Source: Sulfurimonadaceae bacterium
GTDB taxonomy: Bacteria; Campylobacterota; Campylobacteria; Campylobacterales; Sulfurimonadaceae
Assembly: GCA_016744905.1 (NCBI GenBank)
Contig: JADGDM010000020.1
Span: 1 to 41,893 of the forward strand
DNA length: 41,893 nucleotides
Direction: 5' to 3'
In this document: positions 1-41,893 of the stretch, piece by piece
How positions within the stretch are numbered: position 1 is the stretch's first letter
Layout: each line of letters opens with the position of its first letter
Program-made: the position numbers and the translations under genes
The notes under the pieces: model-generated
Told to the model about the DNA's origin: nothing
The model's database searches: none
The model's input: the letters and a program-made list of their open reading frames with translations, nothing else

Positions 1-91
1 CCATATGCTCTTCTCTCCCATCTACTTCAGTGTCATACTCAACTGTTTCTGGCTCATAATCTTTATATAAATCTGTTTTTTTATTTTTCAT
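1..91 (-). CDS. N-terminal fragment of an unknown protein
   Basis: On the minus strand an ATG at 91 opens a frame that runs off the left edge without a stop. The 30 visible residues start MKNKKTDLYKDYEPETVEYD and are strongly charged, rich in Glu and Asp, with no signal peptide or membrane segment. The Shine-Dalgarno is weak. It is divergent from mnmG and may share the promoter region at 92-192. I do not recognise the family, and too little is visible to infer a function. Confidence 0.5.
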   Translation of the reverse strand, partial: MKNKKTDLYKDYEPETVEYDTEVDGREEHM

Positions 92-146
92 AAAGACATT
101 TTAGAGCGTTTATCTTTAATTTTTTATAAATGTGATTGGCTAGACT

Positions 147-175
147 TATAATCTTAGAAAATAAAGCGCTATAAT
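147..175 (+). promoter_or_regulatory. Two -10 boxes upstream of mnmG
   Basis: TATAAT occurs exactly at 147-152 and again at 170-175, both upstream of mnmG. Campylobacterota sigma-70 promoters usually show a strong -10 with no clear -35, as here. The second box would start transcription near 182, giving a leader of about 20 bases if the 205 start is used. Confidence 0.5.
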
Positions 176-204
176 TACGTCAATTAAGCAATATGGATAA
201 ATTT

Positions 205-2085
205 ATGAATTATGACATTATAGTCGTCGGTGGTGGTCACGCTGGAGTAGAAGCCTCTCTAAGCGCAGCGCGCATGGGACACAAAACACTTTTAGTATCA
301 ATGCTTGCAGAAAATGTTGGTGCAACGTCTTGTAATCCCGCCGTTGGTGGTTTGGCAAAAGGTCACTTGGTGCGTGAGCTTGACGCACTCGGTGGACAAA
401 TGGGACTTATTACGGACGATGCCGGAATCCAGTTTAGAATTTTGAACATTACCAAAGGACCAGCAGTTCGTGGAACACGTGCACAGATTGATATGGATAA
501 GTACCGTGTCTTAGCGCGTAACTTGGTGTTAAATACGCCAAACCTTGAGTTAATTCAAGAAGTTGTGGACAGCCTTATACTAGAAGATGGGGCTGTTGTT
601 GGGGTGAAAACTGACTTACTTAATGAATATAGAGCTAAAAAAGTCATCTTAACCACCGGTACCTTTTTAAAAGGTGTGGTTCATATTGGTGAAGTGAAGC
701 AAAAAGCGGGTCGTTTTGGTGAGTTTTCTGCGGAACATCTCTCTGCGTCTTTAATTGAGGCAGGTCTTCAAGTAGGGCGTCTTAAAACAGGAACCTGTCC
801 ACGTATTGATACCTCTACCATTGATTTTTCAGTGATGGAAGAGCAAGGTGGTGACGTGGTGCCTACCCCTTTTAGTTTCCGTACGAACAGAGTAGAATTT
901 GGTAAAAATAAGCCACAAATTCCTTGTTATATCACCTATACAAACACACTGACCCATGATATTATCGAGCAAAATTTCTACCGCGCTCCGCTTTTTACAG
1001 GGCAGATTGAGGGTGTTGGACCACGTTATTGCCCCAGTATTGAAGATAAAATTAACCGTTTCAGGGACAAAGACAGACACCACCTTTTTATTGAACCACA
1101 GACGATGGACAATACGGAGTGTTATATTAATGGTATGAGTACTTCCTTACCTCCTGAAGTACAACAAGAGATGATTCACTCTATTAAAGGGATGGAAAAT
1201 GCGAAGATTGTACGTTATGGCTATGCTATTGAGTATGATTATGTCAACCCAACTGAACTTCAACATACATTAGAGACGAAAAAGGTTAAAAATCTTTATC
1301 TTGCTGGTCAGATAAATGGAACAACAGGTTATGAAGAAGCTGCCGCTCAAGGTTTGATGGCAGGGATTAATGCCTCTTTATCACTCCAAGGAAAAGAGCC
1401 ATTTATTTTACGTCGTGATGAGGCGTATATTGGTGTTTTGATTGATGACTTGGTTACCAAAGGGACAAAAGAGCCCTACCGTATGTTTACCTCACGCGCT
1501 GAGTATAGACTCCTTTTACGTGAAGAGTCTGCTGATGTAAGGCTTACATCTTATGGGCATGACTTTGGCTTGATTGATGATGAAACCTTGCGCGCTATGG
1601 AAAGTAAAAAAGCACAGATCCAAGAGGGTCATAAGAGGCTAATAGAGACAACATATACACCAAATAAAGAGTTTATCGCTTTGCTGGCGACTATTGATGA
1701 AGAAAAAATCAGTGATAAAGTGAGTGCAGAACAGATCTGTGCCCGTAAGTCATTTACAATAGAAAAACTTCTAAAAATGATGCCTGAATTTAAAAAATAC
1801 TCGCAGTACATATTAGAGGAGATTTTGGTTGAAGCAAAGTATGCGCGCTACATTGAGAAGCAGTTGGTTGATATTGCTAAAATGAAATCACAACTGCATA
1901 TTAAAATTCCTAAAGATTTTGATTTTGCTAAGGTAGATGGTTTGAGTAATGAGATTGTTGAAAAGTTTCAGACTTTTAATCCTCCAACCCTTCACGCTGC
2001 TACACAGATTGCAGGAGTAACGCCTGCGGCTATTGATATATTACATATCTATATTAAAATAGACAAAAAAAATAAGAAGAGTTAA
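205..2085 (+). CDS. mnmG: tRNA uridine-5-carboxymethylaminomethyl modification enzyme MnmG
   Basis: This is the FAD-dependent subunit that, with MnmE, modifies U34 of certain tRNAs in the cytoplasm. The 626 residues match the usual family length of about 620-630. The FAD-binding Rossmann motif GGGHAG lies at residues 9-14, followed by the conserved [11 protein letters not shown] segment. The [12 protein letters not shown] motif carries the conserved catalytic cysteine. [13 protein letters not shown] closes the second FAD-binding part. An in-frame ATG at 193 would add four residues, but GGAT at 195-198 is well placed for the ATG at 205, and [11 protein letters not shown] is the usual family start. 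The next gene begins directly after the stop codon, so the two are probably co-transcribed. Confidence 0.96.
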
Positions 2086-2949
2086 ATGAAAAATTTTATT
2101 TATGTACACACGGGACACCGTATCGGACTAGATCGTTTTAGAAGAATGGCGGCCATTATTGAGCACCTTCAAGATATGGAGATAACACTGTTGACCTCAG
2201 ATTATCGTATAGCGGGTGTTGGACGTCAGTATGGCTTTAAAAAGTCTGTTGGCGTGGATATTGTTAGAAATATTCCTCAGATTTCTCACCATGGAGATAA
2301 GATGGTGTTTGATTCGGACGAATTAAACTTGGTCTTACTTGAAGATATGGCCAATTATTTTTCTACATTTATTCGTATGAATGACAAGGTAGAGATTGAA
2401 CAGCACCCTAAAGAGTTGATTATTAACCCTTATAATGGGGATACTCAAAATTTCAAATCTTACGCTATTGGTGATAAATATTTTGGAGAGTTCAAAAAAA
2501 ATATCAAAGTAGGGCTTTTCTTTGGTGATGATGACTATGAGGAAGATCTCCTACGATATAGTGATATTTTTGAAACACTGAATCCAGAACTACTTTTAGG
2601 TTTCTACTATTTCTTAGACTATGAAGAAAAACTCTCCGCAAAGTTCAAAACCATTCATGAAGAAGAAGATTATGATGAGGTAATTACTCAAAGTGAAGTC
2701 CTCATCACCTCTTCTCCACAAGCAACACTTGAGTCTTTGGCCTCAGGTGGACGACCAATATATATCCAGCGCGCTGACTATGCGGATGATTTTATACCCC
2801 TCTTTGAATCACTAAATATTCCTGTTTTGAGAGATTTTGATAAGGCGCTCTTATTAACGACATTTGATTCAGTTTTATCACTAGAGTATCACAAACCATT
2901 ACAAAACAGTCAAAAAATAGCTGAATTTATTAAGTCTAGCTTTAATTAA
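2086..2949 (+). CDS. Putative GT-B-fold glycosyltransferase-like protein
   Basis: This 287-residue protein starts on the base after the mnmG stop codon, and AAGAAGAG inside the end of mnmG serves as Shine-Dalgarno, so translational coupling is likely. It has no signal peptide or membrane helix. The N-terminus (IYVHTGHRIGLDRFRRM) and the late segment SSPQATLESLASGGRPIYI resemble GT-B enzymes of the MurG/PseG type, where a Ser/Gly-rich loop and a Glu contact the nucleotide sugar. That is a fold-level guess: no substrate or partner can be read from the sequence. The position between mnmG and petABC gives little functional help. A conserved protein of unknown function is the alternative call. Confidence 0.75.
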   Translation: MKNFIYVHTGHRIGLDRFRRMAAIIEHLQDMEITLLTSDYRIAGVGRQYGFKKSVGVDIVRNIPQISHHGDKMVFDSDELNLVLLEDMANYFSTFIRMNDKVEIEQHPKELIINPYNGDTQNFKSYAIGDKYFGEFKKNIKVGLFFGDDDYEEDLLRYSDIFETLNPELLLGFYYFLDYEEKLSAKFKTIHEEEDYDEVITQSEVLITSSPQATLESLASGGRPIYIQRADYADDFIPLFESLNIPVLRDFDKALLLTTFDSVLSLEYHKPLQNSQKIAEFIKSSFN

Positions 2950-3010
2950 TACACTATTCAATTACCTTTAGATACAGTAGCGTTACTAAATCTATACAGG
3001 TGAGTGAAAA

Positions 3011-3535
3011 ATGGAAAATAATAGCAGACGTGGCTTTATGGGCAAAGCTTTTGGCGCCGTAGCTGGTGTTGGAGCAGTTGGTTCATTGGTTGCAATGAAA
3101 CAGACTTGGGATCCTCTCCCAAGTGTTAAAGCAGCAGGTTTTACAAACGTAGACTTGACAACAGTAGAGGCAAATGTTCTCGTTGTTGAAAAATGGAGAG
3201 GGAAACCTATCTTCATTCTTAAAAAAACTCCAGAAATGTTAGCAAAGCAAAATGACGAGCAAAATGCACGTGATATTAAAGTAGGTGAAGATTCATACTT
3301 AGTATGTATTGGTCTTTGTACACACCTAGGTTGTATCCCAGCGTATGCCTCAGGCGAAGAGAAATTCAAATGTGCTTGTCATGGTGGAGAATTTGATACC
3401 TCAGGTATTGATATCTTACTTCCACCTCCATCCCCTTTACCAATTCCACCATTTAAAATTGATGGAACAACATTGGTTCTAGGTGAAGAGGGTGAAGAGT
3501 ACAAAAAAATGAAAGAAGCTGGCGTTACCGTCTAA
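3011..3535 (+). CDS. petA: Ubiquinol/menaquinol:cytochrome c oxidoreductase, Rieske iron-sulfur subunit
   Basis: This is the [2Fe-2S] subunit that takes the first electron from quinol. The 174 residues begin with a Tat-type signal anchor: SRRGFMG at 5-11, then a Gly/Ala/Val hydrophobic stretch to about residue 29, as expected for a Rieske protein exported folded and kept membrane-anchored. Cluster ligands are clear: CTHLGC at 103-108 (Cys103, His105, and Cys108 for the disulfide) and CACHGG at 121-126 (Cys121 disulfide, Cys123, His124). The Pro-rich PPPSPLPIPPF follows, as in the family. AGGTGAG precedes the ATG. It is the first gene of petABC, 18 bases before petB. Confidence 0.96.
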   Translation: MENNSRRGFMGKAFGAVAGVGAVGSLVAMKQTWDPLPSVKAAGFTNVDLTTVEANVLVVEKWRGKPIFILKKTPEMLAKQNDEQNARDIKVGEDSYLVCIGLCTHLGCIPAYASGEEKFKCACHGGEFDTSGIDILLPPPSPLPIPPFKIDGTTLVLGEEGEEYKKMKEAGVTV

Positions 3536-3553
3536 GCTTGAAAGGATAAATTT

Positions 3554-4768
3554 ATGGCACATTTCGAAAAAGCAAAAAGTATTCATGATTGGTTAGATCA
3601 ACGTTTAGCGATTGATAAAGTCAACAAAGTAATGCAAACTGAGTATTGGATTCCTAAAAATATTAACTTTCTATGGGCAATGGGGATGGTTCTTGTAATC
3701 ACTTTCATGATGCTTTTAGTTTCTGGAATCTTTCTATTAATGTATTATCAACCAAATATCGCAACGGCGTTTGACAGTGTAAACTACACAATTATGCGCG
3801 AAGTTGAGTTTGGCTGGTTATGGAGACATGTTCACGCCGTTGCTGCGTCAGTTGTTTTCTTAATTATCTACATCCACATGTTTACAGGTATCTATTACGG
3901 CTCTTACAAAAAGGGACGTGAGATGATCTGGATCTCTGGTATGCTTCTTTTTGTTGCATTTTCAGCAGAAGCATTTTCTGGTTATATGCTTCCATGGGGT
4001 CAAATGTCTTACTGGGCAGGAATGGTTATTACTAATCTTTTCTCACTTGGTTCTTTAGAGATGAATGGAATTGTTGAATGGATTCGTGGGGATTATGTTC
4101 CTGCACAAGCTTTTTTAACACGTTTCTTTATGCTTCACGTACTTCTTGTGCCTTTAGCAATTATGGCACTTATTGGTATCCACTTTGCAGCGCTTAGAAT
4201 TCCTCACGTTAATAACCAAGATGGTGATGAGTTTGATTATGATGAAGAGTCTGCTAAGTATTTAGCGGGAGACACAAAAGGTTCTAAAGTGATCCGTTTT
4301 GCAAATGATTTTTTAAGTAAAGATCTATTTGTAGTCGCTGTTTACCTAATCTTTTTCTTCTATCTTGTATTTTGGAACTATGGTTTTGCTATGGATCCGG
4401 TTAACTTTGATCCAGCTGATGGTCTAAAAACTCCAGCACATATCTACCCTGAGTGGTACTTCTTATGGTCTTATGAGATTTTACGTCCATTTTCTAAAGA
4501 TATTGGTTTGATGGCTTTTGGTTTTGCACAAGTGATCTTTGTTCTTCTTCCTTTCTTAGATAGAAGTCCAAATGTAGCACCGGCTAATCGTCGTGGTCCA
4601 TTTGCTATCTGGTTCTGGTTAATGATTGTTGACCTTATCGCTTTAACAGCGATGGGTAAACTACCACCAGAAGGTATCTTTAGTACAATTGGTCTGTATG
4701 CAGCAGTTACTTTCATCGCACTATGGGTGGCTTTGCCATTCATAACGATGATGGAAAAAAAGAAATAA
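3554..4768 (+). CDS. petB: Cytochrome b subunit of the bc1-type complex
   Basis: This polytopic membrane protein carries both b haems and both quinone sites. At 404 residues it is a full-length fused cytochrome b of the bc1 type, not split like b6/subunit IV. Haem ligands are His94 and His108 in helix B and His195 and His210 in helix D. GYMLPWGQMSYW (143-154) forms the family Qo-site helix, and PEWYFL (299-304) carries the catalytic Pro-Glu-Trp-Tyr motif. The helix D histidines are separated by 14 residues rather than the 13 usual in proteobacterial and mitochondrial proteins. AAGGA lies eight bases before the ATG. It is flanked by petA and petC. Confidence 0.97.
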   Translation: MAHFEKAKSIHDWLDQRLAIDKVNKVMQTEYWIPKNINFLWAMGMVLVITFMMLLVSGIFLLMYYQPNIATAFDSVNYTIMREVEFGWLWRHVHAVAASVVFLIIYIHMFTGIYYGSYKKGREMIWISGMLLFVAFSAEAFSGYMLPWGQMSYWAGMVITNLFSLGSLEMNGIVEWIRGDYVPAQAFLTRFFMLHVLLVPLAIMALIGIHFAALRIPHVNNQDGDEFDYDEESAKYLAGDTKGSKVIRFANDFLSKDLFVVAVYLIFFFYLVFWNYGFAMDPVNFDPADGLKTPAHIYPEWYFLWSYEILRPFSKDIGLMAFGFAQVIFVLLPFLDRSPNVAPANRRGPFAIWFWLMIVDLIALTAMGKLPPEGIFSTIGLYAAVTFIALWVALPFITMMEKKK

Positions 4769-4775
4769 GGGGAGC

Positions 4776-5714
4776 ATGATGAAAGAATTTATAATATTAG
4801 GTGTCGTGACTTTCTTTTCACTGGTAACGTACTATTTGGTTGAGCCTTATGCTCACCACGTAATGCATCCACACGTTGATAGCAAGCATTTTGCTTATGC
4901 TGATCTTCCAGCACTTGAAAAAGTGGGTAATGCTGAAGATGGCGCAAACACATTTATGGCTGGCGGTTGTATCGGTTGTCATAATGTTGAGTCTATCGGT
5001 ATGATGACGGGTATGGATGCTTTGGCTTCTGCTCAGGCTTTTGGTGGTGTTAATCCACCAGACTTAAGTAATGCGGGAACAATTTATGATGAAAAGTTCT
5101 TAGCAGACTTAATTCGTAACCCAGCCCATGCAACCATGGTTGAACACAAATTTTCTGATGTTAAACCTCACCCAATGCCACCGTTTTATGGCGCTGGTGG
5201 AGATATGGATCAAGAAGTTGCGGATATCGTTGCTTACTTAAAATCTATTGCAAAACCTGCTGAAGAGATTACTCCTGCTATGGCATATAACAATGCTTGT
5301 GGTCGTTGTCACTCACTTAAGTATGAGGGTTGGACTCAAATGGGTGAAAAACCAAACTTTAAATACAAAAAAGACGAGCTTCGTTATGACGCTAATGTTC
5401 TTGAGTATCAAGAGGGTGTAACTAAATATATGGGTAAACTGCCTCCAGATTTATCTATGTATTACAAATCTCGTGGAGCACACTTCATTGAGACATTTAT
5501 TGAAGATCCACAAACACACTTAGCGGGAACTGCTATGCCTCGTGTTGGTGTAACTGCTGATAGTGCTGAAAAAATTGTTGAGCATTTAGCAGACAGTGCA
5601 GACACTAAACGTGTTGAACGTGAATCAATTGCTAAAAATGTAATGATTTATCTTTTAATCTTTACTATCTTTGCTTATCTTTGGAAACGTCAAGTTTGGA
5701 AAGAACTTCACTAA
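4776..5714 (+). CDS. petC: Di-haem cytochrome c subunit of the bc1-type complex
   Basis: This takes the place of cytochrome c1. The 312 residues contain two c-type haem sites, CIGCH at 65-69 and CGRCH at 175-179, in two cytochrome c domains. It is a di-haem protein of the kind known from Campylobacterota rather than the single-haem c1 of most proteobacteria. The N-terminal hydrophobic segment (about 5-22) is a signal anchor, and a second membrane helix lies near the C-terminus (about 288-304) before a short basic tail. AGGGGAG sits directly upstream. ATG at 4776 and at 4779 are both possible starts. It is the last gene of petABC, followed by a hairpin at 5738-5763. Confidence 0.95.
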   Translation: MMKEFIILGVVTFFSLVTYYLVEPYAHHVMHPHVDSKHFAYADLPALEKVGNAEDGANTFMAGGCIGCHNVESIGMMTGMDALASAQAFGGVNPPDLSNAGTIYDEKFLADLIRNPAHATMVEHKFSDVKPHPMPPFYGAGGDMDQEVADIVAYLKSIAKPAEEITPAMAYNNACGRCHSLKYEGWTQMGEKPNFKYKKDELRYDANVLEYQEGVTKYMGKLPPDLSMYYKSRGAHFIETFIEDPQTHLAGTAMPRVGVTADSAEKIVEHLADSADTKRVERESIAKNVMIYLLIFTIFAYLWKRQVWKELH

Positions 5715-5737
5715 TTCAAACAGCAAAAATTATAATG

Positions 5738-5763
5738 TAAGAGAGAATTCTGATTCTCTCTTA
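5738..5763 (+). terminator. Probable intrinsic terminator of petABC
   Basis: A perfect 11-bp inverted repeat (TAAGAGAGAAT with ATTCTCTCTTA) encloses the loop TCTG, 23 bases after the petC stop. No long T-run follows, so it may be a weak terminator or an mRNA 3'-end stabiliser. The remaining 200 bases before the porin hold the FNR-like box at 5810-5823 and a small inverted repeat (TGCTA-GCA-TAGCA) at 5918-5930. Confidence 0.6.
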
Positions 5764-5809
5764 TAACTTCTTCCAATAAGTAACATAAATCTTCACACTT
5801 CTTAAGAAA

Positions 5810-5823
5810 TTGACTTAAATCAA
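5810..5823. promoter_or_regulatory. FNR/CRP-family-like operator upstream of porin 1
   Basis: TTGACTTAAATCAA fits the classic FNR-family dyad TTGA-N6-TCAA exactly. It lies about 140 bases before the porin gene. A near copy differing at two positions lies before the paralogous porin at 7321-7334. Regulation by an FNR/CRP-type factor, for example in response to oxygen or nitrogen oxides, is inferred. Confidence 0.45.
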
Positions 5824-5964
5824 CCTTATTACATCAAATTAGGACTATTATTTAACTGGTACTTATTTTGCTTTACTAACTTTGTTATTTAAGTTTACAG
5901 GCAAAGGTATATTGTTGTGCTAGCATAGCAGTAACTCAATAAGATAAAAATTTAAGGAATGAAA

Positions 5965-7239
5965 ATGAAAAAATTAGTATTATCTTTAGCGGCAACTCCG
6001 TTAATCCTAGGTGCGTTAAGCGTTCAAGCAAGTGCAGCAGAAGAGGGATTTAATATTCTTAGTGATGTTAAAGTAGCGGGTCAAATTCGTCCACGTTATG
6101 AAAATGCAAGTTCAAGTGCAGATGGTGATGTTGCAGCGCAAGCAGCAACAGCTAGAACAAACATTAACTTAAGTGCTAACCTGTTTCAAGTAGAAAACTT
6201 AACTGCAAATATTGGTGTAACATCTGTTAATTCACTTGGTCTTAACAATAATGCTTTCCAAGGTGATGATGGTAGTGATGCAACAAATAAAATTGTTGAT
6301 CCTCTAGCTGCACGTATCAATGTTGGTAACATGAACTATAAAATCAATAAAACAAACCTAATGTTAGGTCGTGCGGTTGTAAATCTTGACAACCAACGTT
6401 TTATTGGTTCAGTTGGTTGGAGACAAATGGAAGCATCTTTAGATGTTGCTGCTGTTTCTGACAACAGTGTTGAAAATCTTAAACTATTTGCAGCCTACGC
6501 AGTAAATGCAAATACGGTTAAAGGGACAGCCGTTGATACCAACTCAGCACTATTTAACGCAAACTATAAAGTTATGGATGAGTTAAGTGTAACAGGTTAT
6601 GCGTATATGATGAGTTCACTCTCTGATACTTATGGTTTAGCACTAACAGGTAAGGTTGGCTTAGGTGAAGGTATGAATTTAACATACCGCGCAGAGTATG
6701 CAATGCAAACAGAAGCGAGTTTAGAAACTAGAGATACAACCAATGCAACGTCTAATGTAAGTGGAAACTATGTTAATGTTGATGTAGGTGGTGTATTTGC
6801 TGGTGTTATTGCAGGACTTAACTATGAGATGCTAAGTGGAACTGATGGCGATGCAACAAATCCTACAGCTCAATTTAATCCAGCATTTGGTACAAATCAT
6901 AAATTTAATGGTTGGGCAGATGTGTTTTACGTGGGTAACGCTGGATACGCTGGTGGTCTTAATGATCTTAATGTACGTTTAGGTTATAAAGCTAAGGGTA
7001 TTGGTAAATTTTTAGTAATGTACCACATGTTCTCAGAAAATACTGCTACTGCTGGTTCAGCTGAAGCATACGGTAATGAACTAGATCTTCTTTATGCTAA
7101 TAAAGTTCCTGGTGTAAATGGTCTTTCCGGACTTATTAAATACGCAATGTATATGGATGACACATCTACAAACAAGGGTGTGAATAAAGATGTTTCTAAA
7201 GCTTGGTTAGGTTTAGATTATAAATTTAAAACTAACTAG
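5965..7239 (+). CDS. Outer-membrane porin (Campylobacterota major porin type), copy 1
   Basis: This 424-residue protein has a signal peptide (MKKLVLSLAATPLILGALSVQASA, shown here only in part as MKKLVLSLAA...QASA) and a mature part starting near AEEGFN. The rest shows alternating polar and hydrophobic strands, Gly/Asn/Thr-rich loops and a C-terminal WLGLDYKF strand ending, as in outer-membrane beta-barrels. ATG at 5959 is also in frame, but AAGGA touches it. The ATG at 5965 has proper spacing and is preferred. The next gene is a clear paralogue: both have GxIRPRYE/GELRPRYE near residue 40 and NLD(N)-(Q/E)RFIGS near the middle. An Opr-family diffusion porin is the likely role; substrate selectivity cannot be seen. 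Confidence 0.85.
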   Translation: MKKLVLSLAATPLILGALSVQASAAEEGFNILSDVKVAGQIRPRYENASSSADGDVAAQAATARTNINLSANLFQVENLTANIGVTSVNSLGLNNNAFQGDDGSDATNKIVDPLAARINVGNMNYKINKTNLMLGRAVVNLDNQRFIGSVGWRQMEASLDVAAVSDNSVENLKLFAAYAVNANTVKGTAVDTNSALFNANYKVMDELSVTGYAYMMSSLSDTYGLALTGKVGLGEGMNLTYRAEYAMQTEASLETRDTTNATSNVSGNYVNVDVGGVFAGVIAGLNYEMLSGTDGDATNPTAQFNPAFGTNHKFNGWADVFYVGNAGYAGGLNDLNVRLGYKAKGIGKFLVMYHMFSENTATAGSAEAYGNELDLLYANKVPGVNGLSGLIKYAMYMDDTSTNKGVNKDVSKAWLGLDYKFKTN

Positions 7240-7257
7240 TCTATATTTATAACAATG

Positions 7258-7282
7258 TTAGAGTCTTTTTTTAAGACTCTAA
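7258..7282 (+). terminator. Intrinsic terminator after porin 1
   Basis: TTAGAGTCTT and AAGACTCTAA form a perfect 10-bp stem around a T5 loop, 18 bases after the porin stop codon. This separates the two porin genes into different transcripts, at least partly. The sequence after the stem is not T-rich. Confidence 0.65.
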
Positions 7283-7320
7283 TCCCTCAGAAATTTAACA
7301 AATCCCCCAAATTACCGATC

Positions 7321-7334
7321 TTAACTCAAATCAA
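7321..7334. promoter_or_regulatory. Degenerate FNR/CRP-like box upstream of porin 2
   Basis: TTAACTCAAATCAA differs from the box at 5810-5823 at two positions. One change destroys the left TTGA half-site. It ends 18 bases before the porin 2 start codon, so if it is bound the effect would probably be repression. It could equally be the decayed remnant of a duplicated promoter. Confidence 0.25.
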
Positions 7335-7352
7335 TTTAGGTAAACTACACTT

Positions 7353-8576
7353 ATGAAACATATTATATTTTTACAACTATTTTTATTCACTTTAATGGCA
7401 AATGAATACACGTTAACCGTCTTAGACGAAGTTGAAGTCAGTGGCGAACTGCGTCCACGTTATGAAGTGGCGAATGATGGAGTCAATAAAATTGCTAATG
7501 CTTTTACCACACGTCTAAATTTGGGACTTGAAACAAAAAAATTATTCAGTATTGAAAACTTAAGTGCACTTATTGAGTTCAATGGAAATATTAACTTGAG
7601 TCTTGATCCATATAATTCATTAGAAAATGGAAAAGTTGACTATACAATTATTGCTGATCCCGCAGGCACTCGAATTTCAAAGTTACAACTAAAATATTTG
7701 TGGAACAAGACAGAACTGTTAGCGGGTAGAGAAGCTGTTAATTTAGATAATGAACGTTTTATTGGTAGTGATAATTTTAGACAGCAGTATCAAAGTTTTG
7801 ATCTACTTAGTGTTCAAGATAAAACATTAGAGAACTTAGAACTATATGCCGCTTTTTTAGCGCGCCAACAAGCGGTCGCTTCTTCACAAGCGTTTAATGA
7901 AGCCTTGATTTTCAATATGGCGTATAGCTTAGCAGCACCTATGAAATTGGTGGGCTACACCTATTTGATTAATCAACATTCTGATACCTATGGCTTAAGT
8001 GCTAGTGGGGTCTTTAAAACGGATGATATGTCGCTTAAATATCGCATTGAGGGAGCCAAACAAGTTAATCCTACTCTATCAACAAGACTACAAAATGTGG
8101 ATTCACTTTATTATACTTTTGATATGAAGTTAGACTATTTGGGTTTTTTTGCGGGAATTGAGTATGAGGTCTTAGGGGGAGGTACCAATGCTACAGATGC
8201 AAGTTTTGCCACTCCATATGCTTCACTACACTCGTTTAATGGTGATGCAGATATCTTTTTAACTACCCCACAAGGAGGCCTCATTGATGTCCATTCTCAA
8301 CTTGGGTTTCACTCAGACAATTTGGGAAAATTTAAGGGTGATTATCACTTTTATAGCAGTGAAAAAGTGATGACTAATTTTTATGGAAATGACAGTACAA
8401 ATTTAGGATCAGAATTTGACCTCTCTTATGAAAAAGATATTGATTCAGTTAAAGGACTAAGTGCACTGATTCAAGCAGCATTTTACTTCTCTGGAACAAT
8501 TGTTCAAGGTGGACAAGACTATACCAATAATGTTCAAAAAGTTTGGCTTCAGTTGGATTATAAGTTTCTCTTGTAA
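7353..8576 (+). CDS. Outer-membrane porin, copy 2 (paralogue of the preceding gene)
   Basis: This 407-residue protein has a short signal peptide (MKHIIFLQLFLFTLMA, then NEYTLT). It has the same architecture as the preceding porin: GELRPRYE, then NLDNERFIGSDNFRQ, then HSDTYGLSASG (copy 1 has LSDTYGLALTG), and a C-terminal WLQLDYKF strand. Identity is patchy, so the duplication is old. Codon use is less biased than in copy 1, which suggests lower expression. Loop regions between the conserved strands differ most, so the two may differ in selectivity. It could be conditionally expressed relative to copy 1. Confidence 0.8.
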   Translation: MKHIIFLQLFLFTLMANEYTLTVLDEVEVSGELRPRYEVANDGVNKIANAFTTRLNLGLETKKLFSIENLSALIEFNGNINLSLDPYNSLENGKVDYTIIADPAGTRISKLQLKYLWNKTELLAGREAVNLDNERFIGSDNFRQQYQSFDLLSVQDKTLENLELYAAFLARQQAVASSQAFNEALIFNMAYSLAAPMKLVGYTYLINQHSDTYGLSASGVFKTDDMSLKYRIEGAKQVNPTLSTRLQNVDSLYYTFDMKLDYLGFFAGIEYEVLGGGTNATDASFATPYASLHSFNGDADIFLTTPQGGLIDVHSQLGFHSDNLGKFKGDYHFYSSEKVMTNFYGNDSTNLGSEFDLSYEKDIDSVKGLSALIQAAFYFSGTIVQGGQDYTNNVQKVWLQLDYKFLL

Positions 8577-8622
8577 AAAAGACTACCTATCATTTATCAA
8601 GAGAAATAGAGACTTCTACAGC

Positions 8623-8628
8623 TATAAT
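8623..8628 (+). promoter_or_regulatory. -10 box upstream of moaA
   Basis: An exact TATAAT lies 38 bases before the moaA start codon, with no clear -35. It would drive moaA, queE and queD, whose coding regions are 3 bases apart. Confidence 0.45.
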
Positions 8629-8666
8629 ACAAAAAATCAAAATAATTTTAATACAAAAGATAATAG

Positions 8667-9632
8667 ATGTTAATAGACAGTTATGATAGAGTCGTAGATT
8701 ATATTCGTGTTTCTGTAACGGAACGTTGTAATTTTAGATGTACGTACTGTATGCCTGAAAAACCTTTTTCATGGGTTCCTAAAGAGAACCTTCTCTCATT
8801 TGAAGAGCTTTTTGAGTTTATGAAAGTGGCTATTGATGAGGGTGTCAAAAAGATACGTATCACTGGTGGAGAGCCACTGTTGCGTGAAGATTTAGATAAA
8901 TTTATAAAAATGATTTATGACTATGAGCCTTCTATTGACTTGGCGATGACCACCAATGCATTTCTTTTAAAAGGCAGTGCACAGAGACTTAAGGATGCGG
9001 GACTGAAACGTCTTAATGTCTCTATAGATAGTTTAAAACCAGAAGTTGCACAACAAATTGCGCAAAAAGATGTGTTGGCAAATGTTTTAGCAGGTGTTAA
9101 TGAAGCATTGGCAGTTGGTCTAAAAGTCAAAGTAAATATGGTACCTATGAAGGGTGTGAATGATGCTGAGATATTGGATGTTTTAGAGTACTGTAAAGAA
9201 CGTGACATGAGTGTTCGTTTTATTGAGTATATGGAAAATGCCCATGCGGTGGTAGATATCAAAGGAATGAAAAGTCCTGAGTTGTTAGCACTGATCGGAG
9301 CGCGCTATGATTATAGTGATGAAGGTTTTGATGGTCACTCTCCTTCTCACTACTACAAAACATCAGAAGGCTATAAGTTTGGAATTATCGAGCCTTATGA
9401 AGATGATTTTTGTAAAACATGCAACCGTATTCGCTTGACTGCTGAGGGTAATCTTATCCCTTGTCTATATTTTGATGAGGCAATTAGTATCTCTAAGTCT
9501 ATCAAAGCGGGTGATATTAAAGGTGCAGCAGCAGTTTTAAAAGAGGTTGTTAAAAATAAACCTGAGAAAAATCGTTGGAGTGAAGATGATGGTGAAGTTT
9601 CAGCGCGCGCTTTTTATGAGACAGGTGGCTGA
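8667..9632 (+). CDS. moaA: GTP 3',8-cyclase MoaA
   Basis: This is the radical SAM enzyme for the first step of molybdenum cofactor synthesis, converting GTP to 3',8-cyclo-GTP. The 321 residues match the family. Cys21, Cys25 and Cys28 (CNFRCTYC) bind the SAM [4Fe-4S] cluster, ITGGEPLLR is the SAM-contact motif, and Cys249, Cys252 and Cys266 in the [10 protein letters not shown] region bind the second cluster that holds GTP. The protein ends in the family's characteristic Gly-Gly tail, needed for catalysis. It heads a moaA-queE-queD operon. moeA, for a later step, is convergent just downstream, and a molybdenum enzyme (formate dehydrogenase) lies at 30652. Confidence 0.97.
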
Positions 9633-9635
9633 TTT

Positions 9636-10394
9636 TTGTTGCAGTTAGTTGAACATTTTTTTAGTATTCAAGGGGAGGGGCGCTATACCGGTGTTCCTTC
9701 CCTTTTTTTTCGTTTTGGTGGCTGTAATATGCGCTGTGAAGGTTTTGGTTGTGCGCAGACCTCTGATAAAGGTGTGACTGTTTTAGGATGTGACACGGTC
9801 TACGCAGTTAATAAAGAGCACTTTTCTCATGCTTGGAACAGTATCACAAGTGTTGATCAACTCATTTCGATAGTCGATCATTACGAGATTGATTATGCGA
9901 TGGATATTGTCTTTACAGGAGGTGAGCCACTTTTAAATATGAGTGATCTTGTCTTTGTAGAGTTTTTAGACTATCTTGTTGAGCAAGGGCATAAAATTAC
10001 CTTTGAAACAAATGGCTCCTTAGATATTGATTATGAACAGTTTCCTGTATACAAAGAGGTCATTTTAGCACTTTCAGTGAAACTCTCAAATTCGGCAGAA
10101 TCTTACAACAAACGTGTCCGTCCTGAAATTATTTATAACCTAGCGCGCTACGCTAAAGAGGCATTTTTTAAGTTCTCAATCAATGAAGAGCTTATCTCAC
10201 TAGGACTAGATGAAGAGATCGAAGAGATCTGTTCTCATGCCCCAAATATTCAAGTTTATTGTATGCCTGTTGGTGGTTCTAAAACTGAAGTAGAACAGAA
10301 TGCTCTGCCTTTGATAGAGTATTGTAAAATAAAGGGTTATACTTATAGTGACCGTTTACATATTCGTATTTGGGATCAGATTAGTGGAGTTTAG
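9636..10394 (+). CDS. queE: 7-carboxy-7-deazaguanine synthase QueE
   Basis: This radical SAM enzyme contracts 6-carboxytetrahydropterin to 7-carboxy-7-deazaguanine in queuosine/preQ0 synthesis. The N-terminus VEHFFSIQGEGRYTGVPSLF is diagnostic of QueE, and FTGGEPLL follows at 93-100. The cluster-binding cysteines are unusual: Cys30, Cys34 and Cys39 give CX3CX4C instead of CX3CX2C. The start is TTG: codons at 9636 and 9639 are both TTG and no ATG is near. AGGTGG in the end of moaA is the likely Shine-Dalgarno. The pathway partner queD follows after three bases. The 252-residue length is typical. Confidence 0.93.
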   Translation: MLQLVEHFFSIQGEGRYTGVPSLFFRFGGCNMRCEGFGCAQTSDKGVTVLGCDTVYAVNKEHFSHAWNSITSVDQLISIVDHYEIDYAMDIVFTGGEPLLNMSDLVFVEFLDYLVEQGHKITFETNGSLDIDYEQFPVYKEVILALSVKLSNSAESYNKRVRPEIIYNLARYAKEAFFKFSINEELISLGLDEEIEEICSHAPNIQVYCMPVGGSKTEVEQNALPLIEYCKIKGYTYSDRLHIRIWDQISGV

Positions 10395-10397
10395 ATT

Positions 10398-10979
10398 ATG
10401 ATTATTAGAAAACAGTTCAAGTTTGAAAATGCGCATATTGTCCGTGGATGTAGTACTGAGCGTTGTCGCTCTTCACTTCACGGTCACTCTTATATCATCG
10501 AAGTACTTTTTGAGTCCAACTTTTTAGATAATGGTCAAATGGTTTATGACTTTGGCTTGATGAAGCAGAATTTGAAAGACTTGATAGATAGCTTTGATCA
10601 TGCGATAACACTTTGGAATCAGGATGAAAAAACTTATCTTGAAGATATGAAAAAACACTCAGCGCGCTGGGTACTTTTACCAGTATCTCCTTCATGTGAA
10701 CAGTTCTCACGTGTGATATTTTTGATGATTGATGCACTACTTAAACTTACCTCTACTCAAAATGGAGAAAAAGAGGTTAAACTCAACAGCATCATTGTTC
10801 ATGAAACTGCAACGGGATATGCTCAAGGTTTTAGTGATGATGCGTATTCAAAAAATATGGGTGAGATAAAATTAGAAGATATCCATTTCTCAGACCAGGT
10901 AAAAGATGAGTGGAATGAGCCAAAGTTGTGGGAGATGATTTTAAACCAAGAGGAATTCGTCAATCCTCTTTCAGTTTAA
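10398..10979 (+). CDS. queD: 6-carboxy-5,6,7,8-tetrahydropterin synthase QueD
   Basis: This makes 6-carboxytetrahydropterin from dihydroneopterin triphosphate, the substrate of QueE. The zinc ligands are His13, His28 and His30 (NAH, then HGH), with the same 15+2 spacing as in E. coli QueD. FDHAI near 67 and HETATGY near residue 135 supply the catalytic Asp-His and pterin-anchoring Glu. At 193 residues it is longer than the 120-residue E. coli enzyme, because of an insertion in the middle. GGAG precedes the ATG. It is last in the moaA-queE-queD operon and converges on moeA. Confidence 0.92.
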   Translation: MIIRKQFKFENAHIVRGCSTERCRSSLHGHSYIIEVLFESNFLDNGQMVYDFGLMKQNLKDLIDSFDHAITLWNQDEKTYLEDMKKHSARWVLLPVSPSCEQFSRVIFLMIDALLKLTSTQNGEKEVKLNSIIVHETATGYAQGFSDDAYSKNMGEIKLEDIHFSDQVKDEWNEPKLWEMILNQEEFVNPLSV

Positions 10980-10991
10980 ATAATAAAGGCA

Positions 10992-11008
10992 GCTCAAGCT
11001 TGTTGGGC
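10992..11008. terminator. Possible shared terminator between queD and moeA
   Basis: GCTCAA and TTGGGC can form a 6-bp stem (one G:U pair) with a 5-base loop between the two convergent stop codons. On the minus strand it is followed by a modestly T-rich TGCCTTTATTATTT. The stem is short, so this is a weak call. Confidence 0.3.
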
Positions 11009-11027
11009 GTGCGTAAATTATAACTAC

Positions 11028-12263
11028 TTACTGACCCACACTTAGTAAATCTTGCAAACTGTTATCTTTTTCAGACTTATTCATAGAAAACCGAATAGGT
11101 ATAAATTTAACCAGACTCTCTTTTTTCAAAGTTTTAGAATCTGCGTCTTTTAAAATATATCCATTGGCTTTAGCAAGTGGTGAGACCATTCCTGGTGCAA
11201 ACTTATCACAGATTGTAAAGCTTTTTCCATCAAAATATCCAGGAATTAAAAACTGACGTCCAGGCTTGGTACTGTAGTCATGCGCCATTTTTGTCTCAAT
11301 AGCACCCAGATACTTCTCTTCATCCCCACTGAGTGCTAGGAGTATACTTTTCCCAAAAAGTTCAAATATTAGAGCAGCAGCAAGTGGATTACCAGGTAAA
11401 TTTAAAACATAAGTATTGCCAATACGTCCAAACACCGTCGGTTTACCCGGTTTGATAACAATACCGTCAAAAATATTTTCATACTCAAACTGTCCAAATG
11501 CCTCTTTTGTAAAATCAGCCTCACCTACACTCACACCACCTGAAGTGATAATCAAGTCAGAGTCCAGCGCGCTAGAGATATGTTCATGGATACTCTCTAA
11601 GTTGTCATCAGCTGTTCCTATGAATTGTGTCTCACAACCCAACTCTTGAGCGCGTGAGAGAATAGTTGGCGTGTTTGTATTGTAGAGTTGATACGCTTCT
11701 ACCTGCTCAAAGTGCATTTTTAGCTCATGTCCTGAGGCAAAAAGTGCTACACGTGGTTTTTTATAGACACGTACTTGAGAGATACCTTGAGAAGCCAATA
11801 GTGAGATATGGTGTGCAAATAGACGCTGTCCTGAATGAAGTAAAACTTCATTCGCTTTGATGTCTTCTCCACTACGACGAATATGTTGGGTTTCTCTGAT
11901 GTTGGCATCAAACTTAACCTTCTCGCCATCCATAGTTGTATCTTCAGCGGGAACAACAGCTGCACAACCTTTAGGAATAGGCGCACCTGTCATAATCTTT
12001 ACACAAAAGCTTTTATCTAATGTGATATCTTTATTGTCTCCTGCAAAGATGGTGTCTTGGATTTCGACACTTTGTGAGAGATGATTCATAGTTATGGCAA
12101 AGCCATCCATTGCAGAGTTGTCAAAAGGGGGAAGATTGTAGCGCGCTACGACACTTTGTGCTAAAACAAGTCCTAAGGTCTCTTCGATAGGAAGCAGAAG
12201 AGAAGTTTTCTGAGTAATGTTTGCATAGATTAGATCTAATGCTTTTTCAACGCTAACAGCCAT
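11028..12263 (-). CDS. moeA: Molybdopterin molybdenumtransferase MoeA
   Basis: This inserts molybdenum into molybdopterin, hydrolysing adenylylated molybdopterin. The 411 residues match the family. Early PPFDNSAMDGFA, central SGGVSVGEADF, and KPGKPTVFG followed by LPGNPLAA are the MoeA/MogA-superfamily motifs in the expected order. A C-terminal beta domain follows. AAAGGA precedes the ATG. It is divergent from the gene at 12326 and shares a promoter region with it. It converges on the moaA operon, so cofactor genes are clustered but not in one transcript. Confidence 0.96.
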   Translation of the reverse strand: MAVSVEKALDLIYANITQKTSLLLPIEETLGLVLAQSVVARYNLPPFDNSAMDGFAITMNHLSQSVEIQDTIFAGDNKDITLDKSFCVKIMTGAPIPKGCAAVVPAEDTTMDGEKVKFDANIRETQHIRRSGEDIKANEVLLHSGQRLFAHHISLLASQGISQVRVYKKPRVALFASGHELKMHFEQVEAYQLYNTNTPTILSRAQELGCETQFIGTADDNLESIHEHISSALDSDLIITSGGVSVGEADFTKEAFGQFEYENIFDGIVIKPGKPTVFGRIGNTYVLNLPGNPLAAALIFELFGKSILLALSGDEEKYLGAIETKMAHDYSTKPGRQFLIPGYFDGKSFTICDKFAPGMVSPLAKANGYILKDADSKTLKKESLVKFIPIRFSMNKSEKDNSLQDLLSVGQ

Positions 12264-12283
12264 AATAATCCTTTAGTCTGATT

Positions 12284-12291
12284 ATTATAAT
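12284..12291. promoter_or_regulatory. Overlapping divergent -10 boxes between moeA and the 12326 gene
   Basis: The palindromic ATTATAAT gives TATAAT on the plus strand (12286-12291) and on the minus strand (12289-12284). Each lies at a suitable distance from a divergent gene start, so transcription in the two directions would be mutually exclusive at this box. Confidence 0.4.
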
Positions 12292-12325
12292 AGATATTCA
12301 ATTGAATTGAGGTAAAATTCGTTTT

Positions 12326-12733
12326 ATGGAAATAATGTATGAAATGACTGTTAGTATTCATAGTTTTACTATTTGGATGCTATTTGCAGTAATTGGAACC
12401 AATGTTACAATGTTGATGCGTGCGCGTGATATTAGAAGTTATACACGTGGTATGCGTATTTTTATGCCTATCAGTGTGATGACTATTTTTGCAGTTATGT
12501 TTACGGGTATTGTGATGATGGCAGCAAAGCATCTAGAATTTACTATTGAAAATATTGTGATGATATTGGTTTCAGTGGCTTATATGTATGTTGACCTTTC
12601 AAGGTACAGTGCGCTAAAGCGTGCTGACTTCCATGAAGAAGGCGTATTACAAAAATATAGAAGAGAAGTATTTATCTCTTTTGGTCTGATCTTTGTTATC
12701 GTTGGTATGATGGCTGTTTGGATGTGGCAGTGA
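12326..12733 (+). CDS. Small integral membrane protein of unknown function
   Basis: The 135-residue protein has four predicted hydrophobic helices (about residues 12-30, 46-68, 76-93 and 114-133) joined by short basic loops (RARDIRSYTRGMR and KRADFHEEGVLQKYRRE). It is Met- and Ile-rich and has no cysteine or recognisable motif. The start is uncertain: ATG at 12326 or at 12335, where GGAA gives better spacing. Its end overlaps the probable rsmE start (GTGA), so translation is likely coupled. I do not recognise a family. Confidence 0.75.
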   Translation: MEIMYEMTVSIHSFTIWMLFAVIGTNVTMLMRARDIRSYTRGMRIFMPISVMTIFAVMFTGIVMMAAKHLEFTIENIVMILVSVAYMYVDLSRYSALKRADFHEEGVLQKYRREVFISFGLIFVIVGMMAVWMWQ

Positions 12734-13398
12734 TATTTTTATTTGATGAGGAAGCTGGTAAAGAGCTTCTTAGTATTAAAAATGAAAATTTCAAATACCT
12801 TTTTAAGGTACGTCGTCATAATGTTGAGGACATCATCAGTTTTAGAAATCCCAAAAATCCACTTATCTTATACAGCTACAAAGTTACTTCTATTCAAGGT
12901 CGTCATGCTTTTTTAAAGCTTGAAGATGAGAGTTTAAGTATCGTAAAAGCCAATAAAAACTTACATCTTGCCTGGTGTGTAATTGACCCCAAATCAGTAG
13001 AAAAAGTTCTCCCTTCTTTAAACGAACTCGGTGTTGATAAAATTACCTTTATCTATTGTAATCGTTCTCAAAAAAACTTTAAAGCAGATTTTAAACGTTT
13101 TGAACGTATCTTATTGACTTCTATGCAGCAGTGTGGACGTAGTGAGATGATGCAGTTTGATACTTGTCATTCACTCACTGAGTTTATTCACACACATCCA
13201 AGTACTGCGATGCTTGATTTTTGTGACACGGTACTAACGGCGAATGATAAGATTGAAACGGTACTTATTGGCACAGAAGGTGGCTTTTGTGAAGAGGAGC
13301 GTACAGCGCTTGAAAACTTACGAAAATTTCGATTAAATACGCCTTTAGTCCTACGCTCTGAAAGTGCGGCAGTAGCGATATCTTCTATCCTTTTATAA
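12730..13398 (+). CDS. rsmE: 16S rRNA (uracil1498-N3)-methyltransferase RsmE
   Basis: This SAM-dependent SPOUT-class enzyme methylates U1498 of 16S rRNA. The N-terminal PUA-like part has YLFKVRRH, a family signature for rRNA contact. The C-terminal trefoil-knot part has LIGTEGGFCEEE followed by LRSESAAVAISS, the SAM-binding signature. A GTG at 12730 overlaps the stop of the upstream gene as GTGA, with GGAT six bases before it. A TTG at 12718 is an alternative that would add four residues. At about 222 residues the length is close to the usual 230-245. Confidence 0.9.
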   Translation: MIFLFDEEAGKELLSIKNENFKYLFKVRRHNVEDIISFRNPKNPLILYSYKVTSIQGRHAFLKLEDESLSIVKANKNLHLAWCVIDPKSVEKVLPSLNELGVDKITFIYCNRSQKNFKADFKRFERILLTSMQQCGRSEMMQFDTCHSLTEFIHTHPSTAMLDFCDTVLTANDKIETVLIGTEGGFCEEERTALENLRKFRLNTPLVLRSESAAVAISSILL

Positions 13399-13455
13399 TT
13401 AACATTTATCTTTTTTAGCTAGAATACAGCCAATAATTACAATTAGGCTATAAAA

Positions 13456-14688
13456 ATGTTTGAAGAAATACAATTTGACAGAATAAAAAGACTACCAAAG
13501 TATGTTTTTGCAGAGGTAAATGATATTAAAATGGCAGAGCGTCGCGCTGGTCATGATGTTATCGATTTTTCTATGGGTAACCCTGATGGAGACACACCTG
13601 AACATATTCGTGAGAAACTGGTTGAATCAGCGCAAAAGACAAAAACGCACGGTTACTCAACGTCTAAAGGCATCCCAAAACTTCTTATGGCCATTAGTGA
13701 CTGGTACAAACGTCGTTATGATGTTGATCTCGATCCTTTGACTGAGACAGTAGCAACGATGGGAAGTAAAGAGGGCTATGCGCACTTGTGTTACGCCATT
13801 ACCAATCCGGGTGATGTAGCGGTTGTTCCTGACCCTACCTATCCAATTCACTCGTATGCTTTTATCTTAGCCGGTGGAAATGTTGTAAAGTTTGGTTTAG
13901 AGTTTGATGAAGATTATAAAATTGATGAAGATAAGTTTTTATCTGACTTAGCACGTGTTTTTAAAGAGAGTTCACCTCGTCCTAAATACGTTTTAGTAAA
14001 CTTCCCACATAACCCTACTACCGCAACCGTGACACAAGAATTTTATGTTCGTCTTGTCGAGATGGCAAAACGTGAACGTTTTTATATTATCTCTGATATT
14101 GCTTATGGAGATATCACATTTGATGGTTATGTAACCCCTTCTATCATGTCGGTTCCTGGTGCCAAAGATGTAGCAGTTGAGAGTTTTACACTCTCTAAAT
14201 CATACAATATGGCGGGTTGGCGTGTTGGATTTTTTGTCGGTAATGAAAAGCTTATTGGCGCGCTACAAAAGATTAAGTCATGGTTAGATTATGGAATGTT
14301 TACCCCTATTCAAGTTGCTGCTACAGTAGCCCTTAATGGTGATCAGCAGTGTGTAAAAGATATTACGGATAAGTATGACCATAGACAAGATGTGTTGATT
14401 GAAGCTTTTGATAGAGCAGGATGGAAAATTCGTCGTAATCAAGCATCTATGTTTGTTTGGGCAAAGATTCCTGAATGCGTAGCATATATGGGTTCTTTAG
14501 AGTTTTCTAAAAAACTTTTAACTCAAGCACAAGTTGCTGTAGCACCAGGTATTGGTTTTGGTGAGTATGGTGAAGGTTATGTGCGTATTGCACTCATTGA
14601 AAATGATAACCGTATTCGTCAAGCAGCACGTAATATTAAAGATTTTTTGAAAAAATACGGAAAAGAAGAGGGTGAAATCAATGCTTAG
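13456..14688 (+). CDS. alaC: AlaC-type pyridoxal-phosphate aminotransferase
   Basis: This is a class I/II aminotransferase closely matching E. coli AlaC (glutamate-pyruvate transaminase) along its length: RIKRLPKYVF, IDFSMGNPDG, THGYSTSKGIP, GSKEG, NFPHNPTTA, then SKSYNMAGWRVGF with the PLP lysine at 248, and PGIGFGEYG near the end. At 410 residues it is full length. It overlaps hom by eight bases, so it may serve the aspartate-family or alanine pathway. Related enzymes are often named LL-diaminopimelate aminotransferase. The closer resemblance here is to AlaC, but the substrate is not proved. Confidence 0.88.
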   Translation: MFEEIQFDRIKRLPKYVFAEVNDIKMAERRAGHDVIDFSMGNPDGDTPEHIREKLVESAQKTKTHGYSTSKGIPKLLMAISDWYKRRYDVDLDPLTETVATMGSKEGYAHLCYAITNPGDVAVVPDPTYPIHSYAFILAGGNVVKFGLEFDEDYKIDEDKFLSDLARVFKESSPRPKYVLVNFPHNPTTATVTQEFYVRLVEMAKRERFYIISDIAYGDITFDGYVTPSIMSVPGAKDVAVESFTLSKSYNMAGWRVGFFVGNEKLIGALQKIKSWLDYGMFTPIQVAATVALNGDQQCVKDITDKYDHRQDVLIEAFDRAGWKIRRNQASMFVWAKIPECVAYMGSLEFSKKLLTQAQVAVAPGIGFGEYGEGYVRIALIENDNRIRQAARNIKDFLKKYGKEEGEINA

Positions 14689-15940
14689 AGTTGGTGTAAT
14701 TGGGGTAGGAACAGTCGGAACTTCTGTTGTAAACATCTTAAAAGATAATGCAGACATTATCCGTGCGCGCGCTGGTGCGAAAATCGAAGTTGTTAGTGGT
14801 GTTGTTCATAACCTTAATAAAGACAGAGGCGTTGATATCAAACTCTCAAACGACCCTATGGATATTATCAATGATGATTCTATTGATGTGGTTGTTGAGT
14901 TGATGGGTGGAGTTGAAGAGCCTTTTAAAGTGGTTAAAGCTGCTTTAGAAAAAGGTAAAGCGGTTGTTACGGCGAATAAAGCACTACTGGCATACCACAG
15001 ATACGAACTTCAAGATATTGCTAAAGATATCGCTTTTGAATATGAAGCATCTGTAGCAGGTGGTATCCCAATTATCAACGCGCTACGCGAGGGACTTTCA
15101 GCAAATCATATCGAGTCTATTCAAGGTATCATGAATGGTACATGTAACTACATGATGACCAAGATGATGAACGAGGGTGTTGCTTATGAAGATATCTTAC
15201 AAGAGTCTCAAGACTTAGGTTATGCAGAAGCAGATCCGACCTTTGATGTGGGTGGTTTTGATGCGGCGCATAAACTTCTTATCTTGGCGAGTATTGCTTA
15301 TGGAATAGATGCAAAGCCTGAAGATATTTTGATTGAAGGTATTGATAAAGTTACTTTAGAAGATATCTCTTTTGCTAAAGAGTTTGGTTATACCATCAAA
15401 CTGCTTGGTATCGCAAAACGTGATGGAGATGAAGTTGAATTACGTGTTCACGCAGCTTTGGTTCCTGAAGATGAGATGATAGCAAAGATTGATGGAGTTA
15501 TGAATGCTATCAGTGTTATTGGCGATAAAGTTGGAGAGACACTTTATTATGGCCCGGGGGCTGGTGGTGACGCTACTGCTTCAGCGGTTGTTGCGAATAT
15601 CATTGACATAGCGCGCTCAGGTAAAAGTTCACCGATGTTAGGTTTTGATAGAAGTTTAGAAAATGGACTTAAGCTTAAAAATAGAGATGGTATCGTTTCT
15701 AAATATTATCTTCGTCTACAAGTAGCTGATGAAGCCGGTGTTTTAGCCAAAGTAACTTCTCTTTTTGGTGATCATAAAATCTCTATCGAGACAATGTTAC
15801 AAAGACCAACGGGTGAAAACGCTGCGAACTTACTTATCTCTACACATAGTGCGATAGAAAAAGATATTCAAAACCTTATGGTTGCTTTAGAGAAGTTAGA
15901 GTTTATCGCTTCTGCACCAGTGATGATAAGAATTGTTTAA
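14681..15940 (+). CDS. hom: Homoserine dehydrogenase
   Basis: This reduces aspartate semialdehyde to homoserine for threonine and methionine synthesis. The N-terminal Rossmann fold has GVIGVGTVG at residues 4-12 from the chosen start. VVTANKALLA, then EASVAGGIPII, and IQGIMNGTCNYM are the catalytic-domain signatures. The C-terminal ACT domain starts near LRLQVADEAGVLAKV and is likely the site of threonine feedback control, as in B. subtilis-type enzymes. An in-frame GTG at 14672 would add three residues, but GAGGG at 14668-14672 fits the ATG at 14681. It overlaps the end of alaC by eight bases. Confidence 0.95.
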   Translation: MLRVGVIGVGTVGTSVVNILKDNADIIRARAGAKIEVVSGVVHNLNKDRGVDIKLSNDPMDIINDDSIDVVVELMGGVEEPFKVVKAALEKGKAVVTANKALLAYHRYELQDIAKDIAFEYEASVAGGIPIINALREGLSANHIESIQGIMNGTCNYMMTKMMNEGVAYEDILQESQDLGYAEADPTFDVGGFDAAHKLLILASIAYGIDAKPEDILIEGIDKVTLEDISFAKEFGYTIKLLGIAKRDGDEVELRVHAALVPEDEMIAKIDGVMNAISVIGDKVGETLYYGPGAGGDATASAVVANIIDIARSGKSSPMLGFDRSLENGLKLKNRDGIVSKYYLRLQVADEAGVLAKVTSLFGDHKISIETMLQRPTGENAANLLISTHSAIEKDIQNLMVALEKLEFIASAPVMIRIV

Positions 15941-15950
15941 AAGATTATGA

Positions 15951-15956
15951 TATAAT
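15951..15956 (+). promoter_or_regulatory. -10 box for an intergenic small transcript
   Basis: An exact TATAAT in the context ATGATATAATTC, ten bases after the hom stop codon, would start transcription near 15963. The only things downstream on this strand are the leader/terminator at 15963-16054 and the micro-ORF at 16108. The site is therefore best explained as the promoter of an independent small RNA. Confidence 0.55.
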
Positions 15957-15962
15957 TCTTTG

Positions 15963-16054
15963 TCGGATTAACATGTAGCTTCGTTCTATTAATCACAGAA
16001 CATTTGGAGCGCAGATTAGAGGTTAGAACTTTTTGAGTTCTAACCTTTTTTTTT
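15963..16054 (+). ncRNA. Candidate small RNA or regulatory leader ending in an intrinsic terminator
   Basis: A transcript of about 90 bases is bounded by the TATAAT box and a very strong terminator (16020-16054). Internal structure: GTTCT at 15983-15987 can pair with AGAAC at 15997-16001. GTTCTA at 15983-15988 can instead pair with TAGAAC (16024-16029) in the terminator's left arm, an antiterminator-like alternative. Three short segments (15968-15975, 15978-15982, 16003-16009) are complementary, in collinear order, to the start codon, Shine-Dalgarno and anti-Shine-Dalgarno of the micro-ORF downstream. It matches none of tmRNA, 4.5S RNA, RNase P RNA or tRNA that I can see. No conserved open reading frame lies inside it. 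Confidence 0.5.
16020..16054 (+). terminator. Strong intrinsic terminator of the small transcript (and of hom read-through)
   Basis: AGGTTAGAACT and AGTTCTAACCT form a perfect 11-bp stem with the 5-base loop TTTTG, followed by an unbroken run of nine T (16046-16054). It is the clearest rho-independent terminator in the window. Confidence 0.9.
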
Positions 16055-16082
16055 GCCAATTTTTTGGCGGTTGTGAGTGGGT

Positions 16083-16102
16083 GGGAGCGACTCCAAAAGG
16101 AG
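16083..16102 (+). promoter_or_regulatory. Shine-Dalgarno-sequestering hairpin before the micro-ORF
   Basis: CTCC at 16091-16094 can pair with the Shine-Dalgarno GGAG at 16099-16102 around an AAAA loop. A second GGAG at 16084-16087 competes for the same CTCC across a three-base loop. The two states would close or open the ribosome site. The stems are only 4 bp, so the effect depends on the wider fold. Confidence 0.4.
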
Positions 16103-16107
16103 CAGAC

Positions 16108-16173
16108 GTGTTAACCCGTATAGTAGTGATTTTATTGATATTGTGGTGTTGGTTTCCAATGCCACTTTATTAA
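16108..16173 (+). CDS. Candidate 21-residue hydrophobic peptide (type I toxin-like)
   Basis: GTG at 16108 has a strong Shine-Dalgarno (AAAAGGAG, five-base spacing) and opens 21 codons ending in TAA. The peptide starts MLTRIVVILL and ends FPMPLY. It has one basic residue near the start, then a run of Ile, Val, Leu and Trp long enough to enter a membrane. Size and pattern recall type I toxins such as Ibs of E. coli or AapA of Helicobacter; this is a resemblance in design, not shown homology. No promoter is evident between 16054 and 16108, so it may depend on read-through from the upstream leader. Its last codons sit in a hairpin (16143-16165). A leader peptide or a chance ORF are the alternatives. 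Confidence 0.35.
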   Translation: MLTRIVVILLILWCWFPMPLY

Positions 16174-16200
16174 TCATTAGGGGCTGATTACCCCTAATGA
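16174..16200. terminator. Bidirectional hairpin between the micro-ORF and the FadL-family gene
   Basis: TCATTAGGGG and CCCCTAATGA form a 10-bp perfect stem with a 7-base loop, one base past the micro-ORF stop and 12 bases beyond the stop of the convergent FadL-family gene. Neither side has a long T-run. It probably ends transcription, or protects 3' ends, in both directions. Confidence 0.6.
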
Positions 16201-16211
16201 ATTGCTATTGT

Positions 16212-17345
16212 CTAAAAGTGGTAAGTATATTGAGCAGTGATTGATATTTGTGTATTACTTGCTTTATAAAGATTGTTTTTGGTTCTATCAAGACCGAGGT
16301 CAGTATCAAAGTAGGTTGATGTAACGGTACGATTTTGACTACCTGTTCCATAAACACCAGTAAGATCTACAGTATTATTTTCATTAATATCATAAACACC
16401 ACCAGCAGTTAAGTGGTATGCCACAACAGCAGGAAAAAGAACCAAGTTATTTGAAATTAGTTGATCATCGCCTTCTGAAGGGATAACATCTGTTCCATAA
16501 TTTGCTCCTAGACGGATACCAAAAAGATCATTTCTATACTCAGCACCAAATGCAAGTACATGTTGAGAATCCCATTGAAAGTCCTCAAACCCCGCAGCAC
16601 TACCATACATAAGATATTTATAATCTAATGCCACATTGATACTCTCTGTAAGTTCATAGTTTACACCAAGACCAAACATCCCTGGATTTGCCAAAGCTTC
16701 TGGATTGGCAAGACCATAATCACTTTCAATAGCTGTTTTATAGATTAAACCAAAAGTATACGCTTCATAATCATAAGCAAAACCAAGGTTCACACCAAAA
16801 TCAACTGAACTGCCATCTTGTAATCCAGTTGGACTTGGCATCTCTAAACTAGAGTATTGTAAAATTGGTGTGATACCAACGCTATATTTACCATACTTGT
16901 ATGAAAAAGGTGCCGCAAATTGTAAGACTGAAAGGGCATCTTGCATTCCTGCTGCATTGGTGACTGTCTCACCACTATAGTCAACACCCATGCCTGCCAT
17001 AGACATCATTGCTACACCAAAAGCCATGTCATCGTTGATTTTTTGAGCGTATGAAAGTGCTGGTAAAATACTCATTCCTGCATCACTATCAACTTTACCA
17101 CCGTTATCTGTATAAGAAACACTTGGAGAAAATAGTGTTAAGCCACCAGTTACTTCCATCTTCTCTTGCTTACTATATAAAGCAGGATTGTTTAGTGCAC
17201 TCTCTGCACCGAAGTGTGTGGCAATTCCAACCCCACCCATAGCGCGTGAAGCGGCACCAAAGCCGATAAGTTGAGTACCATTGGTTGCCAATAGTGAACT
17301 TGTAATGATTGATAATCCCAAAGAGACTGTAAGTAGTTTTTTCAT
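16212..17345 (-). CDS. Outer-membrane transport protein, OmpP1/FadL/TodX family
   Basis: A 377-residue beta-barrel with a signal peptide (MKKLLTVSLGLSIITSSLLA). The mature N-terminus NGTQLIGFGAASRAMGGVGIA is the FadL hatch signature, followed by ESALNNPALYS, also typical. Later segments alternate barrel strands, ending in an ITAQYTYHF strand with terminal Phe. FadL-family members let long-chain fatty acids or aromatic and other hydrophobic compounds cross the outer membrane; the substrate here is unknown. TGGAG precedes the ATG. It is divergent from the large lipoprotein gene at 17530 and converges on the micro-ORF region. Confidence 0.88.
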   Translation of the reverse strand: MKKLLTVSLGLSIITSSLLATNGTQLIGFGAASRAMGGVGIATHFGAESALNNPALYSKQEKMEVTGGLTLFSPSVSYTDNGGKVDSDAGMSILPALSYAQKINDDMAFGVAMMSMAGMGVDYSGETVTNAAGMQDALSVLQFAAPFSYKYGKYSVGITPILQYSSLEMPSPTGLQDGSSVDFGVNLGFAYDYEAYTFGLIYKTAIESDYGLANPEALANPGMFGLGVNYELTESINVALDYKYLMYGSAAGFEDFQWDSQHVLAFGAEYRNDLFGIRLGANYGTDVIPSEGDDQLISNNLVLFPAVVAYHLTAGGVYDINENNTVDLTGVYGTGSQNRTVTSTYFDTDLGLDRTKNNLYKASNTQISITAQYTYHF

Positions 17346-17375
17346 TTATAACTCCATATAATTTTATTCTACGTT

Positions 17376-17381
17376 ATTATA
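17376..17381 (-). promoter_or_regulatory. -10 box of the FadL-family gene
   Basis: TATAAT on the minus strand lies about 30 bases before the start codon, in the context CTTATAATAAC. No -35 is apparent. Confidence 0.4.
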
Positions 17382-17461
17382 AGTTGTAACATATTAGAAA
17401 GAGCTTAGAATGTTAAAAAATATTATTTATAGGTTTAAAGAAAAATTCAGTCTAGAGGGAG

Positions 17462-17467
17462 TATAAT
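17462..17467 (+). promoter_or_regulatory. -10 box of the large lipoprotein gene
   Basis: TATAAT in GAGTATAATTCC lies 63 bases before the ATG, giving a leader of about 55 bases. The leader holds two adjacent copies of ATGTTATTTA (17491-17510), whose role is unknown. Confidence 0.45.
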
Positions 17468-17529
17468 TCCTGTGATAAGTAATTAATGTGATGTTATTTA
17501 ATGTTATTTACACAAATTAAGGAGAAAAA

Positions 17530-20500
17530 ATGAAAATGAAAAATAAATTAGTTTCACTTGCGGCCGCTACAGTAATCGTAGCAACTATGACAGGTTGTGA
17601 AAGTACAGCAACTAGCGACTCAGTTAGTAAGACAGGTGCAACTGCTACCCACATCAGTAACCCTAAAGGTTCAGTAACTGGTACAGTTCAAGATACAAAT
17701 GGTAATCCAATTGCTGGTGTTATGGTTTATTTAGCTGGTCAAACTGCTAAAACAGATGCGGGTGGTGTTTATAACTTTTCTAGTGTTCCTGTAACACAAA
17801 CTACAACTACGGGTGTAGCAAATGTTGGTCAAGCACTTTCTGTTACAATCGCTGCTCCAACTGGATATATTGGTGCTACGGTTACAGTAACTCCTGCGGC
17901 TCAAATTGACAATGCTGAAGCTGGTGCAGCTGCTGCTGGTGCAACAAATGCAGTTGAAACTTTCATTGATGGTTACGTTGCATCTGCTGGTGTTGCAGTT
18001 CTTCCTGCATTAAGCTCAACTGTAAATGGTGTGCTTCGTGATACAAATACTGGTGAACCTTTAGCTAACAAAGTGGTTAACTTAGAGTTTACTGCCGGTG
18101 GTTCTACTGCTGGAGCAGCTCAAGAACAAGTGAATAATGCAGCTGTTAATACTTCTTATGCTGTAGAGTTATATACTGTAACTACTGGAACAGATGGTTC
18201 ATTCTCAATGACTGGAATCCCAACTGATTCTACTTTTGCTCTTCTAGTACCTGGTTATACTACAGCAACGGCAGTTGTAACTGATGCAGAAGATGTTATC
18301 ACTTTAGGTAATGTAAATGCAACTGTAATCACTGCACTTGATGGTGTTAATCCATATATTACTAGAGTAAACAATACAATTACTACTGGTGCTCGTGCTA
18401 TTTTGGATGATAATACAAGAGACACTTTTGTAGTTAATTTTTCAGAAACACTTACTCCGGCAGCCTTACAATTAGCAGGAAACTCAATTCTTCTATATGC
18501 TGGTGATTCAACAACTACTCCAAGTTCAGTGGTTTCGATCCCTTTTACTGCAACTATTGATGCAGCAAGTAAAGCTATTACTATTACAACTTCTGCAACA
18601 TTAGCAGATGGAGATAATGTAGATATCTTTTTTCTAAATGCAGATGCTATTGATAGTTCAGCTAATCCACTTGGTGTCGCTGTTCCAGCTGGTGTGGTAG
18701 CAATTAACTATGCCGCTAATAATGGTAATTATACACAGGTAAATTTACAAATCTTTCAAGAAGCAAATATTAATGCAGCTTCTGTGACAGGTTTAGCACA
18801 AATGACAAGAGATGATAACTTAGGTACTACTGATGATGATGCAGCAGTTCAAGCTATATCAAGCTCTTTTAATGATGTATTAGACGAAGCAGTAACTACA
18901 GGTTTTCAACAACTAAATAGTGCTGATAACGATGCTGGCCCAACTAATGATGCGCAAGAAAGACTAAGTGCGCTAGTGGCTCAACTTAATGGAACAGCTG
19001 TTCAAACTAATGCTGCGCGTGTTACTTTTACTCCAGATACTACTAATCCAGCATTTGAATATTATGTACTAGTTACAGATGTTACCGGTACAATTCAAAG
19101 ATCTCCAGCAGCTATTAATGCTGTTGGAAATATTGCTACAACAAATGTATCAGTTGTAACTGACTTTGGTGGAGCACTTGGTACTGGTATCGCTCGTCTT
19201 ACTGTAAGCGATATCAATGCAGTTGAACTTTATATCTCTAATGTACAACCAACAGATACGGTAACTATTATTCCAACTGACTCTTTAGGTTATGCAGGAA
19301 CAACTTCAACAATTTCTTTAGTTGACAATGTAGCACCTACAACGATTTTACAAGACTCTTACTATGCTGCAGGAACATCTGGAGATAACGCTTCTGGAGC
19401 TGTAGTTCAGTACGGTAATGGTGGTGAACTTTCTGATGAAAATGGTGCAGTTCAAGTGGGTACTCCATACTTAGCAATCACCAATTCACTTTTAGATAAT
19501 GAAAATGCTGCAGGTGATAAAGTAACTACTGGAGAGGATCCAGATGAAACTTTAAAAACTGAGTTATTTGATTTAAGTATACTTAATGGAGCAACAGGAC
19601 TACCATTTATTGGTGCTACTGCTTATGATGCAACTGCATTTGCTGCTTTTAATGTACCTGCTAACCTTACAAGAACAATGGGTGTCGCATTTTCAGAAAA
19701 CATCAAACTTACTGGTACACCAACTTATAATGGTACAGGAAGTTTAATCAGTGGCTATGTAGAAAATAATGATGTTACTAAGCTTGATACACAAGCTGCA
19801 GCAAGTGTTAATGCTGACCTTGTTAACATGGATGTTTCAAATGTTATGACTTTAGGAAATATAGATCATTTAAAAGTGATTGACTATTCTAGTGCAATTA
19901 GTGATTTAGTAAATAATCCTGCAACAAATGCAAATGCTAAAGTAGTTGTAAAAGATGAAATGGCGCCTATGGTTACAGAGGCAAAATTTAATGGTGATAC
20001 AATCTCTATTACTTTTAATGAAGATGTTATCTTAGATGATGGTATGAAGATTGTTATTACAAGTGGTGCTAATTCAGATACCATTACTTATGCAGAAGCG
20101 GATACTCCAGCTACATGGACAGTTGCTGCTAATGTAATTACAATCCAAAAAGATGCATATAATTATAGTGTTTCTAATGTGATGAATGATTCAACATTAT
20201 GGACAAATGGTACTTATGTTGAAGCTGGTCTTTATGGTGATGCGAATACATCTCATGCACTACTTTCATTTAACGAGGTTCCAGATACATTAGAAAATAG
20301 TTGGGATACTTATAATACAAATACTGGAGCACGTTCAGTAACTGCACCTAAGTTTGCTGTAGTAAATACTGTAGTAAACCCATTAGGCGCAACACCAGTA
20401 ATTACTGGATTTAGTGCTGGAGATAATACAACAACAACTGCTCAAACAGTTGTATGGACATTTAATCAACCACTTCGTGTAACCAGTGCAGCTGATATTT

Positions 20501-20838
20501 TTAATGATGCTAATATTAATAATAATTCTGCAGAGGCGGATGGTTCAAGAGTTATTAGTGATGTAGTAAGTGGTGCTGGTTCAGTTGCTACTTATTTTGA
20601 AGCATTTATTGGTGCTGCACCAGATGCAATTACTGATACAGATACAGCAACACCAAAAGTGAATACAAAACTTACATTAAGTCCAAATGGAACAACAATG
20701 ACACTTGTATTTACAACAACAACGGATATTTCGAATACAACAAACGATGGTGTTAGAATGAAAGGTGGAAACACTTTAGTGAGTGAATATGATAAATCAA
20801 GACAATTAAATACATTACAGGCTAGTCCTACTCTATAG
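17530..20838 (+). CDS. Large lipoprotein with Ig-like repeats, probably surface exposed
   Basis: The 1102 residues begin with a lipoprotein signal peptide (lipobox MTGC, Cys23). Cys23 is the only cysteine in the protein. Two carboxypeptidase-regulatory-like beta domains follow: GTVQDTNGNPIAGVMVYLAG with TDAGGVYNF (about 48-105), and VNGVLRDTNTGEPLANKVV with TGTDGSFSMTGIP (about 165-265). Then come several bacterial Ig-like (SbsA/Big_5-like) units, each with a VxFSE or ITFNED motif, at about 275-395, 710-800 and 815-900. The composition is rich in Thr, Ala, Asn and Asp, acidic and poor in Lys. AAGGAG precedes the ATG. A structural or adhesive surface protein is likely, but no ligand can be named. 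Codon use is strongly biased, so it is probably highly expressed. Confidence 0.85.
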   Translation: MKMKNKLVSLAAATVIVATMTGCESTATSDSVSKTGATATHISNPKGSVTGTVQDTNGNPIAGVMVYLAGQTAKTDAGGVYNFSSVPVTQTTTTGVANVGQALSVTIAAPTGYIGATVTVTPAAQIDNAEAGAAAAGATNAVETFIDGYVASAGVAVLPALSSTVNGVLRDTNTGEPLANKVVNLEFTAGGSTAGAAQEQVNNAAVNTSYAVELYTVTTGTDGSFSMTGIPTDSTFALLVPGYTTATAVVTDAEDVITLGNVNATVITALDGVNPYITRVNNTITTGARAILDDNTRDTFVVNFSETLTPAALQLAGNSILLYAGDSTTTPSSVVSIPFTATIDAASKAITITTSATLADGDNVDIFFLNADAIDSSANPLGVAVPAGVVAINYAANNGNYTQVNLQIFQEANINAASVTGLAQMTRDDNLGTTDDDAAVQAISSSFNDVLDEAVTTGFQQLNSADNDAGPTNDAQERLSALVAQLNGTAVQTNAARVTFTPDTTNPAFEYYVLVTDVTGTIQRSPAAINAVGNIATTNVSVVTDFGGALGTGIARLTVSDINAVELYISNVQPTDTVTIIPTDSLGYAGTTSTISLVDNVAPTTILQDSYYAAGTSGDNASGAVVQYGNGGELSDENGAVQVGTPYLAITNSLLDNENAAGDKVTTGEDPDETLKTELFDLSILNGATGLPFIGATAYDATAFAAFNVPANLTRTMGVAFSENIKLTGTPTYNGTGSLISGYVENNDVTKLDTQAAASVNADLVNMDVSNVMTLGNIDHLKVIDYSSAISDLVNNPATNANAKVVVKDEMAPMVTEAKFNGDTISITFNEDVILDDGMKIVITSGANSDTITYAEADTPATWTVAANVITIQKDAYNYSVSNVMNDSTLWTNGTYVEAGLYGDANTSHALLSFNEVPDTLENSWDTYNTNTGARSVTAPKFAVVNTVVNPLGATPVITGFSAGDNTTTTAQTVVWTFNQPLRVTSAADIFNDANINNNSAEADGSRVISDVVSGAGSVATYFEAFIGAAPDAITDTDTATPKVNTKLTLSPNGTTMTLVFTTTTDISNTTNDGVRMKGGNTLVSEYDKSRQLNTLQASPTL

Positions 20839-20862
20839 TATTTATTTCAAAATCTTTTACTA

Positions 20863-20890
20863 AAGTCTTAGCGCATTTGCGCTAAGATTT
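20863..20890 (+). terminator. Terminator-like hairpin after the large lipoprotein gene
   Basis: TCTTAGCGC and GCGCTAAGA form a 9-bp stem around ATTT, extended by A:T and G:T pairs, and followed by TTT. It lies 25 bases after the stop and 24 bases before the next gene, so it could attenuate rather than abolish transcription into the downstream operon. Confidence 0.55.
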
Positions 20891-20914
20891 GTGTAAACGC
20901 TTTAAGGTGATTTT

Positions 20915-22744
20915 ATGAATAAATGTTTTTATACTCTTCTTCTGTTCCTCCCATTTTTTACCGCATGTACGGATACCTCAAAACATGAGAGTTTTTCTAC
21001 AGCTTTAATTCAAAAGCTAGAGGTTACTGAAACTCCTTTTACAGTCAGCGCATCTACTCTACGTAGTTACAGCTCTTCTACACATATTTATGATTTTCCA
21101 ACAAATGCCGCAGTTTTATTGGCGTTTACACAAGATGTTAATGAGTCATCGCTTCTGCATGGAATCACCTTATATAAACCTATGAGTTATTACAACAGTT
21201 CTGAAAATACTTATACTACTTATCTTGATCCAGTCACTATCGAAGCTCCTCAAACGTATAAAGATCTGAAGAATGTACGTGTGAATAAGTTGGATTATTT
21301 TGAGGCAGAGACAGAGTACCTTTTGGTCGTGACAAGTGAGGTGATGAGTGCGGATGGTAAACATCTGGATCAAAACACCTCATTTAGTTTTACAACAGCA
21401 CTTCATGCCGACCTAACACCTCCTTCAATAAAATCAATGAGTCCATTAGATGGTTCTGGGATGAGAGTAGATGGGAGTGTGACGATAACTTTTGATGAAA
21501 TTATCTATCCTTCTGGTGATTTGATTTTAGAAAGTATGGCAGGGACACCGATTACTTCGTCTACGGAGTATGGCAACAGATCGATAACAATTACTCCGGA
21601 TGTGTCACTGAATCCAAATGGGCAATTCAGGGCTCGCTTAATCTCAGACATCACTGACTTAAGTGGTAATGTCCTCACGTATAATGCATTAAGTGAGTTT
21701 AATACAACATTCCTAGCCGATTTTGCTTTGAGTTCTGGAAATTGGGTTCCTACTGATGTACTGGATTTAAATACAGGGCCTTACTCTAAGTTAGAGACTT
21801 TTGAACTTGATGATAGAGACCTCTTTTATAATGCCACTGAGTTAAATAGTAGCAGCAATATTTTCAAAATAGGTCTTAATATCCAGAACTATTCTCCTGG
21901 AAATGGGTTAGGATTCCTAGGATCATTTGTTCCTTTTAAAACAGTAAGTAATTTTGACTATAACAGCTCAGAACATCGCGATATCGTAGAAGGTTCTGTT
22001 ATCACTAAAATAGTAGTAGCATCAGACATTCTCTATGTAGCAACAAAGACACAAGGTCTCTACTTGGTTGATATATCTGATAAAAATAACTCTTATTTGA
22101 TGCAAAACGTGCTTGTCGATGATTTGATAATGGATATGGCGTATGACTCTAATAATAGTGTACTGTATGTTGCAACAGCCAATAATGGTGTAATGGAGTA
22201 CAATGTAGTTAATGCAGGTACACTGACTTATAAACAGACGGTGGCACTCTCGCCCGCTTACGGTTTGGCTGTCTTAGGAAACCGTATTTATGTTGCGATG
22301 GGTGAAAAGGGTTTGGCGTATTATGAGGGTTCTACTGTTCTTCAAAGTGGGATTGATACTTATGCTTTTGCACATAAAATTATTGTTTATAATGATGATC
22401 AGACAAGTCAACTTATGGTCGCAGATGCACAAGCCGGAACAATAGAATATGATGTAGACTTGAATAGAATTTTTTCTAAAAAATCACTCTATTATGCAAG
22501 TAGTTTATTAAGATTTGATGGGCCTAATGGTGAAATGATAGCCATTGTTGATAATGCTAAAGGGGTGCGGATATATGATGGATATGGAGGAGATGCACAG
22601 ATACAACTCTCTAGTAGCAATAAAGTAGCGATTGATGTGAAGCATCAAGGCCTTATTAGTGATCCAGTGTACCCAATAGAAGAAACTTTTATTTTTGTTT
22701 TAAACGAAACAAATAATATTGAAATAATTAAAAATGCTAATTAG
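20915..22744 (+). CDS. Lipoprotein with Ig-like and beta-propeller-like regions
   Basis: The 609 residues start with a lipoprotein signal (lipobox FTAC, Cys18). Two Ig-like units follow (about 45-155 and 165-265). The second has PPSIKSMSPLDGSG, VTITFDE and LTPDVSLNPN-type features of Big_5 domains. The rest (about 300-600) has repeated LYVATKTQGLYLVDISD, LYVATANNGVMEYNV and IYVAMGEKGLAYYEG units, as in LVIVD or NHL-like beta propellers. AAGGTGA precedes the ATG. It is first in a likely operon running to 30582. The shared Ig-like domains with the 17530 protein suggest joint function at the cell surface; the ligand is unknown. Confidence 0.8.
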   Translation: MNKCFYTLLLFLPFFTACTDTSKHESFSTALIQKLEVTETPFTVSASTLRSYSSSTHIYDFPTNAAVLLAFTQDVNESSLLHGITLYKPMSYYNSSENTYTTYLDPVTIEAPQTYKDLKNVRVNKLDYFEAETEYLLVVTSEVMSADGKHLDQNTSFSFTTALHADLTPPSIKSMSPLDGSGMRVDGSVTITFDEIIYPSGDLILESMAGTPITSSTEYGNRSITITPDVSLNPNGQFRARLISDITDLSGNVLTYNALSEFNTTFLADFALSSGNWVPTDVLDLNTGPYSKLETFELDDRDLFYNATELNSSSNIFKIGLNIQNYSPGNGLGFLGSFVPFKTVSNFDYNSSEHRDIVEGSVITKIVVASDILYVATKTQGLYLVDISDKNNSYLMQNVLVDDLIMDMAYDSNNSVLYVATANNGVMEYNVVNAGTLTYKQTVALSPAYGLAVLGNRIYVAMGEKGLAYYEGSTVLQSGIDTYAFAHKIIVYNDDQTSQLMVADAQAGTIEYDVDLNRIFSKKSLYYASSLLRFDGPNGEMIAIVDNAKGVRIYDGYGGDAQIQLSSSNKVAIDVKHQGLISDPVYPIEETFIFVLNETNNIEIIKNAN

Positions 22745-22754
22745 GATAGGTGAA

Positions 22755-24041
22755 ATGATAAATAAACTAACGATATCCTTACTGTTTGTAAGCAGTACAT
22801 TTTTAAGTGCAGCAGTGATGCAAGAGGCGCAAAGTGCTTTTGATAAAAATGAGTATGCGCAGACTGTTAAACTTTTACGTCAAGATGTCTCGGGATATGC
22901 AGACGTCAATCACCACATACTTTGGGGACAAGCACAAGAGGCCTTAGGCAATGATGATCAAGCTCTAAGTGCATATGAACGTGCTTTGATGATTGACAAC
23001 TCTAATGTTGATGTGATGATTGCTCTGGCACGCTTGTATAAAAAAGTGAAGATGGATGATGATGCAGGAAAGTTGATCAATGACCTTAGTACTTATGTGC
23101 TGAGCCCAGCGCAACGCAGCGCGCTGTCTAACCTAGGCTCAAAAAAAGAGTCACTGAACAACTTTAGAGCGAGCGCGGGTATTTCAACTGGATATGACAG
23201 TAATGTCAACGCAAGTGCAGGCGCTGGTAATCTCGATGCTTACTATCAAGATTTAGGACTCAATGTGCTCACGACAGATGTAGCAGGTTCTGGATTTGTT
23301 TCGTATAAGGCAAATGCTTCGTATGTACACGAGCTTGGTGAGGCCAAAGGATTTTATGCCCAAGGTGACGCCAACTTTTATGGACAAAACAATTTTTCGG
23401 CTTCAGATTTTGATACTTATTATGGGCGCGCTAGTGCGGGAATGGGTTACAAATACAGTGATTATAGTGTGTATGTTCCTTTAGCGTATGACAGAGTGTA
23501 TTATCTAGAACGTGATCTTTTACAGACTTATGCAATAGCACCAATACTTAATGCCGTGTTAAATAAGAACTTATTAATAAGCACCGGATTTAAGTATCAA
23601 ATACGTCGTTATATCAATGAAAATGACAGCAGTCGTGATGACAATGTTTTAGGCGTAAATGCCGCTTTGATAGGGGTAATGGGTAAAAGTCTTGTTTATT
23701 TAAAAGGGAGCCTTGAAGAGTACAGCGCACAAGAGAATGCTACCTTTGTGGAGAAGACTCTTTTTTCTGTAATGACGGGTTTTACCTATAATGCAGGAAA
23801 AGGTTACTCTCTAGGGGGAAATTATCGTTTTAGATTTGCACAGTTTACTGACCCTGTAAAACCTGACTCTTTATTAATCAGACGAGATATTTACAACAGT
23901 CTAAATCTGAACGCTTCTAAGGTGTTTATGAAAAACTTTCAAGCAACATTAGATTATAAATTTATCCGTAATGCGTCTAATTATGTACCTGCGGATTACA
24001 ATAAAAATATTATGACCCTTGGTCTTCAATATAACTACTAG
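22755..24041 (+). CDS. TPR protein with C-terminal outer-membrane beta-barrel (Slam/DUF560-like)
   Basis: The protein has a signal peptide (MINKLTISLLFVSSTFLSAA), TPR-like helices at about 25-130 (QAQEALGNDDQALSAYERAL is a good TPR), then a beta-barrel-like part from about 150 beginning SAGISTGYDSNVNAS and ending in an MTLGLQYNY strand. This order, at about 430 residues, matches the surface-lipoprotein assembly modulators (Slam, DUF560) and similar TPR-barrel exporters. ATG at 22734 is in frame but overlaps the previous gene; GGTG before the ATG at 22755 favours the later start. Placement directly after two lipoprotein genes makes lipoprotein display a reasonable inference. A polysaccharide-export or sensory barrel is an alternative. 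Confidence 0.7.
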   Translation: MINKLTISLLFVSSTFLSAAVMQEAQSAFDKNEYAQTVKLLRQDVSGYADVNHHILWGQAQEALGNDDQALSAYERALMIDNSNVDVMIALARLYKKVKMDDDAGKLINDLSTYVLSPAQRSALSNLGSKKESLNNFRASAGISTGYDSNVNASAGAGNLDAYYQDLGLNVLTTDVAGSGFVSYKANASYVHELGEAKGFYAQGDANFYGQNNFSASDFDTYYGRASAGMGYKYSDYSVYVPLAYDRVYYLERDLLQTYAIAPILNAVLNKNLLISTGFKYQIRRYINENDSSRDDNVLGVNAALIGVMGKSLVYLKGSLEEYSAQENATFVEKTLFSVMTGFTYNAGKGYSLGGNYRFRFAQFTDPVKPDSLLIRRDIYNSLNLNASKVFMKNFQATLDYKFIRNASNYVPADYNKNIMTLGLQYNY

Positions 24042-24050
24042 GAATTATAG

Positions 24051-24893
24051 ATGAAATTAATATTACTTTTTTTACTCACACTTAGTGGACTGAGTGGCAG
24101 CATCGGAAATGTGGCTTCAATGATTGGTGATGCAAAGATTGTGCGCGCTGGTGGAGATGTTTCTTTGGCTATCTCAACGCCTATTGAAGAGAAAGATTTG
24201 ATTGTGACACAGGGACGTACGCGTGTGCAGATACTTTTAAATGATGATACGGTGATTACTATTGGACCAAACTCTGAGTTTGGATTTGATAAGTTTAATA
24301 ACTCAGCAACGCCAGAAGTGAAAATGAGTGCTAAAAAAGGTTTTTTTAGAGCCATGAGTGGAAAGATTGGGAAGATTGCCCCAAACCGTTTTAAAATTAA
24401 AACACGCTCAGCGACTATAGGGATTCGTGGAACACACTTTATGGGTCAAATTGGCGCAGACAGCGAGAAGATTGCTTGTATCCGTGGTGCGATTACTATG
24501 ACGACCGCATTAAAAATGTATGAGTTACCAAGTGGTCAAATGATAACATTAGCACAAGGTTCTTGGAAGCAGGAAAACTTGGATATGAAAAAATTTAAAA
24601 ATGCTAAGGTTGAAGGTGCTGTCTCTGAAGAATCGAAGAAATCTTCTAATAGTGCAAATAGAGAAGTGGCTGTTTCTGAAGAGAGTGATATGCAAGAAGG
24701 ATTTTTTAGCGATCAAATACAACGAGAAGAAATAGACAAATTTCGGGATCTAGTTGATGTTGATAAAATAGAACCTGAAATTCTCCCAGAAGTTATTGAG
24801 TTACCTACACAACCAGTTGGTTTTACCCCGGGAGCCAGTATAGAAGATACACGTCCTGAAAATGATATTTCTAATACGGGCACTATGAACTAA
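24051..24893 (+). CDS. FecR-domain periplasmic protein
   Basis: The 280 residues have a signal peptide (MKLILLFLLTLSGLSGSIG) and a FecR domain at about 25-165: RAGGDVSLAISTPIEEKD, VTQGRTRVQILLNDDT, then IGPNSEFGFD, KTRSATIGIRGTHF and a GAITM segment. This is the stand-alone periplasmic FecR type, without a cytoplasmic sigma-factor-binding part, so it is not a classical iron-siderophore regulator. The C-terminus is acidic and disordered-looking. AGGA lies eight bases before the ATG. It sits nine bases before the CHASE2-cyclase gene. Stand-alone FecR proteins and CHASE2 sensors often adjoin, so it may feed a signal to that sensor. Confidence 0.85.
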   Translation: MKLILLFLLTLSGLSGSIGNVASMIGDAKIVRAGGDVSLAISTPIEEKDLIVTQGRTRVQILLNDDTVITIGPNSEFGFDKFNNSATPEVKMSAKKGFFRAMSGKIGKIAPNRFKIKTRSATIGIRGTHFMGQIGADSEKIACIRGAITMTTALKMYELPSGQMITLAQGSWKQENLDMKKFKNAKVEGAVSEESKKSSNSANREVAVSEESDMQEGFFSDQIQREEIDKFRDLVDVDKIEPEILPEVIELPTQPVGFTPGASIEDTRPENDISNTGTMN

Positions 24894-24902
24894 AGAAGAG
24901 TT

Positions 24903-27032
24903 ATGGCGCGCTACTTATGGCAACTGCTTTTTACGCTACTGATCATATTTGGATCAGTATATACCTACCTCTACTCTAGTGAAAACCTTCTCTCCGTTGA
25001 TAAACGTCTACGTGACTTTTTTTTCATTTCACGTGGAAGTATTCCGCATACTGACAACATCGTTATTATTGATATTGATGAAAAATCTTTAAGGCAATAT
25101 GGGCAATGGCCTTGGTCAAGAGATATTGTGGCGCAGATGTTGGTGAACTTAACCAATGGTGGTGCAGGAATAATTGGACTGGATATTTTCTTTTCAGAAG
25201 CGGACAAGTCTAGTCCACGTCGTATTGCCAAGTCAATAGGCATTGATGCGCAAGAGCTCGATGATTATGATGAGATATTGGCTGGTGTGATTGAACAGAC
25301 CCCTACCGTTGGTGGATATGTATTTGATATGGATCATCCCACAACAGAGACAAATCAACTCTTTTTACCCGGTATATACATCGAACCTTCTGGTTCTAAA
25401 TCAGGAACACTTCCAGAAGCAGAAGGTATTATCCTCAATATTCCTACCTTGCAAGATAAGTTTTATAGCGCAGGATTTTTAAATAATATGCCTGATGTTT
25501 CTGGAATTATTCGTTATGTTCCGATGATGATCAAGTATGAAAATGTGATTTATCCCTCTTTGGCGATGGAGATGTTAAGAATATTTGCAGGTGTTCAAGA
25601 AGTTACTTTTGAGAATGTAGAGTTTGGTAGAGACCTAGTACAGATTGGTGATATCAATGTAAGTACTGATGATAACGTTCGAATACAGGTAAACTTTAGA
25701 GGGCCTGCTTACCATTTTCCCTATATCAGTGCGGCAGATATTTTAAATAATGATTTTAATAGTTCGAGTATTGAAGGCAGATTTGTACTGGTCGGTACAT
25801 CTGCCGTAGGCTTGGCAGATTTACGAGCAATGCCTTACGATGCTTTAATGCCAGGTATTGAGATTCATGCCAATGTGATTGATAATGTTTTAGCCCAAGA
25901 CTACTTTAGAATTTTAGAAAATTCACAACTGGTTGATATGGCAATTATAACAAGTCTGGCGATACTGTTTTCATTGATTTTTACTTTCTTGCGCGCTGAA
26001 TTGTCATTTTTACTATTTATCCTCTTTGGTTTTTTGCTTTATTGGATTATCTATACAATACATTTTGAATACTACACCGTCATTAATATCCTATTTCCAT
26101 TTATGACCTTGATTTTTAGTTATATCAGTGTCACCATTATTAACTATGCGTTTGTAACGCGCCAAGAACAAGCGGTTAAAAATATCTTTGCTAAAAAAGT
26201 TTCTAAAGCGGTAATGGAAGATTTGGTTAAAAATGGAGATCAAGATTTATTAAAAGCACGTGATTGTGAAGTGAGTATCTTTTTTAGTGATATTCGCTCT
26301 TTTACTTCTATTTCCGAACAAATTGGTTCAGCACACAAACTTATTAAGCTTTTAAATGAATACATGACCCCCATGGTGGATATTATTGCTAAAAATGAGG
26401 GTACAGTTGATAAGTTTATCGGGGACGCGATTATGGCGTATTGGAATGCACCAAATGAGGTGGAAAACCATGCAGATAAAGCAGTACGTAGCGCGCTAGA
26501 GCAGTTAAAAGTACTTGATGAAATCAATGATGGTTTGTATGAAACATATGGCTTTAGATTAGAGATTGGTATCGGAATCAATACGGGTGATGTTACGGTA
26601 GGAGATATGGGAAGTACAGGGCGTAGTGATTACACCATCATTGGTGATCAAGTAAACCTTGCGTCGCGTCTTGAAGGACTCAATAAACGCTATGGTTCGC
26701 ACTTGATTATCTCCTCTTTTACAAAAGATAAATTAGAAGATGATTATCTGATGCGCTCTTTAGACTGGGTAAAAGTGAAAGGGAAAGCAGAGGCTGTTGA
26801 GATCTTTGAAGTGATACTTGAAACAGATAGTAGTCTAGATCAGATAGATGAATATAATATTGCCTTAGCGCAATTTCGTGATGGAAAACTTGAGAGCGCG
26901 CTGGAGAAATTTAAAAACTTAAGTAAAAAAACAGATGCAAAGCTTTATGATATGTATATAAGCAGGTGTCATCACTTTTTAGATAATCCTGAAATCGAGT
27001 TTACTGTTGTGGAGACCATGACAACAAAATAA
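24903..27032 (+). CDS. CHASE2-domain class III adenylate cyclase
   Basis: The 709 residues have an N-terminal membrane helix (6-23), an extracytoplasmic CHASE2 domain (about 30-320, with VIIDIDEKSLRQYGQWPWSR at 54-73), three membrane helices (about 340-420), and a class III cyclase domain (about 455-640). Metal-binding Asp463 (FFSDIRSFT) and Asp508 (FIGDAIMAYWN) are present, as are Lys504, and Asp/Thr in SDYTIIGDQVNLASRLE. This pattern fits ATP rather than GTP, so the product is probably cAMP. A short TPR-like C-terminus follows (YNIALAQFRDGKLESALEKF). It lies between the FecR gene and the hybrid kinase gene, in one likely operon. Confidence 0.92.
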   Translation: MARYLWQLLFTLLIIFGSVYTYLYSSENLLSVDKRLRDFFFISRGSIPHTDNIVIIDIDEKSLRQYGQWPWSRDIVAQMLVNLTNGGAGIIGLDIFFSEADKSSPRRIAKSIGIDAQELDDYDEILAGVIEQTPTVGGYVFDMDHPTTETNQLFLPGIYIEPSGSKSGTLPEAEGIILNIPTLQDKFYSAGFLNNMPDVSGIIRYVPMMIKYENVIYPSLAMEMLRIFAGVQEVTFENVEFGRDLVQIGDINVSTDDNVRIQVNFRGPAYHFPYISAADILNNDFNSSSIEGRFVLVGTSAVGLADLRAMPYDALMPGIEIHANVIDNVLAQDYFRILENSQLVDMAIITSLAILFSLIFTFLRAELSFLLFILFGFLLYWIIYTIHFEYYTVINILFPFMTLIFSYISVTIINYAFVTRQEQAVKNIFAKKVSKAVMEDLVKNGDQDLLKARDCEVSIFFSDIRSFTSISEQIGSAHKLIKLLNEYMTPMVDIIAKNEGTVDKFIGDAIMAYWNAPNEVENHADKAVRSALEQLKVLDEINDGLYETYGFRLEIGIGINTGDVTVGDMGSTGRSDYTIIGDQVNLASRLEGLNKRYGSHLIISSFTKDKLEDDYLMRSLDWVKVKGKAEAVEIFEVILETDSSLDQIDEYNIALAQFRDGKLESALEKFKNLSKKTDAKLYDMYISRCHHFLDNPEIEFTVVETMTTK

Positions 27033-27055
27033 TATACTATTTAATGTAGGTGCTA

Positions 27056-29704
27056 ATGAAAACTTTAAAACCAGAAGAGCTACTTAAACTTTTTGATGCC
27101 AGTGACATGGCGATTTTTAAATGGAAAAATGATGAAGGCTGGAGTATTTCATATGCAGCTGAAACAGTGGAAAAAGTATTTGGATTTTCCGATGAAGATT
27201 TTTTAAGTGATTCTATTACTTATGCTGAACTCATTCATAAAGAAGATTTACCGAGAGTTTTTGAAGAAGTTACTGATGCATTGACAAAGAATGTGGACAG
27301 CTTTGTACATAAACCTTACCGTGTCCGTCATAAAGAAGGGCACTATATTTGGGTAGATGATACGACTGTTTTGTTAAAAAATGAGGAGGATGTAGTTCTA
27401 GAGTTCTTAGGCTACATTCGTGATATATCTGAAATTAAACGCAGTGAAGATAAGTTACGTGAAATCAATGCGCGCTATGAGTTTGCGATTGATGGATCAA
27501 ATGATGGTATCTGGGACTGGAATATTTTAACCAATGAGGTCTATTACTCTCCTAGATGGAAAGAGATCTTAGGATACAGTAGTCATGAGTTAATGAATGA
27601 TTTCTCTACTTTCGAGAAACTATGCCATGCAGAGGATCTTATTTTACTAATGCATAATATAGAAGAACAATCTTCTCATGAGCGTGAAGAGTTAAGTATT
27701 CAGATTAGAATGATGCATAAAGATGGCACATATCGATGGATTTTAAATCAAGGTAAGATGCAATTTAATGATTCTGATAAAGCTGTTCGTATGGTAGGAA
27801 CTCAGACGGATGTGACCTTGGAAGTTAAATACCAGGACTCTTTACAGAAAAATAAAAAGTTTTTAGATAGTGTGCTTGACAGTATTTTTGATGGAGTTAT
27901 TGCCTGTAATGAAAAAGGAGAAATTACTTTCATTAATAAACATGCATCGAGAATGTATGGGATTGATTTTATAAACAGATTTAAGGTAGATACCAGTAGC
28001 TTACAGGCCTATGAACTAGATAAGACAACACGTATTGAAATAGATGACTTTCCAATAATGCGCGCTATTAAAACACACGAGCCACAAGAAAAAGAGTATA
28101 TGATTATCCTTGAAGATAGAAAAGAGAGATTTATTCATACGACTGCTGTTCCAACGTTTGATAGTGATGGACATTTGAGTGGAGCAGTAGCATCATTACA
28201 TGATATGACAACACGGAAAAAGAATCAAGACGAACTGATACGTGCTAAAAATGAAGCAGAGATAGCGAACCGCTCTAAAACACAATTTTTAGCCAATATG
28301 TCTCATGAAATACGTACGCCGATGAATGCAATTGTTGGCTTTTCTGAACTTTTAGAGAAGAGTGATATTAACAATCAGCAACGAAATTATCTTCAATCTA
28401 TCCGTAACAGTTCTAAGACACTATTGACACTGATTAATGACATCTTAGACATCTCGAAAATAGAAGCAGGCAAGGTAGGAATAGAAAAGCATGAGGTTAA
28501 TATCACGCAGATTTTAAAAGAGATGTATGATATATTTTTGATAAAGGCAGATGAAAAAGGGATTGAACTTCTTCTTGAAATAGAAGAAGGTGTTCCCGAG
28601 TATCTTCTTATTGATGAGATACGTGTACGACAGATTTTAATCAATCTATTAAGCAATGCGTTAAAATTTACACATAAGGGTTTTGTAAAACTACACTGTA
28701 GTCAACATAAGCGCGCTGGTGAACATATTGATCTTCATATCGATGTCATTGATAGTGGTATTGGAGTGGAAGAAAATCAAGTCGATAAAATTTTTGATCT
28801 TTTTGAGCAACAAGACAATCAAAGTACACGTGAATATGGCGGAACAGGTTTAGGTCTCTCTATAAGTAGAAAATTGGCATTGATGATGAATGGTAATGTT
28901 TATGTTAAAACAGAACAAGAAAAGGGTTCTACCTTCTCTTTATGTTTACGTGACATTATATTTAATGAACAACAAGAAGTGAAAAGTGATACGCACAATC
29001 TGGAATATATTTTTGAACAGGCGAATATTTTAATTGTTGATGACGTAGCAATGAACAGAATGTTACTCAAGGCGTTTATTGAAGATTATGATTTTAGAAC
29101 TTGTGAGGCGACCAATGGTCAAGAAGCACTGGATCGTTTAGAAATTGGCATGCCAAATATGATTTTAATGGATCTTAGAATGCCCGTAATGGATGGTTAT
29201 GAAGCAACTAAGAGGATTAGAGCGGATAAACGTTTTAAAGATATTCCTATCATTGCCGTAACGGCTTCTGTAGTTTTTAATAATAATGAAAATATTCATA
29301 TTAAGGGCTTTGATGGATTTATAGAAAAACCTGTGAGTGAAGAAGCCCTTTTGGAAGTTTTATCCCAATTTCTTCCCTCAGAAGTTTTTGATCAGACATC
29401 TTTAAAAAATGAGTTGTCTCTGAGCCAAACAGGCATAGATTCTCTCTCTTCTCTATTAGTGGTTTTAGAAGATGACAAATTTCAAGAAAAAATTTCAAAT
29501 GTGTTAGATGAGAACAACTTTGATCTCTATGAAGAGTTTGCCCATTATTTACAACGACTATCAGATGAATATGATAATATCTATTTAAGAAACTATGCCA
29601 AGGAACTATTGTCTCTAACTGAGAGTTTTGATGTGATTGGCTTGAAAAAATTACTTGGTGCATTTGAAACTATAAAGGTGAAAATATCAAACAGCGTATC
29701 TTAA
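27056..29704 (+). CDS. Hybrid sensor histidine kinase (three PAS, HisKA, HATPase, REC)
   Basis: The 882-residue protein has no membrane segment, so it senses in the cytoplasm or near the membrane. There are three PAS regions (about 10-130, 140-265 with a PAC-type DGTYRWILNQG, and 272-395). The HisKA phospho-acceptor His417 lies in FLANMSHEIRTPMN. The HATPase has LLSNALKFTH, DSGIGV and GGTGLGLSIS. A receiver domain follows with VDD and the phospho-acceptor Asp706 in LMDLRMP. The 110-residue C-terminal tail is not recognised and may be a degenerate phosphotransfer helix bundle. A GTG at 27050 is in frame, but TAGG fits the ATG at 27056. Its 3' end overlaps the REC-GGDEF gene. Confidence 0.9.
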   Translation: MKTLKPEELLKLFDASDMAIFKWKNDEGWSISYAAETVEKVFGFSDEDFLSDSITYAELIHKEDLPRVFEEVTDALTKNVDSFVHKPYRVRHKEGHYIWVDDTTVLLKNEEDVVLEFLGYIRDISEIKRSEDKLREINARYEFAIDGSNDGIWDWNILTNEVYYSPRWKEILGYSSHELMNDFSTFEKLCHAEDLILLMHNIEEQSSHEREELSIQIRMMHKDGTYRWILNQGKMQFNDSDKAVRMVGTQTDVTLEVKYQDSLQKNKKFLDSVLDSIFDGVIACNEKGEITFINKHASRMYGIDFINRFKVDTSSLQAYELDKTTRIEIDDFPIMRAIKTHEPQEKEYMIILEDRKERFIHTTAVPTFDSDGHLSGAVASLHDMTTRKKNQDELIRAKNEAEIANRSKTQFLANMSHEIRTPMNAIVGFSELLEKSDINNQQRNYLQSIRNSSKTLLTLINDILDISKIEAGKVGIEKHEVNITQILKEMYDIFLIKADEKGIELLLEIEEGVPEYLLIDEIRVRQILINLLSNALKFTHKGFVKLHCSQHKRAGEHIDLHIDVIDSGIGVEENQVDKIFDLFEQQDNQSTREYGGTGLGLSISRKLALMMNGNVYVKTEQEKGSTFSLCLRDIIFNEQQEVKSDTHNLEYIFEQANILIVDDVAMNRMLLKAFIEDYDFRTCEATNGQEALDRLEIGMPNMILMDLRMPVMDGYEATKRIRADKRFKDIPIIAVTASVVFNNNENIHIKGFDGFIEKPVSEEALLEVLSQFLPSEVFDQTSLKNELSLSQTGIDSLSSLLVVLEDDKFQEKISNVLDENNFDLYEEFAHYLQRLSDEYDNIYLRNYAKELLSLTESFDVIGLKKLLGAFETIKVKISNSVS

Positions 29705-30582
29705 TTGTCGATGACACCCCTAAAAATATTCAACTTATTGCCTCTATCTTAAAGCCACTTGGCTATGCCCTCTCTTTTGCAAGTGATGGACAAGAAGCTA
29801 TAGATATAGTTGCTAAAGATAAAATTGATCTTATTTTATTGGATGTAATGATGCCTATCTTAAATGGTTATGATACAGCAATTGCCTTACAAAAAAATGA
29901 TGAAACTGCGCAGATCCCTATTATATTTATTACCGCAAAAGCAGATGTTGAGAGTATTACTCAAGGTTTTGATGTTGGGGGTGTTGATTATATTACAAAG
30001 CCTTTTCATGAAGCGGAGTTGGTTGCCCGGGTTAAAACACACCTTAAAATTTCTCATTTGAGTGCATCACTAAAACTACAAGCCGATCAGATGTATGAAT
30101 TGGCAAATACAGACCCCTTAACAGGTATCGCCAATCGTTTGAAATTTAACACTATCTTAGAGCATTTAATTGGATCACATAAGCGTTATAATAATGCTCT
30201 ATCTTTAGTCTATTTTGATATTGACCATTTTAAAAAGGTGAATGACACCTATGGGCATAAAATAGGAGATGTGATTTTAATTGAACTCTCAAAAATGGTT
30301 CAATTATGTATTCGTGATAGTGATCTATTTGCGCGCTGGGGTGGAGAAGAATTTATTATAGTTTTACCAGAGACAAATCTTGACTCAGCGGCTATTTTAG
30401 CTGAAAAAATACGTGCTTGCATAGAAAATTTTTCATTTGATGAAGACTTGAAAGTAACATGCAGTTTTGGTGTTGCTGAACTTAATAGTGAAGATGATGA
30501 GAACTCTCTACTTATTCGCGCAGACAGTGCACTCTATGAAGCTAAAGAGAGTGGACGGAATAAAGTTGTGGTGAAAAATTAG
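29686..30582 (+). CDS. Response regulator with REC and GGDEF (diguanylate cyclase) domains, apparent ATC start
   Basis: The receiver domain starts QRILIVDDTPKNIQL and has phospho-acceptor Asp53 in LLDVMMP and Lys in ITKPFHEAE. The GGDEF domain follows (about 125-295) with the active-site GGEEF at 219-223 and an inhibitory RxxD site (RDSD) five residues before it. It should make c-di-GMP, with feedback control. No ATG, GTG or TTG lies upstream of the REC core: the frame opens after a TGA at 29665. AAAGGTG at 29674-29680 is spaced five bases from an ATC (29686) followed by AAACAGCGT, so an ATC start is the best fit. The TTG at 29839 would delete half the receiver. It overlaps the kinase gene by 19 bases, suggesting coupled translation. 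Confidence 0.85.
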   Translation: MKQRILIVDDTPKNIQLIASILKPLGYALSFASDGQEAIDIVAKDKIDLILLDVMMPILNGYDTAIALQKNDETAQIPIIFITAKADVESITQGFDVGGVDYITKPFHEAELVARVKTHLKISHLSASLKLQADQMYELANTDPLTGIANRLKFNTILEHLIGSHKRYNNALSLVYFDIDHFKKVNDTYGHKIGDVILIELSKMVQLCIRDSDLFARWGGEEFIIVLPETNLDSAAILAEKIRACIENFSFDEDLKVTCSFGVAELNSEDDENSLLIRADSALYEAKESGRNKVVVKN

Positions 30583-30651
30583 TTTTACATTGAGATAATA
30601 CTTTAAGAGTTTAGATTGTACTATTTGGCAATTAAAATTTGGGTGTGATTT

Positions 30652-32709
30652 ATGACTAAAATGATAGATAGTGTTTGTACGTATTGTGGTGTAGGTTGTG
30701 ACATTGTTGGTGAAGTTTACAAAAATAAAATTGTAAAGATTTCTGCGCATAAAGATGGAGTTGTTTCTCAAGGAAAGCTCTGTATTAAAGGGAAGTACGG
30801 TTTTGATTTTGTTGACTCTGAGAACAGAGTAAAACGTCCACTTATTCGTAAAACATTTTTAGACAAAAATCCTCAAATCAAAGAAGTGATTGCTGATAAA
30901 CTCATTGATCAAGATGATACTTGGTATGCGTGTGACGTAGATACAGCAACTACAGCGACTACTTTAAAACTTAAAAGTATCATTGAAGAGCACGGTACAC
31001 ACAGCTTTGCAGCCATTGGTGGTGCGAGAACTTCATGTGAAAGTGCATACCTCTTTCAAAAGTTTACCCGTCATACTATTAATTCTCCACACGTTGATAA
31101 CTGTGCACGTGTATGCCACTCTCCTTCATTAAAAGGTATGCGTAAAGTAATCGGTGAGGGTGCTGCAACCAATCCTTACAATGATATTTATGATACTGAA
31201 TTTATGGTAGTTATCGGTTCAAACACTACTGAGGCACATCCTATTGTTGCCAATCGTATGATTGACGCGGCACAACAACATAACAATTTAGCGGTACTTG
31301 ATGTACGTGATATCAAACTGATGAAATATGCAAAACATAAGGCAATTATTCCTCATGAAGCAAATCTTTTGGTTCTAAATATGATGGCATATGTTATCTT
31401 AAGCGAAGAACTCTATGATCAAAATTTCATCAATACACGTACTAAAGACTATGAGGCGTATGCGCAGAAAATTTTAAATGATCCTTATGCTAACCCTAAG
31501 TATTTTGAAGACTTAGAAGGTTATGAATATCTTTCTAAAATGATTCCGAATATTGCCCGTGAATATGCATTGAAAAAATCAATGATTTTTTGGGGTCTTG
31601 GGATTACCGAACATATTGATGGCTCATACGCAGTAATGGCGATTACACACCTATCTCTTCTCACGGGTAACATCGGAAAACAAGGAGCAGGTCTTATGCC
31701 TCTTCGTGGACAAAATAATGTTCAAGGGGCGTGTGATATGGGTTGTCTTCCATATTATGATCCTGATTATCAAGAGCCTAAAGAGGTTGGTTTAATGACG
31801 CCTCAACTGGTGGATGCGATGATTGAGCATAAAGTTAAAGCGGTACTTAACATGGGTGAAGATTTAACACATATTCATCCAAATCTTAATAAAATAGATA
31901 AAGCTTTTGATAATCTTGAATTATTGGTCGTTCAAGAGATTATGATGAGTGATATTACTCAGCGCGCTGATATTGTTATTGGTGTTAAGTCAGCCTATGA
32001 AAAAACTGGTGTATATGTTAATGCCATGCGTCGTCTTCATCTTTCTCAGCCTCTCGTGCAATCAGATATGCCAGATGATTGGGAAGTTATTCAGATGTTG
32101 GATAATAAAATGGGTGGAGATTATAATTATAAAGACAGCTCTCAAGTTTGGGATGAGGTACGTGAAGTAGCGCATCGTCGTTTCTCAGGCGCATCATATT
32201 TACGCCTTCAACGTCACCGTAAACGTGGACTTCAGTGGCCAGTATATATCGAAGATACACCAGTTTTACACTTGTTAGACTTTAGAACAGATGATGGCTT
32301 AGGTCACTTTACCTACCACCAATACAAACAACGTGGTCAGATTCAAGAGATGAAAGACAATGAAATGACAGGTTATCACCTAACTACGGGTCGTACATTG
32401 GCACATTACAATAATGCAGCGCAGACCAAAGAGAGTGAAAAGCTAAACAAACGTTATCCGGAAGATATTCTTTTAGTTAACGAAGATGACGCAGCAGACT
32501 TTCCTACACCAACGGTTATTTTGAAAACTGAAAATGGTGAGAGTATGCCACTGACTGTAAAATTTACAGACCGTGTTATGCCTAAAACACTTTTTGTAAC
32601 CTTCCATCATGCAAAATCAAGAATCAATGCAATTTTTGGAGATAAAAGTGATGAGCTTATTTTAACAGCTGCCTTTAAATCTATCAAAGTAGATATTGTT
32701 CCTGTTTAA
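30652..32709 (+). CDS. Formate dehydrogenase-type molybdopterin oxidoreductase, Cys form
   Basis: The 685 residues carry an N-terminal [4Fe-4S] motif: Cys9, Cys12, Cys16, Cys44 (CTYCGVGC, then GKLCIKGKYG). NCARVCHSPSLKGM matches the formate dehydrogenase active site. Cys155, followed by His156, takes the place of the selenocysteine of E. coli FdhF, so the enzyme is Sec-independent. The middle has GSNTTEAHP, GNIGKQGAG and LRGQNNVQGACDMG, all FDH-family motifs. The C-terminal molybdopterin-guanine-dinucleotide domain includes TTGRTLAHYNN. It is a single subunit with no beta, gamma or maturation genes adjacent; the only close neighbour is yraN. The formate assignment is by family. Another substrate is possible. 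Confidence 0.85.
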   Translation: MTKMIDSVCTYCGVGCDIVGEVYKNKIVKISAHKDGVVSQGKLCIKGKYGFDFVDSENRVKRPLIRKTFLDKNPQIKEVIADKLIDQDDTWYACDVDTATTATTLKLKSIIEEHGTHSFAAIGGARTSCESAYLFQKFTRHTINSPHVDNCARVCHSPSLKGMRKVIGEGAATNPYNDIYDTEFMVVIGSNTTEAHPIVANRMIDAAQQHNNLAVLDVRDIKLMKYAKHKAIIPHEANLLVLNMMAYVILSEELYDQNFINTRTKDYEAYAQKILNDPYANPKYFEDLEGYEYLSKMIPNIAREYALKKSMIFWGLGITEHIDGSYAVMAITHLSLLTGNIGKQGAGLMPLRGQNNVQGACDMGCLPYYDPDYQEPKEVGLMTPQLVDAMIEHKVKAVLNMGEDLTHIHPNLNKIDKAFDNLELLVVQEIMMSDITQRADIVIGVKSAYEKTGVYVNAMRRLHLSQPLVQSDMPDDWEVIQMLDNKMGGDYNYKDSSQVWDEVREVAHRRFSGASYLRLQRHRKRGLQWPVYIEDTPVLHLLDFRTDDGLGHFTYHQYKQRGQIQEMKDNEMTGYHLTTGRTLAHYNNAAQTKESEKLNKRYPEDILLVNEDDAADFPTPTVILKTENGESMPLTVKFTDRVMPKTLFVTFHHAKSRINAIFGDKSDELILTAAFKSIKVDIVPV

Positions 32710-33038
32710 TGAGTAGAGCTAAGGGAAATATTGCCGAAGATAGAGCTACCTCTTTTTTACAAGAGGAGGGATACTCTATATTAGAGCGAAATTTCTATAC
32801 AAAATTTGGCGAGATAGATATCATCGCTTATAAAGAAGAAGTTTTTCATTTCGTTGAAGTTAAAAGTGGTGAAGATTATGAAAAAGCTGTTCAAAATATG
32901 ACCCCCAAAAAGATAGGACGGATTCTACGCTCTGTAGATGTTTTTATTAAGAAAAAAAATATTACCTCTGATTATTGTGTTGATGCAATGATTGTTACTC
33001 CAGAAGAAATTACCCTAATCGACAACATTACGCTTTAA
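32709..33038 (+). CDS. UPF0102/YraN-family protein
   Basis: The 109 residues match the YraN (UPF0102) family, a small restriction-endonuclease-like fold. Motifs are KGNIAEDRATSFLQEEGY, ILERNF, then FGEIDIIAYKEEVFHFVEVK, where Glu, Asp and Glu-x-Lys are the nuclease-like active residues. The ATG overlaps the stop of the formate dehydrogenase gene as TAATG, so translation is coupled, although a functional link is not expected. Its cellular role is not firmly known. Confidence 0.9.
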   Translation: MSRAKGNIAEDRATSFLQEEGYSILERNFYTKFGEIDIIAYKEEVFHFVEVKSGEDYEKAVQNMTPKKIGRILRSVDVFIKKKNITSDYCVDAMIVTPEEITLIDNITL

Positions 33039-33168
33039 CTTACCTTTATCAAAACTTAATAATAATAATAGATTAAACTTATAGAAGTTAATTTATCATC
33101 TTTAGTTACAATTTGGCCAAATTATATCAATTTAGAGAATTTAAATATAAGTATTAAACAATACACGA

Positions 33169-33174
33169 TATAAT
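33169..33174 (+). promoter_or_regulatory. -10 box upstream of trxA
   Basis: TATAAT in CACGATATAATTTT lies 31 bases before the trxA ATG. The intergenic region (33039-33205) is AT-rich and otherwise shows no hairpin or ORF that I would call. Confidence 0.5.
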
Positions 33175-33205
33175 TTTCCAAATTAACAAAATAAAAGGAA
33201 ACAAC

Positions 33206-33526
33206 ATGGCTAAATATGTAGAACTAAACAATGACAATTTCGAAGCAACAATCGCAGAAGGCGTAACAATGGTAGACTTCTGGGCACCATGGTGTGGACC
33301 TTGTCGTATGATCGCTCCTATCGTTGAAGAGCTAGCAGAAGAGTACGAAGGCAAAGCAACAATTTCTAAAGTAAATACTGATGAAGAGCAAGATATTGCT
33401 GTTAAATTTGGTATCCGTTCAATCCCTACAGTAATGTTCTTCAAAAATGGTGAAGTAGCAGATACTATGGTTGGTGCAGCTTCTAAACAAGCTTTCGCTG
33501 AAAAACTAGACGCTTTATTAGCATAG
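33206..33526 (+). CDS. trxA: Thioredoxin
   Basis: A classical 106-residue thioredoxin, the cytoplasmic dithiol reductant. Residues WAPWCGPCRMIAPI carry the active-site CGPC, and SIPTVMFFKNGE has the conserved cis-Pro. AAGGAAAC precedes the ATG. Very even codon use suggests high expression. It is followed by a thioredoxin-fold-like gene and then by trxB, its reductase. Confidence 0.97.
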   Translation: MAKYVELNNDNFEATIAEGVTMVDFWAPWCGPCRMIAPIVEELAEEYEGKATISKVNTDEEQDIAVKFGIRSIPTVMFFKNGEVADTMVGAASKQAFAEKLDALLA

Positions 33527-33552
33527 TTTTTAACGCCTAAGTAGCGCTAGTT

Positions 33553-34029
33553 ATGCGACATGCTCGTATCTCTGTCTCCTTGCTACTTGGGTCTTTCTTC
33601 GGAGCAGCTATGATTGCTGCTTCATTTGCATACTTCAATTACAAATTCGCAGAATATAAATTTATCAACTTCAGTGAGTGGACTTTTTATGAAAAAAAGG
33701 CTATTTTTACCCCTAAAGAAGATTATTATATTGTTGTTTTCTACAGCTCTAAAATAAAAGGAACGTACGAAAAACTTCGTGATGCCAATGCTTCATACCC
33801 TATACTTGCTATAGATTATTACCAACAGACTTTTGATAATTCAAAACGTACCCAATCATTGCGCGCTGGGACGAATACAACACTCAAACTTATTCAACGT
33901 TTTAATATCTATAAAAGCCCAACTATTTTTATTATAAAAAAAGTCAAAGAGAAGCTTTATAAACAAGACAGTATGATACATGAACTCGATACACTTGATA
34001 ATATTTCAAGTAAATTAAAAAGACTTTAA
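33553..34029 (+). CDS. Membrane-anchored thioredoxin-fold-like protein lacking CXXC
   Basis: The 158 residues have one N-terminal helix (about 8-29) and then a soluble, Tyr- and Lys-rich domain. VVFYSSKIKG at 61-70 lines up with the thioredoxin active-site strand and loop, but SSKI replaces CXXC. KSPTIFII at 121-128 retains the cis-Pro (Pro123). There is no cysteine in the protein. It sits between trxA and trxB, with 26- and 14-base gaps. It may be a redox-inactive thioredoxin relative acting as a binding or chaperone module; this is inference from the two conserved features only. The start has a weak Shine-Dalgarno. Confidence 0.8.
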   Translation: MRHARISVSLLLGSFFGAAMIAASFAYFNYKFAEYKFINFSEWTFYEKKAIFTPKEDYYIVVFYSSKIKGTYEKLRDANASYPILAIDYYQQTFDNSKRTQSLRAGTNTTLKLIQRFNIYKSPTIFIIKKVKEKLYKQDSMIHELDTLDNISSKLKRL

Positions 34030-34043
34030 AAGGAATTAATTAA

Positions 34044-34985
34044 ATGTTAGACTTAGCAATTATTGGTGGAGGTCCTGCGGGACTGACTGCTGGACTTTAT
34101 GCAACTCGTGGTGGTTTAGACAATGTAACTATGTTTGAAAAAGGTATGCCTGGTGGGCAGATTACTCAAAGTTCTGAAATTGAAAATTATCCTGGTGTGA
34201 CAGGTGAAATTACAGGTATGGATCTTATGATTCCTTGGCCTGAACAGTGTCAGAAATTTGGACTTAAACATGCAATGGTTGAAGTTTTACGCGTTGAGCA
34301 TAAGGCTGATGGCACGTTTACTATCCATAAAGGGGATGGAACTACTGAAGATTCATTGGCTGTCATGGTATGTACGGGTTCAACACCTAAACGTGTTGGT
34401 TTTTCTGGTGAAGATGAGTTCTTTGGTAGAGGTGTTTCTACCTGTGCTACTTGTGATGGTTTTTTCTACAAAGGCAAAGAAGTTGCGGTAATTGGTGGTG
34501 GTGATACAGCTATTGAAGAGGCATTTTACCTTTCTAAAATTTGTAAAAAAGTTTATTTGGTTCACCGTCGTGATACTTTTAGAGCGGCTCCAAATACTGT
34601 TGAAAGACTTAAAAATACTGAAAATATTGAGTTGGTATTAAACTCATCTCCAGCTGAAGTTTATGGTGATAAGATGGGTGTAACTGGTCTTAAAGTGACT
34701 ACTCCAGAAGGTGAACGTGATATTCCAGTTCCAGGTGTATTTACATTTGTTGGAAATGATATCAACAACCAAGTTCTTAAAAATGAGGATGGTTCTTTTA
34801 TCTGTGATGTAAATGATTGGGGCGAAATTATTGTTGATTTAAAAATGAAAACTTCTACTCCAGGTCTTTATGCTGGTGGAGACATGCGTCTTGACGCACC
34901 TAAGCAAGTTGTTTCTGCTGCTGGAGACGGTGCAGTTGCAGGTATTCAAGCTATTGGATACATTGATGAAAGATTAAACGGATAA
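34044..34985 (+). CDS. trxB: Thioredoxin reductase
   Basis: This FAD flavoprotein reduces thioredoxin with NADPH. The FAD-binding motif GGGPAGLTAGLYATRGG is at the N-terminus, and MPGGQITQSSEIENYPG follows. The redox-active CATC lies near residues 133-136 (CATCDGFFYKGK). The NAD(P)H motif GGGDTAIEEAFYL follows, and then HRRDTFRA, where two Arg suit NADPH. TPGLYAGGDMRL closes the FAD domain. At 313 residues it is typical low-molecular-weight TrxB. AAAGGA precedes the ATG. A hairpin follows at 34997-35018. Confidence 0.96.
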   Translation: MLDLAIIGGGPAGLTAGLYATRGGLDNVTMFEKGMPGGQITQSSEIENYPGVTGEITGMDLMIPWPEQCQKFGLKHAMVEVLRVEHKADGTFTIHKGDGTTEDSLAVMVCTGSTPKRVGFSGEDEFFGRGVSTCATCDGFFYKGKEVAVIGGGDTAIEEAFYLSKICKKVYLVHRRDTFRAAPNTVERLKNTENIELVLNSSPAEVYGDKMGVTGLKVTTPEGERDIPVPGVFTFVGNDINNQVLKNEDGSFICDVNDWGEIIVDLKMKTSTPGLYAGGDMRLDAPKQVVSAAGDGAVAGIQAIGYIDERLNG

Positions 34986-34996
34986 TCACCGTTTAG

Positions 34997-35018
34997 AATA
35001 CCGCTACTTGGCGGTATT
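34997..35018 (+). terminator. Terminator-like hairpin after trxB
   Basis: AATACCGC and GCGGTATT form an 8-bp perfect stem with loop TACTTG, 11 bases after the trxB stop, followed by the T-rich TAGCTTCTTCTT. It likely ends the trx transcript. Confidence 0.65.
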
Positions 35019-35093
35019 TAGCTTCTTCTTAGAAGTCCTCTATAAGTAATATTTGAGTAAAATTTCACAATAATTATATACAAGGGTATGTGC

Positions 35094-35861
35094 ATGGTAA
35101 AAGTAGGTGTATTTGGTGGAAACGGACGTGTTGGAAAATTAATTCTTGAAGATCTGAAATTGGATGAGAATATCTCTTTATCCTCGGTATATGTAAGAAA
35201 TGAATTAGATTTCGCTATTGATCCTTCTGTTTTGGTTACTAATTCCCTAAAAAGCTTTTTAAATGCCTGTGATGTCGTTATCGACTTCTCACTGCCTGAT
35301 GCATGTCAATCCCTTCTTGAAGCAGGTCTAGAAACTCCTAAAGCGATGGTTATAGGAACTACAGGTTTAGATGAACATCAACTAAACCTCCTTCAAGAAG
35401 CGAGTGAAAAGATGCCTATTCTTTATGCGACAAATATGTCTTTAGGCGTAGCACTGTTAAATAAGTTGGTAGAAACAGCTGCAGAAAAACTGGCTGATTT
35501 TGATATTGAAATTGTTGAGATGCATCATCGTCATAAAAAAGATGCACCAAGCGGAACAGCACTTACTTTAGGTGAAAGCGCAGCACGTGGACGTGGTGTT
35601 GATCTTGGTAATGTGCGCGTAAGTGGACGTAATGGAAATATTGGTGAACGCTCTAAAGATGAAATCGCAGTTATGGCACTTCGTGGTGGCGACATCGTTG
35701 GACGTCATACGGTAGGTTTTTATAATGATGGTGAATTTATCGAACTCAATCATACAGCAACAAGTCGCAATACCTTTTCAAAAGGTGCAATAAATGCAGC
35801 TAAATGGTTAAGTCAAAAAGATGCGGGTCTGTATAATATTGCAGACTCTCTAGAGTTATAG
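35094..35861 (+). CDS. dapB: 4-hydroxy-tetrahydrodipicolinate reductase
   Basis: This reduces the DapA product in lysine and diaminopimelate synthesis. [16 protein letters not shown] is the nucleotide-binding fold, the [13 protein letters not shown] segment follows, and [16 protein letters not shown] carries the catalytic His and Lys. Total length of 255 residues is usual. An ATG at 35088 is in frame, but AAGGG at 35082-35086 is too close to it and fits the ATG at 35094. Directly downstream is purF, with an eight-base gap. Confidence 0.95.
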
Positions 35862-35869
35862 GAGCTTAA

Positions 35870-37225
35870 ATGGAAAGAGAATTAAACGAAGAGTGTGCAG
35901 TAGTTGGTATTTTTAATCATCCAGAGGCATCTAAATTGGCCTATTTTTCACTTCATGCACTTCAACATCGTGGACAAGAAGCAGCAGGAATTAGTGCCAG
36001 TAATGGTAAAAAACTGCATGTGATTAAAGATCGTGGTTTAGTAACGCGTGTATTTGATGAAGCAAAATTAGCAACACTTAGTGGATCACATGCCATTGGG
36101 CATACACGTTATTCAACGGCTGGAGATGACTCTATTTTAGATGCTCAACCGGTATTTGCGCGTTATGACTTAGGCGAAATGTCTATTGTTCATAATGGAA
36201 ACTTAACAAACGCTGCACAAGTACGTCAAAAACTAATTAAAAATGGGGCTATTTTTCAGACCTTTATGGATACTGAGAATCTTATTCATCTTATTGCTAA
36301 AAGTGATGAGGATAAGCTACTTGACCGTATTATTGATGCGGTTAAAAAGATTGAGGGTGCCTACTCTTTAGTCTTTCAATCTCGTACAAAAATGTTTGCT
36401 ATGCGTGATCCTAATGGTTTCCGTCCATTAAGTTTGGGACGTGTGGGAGATCATGGTTATGTGGTTGCTTCTGAGACCTGTGCTTTTGATTTGATTGGAG
36501 CGACATTTATTCGTGATGTTGAACCTGGTGAATTACTTGTTTTTGAAGAAGGTAAGGCACCAGAATCTATTAAGATTTTTGAAGCAGAACCAAAACATTG
36601 TATCTTTGAACATGTCTATTTCGCTCGTCCAGATTCAAATGTATTTGGCCAAAATGTGTATCAACGTCGTAAAAACATGGGTATGCAACTGGCAAAAGAA
36701 CAGCCTGTTGAAGCGGACATGGTTATACCTGTTCCTGATGGTGGGGTTCCTGCCGCTATTGGTTATTCACAAGAGAGTGGTATTCCATTTGAGATGGGTA
36801 TTATGCGTAATCACTATATTGGTCGTACATTTATCGAGCCAACACAAGAGATGCGTGATTTGAAAGTAAAGATGAAACTTTCCCCTATTATTGATTTGAT
36901 TAAGGGTAAAAAACTTATCGTTATTGATGACTCTATTGTTCGTGGAACCACGAGTCGTAGAATTATCAGAATGTTAAAAGAAGCAGGTGCGGCTGAAGTA
37001 CATATGCGTATCTCTTCTCCACCGACAACAAATCCTTGTTATTATGGTGTTGATACTCCTGATACAGACAAACTAATCGCAGCGAATATGACCAATGAGC
37101 AAATTTGTGAATATATCGAGGCAGACTCTTTAGCGTACTTAAGTAATGATGGCTTAATGCGTAGTGTTGATGGTAACGAAGAAGATTACTGTACCGCATG
37201 TTTTACGGGAAATTACATCTTATAA
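35870..37225 (+). CDS. purF: Amidophosphoribosyltransferase
   Basis: This makes phosphoribosylamine from PRPP and glutamine, the first committed step of purine synthesis. Cys9 in NEECAVVGIF is the glutaminase nucleophile exposed after propeptide removal. HALQHRGQEAAGIS and HTRYSTAG are N-terminal-nucleophile-domain motifs. VVIDDSIVRGTTSRR-like VIDDSIVRGTT binds PRPP. Cysteines in KHCIFE, NPCYYG and YCTAC match the [4Fe-4S] ligands of the B. subtilis-type enzyme, so this is the iron-sulfur form. At 451 residues it is full length. GGAGC precedes the ATG. Confidence 0.96.
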   Translation: MERELNEECAVVGIFNHPEASKLAYFSLHALQHRGQEAAGISASNGKKLHVIKDRGLVTRVFDEAKLATLSGSHAIGHTRYSTAGDDSILDAQPVFARYDLGEMSIVHNGNLTNAAQVRQKLIKNGAIFQTFMDTENLIHLIAKSDEDKLLDRIIDAVKKIEGAYSLVFQSRTKMFAMRDPNGFRPLSLGRVGDHGYVVASETCAFDLIGATFIRDVEPGELLVFEEGKAPESIKIFEAEPKHCIFEHVYFARPDSNVFGQNVYQRRKNMGMQLAKEQPVEADMVIPVPDGGVPAAIGYSQESGIPFEMGIMRNHYIGRTFIEPTQEMRDLKVKMKLSPIIDLIKGKKLIVIDDSIVRGTTSRRIIRMLKEAGAAEVHMRISSPPTTNPCYYGVDTPDTDKLIAANMTNEQICEYIEADSLAYLSNDGLMRSVDGNEEDYCTACFTGNYIL

Positions 37226-37228
37226 GAT

Positions 37229-38191
37229 ATGAATAAGCAAGTATATACATTTGGGTCTTACCTAAAAAAGAAATTTGGCGTAAAAGTGACGAAGGTTCCT
37301 ATCTCAATTTCAGGATTCACCTGTCCAAATATTGATGGAACTGTGGCAAAAGGGGGTTGTACCTTTTGTGAAAATGACTCTTTTAGCCCTTCACTGGATA
37401 AGGTTCAAGAACTTAAAGGTTTTTTCTTAAATCTTGATTCGACTGAAAATCCTCATCTTGAAAAGCAATTGGGACAACTTGAATCACAATTTGAATCTAT
37501 CTCAGCGCGCCAGACAAGAGAGTATGGAACACAAAAGTATCTGGTTTATTTCCAATCATTTACCAATACCTATGCCCCTATTGAAACTTTAAAAGCTTTG
37601 TATGAAAAAGCACTCTCTTTTCCAAATGTAGTGGGTCTTAGTATTGGAACACGTTCTGATAGTATCACTGATGAAGCACTTGATTATTTAGAAGAACTCT
37701 CAAAAGACAAAGAGATTTGGGTTGAGTATGGAATTCAATCTGTATATGATGCAACCCTAGAACGTATTAATCGTGGTCATGATAGTGATAATGTAAAACA
37801 GTGGATAATTAAGACACGTCAGCGTGGTATCAAAGTCTGTGGACATCTTATTTTTGGATTGCCTGGTGAGGACAAGGAAATGATGCTTGAGACCGCTAAG
37901 CGCGCTTATGAGTGGGGATTAGACTCGGTTAAGTATCATCCTCTTTATGTTGTAAAACGGACGGCTCTTGCAAATGAATATGCACGTGGTGAATTTACAC
38001 CTATTAATGAGGAAGATTATCTAGACGTATTAACCAAAGCAATGATTATGAAGCCTGCAGATATACATGTTCAACGTATCACTGCGGGGACTGATGATGA
38101 CTCTTTAATTGCACCGCAGTGGTGTAGAGATCGAAATACACAGGTTAAAAATATCAATGGTGCCCTTAAAAAAGTAGGACTTAAGTACTAA
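37229..38191 (+). CDS. TIGR01212-type radical SAM protein (YhcC-like)
   Basis: The 320 residues have the family's unusual cysteine spacing CX11-12CX2C: GFTCPNIDGTVAKGGCTFC. YFQSFTNTYAP, IGTRSD, EYGIQS and HLIFGLPGE are radical SAM TIM-barrel strands. ALKKVGLKY ends the protein. Members such as E. coli YhcC have no firmly established substrate. It starts three bases after purF with a weak Shine-Dalgarno, so it may be translationally coupled. The role with purF is unknown. Confidence 0.9.
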   Translation: MNKQVYTFGSYLKKKFGVKVTKVPISISGFTCPNIDGTVAKGGCTFCENDSFSPSLDKVQELKGFFLNLDSTENPHLEKQLGQLESQFESISARQTREYGTQKYLVYFQSFTNTYAPIETLKALYEKALSFPNVVGLSIGTRSDSITDEALDYLEELSKDKEIWVEYGIQSVYDATLERINRGHDSDNVKQWIIKTRQRGIKVCGHLIFGLPGEDKEMMLETAKRAYEWGLDSVKYHPLYVVKRTALANEYARGEFTPINEEDYLDVLTKAMIMKPADIHVQRITAGTDDDSLIAPQWCRDRNTQVKNINGALKKVGLKY

Positions 38192-38199
38192 GGCCTTAT

Positions 38200-38748
38200 T
38201 TAATGGGCGTAGATATATTTGTAGTCTGAAACCTGTTTAAAGTAGGGTGGGAAAGGCATTGTAATCATAAAGCTTCTTCTTTTACCTGGCTCAAGATCCT
38301 GTGCAATAATAAAACTTTTTTCAATCTTCTGAGCGCGCTGAGACTTTTTAGCGTCAGAGGTTCCGATAAAATCCATAAAACTACTTGGTGTAAAGATGGT
38401 TGAGCCTTTTAATCTCCCCAGCGCATGTCCCATATTAACGATTTTAATTTTATACTCGACACTGCCTATCGTGTAGTCTCCTACATTGGTTACATATCCT
38501 TGATAAACGATGGTCTCATTGTTTAAGATACGTCTATTTTTAAGTCCAGTGATTTTTACTTTTTTTGTATATTTATCCAGTGCCATCATTGAAAATCCAG
38601 CGAGCATGCTGAGGACGATAAATGAAGTGAAAATCAGCATCAACATGACTTTAGGACTTTTTTCTTTTAAAGTGTATGCCACACTAATTATAAAAATAAT
38701 AGATAAGATCATAAGCACCAAATAGTGCACAATAGTTAAGTGGGTCAT
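38200..38748 (-). CDS. DUF2393-type membrane protein, copy B
   Basis: Two membrane helices lie near the N-terminus (about 10-25 and 35-58), followed by an extracytoplasmic beta-rich domain (about 65-180) with YQGYVTNVGDYTIGSVEYKI. It resembles the DUF2393 proteins of Campylobacterota; the function is unknown. ATG at 38748 overlaps the previous gene's TGA as ATGA, giving coupled translation. A TTG at 38754 is an alternative. It seems to be a diverged duplicate of the gene at 38745-39257. Confidence 0.8.
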   Translation of the reverse strand: MTHLTIVHYLVLMILSIIFIISVAYTLKEKSPKVMLMLIFTSFIVLSMLAGFSMMALDKYTKKVKITGLKNRRILNNETIVYQGYVTNVGDYTIGSVEYKIKIVNMGHALGRLKGSTIFTPSSFMDFIGTSDAKKSQRAQKIEKSFIIAQDLEPGKRRSFMITMPFPPYFKQVSDYKYIYAH

Positions 38749-39257
38749 TGACAAGCCGCCTTTACAGATACATTGTAATCTTTGTTGTAGTTAAAGTTTT
38801 CAACAACAATTTTATACTCTACAGTAGAGTTTCTATCGATATCTAACTCTATAATCGACTGTTTTTTAAAGGGGTTAAGGGGATAGAGCATATCTAAAAG
38901 TGCATTATTTGCTACCTTATAGAGGCCTACTTCAATTTTACACTCTTTAAAATTACGTTTTGATTCATTGCTAAGTTCACCTTTAATGATGAGTGCATTG
39001 GTGAATTCCAAGGCTTTAAGCGTTGTAATATCTATTTTATGTGCAAATAGATACGTATGCATCGTTTTATAGCCAAAGGTAGGGAGTCCAAGTAGTGAGG
39101 TGAAACTTAAGAATAAAAATAGAAGTGAGGCAAAAAGTGAACGTCTTAAAACCAGTGCTAGTATAAGAAATAGAACAAAGAGAACAAAAGCGACACCAAA
39201 AAGAATATAGTCTTGAACTATTAGATGGTGTAAAAAATATTGTATATTCGCTTTCAT
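38745..39257 (-). CDS. DUF2393-type membrane protein, copy A
   Basis: This 170-residue protein has two membrane helices (about 18-39 and 43-61) and a C-terminal beta-rich extracytoplasmic domain with IIKGELSNESKRNFKECKIEV and NSTVEYKIVVENF. Layout and motif positions match copy B directly downstream, with low identity. The family is known mainly from Campylobacterota and has no established function. It follows hisIE after a 15-base gap on the same strand. Confidence 0.8.
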   Translation of the reverse strand: MKANIQYFLHHLIVQDYILFGVAFVLFVLFLILALVLRRSLFASLLFLFLSFTSLLGLPTFGYKTMHTYLFAHKIDITTLKALEFTNALIIKGELSNESKRNFKECKIEVGLYKVANNALLDMLYPLNPFKKQSIIELDIDRNSTVEYKIVVENFNYNKDYNVSVKAACQ

Positions 39258-39272
39258 TCTATGTTGTAGCTT

Positions 39273-39953
39273 TTATGATGGACGTGAGTTTTTCTCAGCA
39301 ATACCACTCATATTGAAGCGGCGCGCTAACTCTTGTTTGATACGATCTGGAGAAATATTTTTATAAGCAAGCGCCACCATAACATGATAGGTTAAATCTG
39401 CGGCTTCATAAATAGTCTCTTTTTCGTCATCATCTTTTACAGCGAAGCTAAATTCTCCAGCCTCTTCAACTACTTTTTTCAAAATAGTATTTTCGCCCTT
39501 GGCAAACAACTTGGCTGTCCATGAAGTTTCTGGATCTGCATTTTTACGCTCTAATAGTGTGTGATAAAGTTCATCAATCACCCCATATGCCGCAGTGGTA
39601 TCCATTTCTACTTCGCCACTTGTTTCGCCTGAAGTAAGCTCTGTAAAGAAACATGAACGTCTTCCTGTATGACACGCTACTCCTTCTTGATCTACTTTGA
39701 GTAGGAGTGTATCATTATCACAGTCGATAAAAAAAGATTTGATACTTTGGATATTTCCACTGCTCTCACCCTTTTTCCAAATACGCTGTTTTGAGCGAGA
39801 AAAATAGTGGGCGACCTTGGTTGATACAGAAAGCTCAAGGGCTTCTTTATTCATGTAAGCCATCATCAATACTTCGTTATTTACTGCATCTTGAACGATG
39901 ACAGGTAGAAGCTCAGACTTATCCCAATCAACACGATTTAAAATTTCATTCAT
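39273..39953 (-). CDS. hisIE: Bifunctional phosphoribosyl-AMP cyclohydrolase / phosphoribosyl-ATP pyrophosphatase
   Basis: This catalyses the second and third steps of histidine synthesis. The N-terminal HisI part (1 to about 105) has VQDAVNNEVLMMAYMN, YFSRSKQRIWKKGESSGN, and the zinc and catalytic cluster DCDNDTLLLKV with GVACHTGRRSCFF. The C-terminal HisE part (about 115-215) has the MazG-like KKVVEEAGEFSFAVK and AADLTYHVMVAL. At 226 residues it is the usual fused form. No other his gene is nearby. Confidence 0.96.
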   Translation of the reverse strand: MNEILNRVDWDKSELLPVIVQDAVNNEVLMMAYMNKEALELSVSTKVAHYFSRSKQRIWKKGESSGNIQSIKSFFIDCDNDTLLLKVDQEGVACHTGRRSCFFTELTSGETSGEVEMDTTAAYGVIDELYHTLLERKNADPETSWTAKLFAKGENTILKKVVEEAGEFSFAVKDDDEKETIYEAADLTYHVMVALAYKNISPDRIKQELARRFNMSGIAEKNSRPS

Positions 39954-40045
39954 TAGTTTTCCTAAAATAGTTAGTTGTTGTAAGCAAAAATTATGCCATT
40001 AATGAGGTGTTTGTTATGAAGATTAAAAGGGACAAGCCCCTCTAA

Positions 40046-41131
40046 TTATTTTGCAGTAGTGCGCTTCTTAGTGTCTTTAGTATCAACCCAGATATTTGGT
40101 GTTGATCCACCAGGTGTTAAAAATATTTTAGCATCTTTATTTACTGTAAGTGCCTCATTAAATTTTGCTTGAACTTTAAGTTGTTCTAGCTGTAGAAGTC
40201 TCGGTGTTAATGATTTTGCAATTAAAAGATTTGCTTTTGCATTAGCATCTGCTTCGATTGTAATTGCTTGTGCCTTACCTTCTGCTGCAATTCTTACTGC
40301 GTCTGCATTACCTTGTGCTTGAGCAGCACGTTTAAGTGCATCTTGTTTTGCACGTTGAACTTCTTGCTCTGCTTGTTGAACTTGCTGTTTAGCCAACTGT
40401 ACGCGTTCGATTTGCTCTTTTACCTTTTTAGGTAAAACGATTTCACGAAGTTGAACTGATTGTAGCTCTGCGGGAGTGTTTTCTAAGCTGGCAATACTCT
40501 CTCTCATGCCTATTTCAATTTTCTCCGCTATAGCGTTACGCTCCATTGGAAGGGCTTCTGCTTCATAGTTACCAACAACATTACGAACCACATCACGAAC
40601 AACAGGATTAATGATTTTTTCTTCCCAGCTAAATCCCCAGTTAGAGATAGTTTGTGCTGCAAATTGAGCATTAAGTCTGTACTGAACAGTTAGCTCAATT
40701 GATACAGGAAGACCACGTTTATCAAGAACAGTAATCGCTGGCTTAGTTTCAATACCTTGGCCCATTAGAGAAGCTTTTTCTAAACGAGATGCATAGTTAA
40801 TAATACGTACACGTGTATCAACTGTATAAACTTTTTGAATTCCTGGAATTATAAAGTGAAGACCTGGAAGTAAAACATTTTGTGAATACTCACCATTGGT
40901 TGCTAAGATTCCACGTTCACCCTCTTCGATGATCGTCACTGGTTTTGCGACAAATAGTAAAACAATAAGACCAATGATAAAGTACATAACCGTTGCTTTA
41001 CCGCCACCTAAGTTGAAGTTTAAGTCGATTTTTGGAGGTTGAGGAGATTTTTTATCTCCACCGCCAAATGGATTTGATCCACCGCCATTGCCTTTTTTCT
41101 TATTAAAATAGTCATTCATATCTGATGCCAT
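40046..41131 (-). CDS. SPFH/band 7 (prohibitin-like) membrane protein
   Basis: The 361 residues have a Gly/Asn/Lys-rich cytoplasmic N-terminus (about 10-45), one membrane helix (about 48-64), then an SPFH domain (about 65-235: EEGERGILATNG, VDTRVRI, LDKRGLPVSIELTVQYRL), a long Gln/Ala/Glu coiled coil (about 240-320: LAKQQVQQAEQEVQRAKQDA), and an IWVD tail. It resembles prohibitins and HflK and likely forms rings that organise the membrane or control FtsH-type proteases. GAAGG before the ATG supports the start. It neighbours ilvE, as in Campylobacter. Any specific partner is unknown. Confidence 0.88.
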   Translation of the reverse strand: MASDMNDYFNKKKGNGGGSNPFGGGDKKSPQPPKIDLNFNLGGGKATVMYFIIGLIVLLFVAKPVTIIEEGERGILATNGEYSQNVLLPGLHFIIPGIQKVYTVDTRVRIINYASRLEKASLMGQGIETKPAITVLDKRGLPVSIELTVQYRLNAQFAAQTISNWGFSWEEKIINPVVRDVVRNVVGNYEAEALPMERNAIAEKIEIGMRESIASLENTPAELQSVQLREIVLPKKVKEQIERVQLAKQQVQQAEQEVQRAKQDALKRAAQAQGNADAVRIAAEGKAQAITIEADANAKANLLIAKSLTPRLLQLEQLKVQAKFNEALTVNKDAKIFLTPGGSTPNIWVDTKDTKKRTTAK

Positions 41132-41155
41132 AATATACCTTCTTTCTTTTTATTT

Positions 41156-41893
41156 TTAATTTACGTATGTTAAATAGTGCTCGTACTGTTTATTGCGTCC
41201 AAAGACGATATCAAAATAAGTACTTTGTATTTTTTCTGTTATCTCACCGCGTGCGCCATTTCCAACGATACGTGCATCAATGTCACGAATTGGTGTGATT
41301 TCTGCTGCAGTTCCTGTTAAAAATGCTTCATCACAGATATAGAGTTCTTCACGAGTAATACGACGACGTACTACTTCATAACCCATGTCCGTTACCATCT
41401 CTATAACCATTTTTTGAGTGATTGATTCTAGTGAGTTGTCGCTTGGAGGTGTGATGATTTTTCCATCACGAATCATAAAAAATGCTGCACCTGTTGCTTC
41501 TGCTACATAACCTTGATCATCAAGTAAAAGACCTTCATCATAACCACACTCAATTGCTTCAAATTTTGCCATTTGAGAGTTTAGGTAGTTGGCTGTTGCT
41601 TTTGCTTTACCCATATTTGAAGTATTGGCTGGACGGCTGATTGAAGAAATTTTAAGACGAATACCTTTACGCATTCCCTCTTCACCAAGGTAAGCACCCC
41701 ATTCCCAAGCTGCGAGAACAGTTTCAACTGGTGCATCAACATGGTGAACACCCATAACGCCGTACCCTAGAAATGCGAAAGGACGAATGTAAACATTGTC
41801 ACCAGTAAATTCATTTTGTTTTACCAGTTCAATTTGTGCTTGATTCATCTCTTCAACACTATAAGGGATATCAATAAGGGTCATTTTTGCAGA
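41156..41893 (-). CDS. ilvE: Branched-chain amino-acid aminotransferase, N-terminus outside the window
   Basis: The frame is open through the right edge: the three codons beyond the internal ATG at 41884 encode Ser-Ala-Lys, so the ATG is an internal Met and the true start lies outside. The visible 245 residues are the C-terminal four-fifths of a fold-type IV PLP enzyme making Leu, Ile and Val. ENVYIRPFAFLGYG-like VYIRPFAFLGYGVMG is a family core segment, KAKATANYLNS holds a likely PLP lysine region near the family's conserved position, and EATGAAFFMI and FLTGTAAEITPI bind PLP phosphate. It lies upstream of the SPFH gene on the same strand. Confidence 0.93.
   Translation of the reverse strand, partial: SAKMTLIDIPYSVEEMNQAQIELVKQNEFTGDNVYIRPFAFLGYGVMGVHHVDAPVETVLAAWEWGAYLGEEGMRKGIRLKISSISRPANTSNMGKAKATANYLNSQMAKFEAIECGYDEGLLLDDQGYVAEATGAAFFMIRDGKIITPPSDNSLESITQKMVIEMVTDMGYEVVRRRITREELYICDEAFLTGTAAEITPIRDIDARIVGNGARGEITEKIQSTYFDIVFGRNKQYEHYLTYVN

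Follow-up and report, generated by a model that had tools for sequence, protein, structure and literature searches.

A candidate riboregulated peptide unit of Campylobacterales with an antisense leader and a hydrophobic peptide under one promoter

Between hom (14672-15940, forward strand) and a FadL-family gene (16212-17345, reverse strand; Pfam Toluene_X) of a Sulfurimonadaceae bacterium lies an intergenic unit, at 15948-16211, that raises a simple question: does an RNA leader silence the small hydrophobic peptide encoded directly behind it, and, if so, what kind of system is this? The earlier note on this DNA had proposed a riboregulator resembling type I toxin-antitoxin systems, in which the upstream RNA acts on the peptide mRNA in trans, or in cis within a read-through transcript. 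We analyzed the unit in the window, i.e., the whole stretch of 41,893 nucleotides, and in its relatives. The riboregulator part of the proposal is strongly supported, as the open reading frame (ORF) is maintained and the pairing segments covary; toxicity, RNA production, and trans action are inferred. Conservation and covariation across dozens of loci also exclude that the first observation arose by chance. At a probability of roughly 0.7, we read the unit as a toxin-antitoxin module that would join an antisense mechanism, as in type I systems, to a single-promoter, same-strand layout, as in type III. The finding is larger than the earlier note had thought, namely an order-wide family that includes elements on conjugative plasmids of Campylobacter.

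Architecture of the unit and folding of its RNA

A single promoter opens the unit; a terminator-bearing leader RNA, a Shine-Dalgarno (SD) sequence, and a 21-codon hydrophobic ORF follow in that order, and all the features listed in the earlier note were found where it had placed them. The promoter element (TGATATAAT, 15948-15956), predicted to serve the whole unit, contains the exact TATAAT box already reported (15951-15956) and, in addition, the TG of an extended -10 (15948-15949). Of the 59 non-redundant members, 58 have a -10 box ahead of the leader, and 54 have the extended TGN. The predicted leader, or putative antitoxin RNA (15963-16054, ~92 nt, start inferred), rests on the sequence, a terminator scan, and the fold of 15957-16055 (z = -4.2). 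It comprises segment A (15964-15982), antisense to the SD and start codon; hairpin B (15983-16001), whose loop (ATTAATCAC, 15988-15996) complements the loop of a hairpin at the 3' end of the unit; segment C (16003-16012), the partner of C' upstream of the SD; and an intrinsic terminator. For the last, claimed at 16020-16054, the scan returned a stem with T9 at 16018-16054. C followed by nine T is found in 57/59 members; across the 59, the T-tract lies 51-64 nt before the start codon and 81-97 nt after the -10 box. The length of this tract (window 16046 onward) is fixed at nine in the 57 members despite the ease with which homopolymers mutate.

The region between terminator and SD starts with a small GCCAA/TTGGC hairpin (16055-16068), kept in the window's family and missing in some distant members, and continues with a G-rich block (GAGTGGGTGGGAG, 16075-16087) that is near-invariant in a 45-sequence alignment. 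Across members, the block downstream of C-T9 (GGGTGGGAG; tract and block together span window 16046-16087) is likewise near-invariant, and in consensus folding the U-tract pairs with the G-rich block by G-U pairs. In four members (L051, L052, L098, and L106), a GCCAATTTTTT-like stretch comes after the T9 of an upstream terminator and leads directly into the element's -10 box, so that terminator and promoter share T-tracts.

Segment C' (16087-16097) precedes and overlaps the SD (AAAAGGAG, 16095-16102), of which positions -10 to -7 fall inside the antisense duplex in 75-90% of members. Segment A' (16099-16118), the target of A, takes in the SD, the start codon, and the first codons, as judged from duplex coverage and the window fold. 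The hydrophobic ORF (MLTRIVVILLILWCWFPMPLY, 16108-16173) starts with GTG, exactly as had been described, and homologous ORFs occupy the equivalent place in other members. It contains segment D (16120-16131) and an internal hairpin (16143-16165) that 0.5% of synonymous shuffles match in stability in the window (family mean z = -1.6). The hairpin noted 3' of the ORF was located at 16175-16199 by the terminator scan; its loop CTGATTA (16184-16190) would kiss the leader loop, and segment D', the partner of D, follows at 16200-16211. The 3' hairpin may, by inference, double as a transcription terminator for the FadL-family gene on the opposite strand.

For the read-through RNA (15963-16215), the folding energy is -98.9 kcal/mol (z = -8.8), with 0/200 dinucleotide shuffles as good. 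Three leader/ORF-start pairings had been proposed, and exactly those dominate the fold, with partition-function probabilities of 0.91-1.0 for 15968-15975/16107-16114, 0.94-0.97 for 15978-15982/16099-16103, and 0.6-0.85 for 16003-16009/16091-16097. The masking of the SD by CTCC (16091-16094) suggested earlier appears in the fold of the leaderless mRNA. Cofolding of that mRNA with the short RNA yields a gain of 15 kcal/mol in the window and 13 on average in members. Several contacts had escaped the first reading: the pairings 15964-15966/16116-16118 and 16010-16012/16087-16089, the kissing complementarity between the leader loop and the 3'-hairpin loop, and the helix between ORF and 3' UTR (D/D').

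As a side observation on the neighborhood, the FadL-family gene is followed on the forward strand by a gene for a 1102-aa protein (17530-20838), for which NCBIfam gave no matches and CarboxypepD_reg matched below threshold only, and then by one whose product has a Big_5 domain plus an LVIVD repeat below threshold (20915-22744); the two products form a surface-protein-like pair.

Conservation and covariation across Campylobacterales

A plain DNA search of 60 relatives returned three loci that have the complete architecture and lie among different genes, and covariance models were built because DNA similarity alone yielded only these; a first strict pattern matched two loci only, and pattern searching added a fifth member. 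At E <= 0.1, model R1 detected the unit in 79 genomes out of the 228 from the window's family, with up to five copies per genome, in unrelated gene neighborhoods; the named matches are Sulfurimonas, Sulfuricurvum, and related metagenome-assembled genomes (MAGs). These E-values are rough, and the loci come mostly from MAGs. From 91 extracted elements, a short hydrophobic ORF was called at the expected place in 81, although at least two of these calls (L070 and L103) were not credible and were excluded later; the 59 non-redundant elements served for the pairing, promoter, and peptide tests. In a collection of 84,980 species, 57 of 70 strict-pattern matches had both ORF and pairing, while six in clearly unrelated or unplaced genomes had neither. 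Members also occur in several further Campylobacterales families, among them the Arcobacteraceae, identified via an unannotated copy on the Aliarcobacter cibarius plasmid pACIB.

Some matches were discarded. R1 matches in some genomes of one family (L223, L225, and L227 of f14) are coding sequence, and the R2 count of 106/399 genomes is an over-count, since R2 matches confined to model positions 4-44 are ordinary terminators. The window genome has one clear copy only, its second R2 match (L269) not being a member. Three extra copies elsewhere (L115, L119, and L044) are decayed, with leader and terminator remaining and the ORF lost. No Rfam family reached its gathering threshold on the unit; the best weak match, sbrA (25.4 of 45 bits), is essentially the terminator hairpin, and permissive thresholds gave terminator-like chance matches only.

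Pairing between the leader 5' end and the initiation region is specific to each element. Over the 59 elements, the cognate duplex averages -21.4 kcal/mol versus -10.2 for non-cognate combinations (z = -25; 0/10,000 permutations), and the cognate partner is the best of 59 in 44 cases. The duplex has a mean of 23.5 bp, covering position -9 in 90% of members and the start codon in 92-98%. Within single genomes, most paralogues are orthogonal to one another (-23.6 versus -14.2), some similar copies being exceptions. The C/C' duplex gives z = -7.5, where two control combinations stay at z ~0, and D covaries with D' at z = -13.5. The loops of leader hairpin and 3' hairpin share a mean Watson-Crick run of 5.5 versus 3.5 (z = 13), realized through varying pairs (TGATTA/TAATCA, TAACTA/TAGTTA, TTACTA/TAGTAA, TGATGA/TCATCA, TGGTA/TACCA, and TGGC/GCCA), of which the window has a reversed order relative to the other members; this loop-only test was decisive, whereas the plain duplex energy of the whole B region against the tail was weak (z = -2.4). 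The terminator stem covaries as well, all nine of its pairs having changed on both sides somewhere in the 45-sequence alignment. The compensatory changes whose absence would have refuted the proposal are thus present in every pairing segment.

Equally, no decay of the reading frame was seen in the 59 loci, which keep ORFs of 18-21 codons (starting with TTG in 39, ATG in 14, and GTG in 6) for peptides of 18-21 aa with Kyte-Doolittle means mostly of 1.4-2.6. The main-group consensus is M..K[IL]IVVFL[VI]LMVFAPALH, and the window peptide belongs to a ..WFWFPTPLY-like subgroup. The ratio pN/pS falls from 0.70 in codons 2-6, which double as the antisense target, to 0.40 in codons 7-12 and 0.31 in codons 13-20; if anything, these values are too high because synonymous sites are near saturation. 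Judged from these substitution patterns, the peptide is under purifying selection. Tested members had no match above cut-off in Pfam or NCBIfam, where peptides this short score poorly and Ibs itself is too short to be scanned.

The same RNA chassis holds a second, unrelated peptide type of 25-31 aa that ends in ..LFREEIR.. (elements L261-L268 and L282-L284, ..VTLFREEIR..). It is multi-copy in Helicobacteraceae-like genomes and also occurs on Campylobacter plasmids from C. jejuni, C. coli, and C. fetus, 21 in number, of which 19 are typed as conjugative. Where C. jejuni and C. coli plasmids were examined, the element sits between a trbF/virB8-type gene and trbL. Across 14 elements of this type, the antisense duplex is again cognate-specific (z = -8.1), and the loop contact is weak (z = 3.0). 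A weak Pfam match of these peptides to Flp1_like (E 0.03, below cut-off) was judged to be chance. In one further member (L275, G356:C122:2900-3900), the peptide is different again (MLHIDIHTLGYLAIALVYIIFAIVK), and the duplex of leader and initiation region reaches -39.9 kcal/mol.

Proposed mechanism and its alternatives

Computation establishes four things: the pairings with their covariation, the conserved ORF, the one promoter, and the conserved terminator. On the sequence signals, the simplest reading of transcription is that one promoter serves the unit, that transcripts terminate at T9, and that the ORF is reached by read-through. A promoter for the toxin inside the unit was rejected, because -10 boxes between T-tract and SD occur in 1/59 members, below the 9% found in shuffles; an opposite-strand promoter for an antitoxin was rejected too, -10 boxes within and after the ORF on that strand being at shuffle level in the 59 elements. 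In the best reading, the attenuated leader of the toxin transcript is itself the antitoxin, with its action in trans inferred. RNA polymerase would start at the extended -10 and mostly halt at T9, releasing a short RNA of ~90 nt, and would occasionally read through into a long RNA that includes the ORF; the ratio of the two outcomes is inferred. Each read-through RNA would hold its own inhibitor, in that A-A' covers the SD and start codon, C-C' forms before the SD, and the leader loop kisses the 3'-hairpin loop. A-A' and C-C' are predicted to nest around hairpin B and the terminator, locking the SD and start codon in cis, and it is by these contacts that the primary transcript is proposed to be translationally inert. 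Were the leader cut off or unfolded, the freed mRNA could be silenced in trans by an excess of the short RNA through the same contacts, both processing and trans action being inferred. Once the short RNA is exhausted, through loss of the locus, of the plasmid, or of promoter activity, the peptide would be made and insert into the membrane, its toxicity again an inference.

The alternative that survives best is a riboregulator acting in cis only, with the leader as attenuator or translational lock of a small membrane peptide, toxic or not, and the terminated RNA as a by-product without trans action. Cis pairing alone could satisfy every contact, since one molecule can form all helices and the start codon of the long RNA is paired with the leader at P > 0.5 in 52/59 members and at P ~1 in the window; the letters of the DNA cannot separate cis from trans. 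Moreover, should the leader be present on every long RNA, repression in trans would require processing, of which the analysis gives no evidence. We still hold this alternative to be unlikely, because the strong T9 terminator of nearly all members would yield a free RNA with every contact, because contacts at the initiation region and also at the 3' end are the geometry of a known trans-acting antisense antitoxin, RNA II of pAD1 (PMC4147584), and because no conserved core resembling a ligand-binding one was seen.

Another possibility, which we rate as rather improbable, concerns the product: rather than a toxin, the peptide might be a regulatory small membrane protein whose synthesis is tightly controlled by RNA. 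It would fit the single clear copy in the window genome and its place next to housekeeping genes. The peptide, however, is in the style of Ibs-like membrane peptides, with variable N-terminal codons and a conserved hydrophobic core, and the scattered multi-copy occurrence, plasmid carriage, and exchangeable peptide types are typical of addiction modules. That the unit is two independent genes, one for a leader sRNA and one for the peptide, the latter served by a separate promoter located between T-tract and SD so that antitoxin and toxin are controlled separately, is very improbable: the T-tracts at 16046-16054 and 16060-16065 resemble T-rich stretches upstream of this group's -10 boxes, and some upstream gene terminators show the same T9GCCAATTTTTT followed by TATAAT, but the -10-like boxes are as scarce as described, and some distant members lack the T6 and GCC hairpin while retaining the G-rich block.

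Returning to the toxin-antitoxin reading, we think the chances about even that the unit represents a new class, in which the antitoxin would be an early-terminated leader from the very transcript that encodes the toxin, a single promoter and a single terminator would set the ratio, and the same antisense RNA would act on read-through transcripts in cis and on processed mRNA in trans, all on a chassis with exchangeable peptides spread across Campylobacterales, conjugative Campylobacter plasmids included.

Relation to known systems

In the type III system ToxIN, a promoter is followed by an antitoxin RNA, a Rho-independent terminator, and a toxin reached by read-through, and ~90% of toxIN transcripts terminate (PMC4147584). 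The unit meets this order on one strand. It differs in that its leader has no tandem repeats, its product is a hydrophobic peptide of ~20 aa and not an RNase, and its RNA is antisense to the mRNA, whereas the ToxIN RNA binds protein. Two marks of type I, a short hydrophobic peptide and an RNA complementary to the initiation site of its mRNA, are present, toxicity of the peptide and repression in trans being inferences; the separate opposite, convergent, or divergent antitoxin promoter usual in type I is lacking, with one promoter on the same strand instead. The par locus of pAD1 (RNA I/RNA II, Fst) is similar in having a short hydrophobic peptide that is repressed through pairing of repeats located at the initiation region, and the kissing loops of the unit, together with its initiation-region pairing, resemble RNA I/II. 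In par, the terminator loop is involved. The par RNAs, however, are convergent and share the terminator, unlike the tandem order of the unit under one promoter.

Ibs peptides of the E. coli type I system Ibs/Sib are hydrophobic, 19-21 aa long, and present in several copies per genome, with an antitoxin that spans their ribosome site and start codon (PMC4147584, PMC8309996). The unit resembles them in all these respects, but Sib is made from the opposite strand across the whole ibs gene, whereas the putative antitoxin of the unit lies upstream on the same strand, where it repeats the initiation region imperfectly and in inverted orientation. AapA/IsoA of Helicobacter pylori, from the same bacterial order, has a full-length toxin mRNA that folds into an inert form and needs processing (PMC8322730). 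The unit shares this in its predicted inert full-length mRNA; in contrast, IsoA is a cis-antisense RNA and AapA1 has 30 aa, while the unit has no opposite-strand promoter signal. In TisB/IstR, ShoB/OhsC, ZorO/OrzO, and DinQ/AgrB, the antitoxin gene also adjoins the toxin gene and does not oppose it, with complementarity outside an overlap, but the genes are divergent, have separate promoters, and pair in the long toxin 5' UTR, not at the SD or start (PMC4147584). AbiF/RCd22, an upstream-RNA system (PMC12373285), was rejected as the same system because it acts by RNA-protein binding, like type III. In three reviews (PMC4147584, PMC8309996, and PMC8322730), we found no type I system with a same-strand antitoxin under the toxin's only promoter. 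Our literature search, which lacks most subscription journals, turned up no account of a same-strand type I arrangement from this group and no description of a Campylobacter CjpT/CjrA system.

Dozens of relatives and Campylobacter plasmids preserve the pairing while its letters differ, so that the family looks like an overlooked one of toxin-antitoxin modules. If true, it extends, unannotated, across an order with Arcobacteraceae, Helicobacteraceae-like genomes, and Campylobacter, and its layout joins a type I mechanism to a type III gene order. It makes testable whether a toxin mRNA can be born with its antitoxin attached, the terminator alone setting the antitoxin:toxin ratio. Gene callers miss the unit owing to its short ORF, and no gene is annotated over the matches on the Aliarcobacter plasmid and most of the listed Campylobacter plasmids. 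On the latter, where the unit lies inside a conjugation operon, it may, by inference, function in plasmid maintenance. One complete member (L210; IMGVR_UViG_3300027373_000061, near 6997-7034) lies on a contig filed as viral, which may be a mis-binned Sulfurimonas-like fragment.
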